A stretch of DNA of 64,000 nt from Dendronalium phyllosphericum CENA369. Lineage in GTDB: Bacteria; Cyanobacteriota; Cyanobacteriia; Cyanobacteriales; Nostocaceae. This document shows, piece after piece, positions 1-64,000 of the stretch; position 1 is the stretch's first letter, and the number at the start of each line of letters is the position of its first letter. Both the position numbers and the translations under genes were made by a program. The notes under the pieces are model-generated. The model searched no databases and was not told the origin of the DNA. It saw only the letters and a list, made by a program, of their open reading frames with translations. The stretch lies in assembly GCF_016056275.1 (NCBI RefSeq), contig NZ_JAECZA010000006.1, positions 1 through 64,000 of the forward strand, in the 5' to 3' direction.

Positions 1-159
1 GAGGCTGGGGAAGCTGGGGGAGAAGAACCAGATAATAATGTTACAGACAAAAATTGGATAGTTTATTTCTTGGAGTTCCCATAAAAGAATAATATTCATG
101 CTTTTGTCTTTAACTTATTTCTGAATTAATAAAGTTAAATTTAGTAAGCATTAGCACAT

Positions 160-440
160 TTTGCTGGCGGAAAACACTGTGATGGGTAAGCAAACTGGGG
201 TTTGAGAAAGCAAAACTTCCTTTCGCTTGCGGAAAACACCAAAATGAGAAGGCGATCGCTCATATTGAGAAAGTAAAACTTCCTTTTGCTTGCGGAAAAC
301 ACCAAAATGAGAAAGCGATCGCTCATATTGAGAAAATAAAACTTCCTTTTGCTTACTCATTTCAGTAGATCGCGTACTCATTTCCAAAGATTGTGTAAAC
401 AAACCGCAGTTTGTTTACTAATTTCAGTAGATTGCGTATG
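160..440. repeat. Tandem repeat array, 21/63-bp periodicity
   Basis: About three imperfect copies of a 63-bp unit (GCTTGCGGAAAACACC, then GAGAAAGCGATCGCTCATA, then GAGAAAATAAAACTTCC) are followed by 21-bp units such as TACTCATTTCAGTAGATCGCG. The 63-bp unit is three 21-bp modules, one of which carries a HIP1 octamer. Long minus-strand open frames here only reflect the repeat period. Positions 1-159 hold AT-rich DNA in which I see no gene. The array lies just upstream of the first kinase gene and could include part of its leader. Confidence 0.85.
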
Positions 441-543
441 CATTTGGGCTGTTAGGCGATCGCATTAATTCTGCCAAGTGAGGCTCAAGTTATTAAGGCT
501 CTCTTGTGTGAGAATTAATCTAAGCATTTTGGGAGTTGCAAAG

Positions 544-1572
544 ATGGCTTGGGTCGCTGGCGATCGCTTGCAAGGTGGCAAATACACCGTTGAGAGAGAA
601 TTGGGAAGAGGACGCTTTGGCATTACTTATTTGGTCAAAAATAAGAATGGCGATCGCTTTGTCATTAAAACCTTAAATGACGACTTGCTAAATTCCCTTA
701 ACCAATTGGAACGCGAACGGCTAAAGACAATGTTTTTGCGGGAGGCTTTTAAGCTGCAAAAGTGTAAGCATAAGTATATTGTGGAGGTCGTAGACTCCTT
801 TGAGGAAGCAGACCATTTGTGTTTGGTAATGGAGTATGTGAATGAAGTGAGTTTAGCTGACTTCCGCCCATCAATACTTTCGGAACCAGACGCACTGCGT
901 TACATTCAGCAAATTGGCGAAGCACTGATAGTTGTACATGAAAATGAACTGATTCATCGGGATGTGCATCCAGGAAATATCTTGTTGCGGAAGCGAGAGG
1001 GACAGCTAGAAGCGGTGTTAATCGATTTTGGTTTAGCTTTGGATTTTGACCATATCTTAACCACAAGCCGAACCAAGGAAACTTCTGATGGATTTACGCC
1101 TCCTGAACTTTACGCTAGAGGTACTATAACTCGTGCGTATAGCGATATTTATTCACTAGCAGCTACTCTGTATAAACTTTTGACAGGAAGAACACCTGTT
1201 GATGCAGTAAAGCGCAAAGTGGATGGCGAACATTTAGTGTCTCCCAAAGAATTCAACGATCGAATTAGCCCTCGCGTCAATCAAGCAATTTTAAAAGGTA
1301 TGCAGCTAGATCCTAAACAGCGTCCACAATCAATGCGAGAATGGCTTGATTCTTTGGAGTTGACTGGGGAAACTAGCAAGACAGAGACACCTGTACCTCC
1401 GAAATCGGAATCAAATATTAATTGGGTTGCTGTTACCGCTATTGCAACTTTAATTGCAGCTATTGGAACCTTACTGTCAGGTATGGTTGGTTGGATTCCT
1501 ATTTTCAAACCTTCTCCGTCTTCCAACCCTCCATCACTCTCTCCTAGTCCGTCATCTAGTAAAACTCCGTAG
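544..1572 (+). CDS. Ser/Thr protein kinase with C-terminal membrane anchor
   Basis: Hanks-type kinase of 342 aa. Visible are the glycine loop GRGRFG (residues 21-26), the ATP-binding Lys42, the catalytic loop HRDVHPGN (Asp140, Asn145) and DFG (161-163). The usual Lys after HRD is replaced by His-Pro, a variant shared with the next gene. A hydrophobic segment near residues 288-312 and a Ser/Pro-rich tail suggest a cytoplasmic kinase tethered to the membrane. The ATG at 544 is preferred over the upstream GTG at 478, because the family N-terminus (ARDRLQGGKY-like) begins there. It is followed 61 bp later by a paralogous kinase in the same direction, probably co-transcribed. The substrate is unknown. 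Confidence 0.9.
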   Translation: MAWVAGDRLQGGKYTVERELGRGRFGITYLVKNKNGDRFVIKTLNDDLLNSLNQLERERLKTMFLREAFKLQKCKHKYIVEVVDSFEEADHLCLVMEYVNEVSLADFRPSILSEPDALRYIQQIGEALIVVHENELIHRDVHPGNILLRKREGQLEAVLIDFGLALDFDHILTTSRTKETSDGFTPPELYARGTITRAYSDIYSLAATLYKLLTGRTPVDAVKRKVDGEHLVSPKEFNDRISPRVNQAILKGMQLDPKQRPQSMREWLDSLELTGETSKTETPVPPKSESNINWVAVTAIATLIAAIGTLLSGMVGWIPIFKPSPSSNPPSLSPSPSSSKTP

Positions 1573-1633
1573 ATTTAGGTACACTCTCATCAGGATGCTG
1601 GATTAAGGTATTTTTCTTTACTTAGAGGTATTC

Positions 1634-2974
1634 ATGCCCTGGATAGCAAGACAACAATTGCAAGGTGGCAAATATGTAATTGAGCAAGTCCTGGGACAAG
1701 GGGGATTTGGGATTACCTATAAGGCTTTGCATGTTGAACTAAACCAGACAGTTGTAATTAAGACACCTAATGAATACCTCAGCCACGATCCGGAATATGA
1801 AAAGTACATAGAGAGATTTATCCAAGAAGGGCGGATACTCGCACGCTTATCACAAGACCCCCATCCTCACATTGTGGGAGTGATTGATTTGTTTCAAGAA
1901 GGTGCTACCTACTGTTTAGTGATGGACTTTGTTGAGGGAGAAAATTTGTTTGAGGCGGTAAGGCGTAGAGGGGCTTTACCAGAAGCGGAGATTGTACAAT
2001 GTATCCGCCAGATTGGGGAAGCTTTGAGCGTAGTGCATCAAGCAGGGCTAGTACACCGAGATGCCCACCCTGGAAACATTATGGTGCGAAGTAATGGTAA
2101 AGCGGTTTTAATTGACTTTGGAATCGCCAAAGAAATTTTGCCTAAAACCTTAAGTTCAAAGGGAATTGCAGGTAATGATGGTTTTGCACCCTATGAGCAG
2201 ATGAGTAGAGGTAGTCGGGAGCCAACTGTCGATGTCTACTGTCTTGCTGCCACACTCTATTATGCAGTGACAGGTCAACGCCCCACAACCTCTCTGGCTC
2301 GCAAACTCGATGATACTTCTCTGAAATCACCTAAACTAATTAATCCAAGCGTCAGCGCTCAATTAAATCAAGCAATTCTTACGGGCATGGCGCTGGAGGC
2401 AAACGACCGTCCGCAGTCAATGCAGGCATGGTTAGCAATGTTAGAAGCTCCAAAAGCAACGTCTCCACCACCTGTTAAGCCAGTTTATAGAAAAGAAGTT
2501 GTTCGTTCGGAAACTAAGCCAAACCCAGAAGCAGTTCTAGGTGAACCAGCTACTAAATCACCTAGAATTATTCCCTGGGGCTGGTTGGTTGGTGTATTGT
2601 TGAGTTACACATTTCTAGGCTATTTATTAGTAGCGCTTAACGCTTTGCACATAGTTTGGGCTGTGGTTGGGGCTTGGGCTTGGGTTCGTCGGGCTGTGGC
2701 TGGGGCTGGGGCTTGGGTTGTGGTTGGGGCTGTGGCTGTGGCTGGGGCTGTGGCTTGGGCTTGGGCTGTAGCTGGGGCTGTGGCTTGGGCTGTGGGTGGG
2801 ACTTGGGCTGTGGCTTGGACTGTGGCTGGGGCTTTGGCTGAGGATAAATTACAAAAATCTTTTAGCAAGTTTCATACTTTTCTAATTTTAGCTAGCACTT
2901 CTAGTCTAGGCTTGGGTTTGGGATGGTTAGGACATAGAATTTTTATACTGGTTCATAACTTACTCAAGCTCTAG
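1634..2974 (+). CDS. Ser/Thr protein kinase with W/A/V-rich repetitive membrane region
   Basis: 446-aa Hanks-type kinase. It shows the glycine loop GQGGFG (21-26), Lys43, the catalytic loop HRDAHPGN and DFG. The N-terminus (ARQQLQGGKY) matches the preceding kinase, so the two are tandem paralogues. After the kinase domain and a linker, one hydrophobic helix leads into about 60 residues made almost only of Trp, Ala, Val and Gly (roughly 345-405), encoded by a GC-rich simple-sequence tract. A further hydrophobic segment lies near the C-terminus (about 420-440). It is probably an integral membrane kinase. The repetitive part may have grown by slippage and may vary between strains. Confidence 0.88.
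   Translation: MPWIARQQLQGGKYVIEQVLGQGGFGITYKALHVELNQTVVIKTPNEYLSHDPEYEKYIERFIQEGRILARLSQDPHPHIVGVIDLFQEGATYCLVMDFVEGENLFEAVRRRGALPEAEIVQCIRQIGEALSVVHQAGLVHRDAHPGNIMVRSNGKAVLIDFGIAKEILPKTLSSKGIAGNDGFAPYEQMSRGSREPTVDVYCLAATLYYAVTGQRPTTSLARKLDDTSLKSPKLINPSVSAQLNQAILTGMALEANDRPQSMQAWLAMLEAPKATSPPPVKPVYRKEVVRSETKPNPEAVLGEPATKSPRIIPWGWLVGVLLSYTFLGYLLVALNALHIVWAVVGAWAWVRRAVAGAGAWVVVGAVAVAGAVAWAWAVAGAVAWAVGGTWAVAWTVAGALAEDKLQKSFSKFHTFLILASTSSLGLGLGWLGHRIFILVHNLLKL
2655..2845 (+). repeat. GC-rich simple-sequence tract inside kinase gene
   Basis: Degenerate 6-bp-based repeats of GGGCTTGGGCTGTGGCT type. In the kinase frame they give Ala-Trp-Ala-Val runs, and two other frames also stay open (Gly/Cys/Trp-rich on plus, Ala/Thr/Gln-rich on minus). 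The base composition is unlike the flanking DNA, which is consistent with expansion by replication slippage. Confidence 0.8.
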
Positions 2975-3135
2975 AAGCTAACTGGCAAAAGATTTTGTAG
3001 CTTTTGTATCGAGTAGAGAAGCGATATCTAAGGACAAGCCGCTGTGCGTCTACGCACGTTTAACTTCACACCAAAATATTAAATTTCCGCTCAATACCAA
3101 GCCCTGGTTTTAAGAGCGTTGTTATCGAAGAAAAG

Positions 3136-3531
3136 CTAGGTAAATAAACTGATATCTACATTAAAATAGTCCGCCAACGCTTCTGCTTGAGTTTTACTGA
3201 TGGTGCCACCATTAATAATTTGCAAAGCAACTTCCAATGAACCAATTACCTCAGCTAATGCTTCGGTTGTAGTATCGCGTGCATCCATCAGATGCACTAA
3301 CATCGAATTGGGCGTACCTTGGGGAATTGGGTAATGGGTTTCTTCAAACTGCTCAATTAATGTCACCAACAGTTGCAACAGCATCTCTTCTTCTGGTGTA
3401 CGATTGGGACGATGTTCTAAGGTTAATGCAAGTGCGATCGCTTGTTCGTTTTCTGCTTCCGTGGTAATTATTTTTGGCTGATACTCGGCTAGCAATTTAC
3501 CATAAGATTCCGGATTAAAAGTACGGGTCAT
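3136..3531 (-). CDS. HigA-like helix-turn-helix antitoxin
   Basis: 131-aa protein resembling HigA-type antitoxins. The C-terminal half carries an HTH-like pattern with helices around VIGSLEVALQIINGGTISK and the closing LADYFNVDISLF, typical of antitoxins that say which residues a downstream operon should bind. ATG 3531 is chosen over the 7-residue upstream extension because the conserved protein begins MTRTFNPESYG. It sits one base after the small broken gene at 3533-3730, so the pair was once a coupled operon. No intact HigB toxin is visible beside it. It could be an orphan regulator. Confidence 0.7.
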   Translation of the reverse strand: MTRTFNPESYGKLLAEYQPKIITTEAENEQAIALALTLEHRPNRTPEEEMLLQLLVTLIEQFEETHYPIPQGTPNSMLVHLMDARDTTTEALAEVIGSLEVALQIINGGTISKTQAEALADYFNVDISLFT

Positions 3532-3532
3532 T

Positions 3533-3730
3533 TTAAAAAACAGATGGCGCAATTGTTAAGAGTGTCTTCTTTAACTCTTGTGAAAACGATTCCAAAAACA
3601 TCATGTCATTAGTGATATCTGAGGCTTTATCTTCATTCAAGTTTTCTGTTTATAATTGCTTTTGATAAGCTTCAATCCGGTATTCTAACGCCTCAACAAT
3701 AAATCGAATTGCTTTAGGGGAAAAATTCAC
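3533..3730 (-). pseudogene. Small gene upstream of higA-like ORF, interrupted by in-frame TAA
   Basis: Reading from a GTG at 3730 gives a 26-residue start (NFSPKAIRFIVEALEYRIEA...), then a TAA stop, then 38 further codons open in the same frame to a second TAA at 3533-3535, one base before the antitoxin ATG. The second half (NDMMFLESFSQELKK) has the helical, acidic and amphipathic look of the first, so the whole was probably one protein of about 65 aa. I recall similar small cyanobacterial proteins preceding HigA-like genes, but I could not check this. A nonsense mutation is the simplest reading. Confidence 0.6.
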
Positions 3731-3749
3731 GTTCAATAATTCCCTTAAC

Positions 3750-4517
3750 CTATGCTTCTGGTTCAACGCCGAGCGATCGCAATTGTGCAATTAGACGTTC
3801 ATTTCTTTGACGCTCTTGTTCAGCTCGTTGGCGTTCTTGTTCAGCCCGTTGACTTTCCTGTTCTGCTCTTTCCTCACCAGTCAGCAACAAATTACCTTGC
3901 AAATCCCACCAGCGCAGCCAAGGTAATTCCATATTCTGATATTCTCCTTGCCATATACCTAACTCAACACCCAAAGAATGTATAGGATAATGTCCGCGCT
4001 CATTTACTATTAATAACTGATATTGTCCGCCAACTAATTCATAAACTTCCACGCTGGCTTTATTCACTTCATAAATGCCGTAAAAAGCTGGATGAATCAC
4101 CTGCTCGTAAATCCAAAATTTACCCTTCCAAGGAGTTTTGTCTCGTTCCTCACTACCATCGCCAGAAACAAATTCTAAGGCAACCAAGGGGGCGATAAAC
4201 TCTCGCCACAGTACATAAGACCTTCGCGTTTGCCCATCGAGCAAAGGTGGTACATTAGGAACATAAAACCAATCCGGTGCTTCTGCGCCTTTTTCTGGTG
4301 GGTCAGTCATACGCCAGTAGATACCGCTATCTTGACCAATGCAGTATTGCCCATCAGGGTGACGTTTTTGCAATATCGGTTTAATTGAGTCTGTTAGTAA
4401 AATGCTTTGCGGATGTTCCTGAAAGTTTTTCACGAATGTACCGTCTGATTCCGGTAGCTGCGTATGGTCTGGAAATGGGGTAAGTTCTTCAGTGGATGGA
4501 TTGGTTGCAGAGGTCAT
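3750..4517 (-). CDS. Uma2 family (DUF820) putative endonuclease with C-terminal coiled coil
   Basis: 255-aa member of the Uma2/DUF820 family, which has a PD-(D/E)xK nuclease-like fold and is greatly expanded in cyanobacteria. The PDWFYVPNV stretch and the later VALEFVSGDGSEE stretch hold the acidic positions typical of the fold. The last 45 residues are a charged coiled coil built from repeated RAEQERQ units. It stands alone between the broken HigA-like operon and metF. The biochemical role of this family is unsettled. Confidence 0.85.
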   Translation of the reverse strand: MTSATNPSTEELTPFPDHTQLPESDGTFVKNFQEHPQSILLTDSIKPILQKRHPDGQYCIGQDSGIYWRMTDPPEKGAEAPDWFYVPNVPPLLDGQTRRSYVLWREFIAPLVALEFVSGDGSEERDKTPWKGKFWIYEQVIHPAFYGIYEVNKASVEVYELVGGQYQLLIVNERGHYPIHSLGVELGIWQGEYQNMELPWLRWWDLQGNLLLTGEERAEQESQRAEQERQRAEQERQRNERLIAQLRSLGVEPEA

Positions 4518-4652
4518 AAAACTACCTTTGCAGAGGATAAGGGTTGTTTTTTAGTTTAGCAATGAAAAGAGAAAGAGGGGCGATGTCTGACGACAAGCCA
4601 CTGCGTGTCTACGCACCTCTTTCAACACACGAATAAATGCGATCGCCTCGCT

Positions 4653-5585
4653 TTATTTAATTGCCACCAATTGATTAACTGGCGCAACTCCAGCTAAATT
4701 TAAAATTGGTGCAATCAAATCTTCGCGCTTCACCGCCATCATGTGAACGCCCTGACATAATTGCCGTGCGATCTTTACTTGCTCTGCTGCAATTTTCATA
4801 CCTTCTTCAAGCGGGTCTTTTGCTTGTGCCAATCTATCAATAATATGCTGTGGTATATTTACACCAGGGACGCACCGATTAATAAATTGGGCATTTTTTG
4901 CTGATTTCAACAGAAAAATTCCTGCCAAAATTGGTTTTTTATAACCAGCAGCTATTTTGTCCATGAACTTTTCTAGTCTTTCAAAATCGGTAATTAATTG
5001 ACTTTGAAAAAATTGCGCGCCGGCTTCGATTTTGCGTTCAAATCGACTTTGCAAACCCGACCAACTCGCGCATTGCGGATCTACTGCTGCACCAACAAAT
5101 AAATCTAATGCACCATCAGTTAAAGGTTTTTCGTTGCAATCAAAACCCTGATTCATTTTCCGAATCAGTTGCAGCAGTCGTACAGCTTCTAAATCAAAGA
5201 CGGCTTTGGCATCTGAGTGATCGCCTGCTTTAACTGGGTCGCCAGTCAAAGCTAAAATATTGCGAATACCCAAAGCATGAGCGCCCATCAAGTCAGCTTG
5301 TAAACCAATGCGATTGCGATCGCGGCAAGCAATTTGACAAACTGGCTCAATACCGTTTTGCAATAAAATAGCAGATGCTACCAAAGAAGACATCCGTAAC
5401 ACAGCTCGGCTACCATCGGTAATATTGACGGCATGAACCCTCCCCTTAAGGGTCGCCGCCATTTGGAGCATGTGTTGTGGATTACCGCCTTTTGGTGGTG
5501 CAACCTCGGCGGTAACTAAAAATTCACCCGCTTGCGCGGCTCTGGGAAAGGAATTCAAAATAGTGTGGCTATGGTTATTATCCAT
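4653..5585 (-). CDS. metF: Methylenetetrahydrofolate reductase
   Basis: 310-aa flavoprotein of the MetF/MTHFR family, a cytosolic TIM barrel that reduces 5,10-methylene-THF to 5-methyl-THF for methionine synthesis. Supporting stretches include EVAPPKGG near the N-terminus, NITDG, ILALTGDP (the conserved folate/FAD loop), GAAVDP and the GAQFFQSQ motif. The length is normal for bacterial forms. It starts at ATG 5585 and is transcribed opposite to the cob operon. A repeat-rich spacer with TCCCC/GGGGA runs separates it from trpS. Confidence 0.92.
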   Translation of the reverse strand: MDNNHSHTILNSFPRAAQAGEFLVTAEVAPPKGGNPQHMLQMAATLKGRVHAVNITDGSRAVLRMSSLVASAILLQNGIEPVCQIACRDRNRIGLQADLMGAHALGIRNILALTGDPVKAGDHSDAKAVFDLEAVRLLQLIRKMNQGFDCNEKPLTDGALDLFVGAAVDPQCASWSGLQSRFERKIEAGAQFFQSQLITDFERLEKFMDKIAAGYKKPILAGIFLLKSAKNAQFINRCVPGVNIPQHIIDRLAQAKDPLEEGMKIAAEQVKIARQLCQGVHMMAVKREDLIAPILNLAGVAPVNQLVAIK

Positions 5586-5764
5586 AACATTAATATGTTG
5601 CTTCTCTTACAGGGTATAACGAACCACACCTGAAAGAGAAACTAGGGGATTGGGGACTGGGGAAGTAGGAAACTGTTTTCTTCCCCATCTCCCTCATCCC
5701 TCTTTCTTTGCATCCCCGCGTCCCCGCGTCCTCTTTTCCCCTTAAGCTTGTGAAAAATGTGGGT

Positions 5765-6775
5765 TTACAGAGGTGTAGAGTAGCCTAAAGCTGCTTTCAC
5801 TTGTGCTAGGGTTTGATTGGCGATCGCTTCTGCTTTTTCCCTGCCATCACGCAATACAGACTCTAAATAGCTTTTATCTTCTGTGATTGCCTGATATTTT
5901 TCTTGGATTGGTTTTAAAGCTGCGATCGTCGTTTCTGTGAATAATGGCTTGAATTGTCCCCAACCCATATCCTGACACTCCGCCGCTACCTCTTCTTTGG
6001 TCTTTCCAGACAGCAGGGTATACAGTGTTAATAAGTTGTTACACTCTGGGCGCTCTGGATCGTCGAAAGTTAAACCTCGAATTGGGTCGGTTTTACAGCG
6101 TTTTATCTTGTATTGAATTTGATCTGGTGGATCGAGCAAATTAATTCGGCTTAAGTCGGAAGGATCGGACTTGGACATTTTGCGCTTACCATCCGCCAAA
6201 CTCATCACCCTTGCTCCTTCCTTACGAATCAAAGGATCTGGTAATTTCAGCACTGGTCGATCTGGTTGAGCAAATAAATGATTAAACCGCGCAGCAATAT
6301 CCCGTGTCAATTCCAAGTGTTGTTTTTGGTCTTCACCGACTGGTACTTTATCTGCTTGGTAAAGCAAAATATCAGATGCCATCAGTACAGGGTAATCTAA
6401 CAAACCAGCACTCACATTTTCTCCCTGTTTGACAGCCTTTTCTTTAAACTGGATCATGTCTTGCAACCAGTTTAAAGGTGTGATGCAGTTGAGCAACCAA
6501 GTGAGTTCGCTGTGGGCAGATACGTGCGATTGCACAAAAATAGTAGAGTAATTTAAATCCAGACCACAAGCTAAATAGAGCGCAACGAGGGTGTAGGTAT
6601 CAGATGCCAACTGTTTTGGCTCGTGTGGTACTGTAATTGCATGTAAATCAGCTACGAAAAGGTAATTTTCATATTCACTCTGACCTTCTACCCAGTTGCG
6701 AATCGCTCCCAAATAGTTACCTAGATGATAATTGCCCGTTGGTTGAACTCCAGAAAGAACGCGCTGCTTGCCCAT
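5765..6775 (-). CDS. trpS: Tryptophan--tRNA ligase
   Basis: 336-aa class I aminoacyl-tRNA synthetase that charges tRNA-Trp in the cytosol. The HIGH-type signature appears as HLGN just after GVQPTGN, and the second signature is KMSKSD. The domain order and length match bacterial TrpRS. ATG 6775 is chosen over an in-frame TTG nine bases upstream, because GKQRVLSG is the usual start. It is the only copy in the window and is likely essential. Confidence 0.96.
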   Translation of the reverse strand: MGKQRVLSGVQPTGNYHLGNYLGAIRNWVEGQSEYENYLFVADLHAITVPHEPKQLASDTYTLVALYLACGLDLNYSTIFVQSHVSAHSELTWLLNCITPLNWLQDMIQFKEKAVKQGENVSAGLLDYPVLMASDILLYQADKVPVGEDQKQHLELTRDIAARFNHLFAQPDRPVLKLPDPLIRKEGARVMSLADGKRKMSKSDPSDLSRINLLDPPDQIQYKIKRCKTDPIRGLTFDDPERPECNNLLTLYTLLSGKTKEEVAAECQDMGWGQFKPLFTETTIAALKPIQEKYQAITEDKSYLESVLRDGREKAEAIANQTLAQVKAALGYSTPL

Positions 6776-6879
6776 AAATTTCAACTTAGTTATCTCAAAT
6801 CCGCACTATGTAAAGTGGCGGTTACAAAACTCATTTAATTTTGACATCTTCCTGGTCAAGTTGCTGTTTGTCAGTTGTC

Positions 6880-6907
6880 GTAGAGACGCGATTAATCGCG
6901 TCTGTAC
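6880..6907. repeat. Palindromic intergenic repeat (GACGCGATTAATCGCGTC core)
   Basis: A near-perfect palindrome with core GACGCGATTAATCGCGTC flanked by GTAGA and TGTAC. Related copies lie at 18171-18196, 56510-56554 and 57680-57724. Such palindromes can form stable RNA hairpins and are probably a dispersed non-coding repeat family. Confidence 0.85.
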
Positions 6908-6968
6908 AAGAGTCAGTTGTCAGAAGGAGGAGAACAAAAAGACGCGCTAACTCTAACACTCTTCAGCA

Positions 6969-7073
6969 GAGTTCAAAGACTCGTCCGCGAGTATCAAAGA
7001 CTCTTTAAAGGAGTTCAAAGACTGATTCACGAGTATCAAAGGCTCGTTCGCGAATATTAAAGACTCTTTAGAA
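6969..7073. repeat. 21-bp tandem array
   Basis: About five imperfect 21-bp units of the form CAAAGACTCGTCCGCGAGTAT. Read on the plus strand in one frame they give heptads QRLVREY, QRLFKGV, QRLIHEY, QRLVREY and then a stop. The array lies in the leader region of the cobalamin operon, about 75 bp before the riboswitch aptamer. Confidence 0.85.
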
Positions 7074-7147
7074 CAAGGAAAGTTAGAAGTTTCCTAATTC
7101 CCCAGTCCCTAATCCCCAATTCCTAATCTATGCTACATTACTAAAGC

Positions 7148-7262
7148 TTGGAGTCGGGAAACTCCGGTGCAATTCCGGGACTGTGCCGCAGCTGTAAGGA
7201 AAAGGCAAAAGGTAAAAATTTAGATTCACTTTTGACTTACCGAGTCAGAATGCCAACTCCAA
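7148..7262 (+). promoter_or_regulatory. Cobalamin (B12) riboswitch aptamer
   Basis: Contains the conserved core GGGAAACTCCGGTGCAATTC, then GGGACTGTGCCGCAGCTGTA and a B12 box (GAGTCAGAATGCC). The outer P1 helix is TTGGAGT (7148-7154) pairing with ACTCCAA (7256-7262). The element is compact, with a short variable region. It precedes cobG, so adenosylcobalamin should repress the cob genes. Expected mode: translational control, because the downstream platform lies next to the ribosome-binding site. Confidence 0.93.
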
Positions 7263-7264
7263 CC

Positions 7265-7316
7265 GTGTCTTTCAGACACATTCACTATCTACTCTCTGCG
7301 TTGCACAGAGAAGGAG
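7265..7316 (+). promoter_or_regulatory. Riboswitch expression platform and cobG ribosome-binding site
   Basis: Two small hairpins follow the aptamer: GTGTCT-TTC-AGACAC (7265-7279) and CTCTG/CAGAG (7294-7310). The strong Shine-Dalgarno AAGGAG (7311-7316) comes directly after the second one and lies 8 bases before an in-frame TTG at 7325. This placement decides the cobG start and suggests that accessibility of the RBS is the regulated step. Confidence 0.65.
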
Positions 7317-7324
7317 TTTCAAAT

Positions 7325-8881
7325 TTGTTGTCCGGTAACGCCTGTCCTGGCTTATTTTACGTCACACCCGCTCAAGATGGTATACTGTCTCGCATCAGAA
7401 TACCAGGCGGGATGCTTAATAGTATGCAGTGCCGTGCGATCGCAGATATAGCCGAACAGTGCGGTGGTGGCTACGTCGATGTGACTAATCGAGCCAATTT
7501 ACAAGTTCGTGAAATTCGCTCCCAGATAAATCCTGTCTTCCTAAAGCACCTGCAAAATTTGGGCTTGGGTTCTCATAATTCAGGTGTAGACCACATCCGT
7601 AATATTATGACCAGCCCCACTGCTGGCATAGATCCTCAAGAATTAATTGACACGCGTCCCTTTGTTCGAGGTTGGGATAATTACATAGCTACACACCCTA
7701 ACTTGGGAGGACTGTCTGCAAAATTTAGCGTTTGCTTTGATGGTGGTGGGTTAGTTTCAGTACGCGATCGCCTCAATGATATCGCGTTTGCTGCTGTTTT
7801 AATTAAAGGTAAAGTTTACTTCCGCCTCTGCCTCAGCGTTGGTGCGAAAGGCGAACCACCCAGCGATATGGGAATTTTATTAACATCTGAGGAATGTTTA
7901 CCAGTTTTAGCTGCTTTAGCTAATATTTATCTAAATCATATTGATACTAGTAGTAAACGCAAGCCGCGTTTGAGAGAGTTATTAAATAGTTTGGGTTGCG
8001 AAAGTTTTCTTCAGGAAGTGGAAGCAAGTCTGCCTTTTTCCCTTTTTTGCAGTGAAACAAGAGAAAACTTAATCCCCCAACTCTCTTTTCTACGAGAGAA
8101 GGAAGAGGAATTTTCTGTTTTTACAAAAGAAGCTTTTGGGGTGAAGTCAAATACTCAGTATCAACACATCGGCATTCATCCGCAACGTCAGCTAGGTTTA
8201 TTTTATATTGGTGTAGTTTTGCCGCTTGGTCGCTTGGAGAGTCAGCAATTGCGAGGTTTGGCTGATTTGGCAGAAAGCTATGGCAGCAGCATTAGGTTAA
8301 CTCCTTGGCAGAATTTACTCTTAACCGATATTCCCCAGCAATGTATTAGCGATGTCGAGAAAAAAATTGCAGTCTTAGGATTAGATTCTTCAACCAGCAA
8401 CATCAAGAGTGCGTTAGTTAGCTGTTCCGGTAAGCGGGGTTGCGCTGCTGCTGCTACCGACACAAAAAGCCATGCATTAGCTTTAGCAAAGTATTTGGAA
8501 ACTCGCGTCAGTTTAGACTGTCCGGTTAATATCCACTTCAGCGGCTGCGACAAATCCTGCGCCCAGCATAGTAAAAGTGACATTACTTTACTAGGTATCA
8601 GTCTGGAAACGGAAAATGGAACTGTGGAAGGCTATCAAGTTTATGTTGGTGACGATGACAGTAATCATAAATTTGGTCGCCAACTCTATAAATATGTCAG
8701 CTTTCTCGAACTGCCTGCACTGTTAGAGCAAATGCTAAACGTGTATAAAAAACAACGATTAAATTCTCACGAATCTTTTGGAGAATTTACCAATCGATAT
8801 GCGTTGGCGCAGCCCGCCGCAGGCATCGCTCAACTCAAACAGTTATTCTCACTATCATATTCCCCACTTGTCGCTTCCTAA
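7325..8881 (+). CDS. cobG: Precorrin-3B synthase CobG
   Basis: About 518 aa from TTG 7325, following AAGGAG. The protein is related to ferredoxin-sulfite/nitrite reductases, with duplicated half-domains. The siroheme/[4Fe-4S] ligands show as CSGKRGC and CDKSC. CobG catalyses the oxygen-dependent ring hydroxylation of precorrin-3A in the aerobic B12 pathway. The N-terminal ACPGLFYVTPAQDG is characteristic. Longer starts (TTG 7148, ATG 7250) fall inside the riboswitch and are rejected. It is followed four bases later by cobH in an operon. An uncharacterised sulfite-reductase relative is the only serious alternative. Confidence 0.9.
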   Translation: MLSGNACPGLFYVTPAQDGILSRIRIPGGMLNSMQCRAIADIAEQCGGGYVDVTNRANLQVREIRSQINPVFLKHLQNLGLGSHNSGVDHIRNIMTSPTAGIDPQELIDTRPFVRGWDNYIATHPNLGGLSAKFSVCFDGGGLVSVRDRLNDIAFAAVLIKGKVYFRLCLSVGAKGEPPSDMGILLTSEECLPVLAALANIYLNHIDTSSKRKPRLRELLNSLGCESFLQEVEASLPFSLFCSETRENLIPQLSFLREKEEEFSVFTKEAFGVKSNTQYQHIGIHPQRQLGLFYIGVVLPLGRLESQQLRGLADLAESYGSSIRLTPWQNLLLTDIPQQCISDVEKKIAVLGLDSSTSNIKSALVSCSGKRGCAAAATDTKSHALALAKYLETRVSLDCPVNIHFSGCDKSCAQHSKSDITLLGISLETENGTVEGYQVYVGDDDSNHKFGRQLYKYVSFLELPALLEQMLNVYKKQRLNSHESFGEFTNRYALAQPAAGIAQLKQLFSLSYSPLVAS

Positions 8882-8885
8882 ACCA

Positions 8886-9512
8886 ATGTCCGATTACATC
8901 AAAGATGCTAATGAAATTTATCGGAATTCCTTTGCTATCATCCGGTCGGAAGCAAACTTAGATGTTCTGCCATGGGATGTAGCGAAAGTTGCTGTAAGAC
9001 TGATACATGCCTGTGGAATGACGGATATTGTTACTGACTTAGGATATTCACCGACAGCAGTGCGATCTGGACGGGCAGCACTGGCAGCAGGAGCGCCGAT
9101 TCTGTGTGATTGCCGGATGGTTGCTGAAGGTGTTACCAGAAAGCGCTTGCCAGCTAACAACCAAGTTATCTGCACCCTCAACGATTCGCAAGTACCAGAA
9201 ATGGCTAAACGTCTTGATACTACAAGGTCTGCGGCTGCCTTGGAATTGTGGCGAATACACCTTGAAGGAGCAGTAGTAGCAATTGGTAATGCACCCACCG
9301 CATTATTCCGGTTGCTGGAAATGCTGGATGAAGGATGTCCGAAACCTGCGGTAATATTGGGCTTTCCGGTAGGATTCGTCGGTGCAGCCGAGTCAAAAGC
9401 AGCACTGGCAGCAGACAGCCGAAATGTCCCATTTTTAACATTACATGGTCGGCGTGGTGGAAGTGCGATCGCTGCTGCCGCAGTTAACGCCTTGGCAACG
9501 GAGGAAGAATGA
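8886..9512 (+). CDS. cobH: Precorrin-8X methylmutase
   Basis: 208-aa CobH/CbiC family enzyme that moves a methyl group from C11 to C12 to give hydrogenobyrinate (or its cobalt form). Motifs include GAPILCDCRMVAEGV, GNAPTALFRLLEM and the glycine-rich C-terminal FLTLHGRRGGSAIAAAA. ATG 8886 gives the standard family length; an upstream in-frame ATG at 8778 lies in the cobG coding region. It is translationally coupled to the next gene by an ATGA overlap. Confidence 0.95.
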   Translation: MSDYIKDANEIYRNSFAIIRSEANLDVLPWDVAKVAVRLIHACGMTDIVTDLGYSPTAVRSGRAALAAGAPILCDCRMVAEGVTRKRLPANNQVICTLNDSQVPEMAKRLDTTRSAAALELWRIHLEGAVVAIGNAPTALFRLLEMLDEGCPKPAVILGFPVGFVGAAESKAALAADSRNVPFLTLHGRRGGSAIAAAAVNALATEEE

Positions 9513-10216
9513 ACGCGAACAAAGGTCGTCTCTATGGAGTTGGTGTCGGGCCGGGCGATCCGGAATTGTTGACCCTGAAAGCACTGCGGCTATTGCGTGC
9601 TGCACCTGTGGTAGCCTATCAATCAGCCACAGATAAAGAGAGTATAGCGCGGGCGATCGTGTCGCAGTATTTGAGCGGCAATCAAATCGAAGTGCAGTTT
9701 CATTTACCCCGCGCCTTAGAGCCAGAAAAGGCACAAGCAATTTACGACAAAGAAGTTGAACCAATTGCCGAACATCTTGCCGCCGGACGAGATGTAGTAG
9801 TTTTGTGTGAGGGCGACCCGTTTTTCTACGGGTCATTCATGTATGTTTTCACACGGCTATCCGAACAGTACGAAACAGAAGTTGTCCCTGGAGTTTCCTC
9901 GCTGATGGCTTGTCCGGTAGCTTTGGGCGTACCCTTCACTTACTACAACGATATTCTTACCGTCTTACCTGCCCCAATGCCAGCAGAAGAATTGACTACA
10001 CAACTGCTGACAACCGATGCAGCTGCAATTATGAAGTTGGGTCGTCATTTTACAAAAGTGCGGGATATCTTGCATCAATTAGGATTGGCATCGCGGGCAT
10101 TGTATATTGAACGGGCAACCATGTCACAGCAGAGAATTGTACCGCTTGATGAGGTTAATCCGGCTGAAGTGCCCTATTTCGCAATGATTGTGATACCGAG
10201 CAAAAATCGGCTGTAA
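9509..10216 (+). CDS. cobI: Precorrin-2 C20-methyltransferase
   Basis: 235-aa SAM-dependent tetrapyrrole methylase (CobI/CbiL). It adds the C20 methyl group to precorrin-2 or its cobalt complex. The N-terminal GVGVGPGDPELLTLKA loop and the CEGDPFFYGSFMY motif are typical, as is VVPGVSSLMA. It starts within cobH (ATGA overlap at 9509), so the two are coupled. It is the last gene under evident riboswitch control before a toxin-antitoxin insertion. CbiL and CobI cannot be told apart from sequence alone. Confidence 0.94.
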   Translation: MNANKGRLYGVGVGPGDPELLTLKALRLLRAAPVVAYQSATDKESIARAIVSQYLSGNQIEVQFHLPRALEPEKAQAIYDKEVEPIAEHLAAGRDVVVLCEGDPFFYGSFMYVFTRLSEQYETEVVPGVSSLMACPVALGVPFTYYNDILTVLPAPMPAEELTTQLLTTDAAAIMKLGRHFTKVRDILHQLGLASRALYIERATMSQQRIVPLDEVNPAEVPYFAMIVIPSKNRL

Positions 10217-10391
10217 AATCTTTGTACAAATTTACAGGTTTGATGAAAGCAGTTGCTGATGAACTCAATTTTCAAAGTGTAAATAGTAATTATGTACTAT
10301 ATATTTATAGTTCTTGACTATAATACTATTTGTGTATGCAAATTTAAAATTTGCTAGCATGGTGAGTTTAATTGATTTGCGGGTCTGAGCT

Positions 10392-10979
10392 ATGATCGAC
10401 TGTCTCAATGTGGCTCGCTACTTCATAGTGAGAGCTTACGAGGATGGAATAGAAGCTGAAATGACTAACATGAAGGTGCAAAAGCTTCTTTACTATTCAC
10501 AAAGCTTGCATTTAGCATTATATGATGAGCCATTGTTTGATGAAGTAATCCAAGCATGGCGATATGGCCCTGTGTGTCCTCCTGCTTACAGGTTTTACAG
10601 TGAATTTGAAGCTAAACAGTTACCCATACCCGGTGAGGAATTCTTGTTACAGATTCCGGATGAGAAGAAAAAGCTTTTAGAAGAAATTTGGAGATATTTT
10701 GGTGGCTACCATGCTTATCGACTCAGTGATATGACTCATGTTGAGTTTCCTTGGAAGAAAGCGCGCAAGGGTTTGTCGAGTCACGCAAGTTCAACTGAAA
10801 CAATTCTACTTGAGGATATGAAAGCATTGGGTTATCAGAAGCTTGATGTGATAGAGCGCGATCATCCCGCGTATGAATCCGTCATGTCCAAAATAATAGA
10901 AGATGCTTATAATACAGAATCTTCAAATCGCATTGGCAAAGGAGAGGTGCGTGACTGGCTCAACTCCCTTCTCGATTGA
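10392..10979 (+). CDS. DUF4065 (Panacea) antitoxin-like protein
   Basis: 195-aa protein with the DUF4065/SocA-like domain. The signature is MKVQKLLYYSQSLHLA followed by AWRYGPVCPPAY. This domain was described as the promiscuous PanA antitoxin that is paired with many unrelated toxins. An AT-rich promoter-like spacer lies upstream. The downstream ORF starts 29 bases before this stop codon, the classic arrangement of a toxin-antitoxin operon. The pair interrupts the cobalamin genes between cobI and cobJ. Confidence 0.85.
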   Translation: MIDCLNVARYFIVRAYEDGIEAEMTNMKVQKLLYYSQSLHLALYDEPLFDEVIQAWRYGPVCPPAYRFYSEFEAKQLPIPGEEFLLQIPDEKKKLLEEIWRYFGGYHAYRLSDMTHVEFPWKKARKGLSSHASSTETILLEDMKALGYQKLDVIERDHPAYESVMSKIIEDAYNTESSNRIGKGEVRDWLNSLLD

Positions 10980-11328
10980 AGAATCTGATAATTTCAAGCG
11001 TTCTTTCAAAAAACTTGCAAAGTTTCATGGATCTAGTTTTGTTGAGCTTGTTGCGCAAGTTCTGGAAGATTTGATTGAAGACCAGTATCCTAATAACTCT
11101 CGTAGCGAACCTTTACCTGGAAAGATTCAGTTACCTGAAGAATGGACTTTTCACAAGTTAGAACTTAGAGTATCCAAAGGAGCTTCGGGACAAATCAGGT
11201 TGATGTATTTAGTTAATGCAACTACTTGCACAATCAGATTAGTTTGGATTTACAGTCACGAGCAGTTTACAAAACGCCCTGCTGATGCCGATCTGAACAG
11301 TCTTATTAAAGAAATCTTAGACTACTAG
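10951..11328 (+). CDS. Putative RelE/ParE-like toxin partner of DUF4065 protein
   Basis: 125 aa from GTG 10951, which has GGAGAGG about four bases upstream; a longer in-frame ATG at 10903 lacks this. The sequence begins with the SDNFKRSFKKLAKF pattern common in RelE-superfamily mRNA interferases and ends with strand-like segments (IRLMYLVNATT, IRLVWIYSHEQF). The overlap with the upstream DUF4065 gene supports a toxin role. The fold assignment is from pattern only; the catalytic residues are not clear. Confidence 0.65.
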   Translation: MTGSTPFSIEESDNFKRSFKKLAKFHGSSFVELVAQVLEDLIEDQYPNNSRSEPLPGKIQLPEEWTFHKLELRVSKGASGQIRLMYLVNATTCTIRLVWIYSHEQFTKRPADADLNSLIKEILDY

Positions 11329-11535
11329 TGCGCGGTCAACACTTCGTTGCAGCGGGTGGTTGATTTTAATGTCAGCGGTGCGTTATTTATAGCAATTGAA
11401 CCAAAGGTTAGGACAGTATCAATTGCTAGAAACTAGGCAGGGTTTATACTCAGCACTCAGCACTTTGCTATATCTGTGGTTTTATTAAAAAGCTAAAAAC
11501 TGTTGCAAGATATCTATTAAAGTTCAAGAACTCTT

Positions 11536-13338
11536 ATGATGACGAAGATTGCACCCGCCGTTGTGGTATTGGGCCAAAATAGTGTGGCAGTAGCACGCAA
11601 AATGATGAACATTCTACCAGGAGCTACATTATACGGTCTAGCGGGTCGCACGTCTGAAGTCGATATCAGCTATACGAATTTTGGCGAGACACTGCGGGAA
11701 TTATTTGCTGAGGGAACACCATTAATTGGTATTTGTGCTACTGGAATTCTCATTAGAACGCTAGCTCCCATGCTCTCAGATAAACGCCAAGAACCGCCAG
11801 TGTTAGCTGTAGCCGAGGATGGTAGCGCTGTTGTTCCGCTTTTGGGCGGACTCAATGGCGTGAATGATTTGGCGCGTCGCATTGCCGAAGTACTCAATAT
11901 TAAAGCTGCAATCACAACTACGGGGGATATCCGTTTTCGCACAGCGCTGTTGTCTCCTCCCCTTGGATATCATTTAGCTAATCCAGACGATGCGAAGACG
12001 TTTATCTCAGATTTATTAGCTGGAGCGCAAGTGAAGTTAGAAGGAACAGCACCCTGGCTGAGTAATAGCCAATTGCCGATTGACTCCAATGGAGATTTGA
12101 CCATCCAAATTACAGAACGCTTGGTGACTCCTGCACCCAACCGCCTAGTCTATCATCCGGCAACTGTAGCGATCGCCATCACTAACACTGTTGATGTAAC
12201 TTCAGTACAGCAGCTACTTGCTGATGCCGAACTTGCACCTGCATCAGTCGCCGGCATATTTGCACCCCTCAGTGCTGCTGCCAATCCAGCAATTAACGCT
12301 GTTGCTAGCGCCTTGGACGTACCTATCCGCTTCTTTACCTCAAATCAGTTAGAAAGCTTATTATCACAAGGTTATAGCCCCGCCCAAGCAGTTGCGATCG
12401 CCGCTATGCAAGAGGACGCGGGGACGCGGGGACGCGGGGACGCGGTGAATTTGTCGCAAATACTCTCTGCGTCCCCACGTCTCCCCCTCTCCGTGTCTTC
12501 TTCATCCTCCCAAATTGCGATCGCCATTGCCCCCGAACCAATCGACCCCAGCACCATAGGTCAGCCACGCGGACGTTTGGCAATTATCGGCACGGGGCCG
12601 GGTGCATCGCAGTGGATGTCTCCAGAGGTGAGGGAGATTCTGAAGTCAGCGACTGATTTAGTGGGGTATAAAACATACTTAGATTTAGTCGGTTCTCTTG
12701 CTGATGGCAAGCGCAGGCATGAATCTGACAATAGGGAAGAAATTGCACGGGCTAAAGTAGCGCTGGATTTAGCAGCCCAAGGGCGTTATGTAGCGGTAGT
12801 TTCTTCTGGCGACCCCGGTATCTATGCAATGGCGACAGCAGTTTTTGAGGTACTGGATTATCACAATAAACCGGAATGGGACAGTATTGATATTCATGTT
12901 GCACCAGGGATTTCTGCAATGCAAGCGGCGGCAGCGACGATTGGCGCTCCTTTGGGACATGACTTTTGCGCGATTTCCCTGTCTGATATTTTAAAGCCTT
13001 GGTCAATTATCGAACAACGAATTGCGGCGGCTGCTCAAGCTGATTTTGTCATTGCTTTTTACAATCCTGTTTCTAAAGAACGCACTTGGCAGCTAGCGCA
13101 AGCAAGAGATATTTTACTGCGTTACAGAACGGCTGATACTCCGGTGGTGCTGGCACGAAATCTCGGAAGACCGGGGCAAGCGGTTAAAGTAATTACTCTT
13201 AAAGAGTTAGTGCCAGATGTTGCGGATATGCGGACGGTTATTCTTGTTGGTTCGAGGCAAACTCGCACTATTCAGCGCAGCGATGGTAGTATTTCTGTGT
13301 ATACTCCTCGTCGATACACGGAAGATAAAGAGATATAG
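11536..13338 (+). CDS. cobJ: CbiG-CobJ fusion: cobalt-precorrin 5A hydrolase domain plus precorrin-3B C17-methyltransferase
   Basis: 600 aa. Residues about 1-310 match CbiG (core ICATGILIRTLAPML and GLNGVNDLARRIAE; C-terminal CobE-like part with VASALDVPIRFF). From about residue 345 it is a tetrapyrrole methylase (IIGTGPGASQWMSPE, SSGDPGIYAMA, VAPGISAMQAAAA), the ring-contracting CobJ/CbiH enzyme. Such fusions are familiar in cyanobacteria. The linker (about 294-345) is encoded by an inserted palindromic repeat, see 12413-12510. It lies 207 bp after the toxin-antitoxin pair, so it may need its own promoter. Confidence 0.93.
   Translation: MMTKIAPAVVVLGQNSVAVARKMMNILPGATLYGLAGRTSEVDISYTNFGETLRELFAEGTPLIGICATGILIRTLAPMLSDKRQEPPVLAVAEDGSAVVPLLGGLNGVNDLARRIAEVLNIKAAITTTGDIRFRTALLSPPLGYHLANPDDAKTFISDLLAGAQVKLEGTAPWLSNSQLPIDSNGDLTIQITERLVTPAPNRLVYHPATVAIAITNTVDVTSVQQLLADAELAPASVAGIFAPLSAAANPAINAVASALDVPIRFFTSNQLESLLSQGYSPAQAVAIAAMQEDAGTRGRGDAVNLSQILSASPRLPLSVSSSSSQIAIAIAPEPIDPSTIGQPRGRLAIIGTGPGASQWMSPEVREILKSATDLVGYKTYLDLVGSLADGKRRHESDNREEIARAKVALDLAAQGRYVAVVSSGDPGIYAMATAVFEVLDYHNKPEWDSIDIHVAPGISAMQAAAATIGAPLGHDFCAISLSDILKPWSIIEQRIAAAAQADFVIAFYNPVSKERTWQLAQARDILLRYRTADTPVVLARNLGRPGQAVKVITLKELVPDVADMRTVILVGSRQTRTIQRSDGSISVYTPRRYTEDKEI
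12413..12510 (+). repeat. Intergenic-type palindromic repeat inserted in cobJ linker
   Basis: GAGGACGCGGGGACGCGGGG is followed about 40 bases later by its near-complement GCGTCCCCACGTCTCCCC. The same GCGTCCCCGCGTCTCCCC words occur between genes at 5708-5745 and 16905-16957. Here the element keeps the cobJ frame open and encodes a Gly/Arg- and Ser-rich stretch between the CbiG and CobJ domains. Confidence 0.8.
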
Positions 13339-13340
13339 GG

Positions 13341-13565
13341 GATTATTGAGCCTTTGAGGGTGACGGTTGCAGCTTAGATGCTGACGGTTGCACCTTTGAT
13401 CCTCGAAGTTGCGGTTTTGAGAGTGACGGTTGCGGCTTTAAGGGTGAATGTTGAGCCTTTTAGGCTGACGATTGCACCTTTAATCCTCTAAGTTGCGGCT
13501 TTGAGGTTGACTGTTGCGCCTTTGATGCTGGAAGTTGCGCCTTTAAGGTTGACGGTTGAGGTTCA
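13341..13565. repeat. Degenerate 21-bp tandem array
   Basis: Ten or so 21-bp units such as GATGCTGACGGTTGCACCTTT, GATCCTCGAAGTTGCGGTTTT and GAGAGTGACGGTTGCGGCTTT. On the plus strand an ATG at 13378 opens heptads of MLTVAPL/ILEVAVL/RVTVAAL type for about 40 codons before a stop, and the pattern continues in frame after it. The remainder of this 490-bp gap (to 13828) holds HIP1 sites and short dispersed repeats (GGGCTACGCCTACG, CACAGAGACGCAGAGG) and no gene that I can see. Confidence 0.85.
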
Positions 13566-13828
13566 AAAGCTCAAACTTGGGGTTTGGAACTTGAAACGGC
13601 AAAGCGATCGCTCTATGCTTGAGTTTATTTGAGGGATGAGAGGGCGATGTCTACGACGGGCTACGCCTACGTGCTTCGCCAATTAGCATGAGAATCGAAC
13701 CACAGAGACGCAGAGGACACAGAGGAAGAAATTAAGAGGGAGCGATTGCTTTTTGAAGTTATAATTTGTGGGCGATCGCTGCTACAGTTTCAACTACAGG
13801 TATGGTTTTGGGAGAAAGGGGGCGATCG

Positions 13829-16354
13829 CTAGCGATATGCTTCTCTCAAAAACCTGGCATAATTTCCTCGAACCTTAATTGTATCGGGATGACCTACACC
13901 TAAAGTCTGCTCACAAATTGCCAAAGCTTGCTGATACAGGGGTTCAGCTTGGCTATAGCGTCCTGTAGAAAAGTAGAGTCCTGCAAGATTGTTCAGGCTA
14001 TTGGCAACATGGGGATGGTTGTTTCCCAGTAAGCGTTTTCTCAGTTCTAAAGCTTGCTGATACAGGAGTTCGGCTTGGCTGTAGCGTCTTGTAGATTCGT
14101 AGAGTATTGCGAGATTGTTCAGGCTATTGGCGACATGGGGATGGTTGTCTCCCAGTAAGCGTTTGCTCAGTTCCAAAGCTTGCTGATACAGGGGTTCGGC
14201 TTGGCTGTAGCGTTCTGTAGATTGGTAGAGTACTGCGAGACTGTTTAGGCTAGCAGCGACATCGGGATGGTTGTCTCCCAGTAAGTGTTTTCTCAGTTCT
14301 AAAGCTTGCTGATACAGGAGTTCAGCTTGGCTGTAGCGTCCTGTAGAACGGTAGAGTTCTGCGAGATTGTTCAGCCCACCGGCGACATGGGGATGGTTAT
14401 CTCCCAGGAAATGTTTTGCCATTTCCAAAGCTTGCTGAAAAAGGAGTTCGGCTTGGCTGTAGTGTCCTGTAGATTGGTAGAGTAATCCGAGATTGTTCAG
14501 GCTAGTGGCGACATGGGGATGGTTATCTCCCAGTAAGTGTTTTTTCAATTCCAAAGCTTGCTGAAAAAGGGGTTCGGCTTGGCTGTAGCGTCCTCTAGAT
14601 TGGTAGAGTAATCCGAGATTGTTTAAACTAGTGGCAACATCAGGATGGTTGTCTCCTAGTAAGTGTTTTGTTAATTCCAAAGCTTGCTGAAAAAGGGATT
14701 CGGCTTGGTTGTAGCGTCCTCTAGATTGGTAGAGTACTCCAAGGTTGTTCATGCTGGTGGCGACATCACGATGTTCTAAACCAAGACGATTTTTAGCTTC
14801 CTCTACACATACTTTGTACCAACGTTCTGCTTGCTGATAAAGTCCTTGACCGTAATAAAAATGGCCTAAACCTCTGAAAGGCAAAATTAAATCTTCGTTG
14901 CTGAGATATTGGGATAAGTGGGTTGCAACTTCTCCAATGTGGGGGATATGTCGAATCAGGTTGAAAATATCTTCACGTTTAGGCTGTTGAGGAATTTGCT
15001 TTGCCACCTCTAACATCTGTGCTACAAAAGCAGTTTTCACCTCATCTGCACTACTTGATTCATCCAACTTCATTTGGAAGAATAGCCGAATCAGTGGATG
15101 TAGTCGATAAATTCCTTTACTTTGCCATTGCATTAAATGCAGTTTCTGCAACTGGGCTATAGCTTTCTCGTAGAGTTCTTGTTCATCATCTTCTATCGCC
15201 TCAACAGAAAAAGGAATATCAGCTAAAGCATACAAACTCAGCCAACAGCCTAAACGTTGTGCATTCTCATCTAACTGTTCCCAACTCAATGCAAAAGCTT
15301 CAGCTACACCATATTCATAACGCATCAATGGGTTAGCCTTGGCTACTGCTTCGTGTTCCAGTCGCTTTTTCTCTAGCCGCTTCAGCAATTTTTCCAAAGA
15401 CAAATCTGGCATTGTATCCAGATATCGCCCTACCAACTCTAACGCCAAAGGCAAATATCCCAAGAATTTACAAATTCTTCTCGCAACCCAAGCTTCGCTT
15501 TTGAGCCGTTCTCTGTCAACCAGCGATTTTAATAATTTCATCGCCGCCAATGGTTTGAGAACACCCAAAGGCAATTGCGGCAAAGTTCTATCAAACCCTA
15601 AGCGGGTTGTCAGCAATACTTTAAACCGGGATGATTCTGGTGGGAGATAAGGCTGAACCTGTTTTTTGTAGTCGTTGACATCATCAAACACCAGCAGCAC
15701 TTCACCTTGTTGCCAATTCTGCCAGCAGTATCTCAGCCTATCTGCTAATTCCCAGTCATCTGGTGCAATGAGTTTAAATTTTAATTCGGCAAATCTGAGA
15801 ATTTGAATACTAACATCTATTCCCTGTGCAGATAACCAGCAAACCCCACCTTGATAATTCTGCAAGTGCTGTTTGGCGTATTGAGTAGCGAGTTCAGTTT
15901 TCCCGACTCCACCCATACCCGCTACAGCTACAATCGCAACTTGCCGAGATGTTTGTAATTTCTTTTGTAATTTCTGGTGCAGTTCTTCTAGTTTTGCCTC
16001 ACGCCCCACAAATTTTTCAAATGGAACAGCAGGGGGAATATTTTGATGAATTTCTTTAATTGTTGGTTGGGCATCTTGCCCACCATTATATTTCGCTGTC
16101 AGGCAAGCCCGTAACTTTTCTAGCTTACCCCGACTGTTAGAAGTGGCTAATTCAGGAAAACTCTTGGCGAATTTTTCATACACCTCAGCCATCCGCTTTT
16201 TGAAAGCAGCCGCACCAATATTTAATTCGCTGGCTAGTTTTGCTTCACTCTTCCCTGAGTTTTCAGTCTTCAAACGCTCTACAAAAGCTGCCGTTTGCTC
16301 TGGGGATAAGCTATTAATAGCAGCTTCATTGGCTAGAAAATCAGCCCATTCCAT
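13829..16354 (-). CDS. NLR-like protein: NB-ARC NTPase with C-terminal TPR array
   Basis: 841 aa. Residues 1-90 form a small helical domain of unknown role. FVGRE at about 115 opens an NB-ARC/STAND module: P-loop GMGGVGKT (146-153), Walker B LVFDD (221-225), LLTTR sensor, and a GYLPLALELVGRYL motif. From about 490, roughly eight 42-residue TPR units follow (LNNLGLLYQSxGRYSQAEPL type, ending with GDNHPDVA). These are very alike at DNA level, implying recent amplification. This build matches bacterial NLR-type sensors, some of which act in phage defence or signalling. No enzymatic effector domain is evident. It diverges from a small membrane-protein gene. Confidence 0.87.
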   Translation of the reverse strand: MEWADFLANEAAINSLSPEQTAAFVERLKTENSGKSEAKLASELNIGAAAFKKRMAEVYEKFAKSFPELATSNSRGKLEKLRACLTAKYNGGQDAQPTIKEIHQNIPPAVPFEKFVGREAKLEELHQKLQKKLQTSRQVAIVAVAGMGGVGKTELATQYAKQHLQNYQGGVCWLSAQGIDVSIQILRFAELKFKLIAPDDWELADRLRYCWQNWQQGEVLLVFDDVNDYKKQVQPYLPPESSRFKVLLTTRLGFDRTLPQLPLGVLKPLAAMKLLKSLVDRERLKSEAWVARRICKFLGYLPLALELVGRYLDTMPDLSLEKLLKRLEKKRLEHEAVAKANPLMRYEYGVAEAFALSWEQLDENAQRLGCWLSLYALADIPFSVEAIEDDEQELYEKAIAQLQKLHLMQWQSKGIYRLHPLIRLFFQMKLDESSSADEVKTAFVAQMLEVAKQIPQQPKREDIFNLIRHIPHIGEVATHLSQYLSNEDLILPFRGLGHFYYGQGLYQQAERWYKVCVEEAKNRLGLEHRDVATSMNNLGVLYQSRGRYNQAESLFQQALELTKHLLGDNHPDVATSLNNLGLLYQSRGRYSQAEPLFQQALELKKHLLGDNHPHVATSLNNLGLLYQSTGHYSQAELLFQQALEMAKHFLGDNHPHVAGGLNNLAELYRSTGRYSQAELLYQQALELRKHLLGDNHPDVAASLNSLAVLYQSTERYSQAEPLYQQALELSKRLLGDNHPHVANSLNNLAILYESTRRYSQAELLYQQALELRKRLLGNNHPHVANSLNNLAGLYFSTGRYSQAEPLYQQALAICEQTLGVGHPDTIKVRGNYARFLREAYR

Positions 16355-16488
16355 AGACAGCTTGTGAGATTTCTTCTCGATTCTACTTAATTTCTACTTT
16401 CGTTCTACTTTGTCTCCATTTTTAGGGAATCTCCTCTTCTTCTGGCAGAAATACGATTTGCATAGAAACATTTAGAAGAGGTTCAGCC

Positions 16489-16734
16489 ATGAAAACTGTT
16501 TTAACAACTCCAGTCAACGCTAATCAAACCACCCAAACTTCGCAATTAATCCCCGCCTCGCCAACATCGGTAGAAAATCCATCTACCTGGATGCGAGACG
16601 GATACAGCCCTACTGAAATCATCCTCGCAGCGGCAATTTTAACTTCATTGTCAATTGGGGGAATTGCTACTGTGATTGTGGCTGTTACAGGTTTAGTCAA
16701 AACTCTAGTGCATCGCGGCAAGCCAAAAAACTAA
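16489..16734 (+). CDS. Small single-pass membrane protein, unknown function
   Basis: 81 aa. Residues 1-38 are Thr/Ser/Pro-rich and polar. About 42-68 are hydrophobic (EIILAAAILTSLSIGGIATV and on), and the C-terminus is basic (HRGKPKN). An AGAGG precedes the ATG at suitable distance. It is transcribed away from the NB-ARC gene with 134 bp between the starts, so they may share a control region. I do not recognise the family. The protein could be an independent gene or a partner of the NLR-like ATPase. Confidence 0.55.
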   Translation: MKTVLTTPVNANQTTQTSQLIPASPTSVENPSTWMRDGYSPTEIILAAAILTSLSIGGIATVIVAVTGLVKTLVHRGKPKN

Positions 16735-16904
16735 ATGATGCCAAGTTGGGATTGTGCGGAAGTTGCACCTTTGTGACGGCTAAATTTCCAAATCTGAAAT
16801 TTGGCACTGAAAACAAGTATGCGTTCGTTAAAGACGTTGGCTTCAACGAACGCTCTGTTCACTGTATCTTTGGATCAGCTAATAATCATTCAAATTGCAT
16901 CCCC

Positions 16905-16957
16905 GCGTCTCCCCCTCTCCGCATCCCCGCGTCTCCCCCTCTCCGCGTCTCCCCCTT
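16905..16957. repeat. GCGTCTCCCCCTCTCC direct repeats
   Basis: Three consecutive copies of a CCCCGCGTCTCCCCCTCTCC-like unit. They run right up to the stop codon of the permease gene on the minus strand. The same words appear inside cobJ and before trpS. Between 16735 and 16904 I see no gene, only a short palindrome (CCAAATCTGAAATTTGG). Confidence 0.8.
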
Positions 16958-18076
16958 TTATCTGCGTAAACTGCGGGGATCGAGGGCATCCCTCAACCCA
17001 TCACCCAATAAGTTGAAAGCTAGTACCGTCAAAATAATCAGCACGGCTGGCGGCCAGATTAACCAAGGTTGCAATACTAAAATAGAAGCGTTGCTTGCCA
17101 AAGAAAGCATGTTACCCCAAGAGGGATCTGGTTGTTGAATTCCTAAACCAATCAGACTGAGTATTGCTTCGGAACCAATAAAGCTGGGAACTGCAAGAGT
17201 GGCAGAGATAATTACATAAGTCGCTGTTTGCGGCAAAACATGGCGGATAATTATATAAAGTGGATTACCGCCCATTGCTCGTGCCGCTTGGACAAATTCT
17301 CGCTCTTTAATTGACAGCACTTGTCCGCGAATTACCCGTGCTAAACCAGCCCAACTAATAACTGAAGTAATCAACACAATTAATAAAAAGCGCTGGCTGC
17401 TGCTTAGTCCTGCTGGTAATACTGCACCCAAGGTAACTAAAAGATAAATGCTAGGGAAGGTCATGAGAACTTCCGCGAAGCGCATAATGATGCTATCAGT
17501 CCAACCGCCGACATAGCCGGAAATACCTCCGATTAATAAACCCAGGGGAAAAGTAATTATCACCCCGATAATCCCGATAAACATGCTAATCCGGCCGCCA
17601 TGTAATAGGCGACTGAATTGATCCCGTCCTTGTTCGTCAGTGCCTAAGATGTTCAATTTTGTCTCATTAGCTGCGCCAAACAAATGCCAATTTAAGGGTA
17701 TACCAGGAAAAATAGTGACTTCATCCCAACTGGGTGGCAAGGGCACAATTAGCTGAAACAAGCGGTATTCTGACCCAGAGACAAACAAACGCAATGGCGA
17801 TGGCTTTTTGAAGTCTACAATCACTTGGCGATCGCCTGTTTGTAAATTAGTGTCTCCCTGTGTCGTCGGATAAATGTGGGGGCCGATAAATTGCCCTGAT
17901 GATTTTGAAACCCAATAAATCCGAGTTGGTGGCAGTAGCGAACCATTTGCCTGTGAGGCATAAGGGTCATAAGGAGCAACGAAATCAGCAGCAATTACCG
18001 CCACATAGAAAATTAGCAATAAAATTGCCCCAAATCTCGCCAAAGGATTTTTTTGCAGTCTTTGCCACCAATTCAT
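16958..18076 (-). CDS. ABC transporter permease, DppC/OppC family
   Basis: 372-aa inner-membrane permease of the peptide/nickel (Opp/Dpp) class. The N-terminal NPLARFGAILLLIFYV segment and the EQGRDQFSRLLHGGRIS motif, followed by about five further membrane helices, are typical. The EAA loop reads EREFVQAARAMGG, and LGIQQPDPSWGNML follows. An insert of about 100 residues lies between the first helix and the DQFSR motif. No partner permease, ATPase or binding protein is adjacent, so its complex must be completed by genes elsewhere. Substrate unknown. Confidence 0.9.
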   Translation of the reverse strand: MNWWQRLQKNPLARFGAILLLIFYVAVIAADFVAPYDPYASQANGSLLPPTRIYWVSKSSGQFIGPHIYPTTQGDTNLQTGDRQVIVDFKKPSPLRLFVSGSEYRLFQLIVPLPPSWDEVTIFPGIPLNWHLFGAANETKLNILGTDEQGRDQFSRLLHGGRISMFIGIIGVIITFPLGLLIGGISGYVGGWTDSIIMRFAEVLMTFPSIYLLVTLGAVLPAGLSSSQRFLLIVLITSVISWAGLARVIRGQVLSIKEREFVQAARAMGGNPLYIIIRHVLPQTATYVIISATLAVPSFIGSEAILSLIGLGIQQPDPSWGNMLSLASNASILVLQPWLIWPPAVLIILTVLAFNLLGDGLRDALDPRSLRR

Positions 18077-18170
18077 AAAAGTTAGGAGTTATCAGTTAAA
18101 AGTTTTAAGTTGTAAATTATGAATATTCTATATCATTCATTTGCGCTCTCTTCATAATTCTTAACTCCTA

Positions 18171-18196
18171 ACAGACGCGATTAATCGCGTCTCTAC
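18171..18196. repeat. Palindromic repeat, GACGCGATTAATCGCGTC family
   Basis: Second copy of the palindrome found at 6880-6907, in the short spacer between the HD-domain gene and the permease gene. On the minus strand it would lie after the HD-domain stop codon and could act as a transcript-end hairpin. Confidence 0.8.
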
Positions 18197-18217
18197 TCTT
18201 AATTCTTAACTTTTGAT

Positions 18218-19093
18218 TTAAGCATGTCGTTGCTCAACTAAATATAAATGTTCTTCTTGGGTTTTTTCATGTTCTACAACAAATACATTTGAGTAAAGAT
18301 TAGCAACAATTTGTTTTCCTTGCTGTGTCAAAGATAAATAACGCAATCCATCTTTAATATAGGGATGAACGCCATTCCAGTAAAATTTAGCGTAATTTTT
18401 GCGTAAATCGGCAGGTGTCTCATACCCTAAAACTTTATTCATTCCAGTTTCTTCAAACTCGTAGAATAAAGAAGTAATTTTCTTCAAATAACGCGGGTCG
18501 CTTAATTGCCCAATCAAATCAGCAGCACGTACTAGCCCAGCAAAGCTAATTGTTTCTTGATGATCCTCTGCTGCGGGTACGGGGAAGCGAGTCCATTCAA
18601 TATTACTCTTAATAACCTCAGCATCTATCAACTTGTGACCGCCAAAACGTTCGTCAATGAAAAGTTTGGCTCTGTCAACATGATAGGGTGTCAGACTGGC
18701 ATCAGAAGCCCCTGGATGTAGAGAAATCATTCTGCCATTTTTACCAGTAGCATAGAGACCTGCTGCTTCTTGGTCTTGTCGGCAAACTCCTTTAACGTAA
18801 CCAATGTCATGACAGACCAAGGAAATAATAAAATGCAACCAGTCTTCACTAGAAACCCCACCTTCCCGGATGTGTTTGCCACGTAGCATTTCCTGTCCGA
18901 CAAGGGTAACTAAGACAGAGTGTTCGACATTGTGATAAAGAGCATCACTATTGGCAATATTTTCCAATGCCATGCTACCAGCCCAAGCAATAATATCTTG
19001 GTAATCATTTTTTAAGCAACCGTATGTACGACGGTAGCCTTCTCGAATTTGCTTGACAAAAGCATCAATTAAAATTTCAGTGGCATTAAACAT
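18218..19093 (-). CDS. HD-domain metal-dependent phosphohydrolase
   Basis: 291 aa. The metal site is seen as NVEHS, then CHDIGY (the HD doublet), then a further His/Asp region (DASLTPYHVDRAK). The HD superfamily hydrolyses phosphate bonds in nucleotides or second messengers; the substrate here is unknown. I recall close relatives in many cyanobacteria without a defined role. ATG 19093 is the natural start. The 478-bp gap to the next gene (19094-19571) is AT-rich with a HIP1 site and shows no coding sequence. Confidence 0.83.
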   Translation of the reverse strand: MFNATEILIDAFVKQIREGYRRTYGCLKNDYQDIIAWAGSMALENIANSDALYHNVEHSVLVTLVGQEMLRGKHIREGGVSSEDWLHFIISLVCHDIGYVKGVCRQDQEAAGLYATGKNGRMISLHPGASDASLTPYHVDRAKLFIDERFGGHKLIDAEVIKSNIEWTRFPVPAAEDHQETISFAGLVRAADLIGQLSDPRYLKKITSLFYEFEETGMNKVLGYETPADLRKNYAKFYWNGVHPYIKDGLRYLSLTQQGKQIVANLYSNVFVVEHEKTQEEHLYLVEQRHA

Positions 19094-19571
19094 ATTAGTT
19101 ACTCAGATTGATATTAATTATTTGGGGATTTTTTCTCAGACCGTATAATCGGAATCGCCAAGTCAATCTCTCCTTTGTAGCTTAGAAATGGGTGTGGACG
19201 CTAGCTGCTTTTATATTTTGCTCACATGATAAGCGATGTTTCCCTGACTTGAAAAAGTGAAAGTTAAAGGAGTAGGGGAGGCCGTATGTTAATTAGTGTT
19301 TCATGTCTATCTCCTCAGTGGCAGCGATCGCAATCCATAAAGGTGTGTGACTCAGATAAGAGGGATGAGAAAAATAGCTATTTTTACGTATAAACACTGA
19401 ATTATTTTTAAGCATAAGAATAAAATAATAATTTTTTTTAAGGTTATTATACTGGGGATTATTTCAGTCCAAATGCTAAAACATGAGTCATATTTAACAT
19501 GCCTAATAAATTTCAACCTTTTTTAAACACCAATAATGGTATTGCATGATTCGGAAAGTGGAGGTGTAACT

Positions 19572-21056
19572 GTGGACAACGAAAGTTTTTCAGAGGTCGA
19601 GGCGGAAGAACCTGTAATAGCTGAGGAAGATATCTTTGTTAGCAAACCTGATGCTAGACAACCCCGCCCTTGGCTGATGCCGTTGTTTGCAGGTACTGGC
19701 TTAGGAATAGCGATCGCCTTAGGCAGTATGGGTATATTAAGTTATCTTCCCGCTCGTCAACAAACAGCTGTAGCTAATAAAACAGCACCAAAAGTTAACC
19801 CGGCGATGACTGTCACCATTGCTTCGGTAGAAAAGACTCGTGTGACTCGTACCTTCAATACTACGGGAACCATAGCAGCCCGCGATTTGATTCCGGTTCT
19901 GCCTCAAGCAAACGGCTTACAAATTAAAATCATCCCCGAAGATATCAAAGAAGGAACTTTTGTCAAAAAAGGTCAAGTGTTGGCAATACTAGATGATTCC
20001 ATCCTGCAAGCACAAATTAATCAAGCCAAGGCAGATGTAGAATCAAAGCAAGCAGATGTAGCAGCGAAATTAGCAGACCGAGCATCAAAGTTAGCTATTA
20101 CGGCATCCAATCAAGCAATAGTCCAACAAAACCAAGCAGATTTAGCTCAAACTCAAGCCAGGTTAGAAGAAGCTCAAAAGAATTTCCAACGCTATCGCAA
20201 GCTTGCGAAGGCAGGGGCTATTAGCCAGCAAGAACTCGATACTCGCTTCTATACAGTAAAAACTGCCAGAGAAGTTGTGCGGCTAGCCCAAGAAAATGTT
20301 CGGAGTGCGAAAGCAAATGTCGGTAGCGGTCAAGCGAATTCTAATAGTGCGGAAGCTAGTATAAACAAAGCCAAAGCTGATGTCCGCAGTAGTGTGGCGA
20401 GGTTACAACAACTACAAGCTCAACTGAGTCAAACCGTAGTCCGCGCCCCGGTTTCAGGAATTGTGGCAGAGAAATTAGCAAGAGTCGGAGATGTAACTGG
20501 CGTGCCACCGCAAACTCAGGTAGGAACTATCATTGGTGGGACGCAAAAGCTATTTTCTATTATTCGCGATCGCAGGCTGGAACTTCAAGCCAAGGTTCCC
20601 GAAATTCAACTGCCCCAAGTAGAAGTTGGTGCATCCGTGCAAATTACTTCCGATATCGATAACCGCGTGCAGTTGCAGGGACGAGTCAAAGAGATACAAC
20701 CACTGGTGAACGATAAAAGGCGTGAAGCCACGGTAAAAATTGACTTGCCGCCGACAGATTTGCTCAAACCAGGAATGTTTGCTAGGGCTGCAATTACCGT
20801 CAACACCACCCTCGGAATGACAGTACCGCAAAAAGCAGTACAACCCCAACCAGATGGAAGTGCAATTTTATTCGTTTTATCTGGTGAAAACATAGTACGC
20901 ACCCAAACAGTAGAGGTAGGAGAACCTATCGATGGGGACAGGGTAGAAATTAAAGGTTTGCAGTTAAGCGATGCCTTACGCGTCGTAGTTGACGGTGCTG
21001 GCTATCTCAAAGATGGTGACAAAGTTCGAGTTATCAGCCAAAAGGATGAAGTCTAA
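19572..21056 (+). CDS. RND efflux periplasmic adaptor subunit (membrane fusion protein)
   Basis: About 494 aa from GTG 19572, which has GGAGG (19560-19564) seven bases upstream; an in-frame ATG at 19536 lacks a site. One membrane helix follows a short acidic N-terminus (LMPLFAGTGLGIAIALG). Then come a biotinyl-lipoyl-like domain, a long alpha-hairpin rich in Ala/Gln (about 170-285) and beta-barrel domains (VRAPVSGIVAEKLARVGD). It should link the inner-membrane pump encoded next to an outer-membrane channel. It lies 42 bp before the RND gene, clearly one operon. Confidence 0.93.
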   Translation: MDNESFSEVEAEEPVIAEEDIFVSKPDARQPRPWLMPLFAGTGLGIAIALGSMGILSYLPARQQTAVANKTAPKVNPAMTVTIASVEKTRVTRTFNTTGTIAARDLIPVLPQANGLQIKIIPEDIKEGTFVKKGQVLAILDDSILQAQINQAKADVESKQADVAAKLADRASKLAITASNQAIVQQNQADLAQTQARLEEAQKNFQRYRKLAKAGAISQQELDTRFYTVKTAREVVRLAQENVRSAKANVGSGQANSNSAEASINKAKADVRSSVARLQQLQAQLSQTVVRAPVSGIVAEKLARVGDVTGVPPQTQVGTIIGGTQKLFSIIRDRRLELQAKVPEIQLPQVEVGASVQITSDIDNRVQLQGRVKEIQPLVNDKRREATVKIDLPPTDLLKPGMFARAAITVNTTLGMTVPQKAVQPQPDGSAILFVLSGENIVRTQTVEVGEPIDGDRVEIKGLQLSDALRVVVDGAGYLKDGDKVRVISQKDEV

Positions 21057-21098
21057 AATTCATCCTTCATTCTTCATCCTTCATATTTCATACTTCTG

Positions 21099-24000
21099 AT
21101 GTCTTTTAACATCTCGGCTTGGTCGATTAAAAAACCTGTTCCCACAATAGTTTTATTTTTAATTTTGACAGTGGTGGGTTGGTTCTCCTTCATATCTTTG
21201 GGAATCGATACGAACCCCAATATTGATGTACCCGCAGTTTCAATCACAGTAACTCAACCAGGGGCGGGGCCTGCGGAACTCGAATCCCAAGTGACGAAAA
21301 AAATTGAAGATGCTGTCGCTGGCTTAGGCAACATTGATAATATGATTTCCACAGTTAGCGATGGCAGTTCTAAAACAACTATTAACTTTGTTTTAGGGAT
21401 AAATAGCGATCGCGCCACTAATGATGTGCGAAATGCGATCGCCCAAATTCGCCAAAGCCTACCCCAAGACATCAACGATCCGATTGTGCAACGTCTGGAT
21501 TTTGCTGGCGGCCCGGTAATTACCTACGCAGTCAAATCCGACCGCCGTTCTGTAGAAGAATTAAGCAATCTTGTAGACCAAACCATCAGCCGTGCCTTGT
21601 TAGCAGTCAAGGGAGTGGCACAAATTAAACGGGTGGGTGGAGTTGACAGAGAAATCCGGATTAACCTCGACCCCAATAGGTTACAATCCTTGGGCATTAC
21701 TGCCACCCAAGTAAACGACCAAATCCGCGCTTTGAATATTAACTTACCTGGGGGACGCGCCGAAGTCGGCGGTAGCGAACAAACTATCCGTACCCTTGGT
21801 AGTGCCAGTAGTGTGAATGTTTTGCAAACTTACGAAATCCTCTTGCCAGAGGGTGGTTCTGTACCTTTATCGAGTTTGGGAACCGTTGAAGATAAGTTTG
21901 CCGATGTCCGCCAGTCCGCCCGCTTGAACAAGCAGCCTGTGGTAGCCTTCCAAGTGTTGCGTAGCACTGGCAGCGTCATGGTGACAGTGGAAGAAGGAGT
22001 AAAAGCAGCAGTCGCCCAACTGCAAAAAACGCTTCCTTCAGATGTGAAACTAGATTTAATTTTTACTAGAGCTGACGTTGTTCGCCAATCTTACGAAAGC
22101 ACCATTGATGAATTAATTCAAGCCTCAGTCCTGGCAGTCCTCGTTATTTTAGTATTTTTACGCGACTGGCGAGCCACATTAATCACCGCTGTCGCTCTAC
22201 CCTTATCGATGATTCCCACCTTCGCCGTGCAGCAAGCCTTGGGTTACACCCTCAACAACATGACTTTGCTGGCATTAGCATTGGCAGTAGGTAACTTAGT
22301 TGATGATGCCGTTGTGGAAATTGAAAACATGGAACGGCATATGGCAATGGGTAAATCAGCTTGGCAAGCTGCTTTTGAGTCTTCTGACGAAGTGGGATTA
22401 GCAGTCATGGCTTCTTCTGCGACGATTATTGCTGTGTTTTTACCCGTTGCTTTTATGGGTGGCGTTCCCGGACAGTTTTTCCAACCATTTGGCGTTACCG
22501 TTGCCGTTTCCACGATTTTTTCAACTATGGTGGCGCGGATGATTACACCGATGATGGGTGCATATCTGTTGAAAGAAAAGCAACAAACTAGTGCCAGCCA
22601 AGCAAAGATGAGATTGGGGAAGCTGTTTGATGTCAAATCTAACGTTCAACATCCAAAATTTAGCCAGCGCCGCTTTCAGCCCTATAAATTACTGTTACAG
22701 TCAGCATTACGCTATAAATTAATTGCAATGGCGATCGCTTTGGCTTTCTTCATTGCTAGTTTGATGCTAATTCCCTTGATTCCCAAGGGTTTTGTTGATG
22801 ATGGGGATTTTGGTCTTTCTAGTATTTCTATCGAACTACCCCCCGGTTCCACCTTGGAAGATGTCAACAAAGTTGCCAGCCAAACAACAGATTTCATTCT
22901 GAAAAATCCAGTAGTTGAAAGCGTACTAGCGACAGAAGAGATAAATTCTGCTACCCTCGCCGTGCAACTCAAACCCAAGGAAGAACGCAACATTTCCCAA
23001 AAACAATTCGAGGAACAAGTACGTCCTTTATTTGAAAAAATACCAGGAGCGAGAATCAGTTTTCAAAGTCAAAGTCCGGGGGATAGTCGCAAGGGTTTAT
23101 CAATAGTCCTGAGAAGTGAAAATCCGCAAGCGTTAAATCAAGTTGCTAATGCCCTAGAAAAGCAAATGCGAGGTGTATCTGGATTAGTGGAAGTTTCTTC
23201 TACTGCCAGTTTAGCCAAACCAGAAATAGTAGTGATTCCCAATCCCCAACGGGCGGCAGATTTGGGCGTGACAGTGCAAGCGATCGCCCGTACTGCCTCC
23301 CTTGCGACTATCGGCGATAACGATGCAAATTTAGCCAAGTTTAATTTAAGCGATCGGCAAATTCCGATCCGCGTCCAAATCGACCCGCAAGCGCGTGCAG
23401 ATATCAATAACTTGAAAAATCTCCAAGTTCCCAGTCAAAATGGTAGCTTGGTTCCCCTAGTAGCCGTTGCAGATATTCGCTTTGGCAGCGGCCCTGCAAC
23501 TATTAATCGCTACGATCGCGCCCGTCAAGTTGCTGTCGAAGCTAACTTGCAAGGTATTTCTTTGGGAGAGGCAGTACAAGCAATTAACAATCTACCTGCA
23601 TTGCAAAACTTACCGCCAGAGGTAGCACAGCAACCTTCCGGCAGTGCCAAAATTATGCAAGACATTTTCAGTCGCTTTGGCGGCGCACTAGCATTAGCAG
23701 TCATGTGCATCTATGCAATTCTCGTCTTGCTGTATAATAATTTCCTGCATCCCTTGTCGATTATGGCGGCATTGCCATTTTGTTTGGGCGGCGCACTCAT
23801 AGCATTAATGGTTGCCCAAAAACCCTTGGGAATTTATGCTTTAATTGGCATCGTATTGCTGTTGGGGATTGTCACTAAAAACTCGATTCTCTTGGTGGAC
23901 TATACAATTATCAATATGCAAGAGGGCAAATCCCAGCGTCATGCTTTGATAGAAGCTGGTGTGTCGCGTTTGCGCCCAATTATGATGACTTCTCTGGCAA

Positions 24001-24269
24001 CAATTGCCGGGACTCTGCCTTTAGCGTTGGGAATTGGCGCGGGTTCTGAAGTCCGCCAACCAATGGGAATTGCCATCATGGGTGGTTTTACAACTTCTAC
24101 GCTGCTGACCTTGGTGGTAGTACCGGTGATATTTACTTATATTGATGACTTGCAAAACTGGATTATGAATACATTGCGTTATGGGTTTGGCAAGAAGCGA
24201 TCGCGTCACTCTACTAACGAGCATGAAGTCATTAATCTACCTCCTGCTAGCGAAAAATCGGCTTCTTAA
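21099..24269 (+). CDS. RND family efflux transporter permease (AcrB/HAE1 type)
   Basis: 1056 aa, a full-length proton-driven inner-membrane pump with 12 expected helices and two large periplasmic loops. The duplicated halves are clear. The N-terminal region has TVTQPGAGPAELESQVTKKI; the proton-relay helix shows GNLVDDAVVEIENMERH; the C-terminal half has GIVTKNSILLVDY and RPIMMTSLATIAGTLPLALG. It follows its adaptor gene. No outer-membrane TolC-like gene is adjacent. Specificity (drugs, metals or lipids) cannot be inferred, although the sequence looks closer to HAE than to heavy-metal pumps. Confidence 0.95.
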   Translation: MSFNISAWSIKKPVPTIVLFLILTVVGWFSFISLGIDTNPNIDVPAVSITVTQPGAGPAELESQVTKKIEDAVAGLGNIDNMISTVSDGSSKTTINFVLGINSDRATNDVRNAIAQIRQSLPQDINDPIVQRLDFAGGPVITYAVKSDRRSVEELSNLVDQTISRALLAVKGVAQIKRVGGVDREIRINLDPNRLQSLGITATQVNDQIRALNINLPGGRAEVGGSEQTIRTLGSASSVNVLQTYEILLPEGGSVPLSSLGTVEDKFADVRQSARLNKQPVVAFQVLRSTGSVMVTVEEGVKAAVAQLQKTLPSDVKLDLIFTRADVVRQSYESTIDELIQASVLAVLVILVFLRDWRATLITAVALPLSMIPTFAVQQALGYTLNNMTLLALALAVGNLVDDAVVEIENMERHMAMGKSAWQAAFESSDEVGLAVMASSATIIAVFLPVAFMGGVPGQFFQPFGVTVAVSTIFSTMVARMITPMMGAYLLKEKQQTSASQAKMRLGKLFDVKSNVQHPKFSQRRFQPYKLLLQSALRYKLIAMAIALAFFIASLMLIPLIPKGFVDDGDFGLSSISIELPPGSTLEDVNKVASQTTDFILKNPVVESVLATEEINSATLAVQLKPKEERNISQKQFEEQVRPLFEKIPGARISFQSQSPGDSRKGLSIVLRSENPQALNQVANALEKQMRGVSGLVEVSSTASLAKPEIVVIPNPQRAADLGVTVQAIARTASLATIGDNDANLAKFNLSDRQIPIRVQIDPQARADINNLKNLQVPSQNGSLVPLVAVADIRFGSGPATINRYDRARQVAVEANLQGISLGEAVQAINNLPALQNLPPEVAQQPSGSAKIMQDIFSRFGGALALAVMCIYAILVLLYNNFLHPLSIMAALPFCLGGALIALMVAQKPLGIYALIGIVLLLGIVTKNSILLVDYTIINMQEGKSQRHALIEAGVSRLRPIMMTSLATIAGTLPLALGIGAGSEVRQPMGIAIMGGFTTSTLLTLVVVPVIFTYIDDLQNWIMNTLRYGFGKKRSRHSTNEHEVINLPPASEKSAS

Positions 24270-24331
24270 ATTTGAGATTAATTAAGTAGTGCTATAATAT
24301 CTGCTAGCTTTGTCTGAGCTGATAGGTATTT

Positions 24332-24403
24332 GCGGGTGTAATTCAGTGGTAGAATGTCACCTTCCCAAGGTGAACGTCGTGGGTTCGAGTCCCATCGCCC
24401 GCT
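24332..24403 (+). tRNA. trnG: tRNA-Gly (anticodon CCC)
   Basis: A 72-nt cloverleaf. The acceptor GCGGGTG pairs with CGCCCGC (one G-U); the anticodon stem TCACC/GGTGA encloses the loop TTCCCAA with anticodon CCC; the T arm GTGGG-TTCGAGT-CCCAT is standard. CCA is not encoded. The stretch 24404-24742 that follows holds a dispersed repeat (AACGGCAAGCCGCCTTGCGTC) and a non-conserved open frame, and no supported gene. Confidence 0.97.
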
Positions 24404-24742
24404 TTTGTTGCTGTATAGTGACAAATTATTGTCCGTATTGCCAAATTGCTGTGCTTTCGCTGCTATTAATTCGGCATCGCTTTTGAGCATTTCCGACCAG
24501 CGCATTTTACCTTCTAGTTGAGAGTGCGATCGCTCGAACTTGTAGAATTTGAATTAGAACAAGCGATGCCTAACGGCAAGCCGCCTTGCGTCTACGCCCA
24601 AATAAAAGCAGGCCAACCTGTAATACCAGTATGGTTGGATACCATATACGAGCGTATAGCCAGCAATTTGAAAGTGTATTGGAGTGTCTCTCAACAAAAG
24701 ATATACTGGCAAAGCATTAGTGTCGCAATCTCCGCATCTACT

Positions 24743-26278
24743 ATGGGCAAACTTACACTGCCGCAACTAGAACGTCATCTTTTTTCTGCTGCGGATATTC
24801 TGCGCGGCAAGATGGACGCTTCGGAGTTTAAAGAATACATCTTCGGGATGCTTTTTTTAAAACGCGCCTCAGATGTGTTTGAGCAGCAGTACGAGCAGGT
24901 TTTGCAGCAGAATCTGCAACGGGGACGGACACCAGAAGAGGCAAAAATCAGGGCAGAAAGCCCTATCAGTTACAAAGAAACTTTTTTTGTACCAGAAAAA
25001 GCGCGATGGGCATATATTCGTGATGAGCTACATAAAAACGTAGCTGATGGATTAAATAAGGCTTTGGCAGCACTTGAGGAAAGTAACCAAGCATTGACGG
25101 GAGTGCTGGGACATATTGACTTTAACCGTCAAGTTGGTAGAAGTCGGATTCCTGATGTCAAGTTGCGCGAACTGATTAAACACTTCAATAAATATCGTTT
25201 GCGAAATGAGGATTTTGTATTTCCTGATTTACTGGGTGCGGCTTACGAGTACCTGATTAAAGAATTTGCAGATTCAGCCGGAAAAAAAGGGGGCGAGTTT
25301 TATACGCCGCGTGAGGTGGTGCAGCTGATGGTGCGCCTGTTAAAACCCCAACCTGGGATGTCAGTTTACGATCCCTGTTGTGGTTCTGGGGGAATGTTAA
25401 TTCAGTCCAAGCAATATGTAGAAGAATGCGGTCGTGATGCCAGAAATTTAGCATTATACGGTCAGGATAATAACGGCGGTGTATGGGCAATTTGCAAAAT
25501 TAATATGCTGTTGCACGGCATTAGAGATGCAGATATACACAATGACGATACTCTCTTTAATCCTTTGCATATTGCTGATGGTGAACTGATCCGCTTTGAC
25601 AGAGTAATCAGCAATCCGCCGTTTTCGCAAAACTATAGCCGTGAGGGAATGCAATTCCCTGGACGCTTTACACATGGTTATTGTCCTGAAACGGGTAAAA
25701 AAGCAGATTTAATGTTTGCCCAACACATGTTAGCTGTTCTCAAAACTGATGGGATGATGGCGACGGTAATGCCGCATGGGGTATTGTTTCGCGGTGGAGA
25801 AGAAAAGAGAATTCGGGAAAGTTTTATTAAAAATGACCAATTAGAAGCGGTGATAGGTTTACCACCCAATTTGTTTTATGGTACAGGTATCCCCGCCTGT
25901 ATTTTGGTGATGTGTCCACAAGGGGCGAAACCTGTAGAACGCCAGGGAAAAGTTTTGTTTATTAATGCTGATGCTGAATATTATGCAGGTCGCGCTCAAA
26001 ATTATTTGCGTCCTGAGCATATTGAAAAAATTTCCTGGGTGTTTGAAAATTTTGTGTTTTTACCCGGATATTCGGCAGTAGTAACTAAGGAAGAATTAAA
26101 AGACAACGATTACAACTGCAATATCCGCCGCTATGCTGACAATGCACCACCCCCAGAACCGCACGATGTACGGGCGCATTTGTTAGGGGGAATTCCTAAA
26201 GTAGAGGTAGAGGCTAAGTCAAATCTATTAGCCGCGCATGGGTTTGATGCAACTAGGATTTTTGTGGAGCGCAATTAA
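24743..26278 (+). CDS. hsdM: Type I restriction-modification methylase HsdM, catalytic part
   Basis: 511 aa from ATG 24743, where the family N-terminus ([17 protein letters not shown]) begins. It carries an N6-adenine methyltransferase core: SAM motif [10 protein letters not shown], catalytic SNPPFSQ, and the N-terminal helical domain. In long HsdM proteins that I know, the chain continues past the [12 protein letters not shown] region for a further ~300 residues. Here it stops, and the continuation is found as a separate ORF at 26860, after a Uma2 gene. The methylase core is intact. A split subunit could still assemble if both parts are made. Confidence 0.9.
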
Positions 26279-26280
26279 TT

Positions 26281-26859
26281 ATGACAGCTTTAACTTTACA
26301 ATTACCTCCTAATCTGCAATTTACTGATGAGGAATTTGCACAAATTGTAGCTGTGAATAAAGAATTACGGCTAGAGTTAACTGCTGAAGGGGAATTAATT
26401 ATCATGGCACCTACTGGTGGAGAAACCGGAAACCGTAATTTTGATTTATTAGGTCAAATATGGTTTTGGAGCAATCAAAATAATTTCGGAAAAGCGTTTG
26501 ATTCTTCTACTGGGTTTAAACTACCAAATGGTGCAACTCGTTCACCTGATGCTTCTTGGGTAAGGATAGAAAGATGGGATGCTCTTACACCAGAACAAAG
26601 AAAGAAGTTTCTTCCTTTGTGTCCTGATTTTGCAGTGGAATTAGTTTCTGAAACTGATGATGTGGAAGATACTAAAGCTAAGATGCAGGAATATTTAGCC
26701 AATGGTTTAAAACTTGGTTGGTTAATTAATCCTAAAGATAAACAAGTAATAATTTATCGTTCTAATCAAGCACCAGAAGTTTTACAAGCTCCTACAAGTT
26801 TATCGGGTGAGGATGTTCTCCCTGGTTTTGTTTTAAATTTACAGCAGATTTTTGCATAG
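26281..26859 (+). CDS. Uma2 family (DUF820) putative endonuclease inserted in hsdM
   Basis: 192-aa complete Uma2 protein. Acidic and basic residues of a PD-(D/E)xK-like site are seen in TRSPDASWVRIERWD, CPDFAVELVSETDD and the KMQEYLANGLKLGWLI helix. It starts two bases after the hsdM catalytic ORF and its TAG directly abuts the ATG of the next ORF, so all three are likely co-translated. Insertion between two natural parts of one methylase is unusual. It could be a passive cassette, or a nuclease recruited to the system. Confidence 0.9.
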   Translation: MTALTLQLPPNLQFTDEEFAQIVAVNKELRLELTAEGELIIMAPTGGETGNRNFDLLGQIWFWSNQNNFGKAFDSSTGFKLPNGATRSPDASWVRIERWDALTPEQRKKFLPLCPDFAVELVSETDDVEDTKAKMQEYLANGLKLGWLINPKDKQVIIYRSNQAPEVLQAPTSLSGEDVLPGFVLNLQQIFA

Positions 26860-27969
26860 ATGACTGATTATCTTAATTTTATTTCTACAATTACTGAACG
26901 ATCGCAAATTAAAACTTTTATCGAAGCTGATGCTGGCGTACAGCAACAAGAAGGCAAACTTTATAGTGTGTTTGCTGCTTGGTGGCAAGTACACGCGCCT
27001 AGTTTGAGTGAGTTGCCTAAAACTAAAAAAGTGATGGAACTCCGCGCTGAGTTTTTGAGTTCTTTTGTTGATAGTTTAAAAGCTGTAGGATTACTTGACC
27101 GCTTTAAAGTGGCGGGTGTAGTTGCTAGTTGGTGGAATGAACAGAGGTATGAACTGAGAACTTTATCAGAGTCAGATTTTGGGGGTTTAGTTGATAGTTG
27201 GGTAGATACGATTAAAGATGCTTTAGAACAAGATGAGGATGAGAAGAAAAAGCAGGCAAAATTTGACCCTCTAAATCATAAATTGGTGGGGCGGTTGATG
27301 CCAGATTATTTACAAGATATTGCTGAGGCTGAGGCGAAAATTGCGGAATTGGAACAGCAAAAAGAAGCTTTTGAGCAGGGTGAGGAAGCTGAGAGTGATG
27401 CTGAGGAAGGTGAAGAATCAGAAGCGGTTAATGTTGTCAAGAATTTAGAGACAGACTTAAAGTATATAAAAAATTCGATTAAAGAGCCGAAGAAAGAACT
27501 CAAGGTTCTAAAGAAAGCACCTTTATTAAATAAAGATAAAATTGCGGAACTTGAGGTTTTTATTCAAGAAAATGAAGCCAAAATTGCCGAGATAGAAGCG
27601 CAATTGGAACCCTATAAGGAAATTGTTAAACAGTTGAAGGAAGCGAAGGCAGAGTTAAAGACTTTAAAGAATGAATTGGTGAAGCGTTTGGAAGCTGCGC
27701 GCGTAGTTTTAGCAGTTCCCTGTACGACATATCGCACGACAAAGCGAGTTTTTCCAACTCAGGTGTTAATTCAAGCACCAGATGGAGGTTTAGATAGAGA
27801 TTCTATTGCTATGGCTGACCAGGTGCGGGTATTATCGAAATTTCGTTTGTTGCGTCTGCGGGGAACTATTTCAGATACAGTAATTGCACAACTCAATAAA
27901 GCTTTGTTGATTGCGTTGGATTTACCGGGACAATTTGATGATGAGGACACTCAAGAATTGGGTGGATAA
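26860..27969 (+). CDS. HsdM C-terminal coiled-coil part fused to a MazF/PemK-like toxin fragment
   Basis: 369 aa. Residues 1-281 look like the C-terminal third of long HsdM proteins: EADAGVQQQEGKLYSVFAAWW, GLLDRFKVAGVVASWWNE, then LNHKLVGRLMPDYL and a long charged coiled coil ending KRLEAAR. From residue 282 (nt 27703) the sequence changes to a MazF-like pattern: VVLAVPCTTYRT, FPTQVLI, GLDRDSIAMADQVRVLSKFRL, and a final helix. The N-terminal ~40 residues of MazF are missing, so toxin activity is doubtful. The genuine HsdM tail resumes in another frame at 27941. Confidence 0.75.
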   Translation: MTDYLNFISTITERSQIKTFIEADAGVQQQEGKLYSVFAAWWQVHAPSLSELPKTKKVMELRAEFLSSFVDSLKAVGLLDRFKVAGVVASWWNEQRYELRTLSESDFGGLVDSWVDTIKDALEQDEDEKKKQAKFDPLNHKLVGRLMPDYLQDIAEAEAKIAELEQQKEAFEQGEEAESDAEEGEESEAVNVVKNLETDLKYIKNSIKEPKKELKVLKKAPLLNKDKIAELEVFIQENEAKIAEIEAQLEPYKEIVKQLKEAKAELKTLKNELVKRLEAARVVLAVPCTTYRTTKRVFPTQVLIQAPDGGLDRDSIAMADQVRVLSKFRLLRLRGTISDTVIAQLNKALLIALDLPGQFDDEDTQELGG

Positions 27970-28060
27970 GTATTGCGTAACGTTGCAGGATATTGAGACA
28001 GAACGGGATGCAGCAGCGAAGAAGTTAAATGAGTTTTTGCAACGGTTGGGGTATATTTAA
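27941..28060 (+). pseudogene. Displaced C-terminal tail of HsdM (copy 1)
   Basis: A 39-residue frame from ATG 27941 reads NWVDKYCVTLQDIETERDA and then KKLNEFLQRLGYI before TAA. This is the ending expected of long type I HsdM proteins. It overlaps the last 29 bases of the chimeric ORF in a different frame. It was probably cut off when the MazF-like fragment entered. Whether it is translated is unknown. Confidence 0.65.
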
Positions 28061-28068
28061 TACTTGAA

Positions 28069-28147
28069 GTAGGGTGTGTTATGCCGAAGGCTAACGCACC
28101 ACTAACAATTTAAGGTGCGTTACGAAGACAGCGATAACGCACCCTAC
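28069..28147. repeat. MITE-like inverted repeat (GTAGGGTGTGTTA ... TAACGCACCCTAC)
   Basis: Outer arms GTAGGGTGTGTTA (28069-28081) and TAACGCACCCTAC (28135-28147) enclose a second inverted pair (TAACGCACC and GGTGCGTTA). It resembles small palindromic elements common in cyanobacterial genomes. It lies between HsdM tail copy 1 and the VapBC-like pair, within the inserted DNA. Confidence 0.75.
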
Positions 28148-28206
28148 AGTTTAATTTTATTAACTGGGATATGCTTGATATATAGTATTGATAGGATTAA
28201 TAGCTA

Positions 28207-28422
28207 ATGAAAGTCAAAGTAACAGAACAAGGCGTGGTGATTCCTAAAGAGTTTCTAGAGGGAGTTCAAGAGGTAGAAATTCGCAAGGAAAATAATTTAA
28301 TTGTAGTAATCACAACTATTAAAAGCGATCCAATTTTTGAGATGGGAATGAACCCTATATCTTGTGGTGTTACTGATGCTTCTGAACAAACTGATGTTTA
28401 TATTTACGGTTCTGGTGAATGA
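28207..28422 (+). CDS. VapB-like antitoxin
   Basis: 71-aa small protein. The N-terminus (MKVKVTEQGVVIPKEFLEGV) resembles AbrB/MazE-type swapped-hairpin DNA-binding proteins, followed by an acidic C-terminal part suited to toxin binding. It overlaps the PIN-domain gene by four bases (ATGA). It most likely represses its own operon and neutralises the toxin. Confidence 0.75.
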   Translation: MKVKVTEQGVVIPKEFLEGVQEVEIRKENNLIVVITTIKSDPIFEMGMNPISCGVTDASEQTDVYIYGSGE

Positions 28423-28826
28423 CTAGTGTTTTTTTAGATACGAGTTATATCATTGCCTTAGAAACATCTGATGATATTAATCACGATGTGACATTAAAAC
28501 ATTGGCAAAGTTTTATTCAGAAATTACCTCGATTGGTAACTACATCTTATGTTTTTGATGAGATAGTTACCTTTTTTAATAGTCGAAATCGTCATGCTAA
28601 AGCTGTTGAAGTTGGTAATCGCTTGCTAAGTAGCCCATCAGTTCAGTTTATTCATGTTGATGAAGTGCTGTTTTTTGAGGCTTGGCGATTATTCCAGCAG
28701 TATGATGATAAGTCTTATTCACTAACTGATTGTGTTTCGTTTGTGGTAATGAAACAGTTGGGAATTTCTACAGCTTTAAGTTTTGACAAGCATTTTGTTC
28801 AGGCTGGTTTTGAAAAGCTACCCTGA
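28419..28826 (+). CDS. PIN-domain toxin (VapC-like)
   Basis: 135-aa PIN-domain ribonuclease. The four acidic positions are present: LDTSY near residue 7, FDEI around 47, LTDCVS around 102 and FDKHF around 121. VapC toxins cleave tRNA or rRNA. It is coupled to the preceding antitoxin by an ATGA overlap. The pair sits between two copies of the HsdM tail and just upstream of hsdS, so it would be co-transcribed with the restriction genes. Confidence 0.87.
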   Translation: MTSVFLDTSYIIALETSDDINHDVTLKHWQSFIQKLPRLVTTSYVFDEIVTFFNSRNRHAKAVEVGNRLLSSPSVQFIHVDEVLFFEAWRLFQQYDDKSYSLTDCVSFVVMKQLGISTALSFDKHFVQAGFEKLP

Positions 28827-28830
28827 AAGC

Positions 28831-28869
28831 TGGTTGAGTGAGTTTTTGCAGGGTGTGGGGTATGCGTGA
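28831..28869 (+). pseudogene. HsdM tail remnant (copy 2) overlapping hsdS start
   Basis: Twelve codons read W-L-SEFLQGVGYA and stop. The DNA matches tail copy 1 at about 21 of 25 positions (TGAGTTTTTGCA shared exactly). The junction TATGCGTGA overlaps this stop with the ATG of hsdS, as expected for an original hsdM-hsdS overlap. It marks the right border of the DNA inserted between the two genes. Confidence 0.6.
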
Positions 28870-30100
28870 GGTTTTGGTTAAGAATGAGGAGTTTAAAGAT
28901 TCGCCTGTTGGGAAGATTCCAAAGGATTGGGAAGTATGTTCCATAGATAATAAACTTCAACAAATTATTGATTATCGAGGTAAAACTCCAGAGAAAACTA
29001 ATTCCGGGATTCCTCTAATTACTGCAAAAAATGTTCGTGATGGATATTTAGATCCAGAACCGCATGAGTATATTGATGAAAAAAATTATGACATCTGGAT
29101 GAGACGCGGACTTCCAAAAGCTGAAGATGTTCTGTTTACAACTGAGGCTCCTTTAGGAAATGTTGCCAGAGTTCCCAGTTATAAAATTGCTTTAGCTCAA
29201 CGTCTTCTTACACTTCGTGCTAATCCTGAAGAACTTGATGATGGTTATTTATTTTGGTTACTAAATTGGTCTGAATCTCGCCGAAGATTAGAACAAAAAT
29301 CAACAGGTTCAACAGTATTAGGAATTAAACAGTCAGTATTTCGCAAAATTTTCTTTCGATTTCCTCCTTTACCTGAACAATCTCGTATTGCTGAAATTTT
29401 GGATGCGGTGGATGAAGCGATCGCACGCACATCTTCCCTTATTATAAAACTTAAGCAAACCAAAGCCGGACTACTGCAAGACTTACTCACACGCGGGTTA
29501 GATGACGATGGCAAATTGAGAGATCCACAGGCGCACCCTGAACAGTTCAAAGATTCGGTGCTAGGACTAATTCCGAAGGATTGGGATTTTTGTACTTTTG
29601 GAGATAAAGTTACTCTTCAGAGAGGTTTTGATATCACAAGCAAAGAAGTTCGACCTGGTATAGTTCCTATTGTTGCCTCATCAGGTATTACAGGTTATCA
29701 CGATACATTTATGGTGGAACCACCTGGAGTAATTACTGGACGTAAAGGGAACTTGGGAGAAGCGTTTTATATAGAAAAACCCTATTGGCCTACTGATACA
29801 ACTCTTTGGGTTAAGGATTTTCATGGGAATAATCCAAAATTTATTTGTATTTTTATTCAATGGATGCGTTTAGAACGCTTAGACTCTGCAACTGCGTGTC
29901 CAACTCTAAATAGAAACTTTGTACATCCCCTTTCCGTTGCTTTTCCACAATTAAAAGAACAGGAGCAAATAGTTAAAATTATCGACAACCAAAATACTCG
30001 CATCCGCACAGAAGAAGCCCACCTTAACAAGCTCAGACTCCAAAAACAAGGACTAATGCAAGACTTATTAACTGGCAAAGTGCGCGTGAAAAATCTCTAG
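28862..30100 (+). CDS. hsdS: Type I restriction-modification specificity subunit HsdS
   Basis: 412 aa from ATG 28862. Two target-recognition domains start with parallel sequences (KDSPVGKIPKDWEVCS and KDSVLGLIPKDWDFCT). Each is followed by a conserved helical spacer (PPLPEQSRIAEILDAVDEAI and LKEQEQIVKIIDNQN, ending QGLMQDLLTGK). HsdS gives sequence specificity to the M and R subunits. The protein is complete. It is oriented with hsdM and hsdR but is separated from hsdR by about 0.8 kb of other elements. Confidence 0.92.
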   Translation: MREVLVKNEEFKDSPVGKIPKDWEVCSIDNKLQQIIDYRGKTPEKTNSGIPLITAKNVRDGYLDPEPHEYIDEKNYDIWMRRGLPKAEDVLFTTEAPLGNVARVPSYKIALAQRLLTLRANPEELDDGYLFWLLNWSESRRRLEQKSTGSTVLGIKQSVFRKIFFRFPPLPEQSRIAEILDAVDEAIARTSSLIIKLKQTKAGLLQDLLTRGLDDDGKLRDPQAHPEQFKDSVLGLIPKDWDFCTFGDKVTLQRGFDITSKEVRPGIVPIVASSGITGYHDTFMVEPPGVITGRKGNLGEAFYIEKPYWPTDTTLWVKDFHGNNPKFICIFIQWMRLERLDSATACPTLNRNFVHPLSVAFPQLKEQEQIVKIIDNQNTRIRTEEAHLNKLRLQKQGLMQDLLTGKVRVKNL

Positions 30101-30103
30101 ACA

Positions 30104-30292
30104 TCAACTTTTATTAGTAACCTTATAACTAGCAAGTACCTTGGGTTTACGTTCTAAACTTTTATCTCGGTTTTGAAACTCATCTAACATTGGACTATAC
30201 CAAATTTCATGGTCTTCCTTGCCTTGTCGCTCAAAATAACAACCAGCTTCAGTAAGTATCTTTTTCAATTCAGGAGTAAAAGACGCACCCAT
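30104..30292 (-). CDS. HicA-like toxin with atypical C-terminus
   Basis: 62 aa. The first half (FTPELKKILTEAGCYFERQG, then DHEIWYSP with the putative catalytic His) matches HicA-type toxins paired with DUF1902 antitoxins. After WYSP the usual lysine-rich SRHTAN segment is missing and is replaced by unrelated sequence, which ends four bases from the hsdS stop. The 3' end was probably lost or replaced when the pair landed here. Toxicity is uncertain. Confidence 0.65.
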   Translation of the reverse strand: MGASFTPELKKILTEAGCYFERQGKEDHEIWYSPMLDEFQNRDKSLERKPKVLASYKVTNKS

Positions 30293-30295
30293 TTA

Positions 30296-30538
30296 TCAAG
30301 CCACCTGAATTAACTCTTGTCGATGGCTGATTAACTCAAAAGTAATTGAGCCTACATAGTCAGAGGCTATTATTCCATTTATAACAATAAGTTCGGGAAT
30401 CATTACTCGAAGCTTTTGCGTGAGAATTTCCATACTAGAAGCTTCTGTTGCTAAACCTGGCACATCTTCGCTAGTTGCAACCCAAACCTCAGCATCTTTA
30501 TCCCAAAATGCTTGAACTTTAAACGTGATTTGTGTCAT
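30296..30538 (-). CDS. DUF1902 (HicB-like) antitoxin
   Basis: 80 aa from ATG 30538; an upstream in-frame TTG is less likely. The pattern FKVQAFWDKDAEVWVATSED then VPGLATEASSMEILTQKL is the partial RNase H-like fold of HicB/DUF1902 antitoxins. It is three bases before the HicA-like ORF in the same operon, running against the restriction genes. Confidence 0.82.
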   Translation of the reverse strand: MTQITFKVQAFWDKDAEVWVATSEDVPGLATEASSMEILTQKLRVMIPELIVINGIIASDYVGSITFELISHRQELIQVA

Positions 30539-30633
30539 TATCAAGCGTTTTGTCGAATTTGCAATGGTAGTTATATTTTACAGCAGCTTTTACTTGGGTA
30601 GACCACAGGCGTAGCGGGCATAAGCAGATGTAA

Positions 30634-30831
30634 TAACAAATGAGTACCCCGAAATAGCAAATGAGTACTCCGAAATAGCAAATGCGATCGCCGAAATAAC
30701 AAATGAGTACTCCGAAATAGCAAATGAGTACTCCGAAATAGCAAATGAGTACTCCGAAATAGCAAATGAGTACGCCGAAATAACAAATGAGTACGCCGAA
30801 ATAGCAAATGAGTACCCCGAAATAGCAAATG
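30634..30831. repeat. 21-bp tandem array (CAAATGAGTACTCCGAAATAG)
   Basis: At least nine units of CAAATGAGTACTCCGAAATAG with few changes. One unit carries a HIP1 octamer (AAATGCGATCGCCGAAAT). The minus strand stays open as heptads LLFRSTH/LLFRRTH, which I regard as a by-product. It fills most of the gap between the HicA-like pair and hsdR. It is the most uniform of the five 21-bp arrays in the window. Confidence 0.92.
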
Positions 30832-30925
30832 CGCTAATATATGTCGAATTTACTGCTTACCCTTCAAATAGTTGAGCTTGGTGCAAAATATATTAGGTGT
30901 GTCCCTTAATGTAAAAACTATCACC

Positions 30926-33900
30926 ATGCCACAAACAACCCCAGAATATATTTATGTAGAAAAACCCATCATTGAACAACTCATCAGCATGGGATGGCAG
31001 TACATAGAAGGCAGTTGGGACAACCCCGCAATTACCGAACGCGAAAACTTTAAGCAAGTTCTACTGACACAACGCCTCAAAGCCGCCATCAAACGCATCA
31101 ACTTAGATGACAACGGCAATCCTTGGCTAGATGATATGCAAGTTCAAGCCGCAGTGAGTCAGCTAGAACGCTTGGGTGCAAACAGATTAATGGAAGCTAA
31201 CCAAGCCGCCACAGAATTACTACTCAAAGGCACTACAGTTTTAGGACAAGACGGGAAACAGCACACTGTTCATTTTATTGAATTTAATCCTGAAAATATT
31301 CACCGCAACAATTTTTTAGCCATCAATCAATACCGAGTAGACCCGCCTTGGGCAACTGGTAATCGGGGGTTTATAGTCCCAGACATGGTACTACTTGTTA
31401 ACGGCATTCCTTTAGTAGTAATTGAATGTAAAAGTCCCAATCTAGATAACCCGATAACTGAAGCAATTCAAGACTTATTGAAATATTCCAACCAACGGGG
31501 TAGCAGTCAACCAGAAGGTGCTGAAAAATTATTCCACTACAATTTGCTGATGATAGCAGCATCGAGAGGACGGGCAACAGCCGGAACCATCGGCGCAAAT
31601 TATGAACATTATGTTGATTGGAAAGATACCATTCCCAGCCCCCAAGCAGAAATTGCCGCACAATTAGGTGCTTCTGAATTGAATTCTCGTCAAAGCCTCA
31701 TCGCCGGGATGTTGAAACTAGCTAATCTTATCGACATCCTGCATAATTTCACTTTATTTAAAACTAGCGGCGGACGCACCATTAAAATAGTCCCCCGTTA
31801 CCAGCAATATCGCGCAGTTTATAAAGCACTGCACCGACTCCAACACAACCAAACCCGCGCCCAACATGGTACAGATGACCAACGCGGTGGCATTATCTGG
31901 CATACCCAAGGTTCAGGTAAAAGCCTGACAATGGTTTACTTAATTCGCAAAATTCGCACTATTCCAGAATTACGCCGCTTTAAAATTGTGGTTGTCACTG
32001 ACCGCAGAGATTTAGAAAAACAACTTGCAGATACCGCCGTCCTCACTGGAGAACCATTACAAAAAGCTAAAAACGTCAAAAAGTTAGAACAATACTTGCA
32101 ACAACCGGGTGCTGGCTTAGTCTTCGGCATGATTCAAAAGTTTAAAGGCGGCGAAGATTCTGAAGAAGCAGAAATTGAACCAATTCCGAAAAACCTCAAT
32201 CCTTCGGAAAATATCCTAGTGCTAATTGATGAAGCACACCGTTCTCACGCCAAAACCCTCCACACCAACTTATTAGAAGCCTTACCTAACTGTGTCCGTA
32301 TTGGCTTTACTGGTACACCCATTGTCAAAGCTGCCAAAAAAACCACGCTGCAAATTTTTGGTTCATTTATTGACGAATACAATATCCGCAAATCTCAAGA
32401 AGATAAAGTTACTTTGCCCATTGTCTACGAAGGATTAGAAGCTAGAGGCACTGTAACCCAAGGTGATGACCTCGACCAACTTTTTGAAATTATCTTTGCT
32501 GATAAAACACCAGAAGAACGAGCGCTAATTAAAGCTAATTACGCTACTAAAACCCAAGTTGGCGAAGCACGGGAACTAATTAAAGCCAAAGCTAAAAGTA
32601 TGCTACGTCATTATATTGAGCGCATTTTAGCAGGAGGTTTTAAGGCCCAAGTAGTCGCCTCTACCCGTCTGGCCGCAGTCCGTTACCAAGAAGCATTTGT
32701 GGAAGCGCAACGAGAAATAGTACAGCAACTAGAACACCGCGCCCCCATTCTGCAAATTCTTGACCCGGAGGTTTTAGAATCGCGTGATGCCGAAACTCGT
32801 TTTTTTGCTCAAGCACTCCCACATCTAGAAACCATCCGCAAGCTAGAATTTGCTACTGTCATCTCTAGTGATAAAGGAGATGACCCTAGCTGGAAAAAGT
32901 GGACAGATAAAAGTCAACAAGAAATTAATATAGAGAAATTTAAAAAGCCTTTAAATCAAGATAGTTTAGCGATTCTAATTGTAAAAAATATGCTATTAAC
33001 GGGTTTTGATGCACCGTTAGAACAAGTTCTATATTTAGACAGGTCACTAAAAGAATATGAATTGCTGCAAGCGATCGCTCGTGTTAACCGAGTCTATAAT
33101 GATAAGAAAACAGAGGGGTTAGTAGTCGATTATTACGGTGTTGATATCGCTACTGCACTCTCAGTTTACGAGAATGTTGATACAGAATTGGCTTGGTTTG
33201 ATATTCGTGCAGAATTGCCAAAATTGCGCGACAGGCATCAGCGAGTGATTGCTCTATTCACTGATAACCACTGCACAATTGATGATGTAGATGCTTGTGT
33301 AGACTTACTCCAAGATGAACGCCTCAGAGTCGAATTTAATGACTGTTTCCAAGATTTTCTCAACACTCTCGATACAATACTGCCACGTTCAGAAGCACGT
33401 CAGCCTTATAATTTTGTTCGAGATGCCAAAAAGCTTGGCTTTATTAAAAAAGCTGTTGCTGACCTCTACAGAGATGAAAAACTTAACATTGTTAGTGCTA
33501 AAGAGAAAGTTAGGGCATTAATAGACCAATATATTGAATCGCAAGGGATTGACCCAAAAGTACCACCAATTGATATCATGTCCTTGGATTTTAAAACCCA
33601 TGTTCAACACCATCGCTCAATTAAAGCACAAGCGGCAGAAATGGAATTCGCTGCTCGTCACCATATCAGCGTAAATTATGAAGAAGACCCAGTTTACTAC
33701 AAAAATTTAAGTGAAAAACTCACAGAAATTCTGGAATCTTTAGCTGATAACTGGGAAGAAAAAGTTGAGGCGTTGCGGAAGTATATAGAACAAATTCAAA
33801 CTGGTAAGACTACAGATGAGACTGGATTAGATCCCAAAACTCAAATGCCATTTCTGAATATTTTAGGTGAATATTCACAAAAACAACTCCCCGAAATTGC

Positions 33901-34105
33901 TCAAGCAACTGTAGAAATTGTTGAACACATCCGCCAAGAAGTACGACGAATAAATTGGGGTAGCCAAATAGTCCAAGAGGATTTAAGAAGATGGATAGCA
34001 GGCTACTTAGACGATCGTGATTTAGTCAGTTACAGCCAACTAGAAGAAGTCGCAGATAAATTAGTTCAATTAGCTAGGAGAAATCGTGATAATTTAATGG
34101 CATGA
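30926..34105 (+). CDS. hsdR: Type I restriction endonuclease subunit HsdR
   Basis: 1059 aa from ATG 30926, where the family N-terminus (EYIYVEKPIIEQL) begins. The nuclease domain shows PDMVLLVNGIPLVVIECKSP, a PD-ExK site. The motor domain has GSGKSLTM (Walker A), a DEAH box and GFTGTPI, then helicase motifs including LLTGFDAP and ARVNRVY. HsdR translocates DNA and cuts away from the recognition site. It appears complete. It overlaps the next ORF by four bases (ATGA). Confidence 0.95.
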   Translation: MPQTTPEYIYVEKPIIEQLISMGWQYIEGSWDNPAITERENFKQVLLTQRLKAAIKRINLDDNGNPWLDDMQVQAAVSQLERLGANRLMEANQAATELLLKGTTVLGQDGKQHTVHFIEFNPENIHRNNFLAINQYRVDPPWATGNRGFIVPDMVLLVNGIPLVVIECKSPNLDNPITEAIQDLLKYSNQRGSSQPEGAEKLFHYNLLMIAASRGRATAGTIGANYEHYVDWKDTIPSPQAEIAAQLGASELNSRQSLIAGMLKLANLIDILHNFTLFKTSGGRTIKIVPRYQQYRAVYKALHRLQHNQTRAQHGTDDQRGGIIWHTQGSGKSLTMVYLIRKIRTIPELRRFKIVVVTDRRDLEKQLADTAVLTGEPLQKAKNVKKLEQYLQQPGAGLVFGMIQKFKGGEDSEEAEIEPIPKNLNPSENILVLIDEAHRSHAKTLHTNLLEALPNCVRIGFTGTPIVKAAKKTTLQIFGSFIDEYNIRKSQEDKVTLPIVYEGLEARGTVTQGDDLDQLFEIIFADKTPEERALIKANYATKTQVGEARELIKAKAKSMLRHYIERILAGGFKAQVVASTRLAAVRYQEAFVEAQREIVQQLEHRAPILQILDPEVLESRDAETRFFAQALPHLETIRKLEFATVISSDKGDDPSWKKWTDKSQQEINIEKFKKPLNQDSLAILIVKNMLLTGFDAPLEQVLYLDRSLKEYELLQAIARVNRVYNDKKTEGLVVDYYGVDIATALSVYENVDTELAWFDIRAELPKLRDRHQRVIALFTDNHCTIDDVDACVDLLQDERLRVEFNDCFQDFLNTLDTILPRSEARQPYNFVRDAKKLGFIKKAVADLYRDEKLNIVSAKEKVRALIDQYIESQGIDPKVPPIDIMSLDFKTHVQHHRSIKAQAAEMEFAARHHISVNYEEDPVYYKNLSEKLTEILESLADNWEEKVEALRKYIEQIQTGKTTDETGLDPKTQMPFLNILGEYSQKQLPEIAQATVEIVEHIRQEVRRINWGSQIVQEDLRRWIAGYLDDRDLVSYSQLEEVADKLVQLARRNRDNLMA

Positions 34106-34800
34106 CAACTATTACCTTTGGCGACCTCAGCTTTGAAATTCGCCACAGTACTAAACGCCGCACCGTAGGTATTACCGTCGAACGTGACGGTCAATTAGTC
34201 TTGGCTTCTCCCCCAGAAGTACCCATAGAAACATTAGAAAAAATTGTTAATAATAAACGTTACTGGATTTATAGCAAACTTTTAAAAAAAGAGTCATTTA
34301 ATGCACCAGTTAACGTTAAGGAATACGTATCAGGTGAAGGTTTCTATTATTTAGGACGTAGTTATCGTCTCAAAATAGTTGATGAGGCTCAAACACAACC
34401 ATACTTAAGACTATATCAAAGTCGTTTTGAGTTACAGCATAAAGCACAAGCCCAAGGTCGAGAACACTTCATTCAGTGGTATCGAACACATCTTCAGGCA
34501 ATACTAGAACAACAAATCACTACACTGATTAAACGAGTTACTACTTCACCTCGTTCTATTCAAATACGCGAGTTAGGAAATAGATGGGCTTCTTGCGGAT
34601 ACAAAGGGGATTTGTATTTTCACTGGCGAGTAGCGATGCTACCACAAGCGATGATTGAGTATTTGGCAGTTCATGAATTAGTCCATTTAATTGAACCGCA
34701 TCACAGCAGTGGATTTTGGGAGAGAGTTGAACGGATTGTGCCGAACTATCAAGAACGTAAACAGTGGTTAGCCCAGAATGGGGCAATTTATAACCTTTAA
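34102..34800 (+). CDS. YgjP-like (DUF45, M48-type) metallopeptidase
   Basis: 232 aa. The zinc site HELVHL with a downstream His/Glu (EPHHSSGFW) is clear, and the N-terminal half matches DUF45/YgjP. Genes of this family often follow hsdR in type I loci, which fits the ATGA overlap here. Its role in restriction is not established; control of subunit turnover would be a guess. It is the last gene of the restriction operon. Confidence 0.9.
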   Translation: MTTITFGDLSFEIRHSTKRRTVGITVERDGQLVLASPPEVPIETLEKIVNNKRYWIYSKLLKKESFNAPVNVKEYVSGEGFYYLGRSYRLKIVDEAQTQPYLRLYQSRFELQHKAQAQGREHFIQWYRTHLQAILEQQITTLIKRVTTSPRSIQIRELGNRWASCGYKGDLYFHWRVAMLPQAMIEYLAVHELVHLIEPHHSSGFWERVERIVPNYQERKQWLAQNGAIYNL

Positions 34801-34852
34801 AAATAGTGAAATGATAGGAGCGATCGCATTTAGACAAAGTTGAAAGAATGTG

Positions 34853-34981
34853 TCAAACTTCTACAGATTTTTGATAATTTACCATCTCTGTAAATCTCAT
34901 AAAACACCTCTGGCAATGTCCATCTATCCACAACGCTGGAATTTTAAACCTTGCACCGCAGTTAGGACATTCTGAATTCTT
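34853..34981 (-). pseudogene. Start-less zinc-ribbon remnant
   Basis: An open frame of 42 residues from after a TAG (34982-34984) to a TGA reads ECPNCGARFKIPALWIDGHC then QRCFMRF. It has two CxxC knuckles of a zinc ribbon. No start codon is present before the first cysteine pair. It is probably the 3' part of a small gene whose 5' end was lost. The rest of the 268-bp gap shows nothing else. Confidence 0.45.
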
Positions 34982-35068
34982 CTAAGCAAAACATAGTTTT
35001 CTGGGTGTTGATGATTGCGCTAAAGTTGCAAATGAGGTGCATCTAGCTTAAGCCAGGAGGAAAGAATT

Positions 35069-36076
35069 GTGAAAGCAGTCTTAATGACAACAGCTGGTAG
35101 TCCCAAAGTTCTGCAAGTAAAAGAAGTTGTAAACCCTGCTATTCCTATAGGAAATACTGAACTTTTAGTACGCTTAGTGGCGGCTGGCGTTAACCCCATT
35201 GACACTAAACTTCGTAACCGAGGTACTTTTTACCCCGACCAAATGCCTGCCATCTTAGGATGTGATGGGGCAGGTATAGTTGAGGCCGTAGGTGCTGGCG
35301 TTCAGCGGTTCCGTCTGGGAGACGAAGTATATTTTTGCTATGGCGGCTTAGGGTCACATCAAGGCAACTACGCTGAATATAACGTTGTTGACGAACGGTT
35401 TGTGGCACATAAACCTGCTTCCATCTCCTTTGCTGAAGCCGCCGCCGCACCTTTAGTGTTAATCACTGCTTGGGAAGCTTTATACGAACGGGGACGATTA
35501 GAACCTGGGGAACGAGTTTTGATTCATGCAGGTGCTGGCGGTGTCGGTCATGTAGCTATTCAATTGGCGAAACTCAAAGGTGCTACTGTCTCCACTACTG
35601 TGAGTTCTGAGGATAAAGCGAATTTTGTTAGACAACTCGGTGCTGACCGTGTAATTTTTTACAAACAAACAGACTTTGTGCAAGCAGCCTTAGACTGGAC
35701 TGACGGCGAAGGCGTAGACTTAGCTTTTGACACTGTAGGCGGCGAAACTTTCTCTAAAACCTTTCCGGCAGTGCGAGTATATGGCGATATTGTGACGATT
35801 CTCGAACCAGATGCCAATACTGTTTGGAAATCTGCGAGAATGCGTAATCTCCGCATTGGTTTGGAATTGATGCTGACACCAATGTTACTAGGATTGGCAG
35901 AAAGCCTTCAGCATCAAGCAGAAATTCTCGAACAATGTGCTAAATACATCGATGAAGGCAAGTTAAAAATCCAGGTAGGGCATAAATTTCCTTTAGAAGA
36001 AGCTGCCAAAGCACACCAACTACTTGAAAGTGGGTCGATCGCAGGTAAAATTGTTTTGCTGATGAGCGATGAATGA
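35069..36076 (+). CDS. Zinc-type alcohol dehydrogenase-like / quinone oxidoreductase
   Basis: 335 aa from GTG 35069 with AGGAGG (35055-35060) eight bases upstream. It is a medium-chain dehydrogenase/reductase. The N-terminal GCDGAGIVEAVGAGV and the NADPH-binding HAGAGGVGHVAIQLAKLKGA motif place it with quinone oxidoreductases (QOR). The catalytic zinc ligands of classical alcohol dehydrogenase are not evident. It probably reduces quinones or enones. Its relation to its neighbours is unclear. Confidence 0.9.
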   Translation: MKAVLMTTAGSPKVLQVKEVVNPAIPIGNTELLVRLVAAGVNPIDTKLRNRGTFYPDQMPAILGCDGAGIVEAVGAGVQRFRLGDEVYFCYGGLGSHQGNYAEYNVVDERFVAHKPASISFAEAAAAPLVLITAWEALYERGRLEPGERVLIHAGAGGVGHVAIQLAKLKGATVSTTVSSEDKANFVRQLGADRVIFYKQTDFVQAALDWTDGEGVDLAFDTVGGETFSKTFPAVRVYGDIVTILEPDANTVWKSARMRNLRIGLELMLTPMLLGLAESLQHQAEILEQCAKYIDEGKLKIQVGHKFPLEEAAKAHQLLESGSIAGKIVLLMSDE

Positions 36077-36088
36077 TACGCACTCAAG

Positions 36089-38329
36089 TTGGATAATTTA
36101 TGTTTTAAGGGCGGAGTATCGCAAAAGTTAAACGCACAGAAGCAGAGAAACAAATATAGACTTTTTTTGAAGTTATTCTGCGTTTTCTTGCTTTTCTTGA
36201 CTCTTTTTTTGCCCTTACCTGCTTGGGCAGCCCAAACACAACCAGAACGCACGCTTTTAACTCTAGAATTGTTGCAAGAGCGACTACGCACGCCGACACT
36301 CCACGAAGGTAACTTGACCGTGGATTTGCGGCAAATGACAATCGATTTACGACCAGAAAATGCAACTTTCCGCGATGCTTTTTACCAATTGCTGCGAAAA
36401 GAACTACAAAAGACTGGTGCAAAACCTTTGGGTTTAGACCTCAGCTATTCTTTAATTCAAGGAGATTTTTTAGGTAGCGATTTGGGTTTAAGAACACCCC
36501 TGTATACTCAAGCGATCGCTCTCATTTTCACTGCAACCGAACAAGAACAATTAGAACGTTTGCGTAAGTCCTGCTTGCAGTCACTAGGAATTAGTTTACC
36601 CAATTCAAAGGACTGTCGCTCGCTTTTAGAAACTTCAACTCCAGCCAGCGAAATTACTGTTTTTCGTGGTTCTTTGACTTTGGTACAAACTCGCTTCAAT
36701 GGAGAAGTGCAGTTTCCCAATACATTCTTTCTCCAATCTGTGAATGCCCAAGGCGCAATTTTTCTTCAACCCACTAACTGGACTGAAACTAGATTCAGCC
36801 GTCCCTTAAGCTTCAACGGTGCAACTTTCCGACAATTAAGTAATTTTCAAAGCAGTATTTTTTTTGACAAAGCTAATTTTAAAAAAACTCAATTTCAGGA
36901 AATTGCTGATTTTCATGGCAGCATATTTGCAGACAATGGTAACTTCAACCAAGCCGTTTTTAAACAGTTAGCTAAATTTAGTAATGTGCAGTGGCAAGAA
37001 AATGCTGATTTTTCTCATGTACGTTTTGCCAATCAAGCACAGTTTACCAAATCGAATTTCAATCATTTACTTTTCCTCACAGAAGCGACTTTTGAACAAG
37101 CTATTAGCTTCCGAGAAGCGCAATTTAATCAAAGCGTAAATCTGAAAGGTGCTAGTATTCTCAACCAAGCAGATTTTAGCGATACAAGGTTTGCAAAAGC
37201 AGCTTATTTAAGCGTACCTGGCTTGACTTTTAATTCTAACCAAGCAAAAATTTTAGGTAATCCTGGTGAGATTGGTAAAATGTTTTGGGTTCCGACTTTG
37301 CAAGGAAATCAAAACGTTTTGCGGAATTTAGGACAAAATTTTCGGCAGCAACAGCAAGTTGCCGATGCCAATCAGCTAGAGTACACAAAACAACGATTAC
37401 GATTAACACAAGTTAGTCGGCGTTTAGTAACAACAAATATTAATAGTGCAACTCTCGCAAGTTTAATTAATTTGGGTTTTTCTACAACTCAAGCACAAGA
37501 GATAGTCGATAATCGTCAAATCAAACTGTTTCGCGATCGCAGTGAGTTACTCACTTTACCAAGTATAGATTTAGAAACCTATACGCAACTGAGCGATCGC
37601 TTCGTCGTTACCGAACCCCTTTCTTTTGGTGGGTGGTTACTGCAAGCTTGGAACTGGCTAGCATTGAGTATACTGTTGCTGTTGAGTGGCTATGGTACAA
37701 ATTTCTGGTTAGTGTTTGGTGTGGGGGGAGTTGCGATCGCTTTCTTCGGCTTACTATTTTGGCTAGTAGATCGCTACCGCCGCCTGCTTCCCGTAGCAAT
37801 TATTCCTACATACTACGAAACCGTTGCAATATTGATAAGTTTTGGCGTTTTAGGATTCTTTAGCTTATTAGCGATATTTCGCAATGCCGAGCAACCTTGG
37901 CTAACATTAGGTTGTCTTTTGATGATTATTATCCCCTTACCAGTGGCTTTATTGATTCGACTTTACCAACAAGGTCGTTATCACGACTTGATGGATATTT
38001 CCTACTTTACAGAAGACGGAACATTTCGACAGTTACGATTGTTAATTGGACGTTTACCAGTTATACCCAGAAATCAAACATTCCGCGAACGATATATGCC
38101 ATTATTGTGCGATCGCCGTTGGAACTGGCTGAATTATTACGACTTTAGCCTCAACAACTTAGTGAGATTGGGATTTAACGATATTCGTCTGCGAGACGAA
38201 CACTTGCCGGGTATCATTGCCACACTTGCATGGTATCAATGGAGTTTGGGTGTACTTTACATTACCTTGGTTTTGTGGACGCTTTCCCGCACCATTCCCG
38301 GATTGAACTTATTGATTTATCTGAAGTAG
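36089..38329 (+). CDS. Pentapeptide-repeat membrane protein
   Basis: Up to 746 aa; the first codon is uncertain (TTG 36089 gives the longest form). A signal-like helix (FLKLFCVFLLFLTLFLPLPAWA) is followed by an exported domain. Residues about 190-400 hold degenerate pentapeptide repeats (A/F-x-F patterns such as NFKKTQFQEIADFHGSIF). Then comes an HhH-like stretch (NINSATLASLINLGFS), and the C-terminal third has about four membrane helices. Similar proteins occur in other cyanobacteria, but I know of no function. Confidence 0.8.
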   Translation: MDNLCFKGGVSQKLNAQKQRNKYRLFLKLFCVFLLFLTLFLPLPAWAAQTQPERTLLTLELLQERLRTPTLHEGNLTVDLRQMTIDLRPENATFRDAFYQLLRKELQKTGAKPLGLDLSYSLIQGDFLGSDLGLRTPLYTQAIALIFTATEQEQLERLRKSCLQSLGISLPNSKDCRSLLETSTPASEITVFRGSLTLVQTRFNGEVQFPNTFFLQSVNAQGAIFLQPTNWTETRFSRPLSFNGATFRQLSNFQSSIFFDKANFKKTQFQEIADFHGSIFADNGNFNQAVFKQLAKFSNVQWQENADFSHVRFANQAQFTKSNFNHLLFLTEATFEQAISFREAQFNQSVNLKGASILNQADFSDTRFAKAAYLSVPGLTFNSNQAKILGNPGEIGKMFWVPTLQGNQNVLRNLGQNFRQQQQVADANQLEYTKQRLRLTQVSRRLVTTNINSATLASLINLGFSTTQAQEIVDNRQIKLFRDRSELLTLPSIDLETYTQLSDRFVVTEPLSFGGWLLQAWNWLALSILLLLSGYGTNFWLVFGVGGVAIAFFGLLFWLVDRYRRLLPVAIIPTYYETVAILISFGVLGFFSLLAIFRNAEQPWLTLGCLLMIIIPLPVALLIRLYQQGRYHDLMDISYFTEDGTFRQLRLLIGRLPVIPRNQTFRERYMPLLCDRRWNWLNYYDFSLNNLVRLGFNDIRLRDEHLPGIIATLAWYQWSLGVLYITLVLWTLSRTIPGLNLLIYLK

Positions 38330-38341
38330 CCAATCGCGCGA

Positions 38342-38566
38342 TTAGATAGCAAAAATGAATTCATCAACTGTAAGCCCAGCAGTACGGATGAGACTACGCA
38401 ATGTTCCTTTCGCCACCTCACGATGGTCTGGAACAGATAAGGTTACTGCTTCGCCTTTCTTAACTAGGATGATGTGACTAGCACTTTGACGTGCAAACTC
38501 CCAACCGAACGATTCAAACACACGAACAACTTCATGCCCACTGAGAACCGGAAGGGCAGATGCCAT
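38342..38566 (-). CDS. hicA: HicA-family toxin
   Basis: 74-aa YcfA/HicA-type mRNA interferase with a double-stranded-RNA-binding fold. The pattern LSGHEVVRVFESFGWEFARQ then SHIILVKK places the catalytic His. VPDHREVAKGTLRSLIRTAG is the typical C-terminal half. It lies two bases after hicB on the same strand. The pair is complete, in contrast to the DUF1902 pair at 30 kb. Confidence 0.88.
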   Translation of the reverse strand: MASALPVLSGHEVVRVFESFGWEFARQSASHIILVKKGEAVTLSVPDHREVAKGTLRSLIRTAGLTVDEFIFAI

Positions 38567-38568
38567 GA

Positions 38569-38775
38569 TTACACTGTAACCTCTACTTGATGAGTCTCGA
38601 CGGTAAGTGGTAAACCAAGTTCTGCACGAACTTCAAGGCAAGCAGCGATCGCATCCTTGATATTTTCCAAAGCTTCTTCTCTTGTCTGACCTTGACTAAC
38701 ACAACCAGGTATACTAGGGCACTCAACAATCCAAACCCCATCTTCATCGCGATCGAGTATTACATTGAACTTCAT
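38569..38775 (-). CDS. hicB: HicB-family antitoxin
   Basis: 68 aa. The signature DEDGVWIVECPSIPGCVSQG then TREEALENIKDAI is the partial RNase H fold of HicB. It lacks a separate DNA-binding domain, as in short HicB forms. It precedes hicA in an operon, the order seen in many cyanobacteria. Confidence 0.9.
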   Translation of the reverse strand: MKFNVILDRDEDGVWIVECPSIPGCVSQGQTREEALENIKDAIAACLEVRAELGLPLTVETHQVEVTV

Positions 38776-38996
38776 ACGTTGTTAGCAAGCGACTCGTAGT
38801 TATTTGTTATTGTAACCTGCGACTATTGAACTCAAAAAAGCAGCCGAGCGATCGCCTACTCTCCTCATCTACATTCCAAATTCAGTTTAGGGGTAAATCA
38901 TCCGAATGCGATCGCTATTTTATGGGTTTCCCCCCAAATCAACTTCGGAGGGTTCCCTTTGAGCGAACTGGCGTTTAACAGCTAGCGTTTTCTCTA

Positions 38997-40928
38997 TCAA
39001 TTTAATGGCTCAATGATGGTTTTTAAACCGTTGCTATTAAGTTTTGCTGACATTTCATCAGCGTTATCGCGATTGCTAAAAACTCCGGCTTGCATGACTC
39101 TGCGACCCTGCCAAACTGTGGAAAATGCTCCAGGGGCAAGAAATTTTACTAAATCCTGCTCTTTGTCAGTTGTAGTTTCTACAACTACGCGGTAGCGGAC
39201 ACCTATCTGCTTATCTTTAGTCGGCGGCGCATAACTTTCACCATAGGCAGTTATATAAGTTTGAGGTACTGGCACTTTTTGGATATTGCGAGTATTGCCA
39301 ATAGGGATATTGCCATCGGCAACGGGCAAAATAGCTGAATCACTTCCAGGAGCAATTTCTGGTGCTGGTGATAATTGCGTTTGCTCCTGTGCTACTGGAT
39401 TGGATGGCTGCTGGGGTGCAGTAAACTCAATTGTATTGGGGTTGATATGCACATAATTGAGTTGTTGTGTATCAGGCTTGATTGCTGGCAATGAAGTTGT
39501 TTGTCCTCTAGGAGCAATTGAAGTATTTGTAGATGTTTCTCTGCCTGCCAAGCTGCTAGGAATGGGAAAGCCACCCACTCCTGATTTGGGAGGTTGTTGA
39601 TTATATGTGGGTACAGTAAGTGGTACAACGGCTGGCTGTAAAGGCAACAATTGAGTGTTGAGTGATGACTGTTGACTGATGACTGTTGGTTTGTTGGTGG
39701 TATTAGGTGCTTCGGGAGCAGAGAAGGTAATTTCTTTACTAGGGGGAATTTCTAAAATTACGCTATTGGTTGTGGTGGCAGGTTGAGAGTTGTTAGCTAC
39801 AGATGCTGTTTGAGCATTCATATCTACTTTGCCAGCAATCCGATCGCTAGCGAGGGTATTGCCACCAGCAAAAATCACCTGCTTGGCAGCACTAGCATTA
39901 ATGTCATAGCGACCATTGTTACGAAATTCATTACCGCCTGCTTCGTTGGCGCTACCCAAATCTGGCAGAGATTGAGCGATCGCAACTAAACCATCTTCTT
40001 TACTATCTTGAATTAAATTATGGCGTAAAATCGGGCGAGTATTAGCTTGGGCTAAAATTCCGGAGCGGTTGTGCATAATTTGATTGCTTACCAATACAGG
40101 GGCAGCATTTTGGGTAATATTAATCCCAAAGCCTGTTTCTTCAAAGATATTTTCTCGCACTTGCGGCTGAGAATTGCCGCCAATTGTAATGCCATTTGCA
40201 CCGTTGCGATAAAAGTAATTCTTGCTAATTGTGGTAGCACTATTGCCAGTCACAGAAATTCCATCTTGGGTGTTGCCAGTAAATGTATTTTCTGCGATCG
40301 CTGGATTACTCGATTCAATCCACAAGCCGTAACCACGAGGATTCGGATTTGTAACCGTCACCCCAGTCAACTTTGCTTGATTTGCACCAACGATTGTGAC
40401 ATTTTCCCCGCCAAAACTCCGACTTAAATATTCGCCACCGCCTTGAATAATAATTCCCCGTCCTTTATTGGCAGTATCTCCTTGAATAACAACACCCGCT
40501 TTGAGCATCAGGGGAAATATCTCTCCAGTTTCAGCACTATAAGTACCTGGAGAGAGCATAATTACTGTGTTGGGAGCAGCTAATCGCAGCGCTTGGGTAA
40601 TTGTTTTCACCGGAGCGGCTTCGCTACCGCCTCCAGTGTCATTTCCGATACTTGGGTTGACAAATAGCACTTGAACCTGAGAGATTGTTGTTTCACCTAG
40701 GTGCATCCGATCGCTTACAGATGGCATCTGAGCAACGACGCTGCTAAGGCTTGCACCCAGCAATGTCATGCTTGCTAATCCCACGCCAACCGCTAAAGAC
40801 AACACTGAGAAACTAAAAAAAGGCGTTGCTAATCGCAGCCAAGGGCTTGGTTTGTCTGCCCAGACAGTTAGCTTTACTTGCTGGATATCTGCTTTACGAT
40901 ATTTCACAAATACAAGGGGGGGAATCAA
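38997..40928 (-). CDS. DUF1565 right-handed beta-helix protein with SPOR-like C-terminus
   Basis: About 643 aa from TTG 40928, which follows AAGGAG ten bases upstream; longer starts lie in the RBS. A membrane helix near residue 40 (FFSFSVLSLAVGVGLASMTLLG) suggests export. DUF1565 begins at VNPSIGNDTGGGSEAAPVKT. A parallel beta-helix follows, with repeated N-x-F/I units (AENTFTGNTQDGISVTGN). A Gln/Pro-rich linker leads to a C-terminal domain resembling SPOR (MQAGVFSNRDNADEMSAKL). It is probably periplasmic or cell-surface; its ligand is unknown. Confidence 0.8.
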   Translation of the reverse strand: MIPPLVFVKYRKADIQQVKLTVWADKPSPWLRLATPFFSFSVLSLAVGVGLASMTLLGASLSSVVAQMPSVSDRMHLGETTISQVQVLFVNPSIGNDTGGGSEAAPVKTITQALRLAAPNTVIMLSPGTYSAETGEIFPLMLKAGVVIQGDTANKGRGIIIQGGGEYLSRSFGGENVTIVGANQAKLTGVTVTNPNPRGYGLWIESSNPAIAENTFTGNTQDGISVTGNSATTISKNYFYRNGANGITIGGNSQPQVRENIFEETGFGINITQNAAPVLVSNQIMHNRSGILAQANTRPILRHNLIQDSKEDGLVAIAQSLPDLGSANEAGGNEFRNNGRYDINASAAKQVIFAGGNTLASDRIAGKVDMNAQTASVANNSQPATTTNSVILEIPPSKEITFSAPEAPNTTNKPTVISQQSSLNTQLLPLQPAVVPLTVPTYNQQPPKSGVGGFPIPSSLAGRETSTNTSIAPRGQTTSLPAIKPDTQQLNYVHINPNTIEFTAPQQPSNPVAQEQTQLSPAPEIAPGSDSAILPVADGNIPIGNTRNIQKVPVPQTYITAYGESYAPPTKDKQIGVRYRVVVETTTDKEQDLVKFLAPGAFSTVWQGRRVMQAGVFSNRDNADEMSAKLNSNGLKTIIEPLN

Positions 40929-41123
40929 TTTTACACTTCTCCTTAGAAGTAACAATAAATTTTTATACTGCTAGAAACATAGTAATGTCGATAATGTAAT
41001 CTACATATTGACCTATTGGCTATTTTGCATAGAAAGTAATTAATAAAGGAATAAGGGATTAGGGACTAGGAACTGGGGATTAGGGACTAGGGATAGGGGA
41101 CTGGGAAAGAGCTTTCTCAACAC

Positions 41124-41185
41124 CCAATGCCCAGTACCCAATACCCAGTACTCAGTACCCAATACCCAGTACCCAATATCTAGTA
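41124..41185. repeat. Short tandem repeat (CCCAGTACCCAATA)
   Basis: Four to five copies of a 13-14-bp unit, CCCAGTACCCAATA with variants. They follow a run of GGGACTAGGG/GGGGATTAGGG words at 41050-41105. This non-coding filler lies upstream of thiE. Confidence 0.8.
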
Positions 41186-41261
41186 AATTACCAATGCGAA
41201 GAACATTGCAACTATGAAAGAGGCTGGCTATTACGATGAAAGCACTAATGGGGTTGTTGTA

Positions 41262-42317
41262 ATGGTCGAGCCATACAGCCAAAAAGAGCTAATACAGCAA
41301 GTTGTTTACCGCATATTAGATGCTAATTTAGACCGCGCTCGTGAAGGCTTGCGAATTATTGAAGAATGGTGTCGTTTTGGGTTAAATAATGCCCAATTGT
41401 CTGGGGAGTGTAAACACTTGCGGCAAGAGATTGCTGTCTGGCATACTACGGAATTGAGAGCGGCACGAAATACACCAGGCGATCGCGGCACAGAATTAAC
41501 CCATCCTCAAGAAGAACAACGCTCTAGCGTCAAATCTTTATTGCAAGCCAATTTTTGCCGCGTTCAAGAAGCATTGCGGGTTTTGGAAGAATACGGCAAG
41601 CTTCACCACCCCAATATGGGGCCGGCATTTAAGCAGATGCGCTATCGGGTTTATACCCTAGAAAGTAATTTGATGGGTTATCAACGCCAGCAAATGCTTT
41701 GGCGATCGCGTCTTTATCTTGTCACTTCCCCGACGGAAACGTTGTTAACAACTGTGGAAGCTGCTCTCAAAGGTGGATTAACCCTCGTACAGTACCGCGA
41801 TAAAACTGCTGATGACAGCTTGCGTCTAGAACAAGCGACAAAGCTATGCCAGCTATGTCACAGTTATGGCGCTTTGTTCGTTGTCAACGACCGAGTCGAT
41901 TTAGCTTTAGCAGTGGATGCAGACGGCGTGCATCTAGGACAGCAAGATATGCCGATTGCCACTGCCAGACAACTACTCGGCCCTCAGCGGTTGATAGGTC
42001 GTTCTACCACAAACCCTGATGAAATGCAACAGGCAATTGCCGAAGGTGCAGATTATATTGGAGTTGGGCCAGTTTATGAAACTCCGACGAAACTGGGTAA
42101 AGCCGCCGCAGGTTTAGAATACGTCAGCTATGCGGCTGCAAATAGTTCAATTCCCTGGTTTGCCATCGGGGGAATAGATGCAAATAATATCAATGATGCG
42201 ATTGATGCGGGAGCAGAACGCGTGGCGGTAGTGCGATCGCTTATGCAAGCCGAACAACCTACCCTAGTGACACAATATTTACTGTCACAGCTAAATCGCA
42301 TCAAACCAGAGACATAG
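41262..42317 (+). CDS. thiE: Thiamine phosphate synthase with N-terminal extra domain
   Basis: About 351 aa from ATG 41262; an in-frame start at 41214 is possible and no strong RBS decides. Residues 1-145 form the helical domain found in cyanobacterial ThiE (RILDANLDRAREGLRIIEEW). The C-terminal half is the ThiE TIM barrel: LVQYRDKTADD, FVVNDRVDLAL, DGVHLGQQDMP and GVGPVYETPTK. It joins HMP-pyrophosphate and thiazole phosphate to make thiamine phosphate. thiS follows 136 bp downstream. Confidence 0.93.
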   Translation: MVEPYSQKELIQQVVYRILDANLDRAREGLRIIEEWCRFGLNNAQLSGECKHLRQEIAVWHTTELRAARNTPGDRGTELTHPQEEQRSSVKSLLQANFCRVQEALRVLEEYGKLHHPNMGPAFKQMRYRVYTLESNLMGYQRQQMLWRSRLYLVTSPTETLLTTVEAALKGGLTLVQYRDKTADDSLRLEQATKLCQLCHSYGALFVVNDRVDLALAVDADGVHLGQQDMPIATARQLLGPQRLIGRSTTNPDEMQQAIAEGADYIGVGPVYETPTKLGKAAAGLEYVSYAAANSSIPWFAIGGIDANNINDAIDAGAERVAVVRSLMQAEQPTLVTQYLLSQLNRIKPET

Positions 42318-42453
42318 GGGGGCAGAGGGGCAAGGGAGCATGGGGGCAGAGGGAGATCGAGGAGATAATTCTTCACTCATAACTCAGCACTCTTTACTAC
42401 TGACTACTGACAACTGACCACCGATCGCTGACAACTGACTCAGCAATACTTTT

Positions 42454-42666
42454 ATGTCTAACGAGATTACGCTCTTAGTGAATGGCGAAACTCGTAGCTG
42501 TTCATCCCAAATACTTTTACCAGATTTACTCCAGCAGTTAGGTTTTAATCCCCGTTTGGTCGCGGTGGAATATAATGGTGAAATCTTACATCGTCAGTTC
42601 TGGCAAGAGACAAAAATCCAAGCAGGCGATCGCTTGGAAGTAGTCACGATTGTTGGCGGTGGTTAA
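42454..42666 (+). CDS. thiS: Sulfur carrier protein ThiS
   Basis: 70-aa ubiquitin-like sulfur carrier. It ends in the diagnostic Gly-Gly (IVGGG), which is activated to a thiocarboxylate for thiazole synthesis. ITLLVNGE at the start and GDRLEVVTIVGG at the end are typical. It shares the TTAA at its stop codon with the converging glycosyltransferase gene. It works with ThiE in thiamine synthesis. Confidence 0.93.
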   Translation: MSNEITLLVNGETRSCSSQILLPDLLQQLGFNPRLVAVEYNGEILHRQFWQETKIQAGDRLEVVTIVGGG

Positions 42667-43898
42667 GTTAATAAACCGTTGGGAACAGACTCGGTTTTGT
42701 AAAGCAAGCGGTGAAGGGTTTTACGCTTGGCTAATTCTTTGCCCTGGCGACCGAGTTGCTCGCGCAATTGTTGATTTTGGCATAATTGTTTGAAGGCTTG
42801 AAAAACTTCATAGCCAGATTTGGGATTCACTAGTATGCCATTTTCTTGATGGCGAACCGCATCAATTACAGAACCCAAACGAGAAGCAATTACAGGTTTA
42901 CCGAAGTAACTTGCTTCTAAGTAGACAACGCCAAAACCCTCTAGGCTGCTAGCCTTAGTATCTAATAAGGTCAGCATGGCAAATATGTCACAGGCTGCAT
43001 AGTAGCCAGATAATTCTCGATTCGGTACATATCCTGCAAAGTGTACTCGCTTGTCTACCCGCAAGCGATGGGCCAGAGATTTCAGTTCTGATTCACACGG
43101 GCCTTGACCGCAAATGATGTAGTGGACATCTACGCCAATGGTGAGCAGTAGTGGTATGTTATCAATTATGCGATCGAAGCTTCGATGTTTCACTAGTCGT
43201 CCGACTGAGAGAATGACGACTGCTGTTTCGGGAATATTGTAAGACTGACGCACGCGCAGGCGTAATTCATCGAGATTGCTTTGACTGGGTTCCCCATCAA
43301 ATTTTTCCGGTCTGATTGCAGGATTAATTACATGGGTAGGAGTTTCTAAGCGGAAAGTATTTCTGAGATAATCTCGCGTAGAAGAATTGTTACAAACAAT
43401 CCCTTCGGCTCGTGTCAGTGTCAATTTAAATAGCGATCGCCAAAGAGGGTTGCGTAAAGCCCTAAGAAGATCGTTGCCATGCAAGTAAATAAAAAAGCGT
43501 ATAGGTAGAAGATAGCTTAATAGCAACAGCGAAGGAAATTCGTAGCCGTGACCCCACTCAATGTAGCGGTAGTGATAGCGAAAATAAAGTCTAATTGCTA
43601 ATACAAACGAGCAGACTAAATTGCACAGCGGCTTTAAAAGACTCCCGATAAAACGACCCAACAAGTATTTAGGATTCGGCCAGCGATAGACAGGAAACTG
43701 CTGAACTCTATCGAATACCTTATCGCCCGGACAACTAGCCGCTAAAACAATCACCCGTTCCGGGTCTTGAAGACAACGATTATAAAGATATTCTCCGATT
43801 AAAGCTTCTTTTGGCAAGAAAAAACGGGATATAACTAAAATGTCCGGGGATGCAGTTTCGTCTCGGATTTTTGTTTCTAGTTGTGAAATATGTTCCAT
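42663..43898 (-). CDS. Glycosyltransferase family 4
   Basis: 411-aa GT-B fold enzyme, retaining type. The C-terminal donor-binding site shows EGFGVVYLEASYFGKPVIAS, the E-x7-E motif, and VILSVGRLVKHRSFDRII opens the second Rossmann domain. It probably acts in polysaccharide or glycolipid assembly at the inner membrane. Its stop overlaps that of thiS (tail to tail). Acceptor unknown. Confidence 0.9.
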   Translation of the reverse strand: MEHISQLETKIRDETASPDILVISRFFLPKEALIGEYLYNRCLQDPERVIVLAASCPGDKVFDRVQQFPVYRWPNPKYLLGRFIGSLLKPLCNLVCSFVLAIRLYFRYHYRYIEWGHGYEFPSLLLLSYLLPIRFFIYLHGNDLLRALRNPLWRSLFKLTLTRAEGIVCNNSSTRDYLRNTFRLETPTHVINPAIRPEKFDGEPSQSNLDELRLRVRQSYNIPETAVVILSVGRLVKHRSFDRIIDNIPLLLTIGVDVHYIICGQGPCESELKSLAHRLRVDKRVHFAGYVPNRELSGYYAACDIFAMLTLLDTKASSLEGFGVVYLEASYFGKPVIASRLGSVIDAVRHQENGILVNPKSGYEVFQAFKQLCQNQQLREQLGRQGKELAKRKTLHRLLYKTESVPNGLLT

Positions 43899-45679
43899 GT
43901 TAATTTCAAGAACTCTAATTTCAATAATTTGTAATTGTCCATAACTTCACTGGGGCGAGATAAACTTAGTCTTATTTTGCTCCTATTAATTCAGATTTCC
44001 TAATTCGCTATTATCTTTGTGACATTTTTTTCAAGTGAAAATGCTCCATCAGTTTTGACATTCTTTTAGCTAAAACTTGGAGTTCAATGGGGATGAAGTA
44101 GGATGCTTTGTTGCTCTATGGTGGTTGCTAAGGCAAAAGGAACGCTTTGAAGTTTAGATTGGTGACTAAGGTTGTTCCAACTTATTTTGGCTACGGGTTG
44201 ACTCCTCAAATCACAGTTGCGATCGCAGCCATCTCCAAGACATATTGAGGAATAATTCCTGTTGATGATTCGATCGGGGAATATACTGGTTATGTATTTA
44301 ATTTTCTCCTTTTTTATCATGTTCGCCAACAGTGTCTTCGTAAAAACTAGGAATTTAGATATTTTTTGTCAAAAATTGTCACAATCTGTAATTAATTTTC
44401 GGATGTAGAGATATTTATACCTATCATTGACACTCTGTAGAAAAAAGCTTACATATACGAAACTCATTCTCGATTTTTCGGCGATCGCATTACAAATACT
44501 TAAGTAATATTCTAAGACGTTAAATATAGAGGTTTTATGATTATTTATGTAAAGTATTTGTTAATTAATTATTTTGTTTCTTATGTTTCAAATTAAAGTA
44601 ATAATTAGCCAAAACTAAAAAATAGCTAGCAATTATAGCTAAAACAACTAACAATAAACTGTTAAAAAAATTACTAACAGTAGCTCATTTTAAGAGCCTA
44701 TAATGAATTAGTATGCATATTGTGCCAAAATGCCGAAAAATCATCAGCTGTCGCGCATTTAATTTGCACATCTTTTCGTGTTGACTGTTAACTGTCAGCG
44801 GTCAACGAACCTCACGAGCAATCGTACAATTTCAAAGCGTAATAGCTTATTTTAGGAGTCTATCTGATTAAATAGCTCTCAAAACAAAATGTTCAATTTT
44901 TGACTTTAAGCTACTTTTATACACACTATTTTTTAGTAGACAAAATGATTGCCAACTACTCATTTGTATTAGATAAATAAGTTGTTATAATTCCATTACA
45001 ATATAAATCTTAGGATAAATCAATCCCAATTGAAAGTTGGCTCGAAAACCTACATAATGTAGTGTAGATTACTAATTTAAATTGTCAAACGTGCCCATCG
45101 CTCCACACTGATAGATTTGCTAAAGATGATAATTGGTGGATGCACAATTGTTGAACTAAAGACTAGCTATACAAATAATCATACCTAAAAACAAGGGGAA
45201 AGGGGAAAGGGAATATCCTCTACTCCCTATCCCCCTATCCTCTTTTTGGCTCCTCCTTGCGGGTAAACTTCGGTGACTCAGCGCTTTTTAATACAACTTA
45301 TGCAAAAACTCTCTCAAACTCTTATTCCTAGCCTCCGAAAAGCCACTACTCTACCGTGCGGCTTCTGCGAAGCAGTAAGCGCTTCGTTTTTCCATTACCT
45401 GTGCGTAAGTTGTTTTTAAGTATCCAAAGACAGAAATAATTAATTGATTCCAAAGTCCCAGCATAGGGTCGAGGTTTTGAGGTACGGTTATCTACTACAG
45501 AAATCCTCCTTTGGCTTGCTGTTTAACCAAGATAAGACACGGTAGATTGGATATGTAGCCGTCAAAGATGAATGTTACACAAAGCTACTGCCGATCGAGA
45601 CTCGCTAAATTGTTACGGGCTGGCAGCACCACACCGGAACCTCTCTATTAAGCAATACGATTTTTCAAGTGACTGTGCT
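43899..45679. other. 1.8-kb AT-rich stretch without a supported gene
   Basis: No frame here has convincing codon use or a family match; an 81-codon minus frame at 44084-44329 looks spurious. I see HIP1 sites, GGGGAAAGGGGAAAGGG/CCCCTATCC inverted words at 45195-45245, and a repeat containing TGCGGCTTCTGCGAAGC near 45360. There may be a promoter for the DUF1517 gene near the right end. A regulatory RNA cannot be excluded. Confidence 0.6.
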
Positions 45680-46654
45680 ATGCGTAAAAAACTACAACAA
45701 ACCATCAAACCGCTGTTAAAAACTTTCTTTGTCCTGAGCCTAGTGTTAACTATGGCACTTAGTCACGCCGATGGAGCATTAGCTGCCCGTAGTGGTGGTC
45801 GGATCGGCGGTGGTTCCTTTAGAGCGCCTTCAAGCCGCACTTACACGCCGCGCACTTACGCACCTGGTGGAGGGGGATACTACGCACCCTATCCTGGTGG
45901 TGGTTTTGGCTTTCCCTTTCTGCTTCCTTTCTGGGGTATTGGGGGAGGCTTTGGCGGTCTATTTACCATTTTAATTTTCATCGCGATCGCTAACTTTTTA
46001 GTACAAAGTTTTCGTCGTGCAGGTAGCGGTGAAGTAGAAGAAACAGGCTACGGTAGTAATCCCCCTGTTTCTGTAACTCGTTTGCAAGTTGGGTTATTGG
46101 CGCAAGCGCGCGATTTGCAACCCGAACTCAACCGCATTGCCGAAACTGCTGATACTAACTCTCCCGAAGGAAGAGCAGAAATTTTACAAGAAGCCAGCCT
46201 AGCTTTGCTCCGCCATCCAGAATACTGGGTGTATGCAGGTGGTGGTACGCAACAAGCTAAATTAAACTCAGCGGAAGGTCAATTCAACCGTTTGGCGTTG
46301 GCCGAACGCAGCAAATTCAGCGAAGAAACTCTTTCTAATGTGAATAATCAGCTCAAAGCAGCCCTTGCCAAAGAAGCATTACCAGCTGCTGATGAACTCG
46401 ATAATCCAACTCGTCTGATTAGCGAAGGCCCTGGCGAATACATTATCGTTACCCTATTGGCAGCAACACTGGGCAAGTTGGAAATTCCTAAAATCAACAG
46501 TGCTGATGACTTGCGTCAAGCTTTGCGGCAAATTGGCGGTTTGCCTAGCGATAGACTGCTAGCAATTGAAGTTCTTTGGACTCCCCAAGCTCAAGGCGAT
46601 GTTCTGACATCTGATGATGTCCTAGCAGAGTATTCTGATTTAAAACTGGTTTAA
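45680..46654 (+). CDS. DUF1517 domain-containing protein
   Basis: About 324 aa from ATG 45680, where a clear signal peptide begins (MRKKLQQTIKP... LALSHADGALAA-like). A Gly/Tyr/Pro-rich segment (ARSGGRIGGGSFRAPS) and one membrane helix near residue 95 (LFTILIFIAIANFLVQSF) precede the DUF1517 domain. This family is common in cyanobacteria and plastids and is of unknown function. A strong terminator follows the stop codon. Confidence 0.87.
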   Translation: MRKKLQQTIKPLLKTFFVLSLVLTMALSHADGALAARSGGRIGGGSFRAPSSRTYTPRTYAPGGGGYYAPYPGGGFGFPFLLPFWGIGGGFGGLFTILIFIAIANFLVQSFRRAGSGEVEETGYGSNPPVSVTRLQVGLLAQARDLQPELNRIAETADTNSPEGRAEILQEASLALLRHPEYWVYAGGGTQQAKLNSAEGQFNRLALAERSKFSEETLSNVNNQLKAALAKEALPAADELDNPTRLISEGPGEYIIVTLLAATLGKLEIPKINSADDLRQALRQIGGLPSDRLLAIEVLWTPQAQGDVLTSDDVLAEYSDLKLV

Positions 46655-46687
46655 TCAATTGCAAGATTAAACTAAATAGTAGTTAGG

Positions 46688-46720
46688 AAAAAGTGTTGTG
46701 CTGCAAACACAACACTTTTT
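46688..46720 (+). terminator. Rho-independent terminator after DUF1517 gene
   Basis: Perfect 13-bp inverted repeat AAAAAGTGTTGTG and CACAACACTTTTT with a 7-base loop, followed by more T/A bases. Because the arms are A-rich on one side and T-rich on the other, it can work in both directions. Confidence 0.9.
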
Positions 46721-46764
46721 ATTTTGCTAGCGATCGGCAAAGAATCTAGAGGCGATGTATAGTT

Positions 46765-46992
46765 ATGATTACTTTATTCCAAAGTCCAGTAAGTTCCGAC
46801 CCACAAGTCATGGGTGGAACATTAGTATTCCGAAATACTAGAGTTCCAGCCCAATCACTTCTTGAGTATTTAGATGATGGATTTTCTCTAGAAGAGTTTT
46901 TGGACAATTTCCCATCTGTTAATCGTGTAGATGCAGTGAATTTTCTAAGACTTGCTCGCCAACAAGTTCAATATGAAAATCATTCTGGATGA
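46765..46992 (+). CDS. DUF433 antitoxin-like protein
   Basis: 75-aa member of DUF433. The typical words are DPQVMGGTLVFRNTRVPAQ then LLEYLDDGFSLEEFLDNFP. DUF433 proteins are usually found in front of PIN-like DUF5615 proteins and are taken as antitoxins. The following ORF overlaps its end by 20 bases. Confidence 0.88.
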   Translation: MITLFQSPVSSDPQVMGGTLVFRNTRVPAQSLLEYLDDGFSLEEFLDNFPSVNRVDAVNFLRLARQQVQYENHSG

Positions 46993-47293
46993 GAATTTAC
47001 CAAAAGCTTTAAAGCACTATTTGTCAGCTTATGAAGTAACCACTGTTCAAGAACAGGGATGGACTGGAGTTAAAAATGGTGAACTGATGATGAGGATTGA
47101 TGGTGTGTATGATATTTTTCTCACATCAGATAAGAATTTGAAATACCAGCAAAACTTGAGTAGAAGAAGCATCGCGATTATTGAGCTTCCTACAAATCGA
47201 TTAAAGCTATTATCAACTATCACCGATAAAATTTTGGCAGAAGTAGAGAGTATTTCGTCAGGAATGTACGTGCAAATCTCTCTTGAGCTATAG
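46973..47293 (+). CDS. DUF5615 PIN-like toxin
   Basis: 106 aa from ATG 46973. MKIILDENLPKALKHYL is the classic start, with the first acidic residue pair; IFLTSDKNLKYQQNL holds the next acidic site. The PIN-like fold suggests ribonuclease activity. Together with the DUF433 gene it forms a compact type II toxin-antitoxin candidate. Confidence 0.85.
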   Translation: MKIILDENLPKALKHYLSAYEVTTVQEQGWTGVKNGELMMRIDGVYDIFLTSDKNLKYQQNLSRRSIAIIELPTNRLKLLSTITDKILAEVESISSGMYVQISLEL

Positions 47294-47345
47294 CTTTATA
47301 GCTACTTTCAAGACAGTCGCTAAAATTATCTCTAGCTTGAAATTC

Positions 47346-47444
47346 TCATTGCCCAAAGTGGGTAAAAGTTAAGAAGTGTAAAGGGGAAGGAAGTCCTGAC
47401 GCGGGAACGGAGACGACACGAAAACCGATTCTGAACTTTCTAAT
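47346..47444 (-). pseudogene. Remnant of a second FGE-domain C-terminus
   Basis: Directly after the TAA of the kinase-FGE gene, and in the same frame, 32 codons stay open and begin IRKFRIGFRVVSVPASG. GFRVV is the conserved end of FGE/sulfatase-modifying domains and also occurs in the gene itself (CGFRVVLSS). This looks like the old tail of a related gene left behind by recombination or duplication. Confidence 0.5.
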
Positions 47445-49301
47445 TTACTCAGCATCCGATACAGAAGACAAGACAACACGAAAACCGCATACTCTCAACC
47501 CACCATCTGACTCGTTCCAGCTACGACTAGCACTGCGACAAAGTTCTGCACTAAAACTCCAAGAACCACCGCGTAGCACGCGACGATAAACATCACCGCC
47601 AACTTCCCACACTGTGCCATCTGTTGGTGCGCCATGATAATTGTTATGCCAAGGATCGGCACACCATTCCCAAACTAGCCCGTGCATATCATACAACCCG
47701 AAGGCGTTTGCTACTTGAAAACTGCCGACATCTGTGGTTTCTTTACGATATCTAATTTTGGCTTCCCCAGAGTAAGTATCGCTGTCACTACAGGTTACTA
47801 AATCAGAGGTAACTGTTTCGCCAAAGTGGAAAGATGTAATTGTTCCAGCGCGACAAGCATATTCCCATTCTGCCTCGCTGGGTAAACGATATTCACGTTT
47901 GGTTTTTTGTGAAAGTCTCAAGCAAAATTCTACAGCTTCGTGCCAAGAGACATTTTCTACTGGTCGGTTCTGACCTTTAAATTTAGAAGGGTTGGGATTT
48001 AAAGCTTGTTTGACTTTGGGTAAACCTGCTATTGCTCTCCACTGTGCTTGAGTTACGGGAAATTTTCCCATAAAAAAAGGTTTAATAGCAACTTGATGTT
48101 GGGGACGTTCGTCAGCATCTCCTTCAAATTCTGGCGAACCCATCATAAATGTACCGCCAGGAATGGCTACCATTTCCAGTGAGATACCTTTACTCAATTC
48201 TTCTATAAAAAATTTAGCACTGGAGCGATCGCGGCTAACTTCTCGACCGCCTGTATCTACTGTAACTACCTCAAATTGAAAGGTTTGTAAGGGAGGTAAT
48301 GGAAGATTGACTTTTTGTGGCGATGGTAATTGTATTAATGTATGTTGAGTAGTTTCTATAATTTGTGTTTCAGTTGCAGAATTTTTCAACTTTAGGTCGT
48401 TTAATACCTCTGCTGCTGATTGATATCTTTCGTTAGGCAAATGTTTGAGTAATTTATCTAAAATTTTGCCTAAGTCATCATTAATCGTAATACCTTTTTG
48501 ATGTAAATGCTCTTGCCACAACCATTTACCATTCATAGCATCGTAAAGCTCATCATTAATTTGCCCGTAAGCATTTTGTAAAGGCAAACATTGAGTTAAA
48601 AGACGCACGCAAGTTACACCCAAAGCATATAAATCGCTAGCGTGACAAGCAAATCCAGCCATTTGTTCGGTTGGGGCATAACCAATGGTATAAATAACCG
48701 TAGCTTGTCTGCCTAAACTAGTTTGTGTTACTTGTTTTGCACCACCAAAGTCAATTAATACTGGTTTGCTATCAGTTGCACGGCGGATAATGTTTTCTGG
48801 TTTGATATCTCGATGAATAACGTTACGAGAGTGAACAAACTCTAGAACTGGTAATATATCAATCAAAAGCTGGCGAATTTCTTCTTCGCTAAAAGATTGT
48901 TGCTGAACTTCTCGTAACAAAGTTTGCCCTTGAATAAATTCTTGCACAAGATACAAACTTAAACCTTGTTCAAAGTAAGCTAGCAATCGAGGAATTTGAG
49001 TATGATTTTCTCCTAATTCATACAAGCGAAACGCTTCTTCTTTGAAGAATTCTGCTGCTTTGGTGCGTTGTAATGTTCCTTGAACTTGAGGGAAAAATTG
49101 CTTAATTACACAAGGTGCATCCAATCTATCTGCATCTTCGGCTTCATAAGTTCTGCTAAATCCGCCTTCACCTAATAGCCTCAATACGCGGTAACGGTTT
49201 CTCAAAAGTTTGCCAAAGCTGCTTTGTCCGCAACTGATGCAAAATCTGTTGCCGTCGTGATTAAATGGATTTGAGCAATTGGGATTTTGGCAGATTTGCA
49301 T
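47445..49301 (-). CDS. Ser/Thr kinase fused to a formylglycine-generating-enzyme-like domain
   Basis: 618 aa. The N-terminal zinc ribbon (CQNPNC, then FCISC) is followed by a kinase: GEGGFS loop, HRDIKPEN catalytic loop and a DFG triplet. From about residue 370 there is an FGE-sulfatase/SUMF1-like domain: MVAIPGGTFMMGSPEFEGD, NRPVENVSWHEAVEFC and YRLPSEAEWEYACRAG. This fusion is well known in cyanobacteria. True FGE activity needs active-site cysteines, and I cannot confirm these. It is likely a signalling protein. A 616-bp AT-rich gap without visible genes (49302-49917) separates it from the next gene. Confidence 0.9.
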   Translation of the reverse strand: MQICQNPNCSNPFNHDGNRFCISCGQSSFGKLLRNRYRVLRLLGEGGFSRTYEAEDADRLDAPCVIKQFFPQVQGTLQRTKAAEFFKEEAFRLYELGENHTQIPRLLAYFEQGLSLYLVQEFIQGQTLLREVQQQSFSEEEIRQLLIDILPVLEFVHSRNVIHRDIKPENIIRRATDSKPVLIDFGGAKQVTQTSLGRQATVIYTIGYAPTEQMAGFACHASDLYALGVTCVRLLTQCLPLQNAYGQINDELYDAMNGKWLWQEHLHQKGITINDDLGKILDKLLKHLPNERYQSAAEVLNDLKLKNSATETQIIETTQHTLIQLPSPQKVNLPLPPLQTFQFEVVTVDTGGREVSRDRSSAKFFIEELSKGISLEMVAIPGGTFMMGSPEFEGDADERPQHQVAIKPFFMGKFPVTQAQWRAIAGLPKVKQALNPNPSKFKGQNRPVENVSWHEAVEFCLRLSQKTKREYRLPSEAEWEYACRAGTITSFHFGETVTSDLVTCSDSDTYSGEAKIRYRKETTDVGSFQVANAFGLYDMHGLVWEWCADPWHNNYHGAPTDGTVWEVGGDVYRRVLRGGSWSFSAELCRSASRSWNESDGGLRVCGFRVVLSSVSDAE

Positions 49302-49917
49302 AGTGAAGAGTAAATAGCATTTTGTCCCAAATTAGCCCTAATACTATCAAACTTAAAATATATATTAGTGCAAGAAAGCAGTTTTCTTGAATATATAAAT
49401 AATATTGCTTCTCTAGTAAGCTCTATATCCTTTTTCATCAGATAGTTATTTCATTTTTTACCACATTGCACTAAATAAATTCGTTATAGCTTTCATCTGT
49501 ATATACCCATATTAAAAACTACAGATGAATAACCTGTATTTATTTGTAGTTTACTGGTACTTTTTAAGTAATAGTATATGCAAAAAATAGATTTCTCTCA
49601 CAACAAGGAATAATAATACTAAGCGATGAAACTTGTCAAGCGTGTTCTCATTGTATTAGTCTTTATCAATAAATTCAGACTCTAAACTGACTGATACTAA
49701 AACAACTAGACTATCTCATTTTGGCATTTATTAGGTGTTTTAAAATACTAATTCAGTTCAAGATTATTCAAATTCATCTCTCTAAAGAGACAAGTTAAAG
49801 AATTGTTGAATAATTCTGTATTTTTATCTGAGTATAAAAGTTGTCTTGCAGTTTCTAAAAAATTTGCTTTGTGTTATGTGTTACATTAAATAGAGTGATA
49901 TTTTTAGCATATCTAAA

Positions 49918-51237
49918 CTACTTAATAGGAATTTCTATAATAAATTCTGTTCCTTTTCCTAACACAGAAATACAGTTAAGTTTTCCTAAATGTTTTTCTT
50001 CGACTATTTGCCGACTAATAGATAATCCTAAGCCTGTTCCTTTGCCTACAGCTTTAGTAGTAAAAAATTGATCGAATATACGTTCTTGTAACTCTGGTTC
50101 CATACCGTTACCATTATCTTTAATTGAGATAATGACACTTTGGCTTGAAGAATCTAGCTGTGTAGAAATAATGATTTCTTTAAAGTATTGTCCTACATCT
50201 ATTTTAGAAATATCTATAGATTCATCTAAAGCATCAATAGCATTAGCAATAATATTCATAAATACCTGATTGATAGGGCCAGGATAGCATTCTATATCAG
50301 GCAAAATACTATAGTCTTTTACAATTTCAATAGGCTGATATGGATTATTTGCTTTCAATCGATGCTTGAGAATCATCAACGTGCTTTCAATACCTTGATG
50401 AATATCAATAGCTACTTTGGTAAAGTTATCAGAGCGAGAAAAAGTTCTCAAACTTTGACTAATTTCACAAATACGTTCAACACCTAAGTTCATAGAAGAT
50501 AACACTTTTGATACATCTTGAATCATTTCATCTAAGTCAATCGTTTGAGCGTGATTTTGAATTTCTGATACTGGATTTGAATAGTAATAACGATAAAGTT
50601 GTAAGTGGTGAATCAAGCTAGATGTATATTGAGATATATAGTTTAAGTTACCCTTAATAAAGCCGACAGGGTTATTAATTTCATGAGCTACACCAGCAAC
50701 TAATTGACCGAGAGCAGACATTTTTTCACTTTGCACTAGCTGGAGTTGAGATTGTTTTAATTCATGCAACGCTTGAGAAAGTTCTGCTGTACGTTCCTGC
50801 ACTCGCTGTTCTAGTTCTAGCTTCTGTTGTGCTAATTGTTTAGTTAAAAAACGCAGCTTTAAATGCACGTTAATTCTTGCTAAAAATTCCTCTGTTTGAA
50901 AAGGTTTCGTAATGTAATCAACTGCTCCAATAGAAAGACCTTTGACTTTATCAGTTGTGTCAGATAAAGAGGTCATAAAAATGATTGGTATATCTTGTGT
51001 TATGTAATTTCCCTTAAGTCTGCGACAAGTCTCAAACCCATCGATTCCCGGCATCATAACATCTAATAAAATCAAATGAGGTTGGGCATATGCAGCTTGT
51101 TCGAGGGCACTTTCGCCATCAGTAGCTATCAAAATTTCCCATCTGGAATCTGCGATCGCAGTAGAAATTAATTGTAAATTTGTCTTATTGTCATCTACAA
51201 TCAGGATTGTAGCATTTTCAAAATATCTTTCATTCAT
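49918..51237 (-). CDS. Response regulator-histidine kinase hybrid
   Basis: 439 aa from ATG 51237. The receiver domain comes first ([10 protein letters not shown], phospho-acceptor in [11 protein letters not shown], Lys in YITKPF). A coiled coil follows, then a kinase: H-box [15 protein letters not shown]-box [13 protein letters not shown]-boxes DNGNGM and [12 protein letters not shown]. The order receiver-then-kinase is typical of cyanobacterial hybrid sensors. Its start overlaps the end of the upstream kinase by eight bases, so they are translationally coupled and probably form a phosphorelay. Signal unknown. Confidence 0.93.
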
Positions 51238-52621
51238 TGAGATCGTCCTTAAAATATTTGATAAATTCTCGAATTTTTTTGGCTTCAAATTCGTCAGCTA
51301 GTTGTCGAACTTTTGTGATAAATGCAAAAAATTTATTGTCTGACTGTTCTAATTCCTCTAATGCTGTTTTGATACCTTTAATATTCCCTCTCATGGCCAA
51401 ATCTAACAGCTTTTCTAGTTCGACATCTGTTGGCACAATAAATTCACTAGTTGGAATGTAAGATGTCAAAGGATACCATTGGTTATCTACAATCACTTTT
51501 GATTTTTTATCTTTAATTGTAATCATCTCTGTACTTTGAGAGGGGAGAGTTTGTATCCAATTACTGGCAATTTCTAAATCTAAATCTAACCAAAATTTGC
51601 TACCAAATCCGAAATTGCTTTCAACTTTGATTTCACTTCCCATTAATTCAGCAATTTTCCAGCTAAGAGCTAATCCTAATCCAATTCCTTCGATTGGGTT
51701 TTGTTTGTCACATACCTGTACAAAAGGCAAAAAAATCTTCTCTAATTGTGCGGCTTTTATACCTATTCCGGTATCTTCAACTTGAAATCTAATTTTGATG
51801 ATGTTTGACTCGTTCTCCACACCCGAAAGATGAGTTTCTAAAACTTTTACTTTAAAATCGACTTTACCGTTATCGGAAAATTTAATGGCATTACTAAGCA
51901 AGTGAATTAAGACTTGTCGCAAACGTTTTTCATCTGCATGAATTCCATTAGGGATCTGACAATCTGCTTGATAAATGAACAAAATGTTTTTTTGGCATGA
52001 ACCAATACGACACATTTCCACTATTCCCTTTAAAAAGGAAGGAAAATGAAAATCATTTTTGTGTAATTCTAGTTTTTGAGTTTCTATTTTAGAAAAATCT
52101 AAAATGTCGTTGATTAGGGTTAATAAGTGAGAACCACACTGATGAATGATGTTTATACTATCAAGGTCTGTCTGAGTTAAAGTTTGGGAGTGTTGCAAGA
52201 TTTGTGCGTAACCCAAAATGCCATTTAGGGGTGTACGCAATTCATGACTCATATTTGCTAAAAATGCTCTCTTAGCTTGGTTAGCAACATCAGCATCTCT
52301 TTTAGTAGCTTCTAATTCTTGAGAATGTAAGACGTTATAGTTCTCGTAGACATCGCTAACTTTTTGCTCTAGAGTTTGAGAATAGTTTTGTAATTGCTGA
52401 TTAGCTTTTTCTAGTTGTGACTGCTTGCTCGTGTAGTTAATTTGCAGTAATTGCCAAGTCACGCAACTGCTAATCAAAAACCCACAAAAAAACCATAGCC
52501 ATTCTCCTTGCGAAAACCACACTTTCGTCAAAGACTGTCCATCAATTCCCGCAATTAAAATTTGGCTGATTAAATTCACATGAACTGCTAATCCAGCCAT
52601 CTGTTCGCTACGATCCTGCAA
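51230..52621 (-). CDS. Histidine kinase with truncated CHASE2 sensor domain
   Basis: 463 aa from a TTG; an in-frame stop lies just upstream. The first ~60 residues ([19 protein letters not shown] and the following membrane helix) match only the end of a CHASE2 sensor domain. A HisKA domain ([16 protein letters not shown]) and an ATPase domain ([27 protein letters not shown]) follow. The catalytic part is intact, while most of the periplasmic sensor is absent, so the gene is likely 5'-truncated and may be poorly expressed. Confidence 0.85.
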
Positions 52622-53380
52622 ATTGTTATGATAACTAAACTAAAACAAGTCAAGTTATTGATATACTTGGCTATTGTGCCGCTTAAAAAAGCAGTTATTT
52701 TAAAATGAGCTTTTTAGCTTTTTAAACTGGATACTTTTTATAATATGCCGCACTAATAATTAATCAACAATACTATTTTGATGCCAAGATTATATAAACA
52801 TCAATTTTTTGAGATTAAAATAACTTACTCGCAAGTAATGATGAAAATATAAATATTTTAGTATTATTTTTAATCCTAAATCACCATTATTTTACATGGT
52901 GTTATTGCTTAAGTGACATCAGTGCTATCACGGGAGTCTTTATCAAAAGAATATTTAAAAAAGTAAATTTATGTTGACTCTGTACTAATCGAGCCATTTA
53001 TTCAAGTGCTAGTGAAAATATTAAACGATATTAATCTCAATCCTCAAATTGAGATTAATATCGCCTCTACAGCTAATATAACTTAGCAATCAAACTTTTG
53101 ATTTTAACCACACCCAAGAATTTAACACCATATAGCTACTATTTTTTCGCCAAATTAGCTATTAACGACTCAATTAACTATAGTTTTTTTGGACTTTTAC
53201 AGTCTTATACCAATCCTCTAAAATGAGGCAACACATTCAAACCCCCAAAGCCATGCCATCTCTGACTTTCTTAATTACGAATTACATAGACGCGCTCTGC
53301 GCGGCTTCCCGAAGGGTATTACGAATTACGAATTGGTATTAACGTCATTTTTACTTGATTTGCTCCGAAAAACTCTGTTT
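52622..53380. other. 760-bp AT-rich gap between histidine kinase and potC
   Basis: No gene is supported here. The missing 5' part of the CHASE2 domain is not visible in any frame. The gap holds the hairpin at 53026-53063 and, near 53275-53335, common dispersed repeat words (GACGCGCTCTGCGCGGCTTC, ATTACGAATTACGAATT). Confidence 0.6.
53026..53063. terminator. Strong 16-bp hairpin, possible transcript end of potC
   Basis: CGATATTAATCTCAAT and ATTGAGATTAATATCG form a perfect 16-bp stem with a six-base loop. On the minus strand a T-rich run follows (TTTAATATTTTC), as for a terminator, although the stem is AT-rich. It could also be a processing site or the core of a small RNA. Confidence 0.45.
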
Positions 53381-54181
53381 TCACTTTTTCTCTCCCAAAG
53401 CGCGAATCAATTCAGCAACAAAAGCCACGATCGCCGATACTAAAATTAGCAACACGCTTAGAGCATTAATATCAGGCTTAACTCCGGCTTTAATGCGACT
53501 AAAAATTTCCATTGGTAAGGTATTGTAACCGCTACCTGCGGTAAAACTGGCAATGAGAAAATCATCTAAACTGAGGACAAAAGCCAAAAGACAGCCTGCT
53601 ATAATACCAGGCATCAACTGTGGCAGCAATACTTTAGTGAAGGCTTGCACTGGTGTAGCTCCTAAATCTAGTGCTGCTTCCTCTAAGTGGGGATCTAAGT
53701 TAGTTAGGCGTGAAGAAACCACTAGTCCGACGTAAGCTAAACAAAACACCACATGAGCTGCAACTATTGTCCATAAACTCAGGGGAATGGCAAACGCTGC
53801 TAAAAAGACTAAGGTGGCTACTGCGATCGCAATATCTGGAATAATCACCGGTAGGTAAGAAATACCGCGATACAATTTCTTGCCGGGAAATCGATAACGT
53901 CCCAATCCTACCGCCATTAGAGTTCCCAGCACAGCGGAAATACCCACCGCACAAAAGGCAACTATCAAACTATTTTGTAAAGCTGACAAAATGCGATCGT
54001 CATCAAATAGTCTGCTATACCAATCAAGCGTAAATCCTTTCCAAGTTGCACTGTAGGGTGACTGATTGAAGCTATAAAAGCCAAGTACCAGTATAGGCAG
54101 GTACATGAACGCAAATATGAGTATGGAGAAAACCGCCTGCCATGCGACACGCGGTTTTTTTCGAGATGGAGAAATATTCAC
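53381..54181 (-). CDS. potC: Spermidine/putrescine ABC transporter permease PotC
   Basis: 266 aa from GTG 54181. Six membrane helices are expected. FMYLPILVLGFYSFNQS near the start and the EAA loop LEEAALDLGATPVQAFTKVLLPQL are characteristic. SLDDFLIASFTAGSG is a PotC hallmark. No potA, potB or potD is adjacent in the window; upstream lies a 638-bp gene-free stretch (54182-54819). It must pair with subunits encoded elsewhere, or it is a relic of a broken operon. Confidence 0.92.
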   Translation of the reverse strand: MNISPSRKKPRVAWQAVFSILIFAFMYLPILVLGFYSFNQSPYSATWKGFTLDWYSRLFDDDRILSALQNSLIVAFCAVGISAVLGTLMAVGLGRYRFPGKKLYRGISYLPVIIPDIAIAVATLVFLAAFAIPLSLWTIVAAHVVFCLAYVGLVVSSRLTNLDPHLEEAALDLGATPVQAFTKVLLPQLMPGIIAGCLLAFVLSLDDFLIASFTAGSGYNTLPMEIFSRIKAGVKPDINALSVLLILVSAIVAFVAELIRALGEKK

Positions 54182-54819
54182 ACTTACTATTGGTTACTTC
54201 CTACGGACTGCATTTATATCCTATTTAATGTCAAAAGTCAATATATCAATCTACAGGTCATTGCAAGCGATAGCAGGTAGGGAAATGGATTGAAAAAAGG
54301 GAAATAAATAAGAGGAAAAAGAATGAAATCAGGTTTTCTCCCTTTCTCTTTAACCTTTTCAGTTTTCCTCATAATCCCAAACATATCTAGTGTAAGAGTC
54401 GTCAAAATCAGGTTTACACAAGTTAATTAGTCGAACAAATTCTACTTTAAGGAATAATAAAAATTATTTATTTAGGTAGATAAATGTTTTAAAAGTAAAA
54501 GTATATGATGTGTGAGGGATTCTTTCCAAAGAGTTAGCGTTCCAAGTGAGTTTCTAGTGCAAAGTTATTTACAATTTCTCTTGAAACAAAAAACAAACAC
54601 TGCTAACGCAACCGACGGAAATCGAGCTTGTCTGCGACTGCCTCACGGCTACGCTTACAAGGCTTGCAGACTTTGATATTGGGTACTAGCTGATGTGCAA
54701 CAAAACTTGGGAGGAGTTAAAGCTTCTTCCGAATTTTTGATGAGCAAAAACCCCACACCATTATCCTAGTTTTCAGTCAAGAGTCTCTTTTACATCTTAT
54801 TTTTGTTAGGAGGTTTGTA
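54182..54819. other. 638-bp intergenic region between divergent potC and glycosyltransferase
   Basis: AT-rich with no supported coding sequence. A repeat word set near 54605-54665 (GACGGAAATCGAGCTTG, CTCACGGCTACGCTTAC) belongs to a dispersed family also seen near 13650. Promoters for both flanking genes should lie here. A strong RBS TAGGAGG is present at 54807-54813. Confidence 0.6.
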
Positions 54820-55902
54820 ATGCGAATTGCTCAAGTGGCTCCTTTATTTGAGAGAGTACCCCCTCCAGCTTATGGGGGTACAGAGTTAGTAGTAAGCTTA
54901 TTAACTGATGAATTAGTCCGGCGCGGACACGAAGTTACACTCTTTGCATCGGGTGATTCTATCAGTTTGGCAAAATTAGTATCAGTTCATCCCCGTGCCT
55001 TAAGACTCGATCCCAGCGTCAAAGAATACGGTATGTATGAGATGCTGCAATTAGGCTCCGTCTATCAAAAAGCAGAAGAGTTTGATATTATTCACTCTCA
55101 CATGGGCTGTGCGGCATTACCTTATGCAAATCTCGTGAAAACACCTACAGTTCATACTTTGCATGGTATTTTCACCCCTGACAATGAAAAAGTGTTTCAA
55201 TATGCCAAGCATCAATCTTTTATCAGTATTTCAGATACACAGCGGGAACCGAGATTAGGGCTAAACTATGTATCAACCGTTTACAACGGAATTGATGTTA
55301 GTAGTTACAAATTTTATGCCCAACCAAACGAGTTACCATATCTAGCATTTTTGGGTAGAATATCTCCAGAGAAAGGAACACATTTAGCGATCGCCATTGC
55401 AAAACAAGCAGGTTGGCATTTAAAAATAGCTGGTAAGATAGATGCGGTTGATGTGGAATATTACGAGCAGGAAATCAAACCCCACATTGACGGCAAACAA
55501 ATTGAATATCTTGGTGAAGCAAACCACGAACAAAAAAATGCCCTGATGGGAGGTGCAGTAGCTACTTTGTTCCCCATCACTTGGCGAGAACCATTTGGAT
55601 TGGTGATGGTAGAATCGATGGCATCAGGTACGCCAGTTATTGCCATGAAACTGGGGTCTACTACCGAAGTAATTGCACATGGAAAAACGGGTTTTCTGTG
55701 CAACAGTGTTGAAGATTTCGTCAGTGCTATTGACAAAGTGACCGAGTTAGACCGCACCACTTGCCGGAAATATGTTGAAAGCCGTTTTAGTATGCAAAGA
55801 ATGGCCGATGGTTATGAAGCAGCTTATCAGCAAATTATCCAAAAACGATTTGCTAGTAACGGGCATGTACGCAGTGCTGCTGCTGCAATTAGTCGCATTT
55901 AG
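54820..55902 (+). CDS. Glycosyltransferase family 4
   Basis: 360 aa from ATG 54820, six bases after TAGGAGG. A GT-B enzyme with an N-terminal PPPAYGGTELVVSLL loop and the donor site EPFGLVMVESMASGTPVIAM (E-x7-E). FLGRISPEKGTHLAI opens the second Rossmann fold. It is probably a cytoplasmic or membrane-associated sugar transferase in glycan or glycolipid synthesis. The 431-bp gap after it (55903-56333) shows no gene. Confidence 0.92.
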   Translation: MRIAQVAPLFERVPPPAYGGTELVVSLLTDELVRRGHEVTLFASGDSISLAKLVSVHPRALRLDPSVKEYGMYEMLQLGSVYQKAEEFDIIHSHMGCAALPYANLVKTPTVHTLHGIFTPDNEKVFQYAKHQSFISISDTQREPRLGLNYVSTVYNGIDVSSYKFYAQPNELPYLAFLGRISPEKGTHLAIAIAKQAGWHLKIAGKIDAVDVEYYEQEIKPHIDGKQIEYLGEANHEQKNALMGGAVATLFPITWREPFGLVMVESMASGTPVIAMKLGSTTEVIAHGKTGFLCNSVEDFVSAIDKVTELDRTTCRKYVESRFSMQRMADGYEAAYQQIIQKRFASNGHVRSAAAAISRI

Positions 55903-56333
55903 ATGGAAAGTTTTGGTTGACTTTTTTGATAATTGTGGCTAAAAATTCTGTCCGCCAAACTTTTGGATAGTTTTTCACCACGGTCATAAAATTTGGGAAG
56001 TTAAAAATGACTCATTAGCAAAAATAACTACAGAATAGGGTAGAAAATTTCAAAGCCCATCAGTAATACTTAGAAGTTATAGATAACTTTCTAAGTATTA
56101 CGTCTTTCAAAGCCATCATTCAATTTCAGAACTGAAAATGCAGCTTGAAGTTTGTTCTCAAAATTTTAGAAATATCAACCCAAAAGTAATTTAGTTTAGT
56201 AACTACTTTTGCTGCGGATTAGCTGGTTAAATTAAGACACTAAAGAATGAAAAATAATTTCTACTTTTAGATACAGGTCAATTTATAAATTAGCTAGTGA
56301 AGTTAAAACTAGAAGTTACCACAGGCGAAAAAC

Positions 56334-56525
56334 ATGAATAAGACACTATTAACAATTGTGATGTTTGCGTTCTTACTCTTGTTCCTTATCTCTCCTTTTG
56401 CAAGTCTCACAGGTTTAATGCTTGTGATGTTAATTGCGGGGTTTTTCGTATTAATAGGAAATGTGTTGCAAGCAATTATTGGTGGCAAAGTAAATTCTAA
56501 CAGTGTTCTGTACAGACGCGATTAA
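56334..56525 (+). CDS. Small two-helix membrane protein, unknown function
   Basis: 63 aa: two hydrophobic helices (about 5-24 and 27-48) with a short polar end. AGGCGAAAA precedes the ATG. The final residues and stop codon (VLYRRD) are encoded by a palindromic repeat that begins at 56510, so the original C-terminus may have differed. No family recognised. Confidence 0.55.
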   Translation: MNKTLLTIVMFAFLLLFLISPFASLTGLMLVMLIAGFFVLIGNVLQAIIGGKVNSNSVLYRRD

Positions 56526-56554
56526 CCCTTGTCTGTACAATGGTCAGTTGTCAG
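56510..56554. repeat. Left copy of a 45-bp inverted repeat flanking rexT-trxA
   Basis: The 45 bases starting GTACAGACGCGATTAACCC and ending GTTGTCAG are found reversed and complemented at 57680-57724 with two mismatches. Its outer part belongs to the GACGCGATTAATCGCGTC palindrome family. Confidence 0.85.
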
Positions 56555-56599
56555 TTGTTAGAAAGCAAAAGGCAAAAGCCAAGAGTCATAAGTTATTTC

Positions 56600-56728
56600 T
56601 GCCCCCTGCTCCTCTGCCCTTCTGCTCCTCTGCTCTTCTGCCCCCCTGCTCCTCTGCCCTTCTGCCCCCCTGCTCCTCTGCTCCTCTGCTCCTCTGCCCT
56701 TCTGCCCCTCTGCTCCCCTGCTCCTACT
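56600..56728. repeat. Pyrimidine-rich tandem repeat (CCCTGCTCCTCTG)
   Basis: About ten CTGCTCCTCTGCCCTTCTGC-like words. Three frames stay open over it on both strands because it is simple sequence. It lies directly downstream of the stop codon of the ArsR-family gene. Confidence 0.9.
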
Positions 56729-57068
56729 AACGACTGTTAACTGTTGATTGGTGACAAACAAGCAATGGTTGAGCCGATCGCAACACCGCATCCAACAGTC
56801 CGGGAAACAGCGCCTCTAAATCTTCATGTCGTAACTGATTAATGTGTAGTGTCCCCTCTTTATGAGTCAAGACTACCCCCGACTCTCGTAAAATTTTGAA
56901 ATGATTGGACATGGTAGATTTGGCGATCGCAAAATCAAAGTTGGCACAGCACTGCTCGCCCTTGGTCGCCAATAAGCGGACAATCTCTAGCCGCACCGGG
57001 TCGCCTAACGCATACAGCACTCCTGGCAAAGATATGTCTTTTCGGTCTGGATGATATAAGAATCTCAT
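56727..57068 (-). CDS. rexT: RexT-like redox-sensing ArsR-family repressor
   Basis: 113-aa winged-helix regulator. The recognition helix region reads AIAKSTMSNHFKILRESGVV. Vicinal cysteines lie at positions 40-41 (GEQCCANF). This matches RexT of Anabaena sp. PCC 7120, in which these two cysteines sense hydrogen peroxide and which represses a thioredoxin gene. The gene diverges from trxA across 80 bp that contain a perfect operator-like palindrome. The assignment rests on the cysteines and the context. The last residues run into repeat DNA. Confidence 0.85.
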   Translation of the reverse strand: MRFLYHPDRKDISLPGVLYALGDPVRLEIVRLLATKGEQCCANFDFAIAKSTMSNHFKILRESGVVLTHKEGTLHINQLRHEDLEALFPGLLDAVLRSAQPLLVCHQSTVNSR

Positions 57069-57103
57069 AGTTGCATTATCTCTTAAAATGACGTATATTT
57101 TAC

Positions 57104-57124
57104 TTATTCGATATTATCGAATAA
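57104..57124. promoter_or_regulatory. Likely RexT/ArsR operator
   Basis: TTATTCGATA, one T, then TATCGAATAA: a perfect 10-bp inverted repeat centred between the divergent rexT-like and trxA genes, 24 bases before the trxA ATG. ArsR-family repressors bind such palindromes, so both genes are probably controlled from here. Confidence 0.8.
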
Positions 57125-57148
57125 TAGAATTAAATCAGGAGGGCTATT

Positions 57149-57475
57149 ATGTCATCCGTTACAAACGTCACAGAAGCCACATTTAAACCAGAAGTCCTGG
57201 AAAGTGAAATTCCAGTATTAGTGGATTTTTGGGCCCCTTGGTGCGGGCCGTGTCGAATGGTAGCTCCGGTTGTAGATGAAGTTGCTGCCGAATACCAAGG
57301 ACAAGTGAAAGTGGTGAAGCTGAATACAGATCAAAATCCCACTATTGCCAGTCATTATGGAATTCGCAGCATTCCCACGCTGATGGTATTTAAGGGGGGA
57401 AGACAAGTTGATACAGTCGTGGGAGCAGTGCCAAAAACCACCTTGACTAAGACTCTAGCACAGCATATTCGCTAA
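57149..57475 (+). CDS. trxA: Thioredoxin (TrxA2-like)
   Basis: 108-aa thioredoxin with the active site WCGPC in the context [16 protein letters not shown], the cis-Pro loop (RSIPTLMVF) and the C-terminal [15 protein letters not shown] precedes the ATG at 57149. It is a cytosolic disulfide reductase. The divergent redox-sensing regulator suggests induction by oxidative stress, by analogy with trxA2 of Anabaena. Confidence 0.95.
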
Positions 57476-57679
57476 AGTTAATAGCTTGGGGTGGGCTTTG
57501 CTCGCCCCTAGTTTGTGAAGAACTGGGGAGCAGGGGGAGATGAGGAGGATGAGGGAGACAAGATAAAGTCAAAAGTCAAAAGGCAAAAGAGAACTGATGA
57601 AATTTTGAGATTCAATTCTTAATTCTTTACTTTTTACTTTTACTTTTTGACTTACTCCTACCTTCTGCCTCCAGCAAAG

Positions 57680-57724
57680 CTGACAACAGACCATTGTACA
57701 GACAAGGGTTAATCGCGTCTCTAC
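57680..57724. repeat. Right copy of the 45-bp inverted repeat
   Basis: Reverse complement of 56510-56554 with two mismatches. Together the copies bracket a 1.2-kb segment that holds the regulator and thioredoxin genes. Words such as AAAAGTCAAAAGGCAAAAG lie just inside both copies. Confidence 0.85.
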
Positions 57725-57792
57725 TGACCACTGACTATTGACATTGATTAAGCTCGAAATCAACTCAACCACCAAAAATACAGGGAAGTAAT

Positions 57793-58527
57793 ATGTCAGA
57801 CGATTTAAAAGGCAAAGTTGCGCTAATTACAGGTGCAAACAAAGGTATCGGGTATGAAATCGCACGCCAACTTGGTTCTAGAGGCGCTACTGTTCTAATT
57901 GGTGCAAGAGATATAGAACGTGGTGAAGAAGCGTCGAATAAACTGCGTTCGAGTCAAATCGATGCAAAAGCAGTTCAGCTGAATGTCACCGCACAACAAA
58001 CAATAGACTCTACCGCTCAACAAATCGAACGTGAATTTGGAAAGCTTGATATCCTTGTCAACAATGCTGGAATTGCAATAGACCGAGTTCCACCAAGTCA
58101 ACTCGATATTGAAAAACTGCGAGAGACTTATGAAACGAATGTATTTGGTGTATTTGCAGTTACGAAAGCAATGTTGCCACTGTTAAAGAAGTCAACAGCA
58201 GGACGAATAGTCAATATATCGAGTGGTTTAGGTTCGCTGACGCAAAACTCCGATCCTAATTATGAGTTTGCTGAGATGAAGTTACTTGCTTATAACTCAT
58301 CAAAGACAGCAGTAAATGCGCTCACAATTTTGTTTGCTGGTGAGTTAAAAGATACACCAATAAAAGTTAATGCGGCTGACCCTGGTTTCACTGCAACAGA
58401 TATTAATCAACACCGAGGTTATCGCACTGTTGAGCAGGGGGCAACAGCAGCCATTAAACTTGCAACTCTACCTAATGATGGTTTTAGTGGAGGTTTTTTT
58501 GACGAGAATGGGGTGGTTCCTTGGTAA
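57793..58527 (+). CDS. Short-chain dehydrogenase/reductase (SDR)
   Basis: 244 aa. Cofactor loop TGANKGIGYEIA, NNAG motif, catalytic Ser in VNISSGLGSL and YNSSK (Tyr/Lys). The form resembles plant and bacterial carbonyl reductases that act on small aldehydes and ketones, probably using NADPH. It lies just downstream of the thioredoxin locus and ahead of further redox enzymes. The stop codon falls inside a 15-bp repeat (GGTAAAGGACTGAAT) that recurs 200 bp later. Confidence 0.92.
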   Translation: MSDDLKGKVALITGANKGIGYEIARQLGSRGATVLIGARDIERGEEASNKLRSSQIDAKAVQLNVTAQQTIDSTAQQIEREFGKLDILVNNAGIAIDRVPPSQLDIEKLRETYETNVFGVFAVTKAMLPLLKKSTAGRIVNISSGLGSLTQNSDPNYEFAEMKLLAYNSSKTAVNALTILFAGELKDTPIKVNAADPGFTATDINQHRGYRTVEQGATAAIKLATLPNDGFSGGFFDENGVVPW

Positions 58528-58745
58528 AGGACTGAATGGCACGCTTGTAAACGTGAAACCTCGTCTGGGCAGGGTGTTGGGGGTAGGGTGTGGGGTGTAG
58601 GGAAAAATCAAGAAAAGTAAATATGAGTACGGACACAAATAAATCTCTGACTCACTACACCCAACACCCAACACCCCACACCCGCTCATCCTTATGAATA
58701 GTGGATTTGCCGATAACAAGCGTGCCATTCGGTAAAGGACTGAAT
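58523..58745. repeat. MITE-like nested inverted repeat with 15-bp direct flanks
   Basis: Direct repeats GGTAAAGGACTGAAT lie at 58523-58537 and 58731-58745. Just inside them are inverted arms AATGGCACGCTTGT (58535-58548) and ACAAGCGTGCCATT (58716-58729). Further inside, GGGTGTTGGGGGTAGGG-type and CTACACCCAACACCC-type words (58572-58600, 58655-58683) form a second inverted pair. The stretch 58746-58954 has no supported gene. Confidence 0.8.
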
Positions 58746-58954
58746 TTTTTAGCAGCCGCAACTAATGGTGCTGCTTTGGATGTAGATAGTGGCGTTATCT
58801 AGTAGGAGAAGGCAAAAGTAAAAAGTAAAAAGTAAAAAGAAAGAAGTCTCATACCACAAGCTTTTTGCCTACTTCAAATGAGTGGTTTATTTACGCCGTG
58901 TTGTACTAGTCAATTATTTAAACAAATTTTGCACGTTTATTTGGAGATTTAATC

Positions 58955-60049
58955 ATGACCAGTGATATCAGCCTATTTTCTCCTTACCAATTGGGTAACC
59001 TGGAACTACCCAACCGGATAGTGATGGCTCCCTTAACTCGAAATAGGGCGGGGCAGGGAAATGTACCGCACCAACTTAATGCCACCTACTACGCTCAACG
59101 CGCTTCCGCTGGACTGATTATTGCTGAAGCAACTCAGGTTACTCCGGAAGGGCAAGGGTATCCTTATACACCAGGGATTCATTCCCCAGAACAGATAGCT
59201 GGATGGAAGTTAGTAACTGATACTGTCCATCAGCAAGGAGGGCGAATTTATCTGCAACTGTGGCATGTAGGTAGAATTTCCCACCCAGATTTGCAACCCA
59301 ATGGGGCGTTACCTGTAGCTCCTTCGGCCATTGCTCCTAAAGGTGAGGCATCAACCTATGATGGGCACAAACCTTTTGTTACCCCTCGTGCTTTGGAAAC
59401 CTCAGAAATACCGGGGATAGTAGAAAAGTATCGTCAAGGTGCTGCCAATGCTTTAGCGGCTGGATTTGATGGAGTAGAAATTCACGCAGCTAATGGTTAT
59501 TTAATTGACCAGTTTCTCCGAGATGGCACGAATCAGCGCTCAGATAAGTATGGAGGTTCTATTGAGAATCGGGCGCGATTCTTATTAGAAGTAACTGAGG
59601 CAGTCACTAGTGTATGGGGTGCAAAACAAGTGGGTGTACGCCTTTCTCCGAGTGGGACATTTAACGATATGCGTGACTCTAATCCTCTAGAAACTTTTGG
59701 TTATGCTGCTCAAGCACTGAACGAGTTTGATTTAGCTTATCTACATATCTTTGAAGCTACAGACGCAGATATCAAATATGGTGGAACAGTCGTACCAACC
59801 AGTCATTTGCGCGATCGCTTTACAGGTACGCTCATCGTGAATGGCGGTTATAACCGTGAAAAAGGTAATACCGTACTAGCAAACAAAGCAGCAGATTTAG
59901 TTGCCTTTGGGACTCTATTTATCTCAAATCCCGATTTACCACAACGTTTAGCTGTGAATGCACCATTGAATGAGCCAGACCAAACAACCTTTTATGGCGG
60001 GGGAGAAAAAGGATATATAGACTATCCATTTTGGTCGGTTGCTTCGTAA
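58955..60049 (+). CDS. Old yellow enzyme family alkene reductase
   Basis: 364-aa FMN-dependent TIM barrel of the NemA/OYE class. Motifs: PNRIVMAPLTRNRA near the N-terminus, LQLWHVGRISHPD, the substrate-binding HAANGYLIDQFL (His/Asn pair) and DKYGGSIENRARF. It reduces activated double bonds of reactive electrophiles and also nitrate esters. It lies in a run of redox genes downstream of trxA and was probably acquired or kept for detoxification. Confidence 0.94.
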   Translation: MTSDISLFSPYQLGNLELPNRIVMAPLTRNRAGQGNVPHQLNATYYAQRASAGLIIAEATQVTPEGQGYPYTPGIHSPEQIAGWKLVTDTVHQQGGRIYLQLWHVGRISHPDLQPNGALPVAPSAIAPKGEASTYDGHKPFVTPRALETSEIPGIVEKYRQGAANALAAGFDGVEIHAANGYLIDQFLRDGTNQRSDKYGGSIENRARFLLEVTEAVTSVWGAKQVGVRLSPSGTFNDMRDSNPLETFGYAAQALNEFDLAYLHIFEATDADIKYGGTVVPTSHLRDRFTGTLIVNGGYNREKGNTVLANKAADLVAFGTLFISNPDLPQRLAVNAPLNEPDQTTFYGGGEKGYIDYPFWSVAS

Positions 60050-60180
60050 TTGGTAGTGAAGGGGCGCAAGAACTTACACGCAAACTCAAATTTAATCTGA
60101 GTTTCCTACTTGCATATTTAGCTTTATTTTGGATAATTGGCATGGATTAGTTACTGGTCAAATTTAAATAGGAGAATCTC

Positions 60181-60846
60181 ATGAGTTCTGTCACCCAAAT
60201 TCAACCTTTAGATGTACCCAGTGCGATCGCCCAGCGTCGGTCGATCAAAATTTTTAAAACAGACCCCATCGCCCCAGAACTGCTTAAGCAACTTGTAGAG
60301 TTAACTGTAGCTGCACCCAGCAGTTATAACATCCAGGATTGGCAAATCATCCTGATTCAAGATGAAGCGCAAAAGGCAGCACTAGCAGCAGCAGCATGGA
60401 ATCAACAGCAAATTGTTCAAGCACCTGTCACCTTTGTCTTTGCCGCCGATGCAACAGTAGGGGAAAAAGACTTGACCCCAATTCTTGAGCAAGGACTCCA
60501 GACAGGAGCATGGAATGAAGGCACTGTGAATTACTTTAGAACTGCCGTTCCGCAATTTCATGCAACGTTGGGAGATAAGCGACGGGAATATGCCATTAAA
60601 GATGCCATGATTGCTGCCACTCATTTGGTCTTAGCAGCAGAAAGTTTGGGTTTGTCTACTTGCTTTATGAATGGTTGGCTTGAAGAAAAAGTCAAAGAAG
60701 TGATTGGAGCAGCGGATAATCCAGATTTAGCGATCGCTGTTGTCGTCCCCGTTGGCTATGCAGCAGAACCACGCTTGAATCCCGGTCGTTTGCCATTCTC
60801 CTATAACGTCTCTGTAGACAAAATAGGTAATGCCTATAAAGCTTAG
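60181..60846 (+). CDS. Nitroreductase family protein
   Basis: 221-aa FMN-dependent nitroreductase fold. The RRSIKIF start motif, the APSSYNIQDWQI loop and VVVPVGYAAEPR near the end are typical. It has one likely RBS (AGGAGAA) before the ATG. It reduces nitro or quinone compounds with NAD(P)H. It lies 131 bp after the old yellow enzyme gene, same strand. Confidence 0.93.
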   Translation: MSSVTQIQPLDVPSAIAQRRSIKIFKTDPIAPELLKQLVELTVAAPSSYNIQDWQIILIQDEAQKAALAAAAWNQQQIVQAPVTFVFAADATVGEKDLTPILEQGLQTGAWNEGTVNYFRTAVPQFHATLGDKRREYAIKDAMIAATHLVLAAESLGLSTCFMNGWLEEKVKEVIGAADNPDLAIAVVVPVGYAAEPRLNPGRLPFSYNVSVDKIGNAYKA

Positions 60847-60919
60847 TCTGAGATCGGGAGATGAGGGAGATGGGAGACACAAAGAAGCCTCAGAACTTGA
60901 AGTTTAGAGTTTAGAGCTT

Positions 60920-61077
60920 GAAGTTTCAGCATCAAAGGTGCAAACCTCAGCATTAAAGGTGCAAACGCCAGCATCAAAGGTGCAAACGCCAGCATCAAAG
61001 GTGCAAACCTCAGCATTAAAGGTGCAAACGTCTACTTCAAAAGCTCAAACATCAGCATCAAAAGTGCAAACTTTTAC
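60920..61077. repeat. 21-bp tandem array (AGCATCAAAGGTGCAAACCTC)
   Basis: About seven units of CAGCATCAAAGGTGCAAACCT type. Read on plus from ATG 60938 they encode heptads (KVQTPAS, KVQTSAL) in frame with the MFS gene. The complement of this unit (GGTTTGCACCTTTGATGCTG) is very close to the units at 13341-13565, so these arrays are related and in opposite orientation. Confidence 0.9.
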
Positions 61078-61132
61078 TTCCTCATCTCCCTCATCTCCCT
61101 TGTCCTCCCAGTCCCCAATCCCCAGTCCCCAT

Positions 61133-62437
61133 ATGTCCCTAGCCTCCTTTCTGGCGCGTCGTTCGTTTCATTACGGTTGGCTCATCGCTGGGTTAACATT
61201 TCTCGCTTTGCTCGTAGCAGCGGGAATTCGCTCGGCTCCCGGAGTACTAATCGTACCTCTAGAAAAAGAGTTCGGCTGGAGTAGAGCCACTATCTCGCTG
61301 GCAATCTCAGTAAACTTGATACTCTACGGATTAATCGGCCCTTTCGCCGCTACGCTCATGGAGCGGATTGGTATTCGCCGGACGATGGTTTTTGCACTTG
61401 CATTTATCGCTATTGGCGTTGGCTGCACCACCTTCATGTCAGCTTCTTGGCAGCTAGTTTTACTGTGGGGCATTGTTGTTGGCATTGGTAGCGGAGTTAT
61501 CGCCTTAGTTTTGGGTGCTATTGTTGTCAATCGCTGGTTTTTTGAGCAGCGGGGTTTGATTCTCGGTGTTCTGACTGCCAGTACAGCCACCGGACAACTT
61601 GTGTTTCTGCCAATATTGGCATCGATAACCGATCGCTTCGGATGGCGAACTGCTGCTCTCGGTCTCACTGGCGCAGCATTGCTAATTATTCCTGCGATCG
61701 CTTTATTCATGCGCGATCGTCCTGCATCAATTGGTTTGCGACCCTTTGGCGATAAAAGTGAAACGGTAGAAGTAGCACAACCCAAAGTGAATTCTATCGC
61801 CTCAACTCTCAGCGCCCTCTGGCTGGGGATGCGTACTCGTGATTTTTGGTTTTTATTTGGTAGCTTTTTTATCTGTGGGGCAAGTACAAATGGTCTGATT
61901 GGTACGCATTTGATTCCTGCCTGCATAGATCATGGGATTCCCGAAGTCCGAGCCGCTAGCCTTTTGGCAATCATGGGTATATTTGATTTTGTTGGGACAA
62001 CTGTCTCCGGTTGGTTATCTGACCGCTGGAATAATCGTTACCTGCTGTGTTGGTACTACGGACTACGGGGTTTATCATTGATTTTCTTACCCTTTAGTTT
62101 CCACTTTTCGTTTTATGGACTTTCTGCCTTTGCAATTTTTTACGGGCTTGACTGGATAGCTACTGTACCACCTACAGTCCGCCTCACTGCAAACGCGTTT
62201 GGCAAAGAAAATGTCGGCGTTATGTTCGGTTGGATAGTTGCAGGGCATCAAATAGGTGCGGCTACCGCAGCATTTGGAGCTGGAGCTTTGAGAACTTGGT
62301 CAGGCAGTTATCTCCAGGCATTTATCTTATCGGGTATTTTATGCTTGATAGCAGCAGTCTTAGTCCTGCGGATTGGAGGCAGCGGGGTAGGGGAGCAGGG
62401 AGCAGGGAGTTGGGGGAAAATAACTCTTAACAACTGA
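61133..62437 (+). CDS. MFS transporter
   Basis: About 434 aa from ATG 61133, just before the typical N-terminus (RRSFHYGWLIAGLTFLALL). Twelve membrane helices are expected. ASITDRFGWRTAAL carries the D-R loop motif. It resembles oxalate/formate-type and monocarboxylate MFS exporters. An in-frame ATG at 60938 would add 65 residues from a repeat array; neither start has a clear RBS. It is transcribed with the surrounding redox genes. Substrate unknown. Confidence 0.9.
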   Translation: MSLASFLARRSFHYGWLIAGLTFLALLVAAGIRSAPGVLIVPLEKEFGWSRATISLAISVNLILYGLIGPFAATLMERIGIRRTMVFALAFIAIGVGCTTFMSASWQLVLLWGIVVGIGSGVIALVLGAIVVNRWFFEQRGLILGVLTASTATGQLVFLPILASITDRFGWRTAALGLTGAALLIIPAIALFMRDRPASIGLRPFGDKSETVEVAQPKVNSIASTLSALWLGMRTRDFWFLFGSFFICGASTNGLIGTHLIPACIDHGIPEVRAASLLAIMGIFDFVGTTVSGWLSDRWNNRYLLCWYYGLRGLSLIFLPFSFHFSFYGLSAFAIFYGLDWIATVPPTVRLTANAFGKENVGVMFGWIVAGHQIGAATAAFGAGALRTWSGSYLQAFILSGILCLIAAVLVLRIGGSGVGEQGAGSWGKITLNN

Positions 62438-62523
62438 CAACTGACCACTGACAACTGACAACTGACAACTGACAACTGACAACTGACCACTGACCACTGA
62501 CAACTGACCACTGACAACTGACT
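62431..62523. repeat. Tandem ACAACTGACC/ACTGACAACTG repeat
   Basis: Nine or so 7- to 10-bp units of ACTGACAACTGACC pattern between the MFS and SDR genes. Related words occur at 42395-42440, 56540-56557 and 63236-63265. The tract is non-coding. Confidence 0.9.
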
Positions 62524-62541
62524 TACGAACCGGATAAATCT

Positions 62542-63231
62542 ATGCCAACAACAGCTTTAATTGTCGGAGCAGGTAGTGGACTAAGTGCTTCTTTGGCTCG
62601 CCTCTTTGCGAAAGAGGGAATGAGTATTGCTTTAGCTGCTCGCCAAGTTGAGAAACTGACTCATCTTAGCAGTGAAATTGGCGCGGTCAGTTTTGCCACC
62701 GATGTCTCCAAACCAGACGAAGTACAGCAACTATTTATTGATGTAGAAAATAAACTGGGTTCGCCGAATGTCGTAGTGTACAACCCCAGCTATCGAGTGC
62801 AGGGGCCGCTTGTGGATCTAGACCCAAGTGAAGTAGCGAAAACTTTAGATATAACTGCCTACGGTGGCTTTTTGGTTGCTCAAGCTGCGGCGAAGAGGAT
62901 GTTGCAACAGGGCAGCGGTGCTATCTTCTTTACCGGAGCTTCAGCAAGTGTGAAGGGTTACGCTCGATCTGCACCCTTTGCAATGGGGAAATTTGCGCTG
63001 CGTGGTTTAGCTCAAAGTATTGCTAGGGAATTAGCACCAAAGAATATTCACATAGCACATTTTGTTATTGATGGTGGTATTCGTTCAGCAGTACGCCCAG
63101 ACCCAGCAGACAATCCCGATAGTACTCTAGACCCGGATGCGATCGCTCAAACTTATCTCAGCATCCTCCGCCAACCCCGCAGTGCTTGGACATGGGAAGT
63201 AGAACTGCGTCCGTGGGTCGAGCATTTTTAG
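62542..63231 (+). CDS. SDR family protein lacking the catalytic tyrosine
   Basis: 229 aa. The cofactor loop GAGSGLSASLA and a conserved Ser region (FTGASASVKG) are present, but the YxxxK motif reads FAMGK, with Phe in place of Tyr. Such SDR relatives are known and may bind NAD(P) without classical dehydrogenase activity, or use another proton donor. The C-terminus (HIAHFVIDGGI) is typical of the group. It lies in the redox cluster. Confidence 0.88.
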   Translation: MPTTALIVGAGSGLSASLARLFAKEGMSIALAARQVEKLTHLSSEIGAVSFATDVSKPDEVQQLFIDVENKLGSPNVVVYNPSYRVQGPLVDLDPSEVAKTLDITAYGGFLVAQAAAKRMLQQGSGAIFFTGASASVKGYARSAPFAMGKFALRGLAQSIARELAPKNIHIAHFVIDGGIRSAVRPDPADNPDSTLDPDAIAQTYLSILRQPRSAWTWEVELRPWVEHF

Positions 63232-63295
63232 CAAAGTGTCAGTTGTCAGTAGTCAGTTGTCAGGAGTTAGCAGGCAGGAAGCACAAGGTAAGAAA

Positions 63296-63643
63296 ATGAT
63301 ACTTAAATCTGAGACATTAGCACCTTTTAATTTTGAAGGCTTGTCTATTCTCGATTTTACTGCTGGACTAAACACAAGTTCTTCTGTTGCTCGTATCTCT
63401 GTATTGCCTAATACATATCATCGTCAAGCATGGTCTAAACGCTCAGACAAATACTACTATGTCTTGTCTGGTCAGCTTAATTTTATACTTGACGAGCAAG
63501 AGAACATTCTGAAAGCAGGTGATTTATGTATAGTTGCTCAAGGGCAAAAGTTCTCCTATGTGAATAGGACAAATCAACCAGTAGAAATCTTGCTAATTCA
63601 CACTCCAGATTTTGATATCAACGCAGAAGTTTTTGAAAAGTAA
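63296..63643 (+). CDS. Cupin-domain protein
   Basis: 115 aa from ATG 63296; an upstream in-frame GTG lies in repeat DNA and is rejected. Single cupin barrel: the first motif region HRQAWSKRSDKYYYVLSG and the second GDLCIVAQGQKFSYVN. The metal-binding His pattern is incomplete, so metal use is uncertain. It precedes a glutathione S-transferase gene by 28 bp and may be co-transcribed with it. Confidence 0.8.
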   Translation: MILKSETLAPFNFEGLSILDFTAGLNTSSSVARISVLPNTYHRQAWSKRSDKYYYVLSGQLNFILDEQENILKAGDLCIVAQGQKFSYVNRTNQPVEILLIHTPDFDINAEVFEK

Positions 63644-63671
63644 CTGTAAAACTATTTAGGAGAAATAACCC

Positions 63672-64000
63672 ATGATTGACCTTTACTATTGGACAACTCC
63701 AAACGGTCATAAAATTACCATATTTCTAGAAGAAGTCAGTTTACCTTACAAAATCATTCCTATAAATATTGGTGCTGGCGAACAGTTTCAGCTTGAGTTT
63801 CTTAAGGTTTCTCCTAACAATCGCATCCCAGCAATTGTTGACCGCGAACCAGTAAATGGAGATGCACCTATTTCCGTCTTTGAGTCTGGTGCAATCTTGT
63901 TGTATCTAGCAGAAAAAACTGGAAAATTGATTCCTCAAGATGTGGCAAGTCGCGCTGAAGTCCTTCAATGGTTGTTCTGGCAAATGGCAGGTCTAGGGCC
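63672..64000 (+). CDS. Glutathione S-transferase, partial (cut by window end)
   Basis: First ~109 residues of a GST with a thioredoxin-like N-terminal domain: [29 protein letters not shown] (cis-Pro loop) and [29 protein letters not shown] precedes the ATG. It most resembles the YfcG/GST-N disulfide-reductase type. The C-terminal domain lies beyond the window. Confidence 0.9.

Follow-up and report, generated by a model that had tools for sequence, protein, structure and literature searches.

The cobG gene of Dendronalium phyllosphericum CENA369 raises a question of reading, since the frame of the gene is open from a TTG at 7148 through to the stop at 8881, and the first part of this frame has the appearance of a cobalamin-sensing RNA. 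Is this leader the N-terminus of CobG or an RNA switch, and, if a switch, at which level and in which direction would it act on the gene? The locus was analysed in a window of 64 kb (the whole stretch of DNA studied), which is part of an 8.4 Mb genome in 338 contigs. The protein read from 7325 was searched in 100 genomes (its own and 99 relatives), giving a match at E 1e-60 or better in 57, and the upstream DNA of all 57 cobG loci (own and 56 relatives) was compared.

The answer that we propose, and which we hold with good confidence, is that the leader is a B12-responsive translational switch over cobG, and probably over a cobG-cobH-cobI operon, which would repress through an expression platform hairpin, P13, locked by a contact between loops L5 and L13. 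The features on which the argument is built are the following; the names P1, P2, P3 and P6 are those that we presume to apply to the cobG switch.

7131..7139, + strand: predicted extended -10 promoter element TGCTACATT, from column conservation in 57 loci
7134..7275, + strand: cobalamin riboswitch aptamer (RF00174, 37.7 bits, gathering score 31.5)
7148..7154, + strand: 5' strand of P1, UUGGAGU, read from the sequence; pairs with 7256-7262 and contains the spurious ORF start TTG 7148
7163..7179, + strand: P4 hairpin, 97.3% of cells paired in 37 loci
7184..7188, + strand: L5 loop UGCCG, predicted to kiss L13; GTGCCGCA in 57/57 loci
7243..7254, + strand: B12 box AGUCAGAAUGCC, read from the sequence, with an in-frame ATG at 7250
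7256..7262, + strand: 3' strand of P1, ACUCCAA, read from the sequence; pairs with 7148-7154
7265..7279, + strand: accessory hairpin GUGUC-UUUCA-GACAC, read from the sequence; missing from some relatives
7293..7311, + strand: P13 hairpin of the expression platform, UCUCUG-CGUUGCA-CAGAGA (L13 = 7299-7305), 97.9% of cells paired
7311..7316, + strand: Shine-Dalgarno AAGGAG, its first A within the P13 pairing, from sequence and column conservation
7325..8881, + strand: cobG (precorrin-3B synthase), start TTG 7325, from TIGR02435 (342.4 bits) and the comparative position of the start
8886..9512, + strand: cobH (precorrin-8X methylmutase), which follows cobG in the presumed operon (NF006136, 358.5 bits)
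9509..10216, + strand: cobI (precorrin-2 C20-methyltransferase), whose ATG overlaps the cobH stop (TIGR01467, 219.6 bits)

Identity of the RNA upstream of cobG

The scan of the whole 64 kb window against Rfam returned two matches: one tRNA, and the Cobalamin family RF00174 at 7134-7275 on the plus strand, above its gathering score and with an E-value of 5.5e-06. The cobalamin riboswitch that an earlier note had recognized from the letters is thus recovered by a covariance model, and 7134-7275 is very likely a B12-sensing RNA switch located 5' of a B12-synthesis gene in a cyanobacterium; the B12 cofactor would be the ligand of this predicted aptamer. The core that the same note had placed at 7148-7262 coincides exactly with the extent of a match to RF01689, though this match, with 29.5 bits, stays under the cut-off of 36.5, and because of this score the aptamer is called class-II-like and is left outside RF01689 (AdoCbl-II). 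The feature by which a passage of PMC11260477 words class II, the lack of the P8-P12 extension, is found at the cobG aptamer, as judged by eye in the alignment of relatives. The spacer between P6 and the B12 box is variable in length and is almost missing in relatives such as L021 and L040.

The structure as drawn is paired in 93.8% of cells over 37 of the 57 loci, and 16 pairs carry changes on both sides for 7.0 in shuffles. P1 and P3 are paired in 87.0% of cells, with both-side changes in seven of nine pairs, and P5 and P6 are paired in 100% but invariant, hence only compatible with the structure. The accessory hairpin is less constant: its columns have gaps in 10 or 11 of these 37 loci, and where letters exist its inner four pairs are formed in 90.6% of cells and its outer pair in 66.7%. 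The P13 hairpin (7293-7298 with 7306-7311), examined over the 55 distinct rows of the 57 loci, is demonstrated by its paired changes, of which 11 cells are observed for 3.9 in shuffles; when the helix is slid by -2 columns as a control, 12 both-side cells are counted for the 11 observed, yet only 76.4% of the cells then pair. The minimum-energy fold of 7134-7345, computed on the single strand, does not include P13 (z -0.70).

The loops L5 (UGCCG) and L13 (CG-UU-GCA) are complementary over five possible pairs, present in 97.3% of the cells of the 37 loci and almost invariant, so that covariation of the contact within the cobG loci is uninformative either way, because it hardly varies. Six other cobalamin riboswitches of the same genome have an L5 UCCCG associated with an L13 CGAGGUA (CGAGGCA in L005); L5 and L13 thus change jointly between the cobG group and these six paralogs. 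The two loops would be in kissing contact in solution. Five of the paralogs (L001, L002, L003, L005 and L006) are gathered in 38 kb of contig C225, at 125947-163689, near genes for CbiM, a TonB-dependent receptor, a cobalamin-independent methionine synthase and a ribonucleotide reductase; the sixth, L004, lies on contig C254 at 9015-9240, 5' of DUF1636 and CbiJ/CobK genes.

Proposed promoter and transcript start

When the 57 loci are aligned at the J3/4 motif GGGAAA, a group of conserved columns appears at the 5' border of the aptamer: TG 7131-7132 (86 and 88%), T 7134 (89%), A 7135 (95%), A 7137 (82%) and T 7139 (89%). Upstream of 7128 conservation drops, save for A-rich columns at 7091-7099 which reach up to 65%. 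A consensus scan found no sigma-70 site; the conserved columns suggest an extended -10 element and a transcript start at about 7146, which would make TTG 7148 hardly possible as a start codon. Two kinds of repeat lie farther upstream of this putative promoter: an inverted repeat of 14 nt at 6880-6907, and, at 6952-7056, direct repeats of 42 nt which are imperfect and have spacings of 42 and 21.

The start of CobG and the open leader

The product of the gene belongs to the CobG family, with 342.4 bits for the TIGR02435 cut-off of 234.8 and with cobH and cobI downstream, and its score of 489.3 with the NirA family model NF007126 is below the cut-off of that model, 523. The TIGR02435 alignment begins at residue 64 of the ORF opened at 7148, that is at base 7337, at profile position 3. 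In 52 of the 57 loci, a pattern search found an in-frame start 3' of a GGRG Shine-Dalgarno, with a spacing of 8 nt in 43 of them and between 5 and 9 nt in the remaining nine; the start is TTG in 40, GTG in 10 and ATG in two, and a single position which alternates in this way among the loci behaves as expected of a start codon. These two lines of evidence agree with the earlier placing of the true start at 7325, outside the RNA, and the P1 strands, the AAGGAG and this TTG had all been located to the base. A second in-frame TTG, at 7328, directly follows the TTG 7325-7327. In the 52 loci in which the start could be placed, the 40 UUG codons seem many for a weak start codon, although this count has no genome-wide baseline.

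Could the leader nevertheless be translated, as an N-terminal extension of CobG beginning at TTG 7148 or ATG 7250? As the earlier note had observed, 7148-7262 is open in the cobG frame; five of the 57 loci (the window, L008, together with L012, L015, L016 and L046) are open through P1 for 2.35 expected from shuffles, an excess with a Poisson value of about 0.09, and the stretch from P13 to the Shine-Dalgarno translates in frame into LLPASHGEGV-like letters in many relatives. There is nothing remarkable in the open frame, however, since dinucleotide shuffling of 7148-7324 leaves this frame open in 7.3% of 5000 cases, and the peptide mimics a conserved protein because the distance from the hairpin to the start is mostly fixed, its conservation having the pattern of a hairpin with paired changes. 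In 52 of the 57 loci a stop stands between P1 and the start, in six (L010, L013, L036, L053, L054 and L059) an in-frame stop even stands between the Shine-Dalgarno and the start, and TTG 7148 would be at about the third base of the presumed transcript. We therefore reject the translated leader, an extremely improbable reading, because of the in-frame stops of the relatives and of the boundary of the CobG family at residue 64; chance is the best reading of the open leader, with the residues upstream of 7325 outside CobG. The analyses made yielded no protein evidence upstream of 7325.

The anticipated misplacing of a naive gene call inside the RNA holds for a longest-ORF rule, which opens at TTG 7148, and for that rule only. 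The in-frame ATG 7250, inside the B12 box, could lead an annotator with a preference for ATG to a false start. Among the 15 listed of 35 matches in plasmid records there is no annotated cyanobacterial cobG; the sole cyanobacterium of these 15 is a Kovacikia minuta plasmid which carries no annotation and in which the frame aligned through the leader differs from that of the CPG motif, so that it is uninformative on the start.

Level and sign of the control

The model that we propose is the following. Transcription would begin at about 7146, just 5' of P1. The aptamer, composed of P1, P3-P6 and the B12 box, would bind the B12 cofactor, and L5 would then kiss L13, which would lock P13 against the Shine-Dalgarno and block the loading of the ribosome at UUG 7325. 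In the absence of B12, P13 would not be held and translation would go ahead. The frame open through the aptamer would remain untranslated.

An action at the level of translation had been suggested previously, with the platform hairpins as its agents. The position of the elements agrees with it: no terminator-like site is found in 6780-7420, and the conserved P13, as in an OFF switch, adjoins the Shine-Dalgarno AAGGAG and shares its first A, two observations which together fit translational control. A switch acting on transcription or on the stability of the mRNA, instead of or besides translation initiation, would draw on the alr4027 switch region of Anabaena PCC 7120, whose transcript is about 100-fold higher without cobalt according to a passage of PMC10878165; with no terminator-like site around the cobG switch and with P13 adjoining the Shine-Dalgarno across the whole cobG set, we consider such an action unlikely here.

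On whether P13 would bury the Shine-Dalgarno, and whether B12 would repress, the folding results are mixed or contrary. The GGAG pairs with the flank 5' of P13 by at least three of its four bases in 36 of 46 loci for 28.0 expected from flank shuffles, and the mean pairing probability is 0.57 for 0.62 in the control shuffles; direct pairing of the Shine-Dalgarno is thus not clearly above the controls. Two partners considered for it, ACUC 7291-7294 (an outer helix, 81.4% of cells) and UCU 7288-7290 (70.0%), are not claimed because random shuffled flanks pair about equally well. When P13 is favoured rather than forbidden in local folding of a short stretch, the Shine-Dalgarno loses accessibility in 10 of the 46 loci and gains it in 36; for a longer stretch, these numbers are 20 and 26. 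Local folding gives no support to repression, since favouring P13 mostly raises the accessibility of the Shine-Dalgarno, and the sign of the control consequently rests on precedent and on physiology.

The same numbers speak for an activating switch, in which the P13 held by B12 would displace a local hairpin that would otherwise hide the Shine-Dalgarno; in the window, a register-shifted hairpin folded in isolation (-8.6 kcal/mol) indeed beats the fold constrained to P13 (-7.4), and one activating corrinoid riboswitch has been published, that of A. halodurans cobT (PMC10653944, which also states that all corrinoid riboswitches known earlier repress). Neither the aptamer nor the order of transcription is represented in the folding, however, and a B12 that switches on its own synthesis would make little physiological sense. 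We consequently regard activation as very improbable, and a variant of it, in which the conserved weak UUG start of an activating corrinoid riboswitch would hold basal synthesis low, as an equally long shot. By analogy with the known switches, B12 would repress rather than activate, and the repressing translational switch remains the model that we retain.

Distribution and the presumed cob operon

L5 and P13, searched by pattern, precede cobG in all of the 57 loci. With Rfam, a match of the cobalamin clan over a cut-off is obtained for 24 of the 29 relative cobG loci scanned, the best model being RF00174 in 13, RF01689 in 10 and RF01482 in one; in the other five (L019, L020, L023, L034 and L037) no Rfam match passes a cut-off. 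Of 291 genomes drawn from the class, 273 have a match at E 0.001 or better to R1, a covariance model built from 37 loci. This number cannot be taken for the frequency of cobG switches, because other cobalamin riboswitches match R1 too, the six paralogs doing so with 43-60 bits. The best 30 R1 loci, the window included, all have downstream a CobG-like N-terminus with a CPG or CPS motif, as judged by eye; several of these 30 overlap the earlier set.

The operon that the switch would control is putative. The longest cobH ORF opens at TTG 8778, within the end of cobG; NF006136 aligns from residue 37 of this ORF, a methionine, at profile position 2, which places the start at about 8886 and makes it a second over-extended ORF. 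Between cobI and a CbiG-CobJ fusion, 10392-11328 carries a gene similar to the SocA/Panacea antitoxin and an overlapping ORF of 141 aa for which no Pfam match was found at 1e-5. The fusion itself, at 11536-13338, joins a CbiG-like domain to CobJ (precorrin-3B C17-methyltransferase); the genome possesses CobG as well, which we take to be an enzyme of the oxygen-dependent route.

In conclusion, the cobG switch is real, was correctly read in the earlier note, and is ordinary in kind. What is gained is a correction of the CobG start codon in the cyanobacterial genomes where a longest-ORF call can enter the riboswitch, together with a caution: a conserved RNA can translate into a seemingly conserved peptide. 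The same genome moreover uses two platform designs, one with GAGG in L13 (six switches) and one with the Shine-Dalgarno behind P13 (cobG), and the recurrent UUG start is a small puzzle.

Comparison with known systems

The cobG switch shares with RF00174 the B12 box, the P3-P6 core and the L5/P13 layout, and differs from it in that P1 is followed by P3 with no P2 hairpin in between and in that its P6-B12 box spacer is variable. RF01689 (AdoCbl-II/AdoCbl-variant) has a short aptamer as here and is the best match of the 10 relatives mentioned above, whereas the window itself remains below its cut-off. The six paralogs, like the cobG switch, possess a P13-like hairpin whose loop of 7 bases is complementary to L5; unlike it, they carry a P2 helix in the alignments, and their Shine-Dalgarno-like GAGG is inside L13 when that of cobG is 3' of P13. 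The L5 of cobG, UGCCG, departs from the consensus UCCCG quoted in a passage of PMC10653944.

The same paper describes, for E. coli btuB and for env8HyCbl, a P13 which is stabilised by the kissing loop and in turn promotes the hairpin at the ribosome binding site. The kissing loop of env8HyCbl is bulged, as that proposed at cobG would be; the mechanism of btuB and env8HyCbl was tested, and that of cobG is proposed by analogy with it. The titles and abstracts searched, outside subscription journals, contained no experimentally tested cobG riboswitch. The closest counterpart is the putative cobalamin riboswitch 5' of all0456 in Anabaena sp. PCC 7120, which the relevant passage of PMC10878165 gives as a prediction, its importance being left to experiment. 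There all0456 is the first gene of a B12-synthesis cluster, and the legend of the figure mentions precorrin isomerase, precorrin-2 methylase and precorrin-3 methylase genes in the clusters drawn. Both switches stand 5' of the first gene of a B12 cluster; the cobG element described here is very likely the ortholog of the all0456 element, and all0456 would be the cobG of Anabaena.
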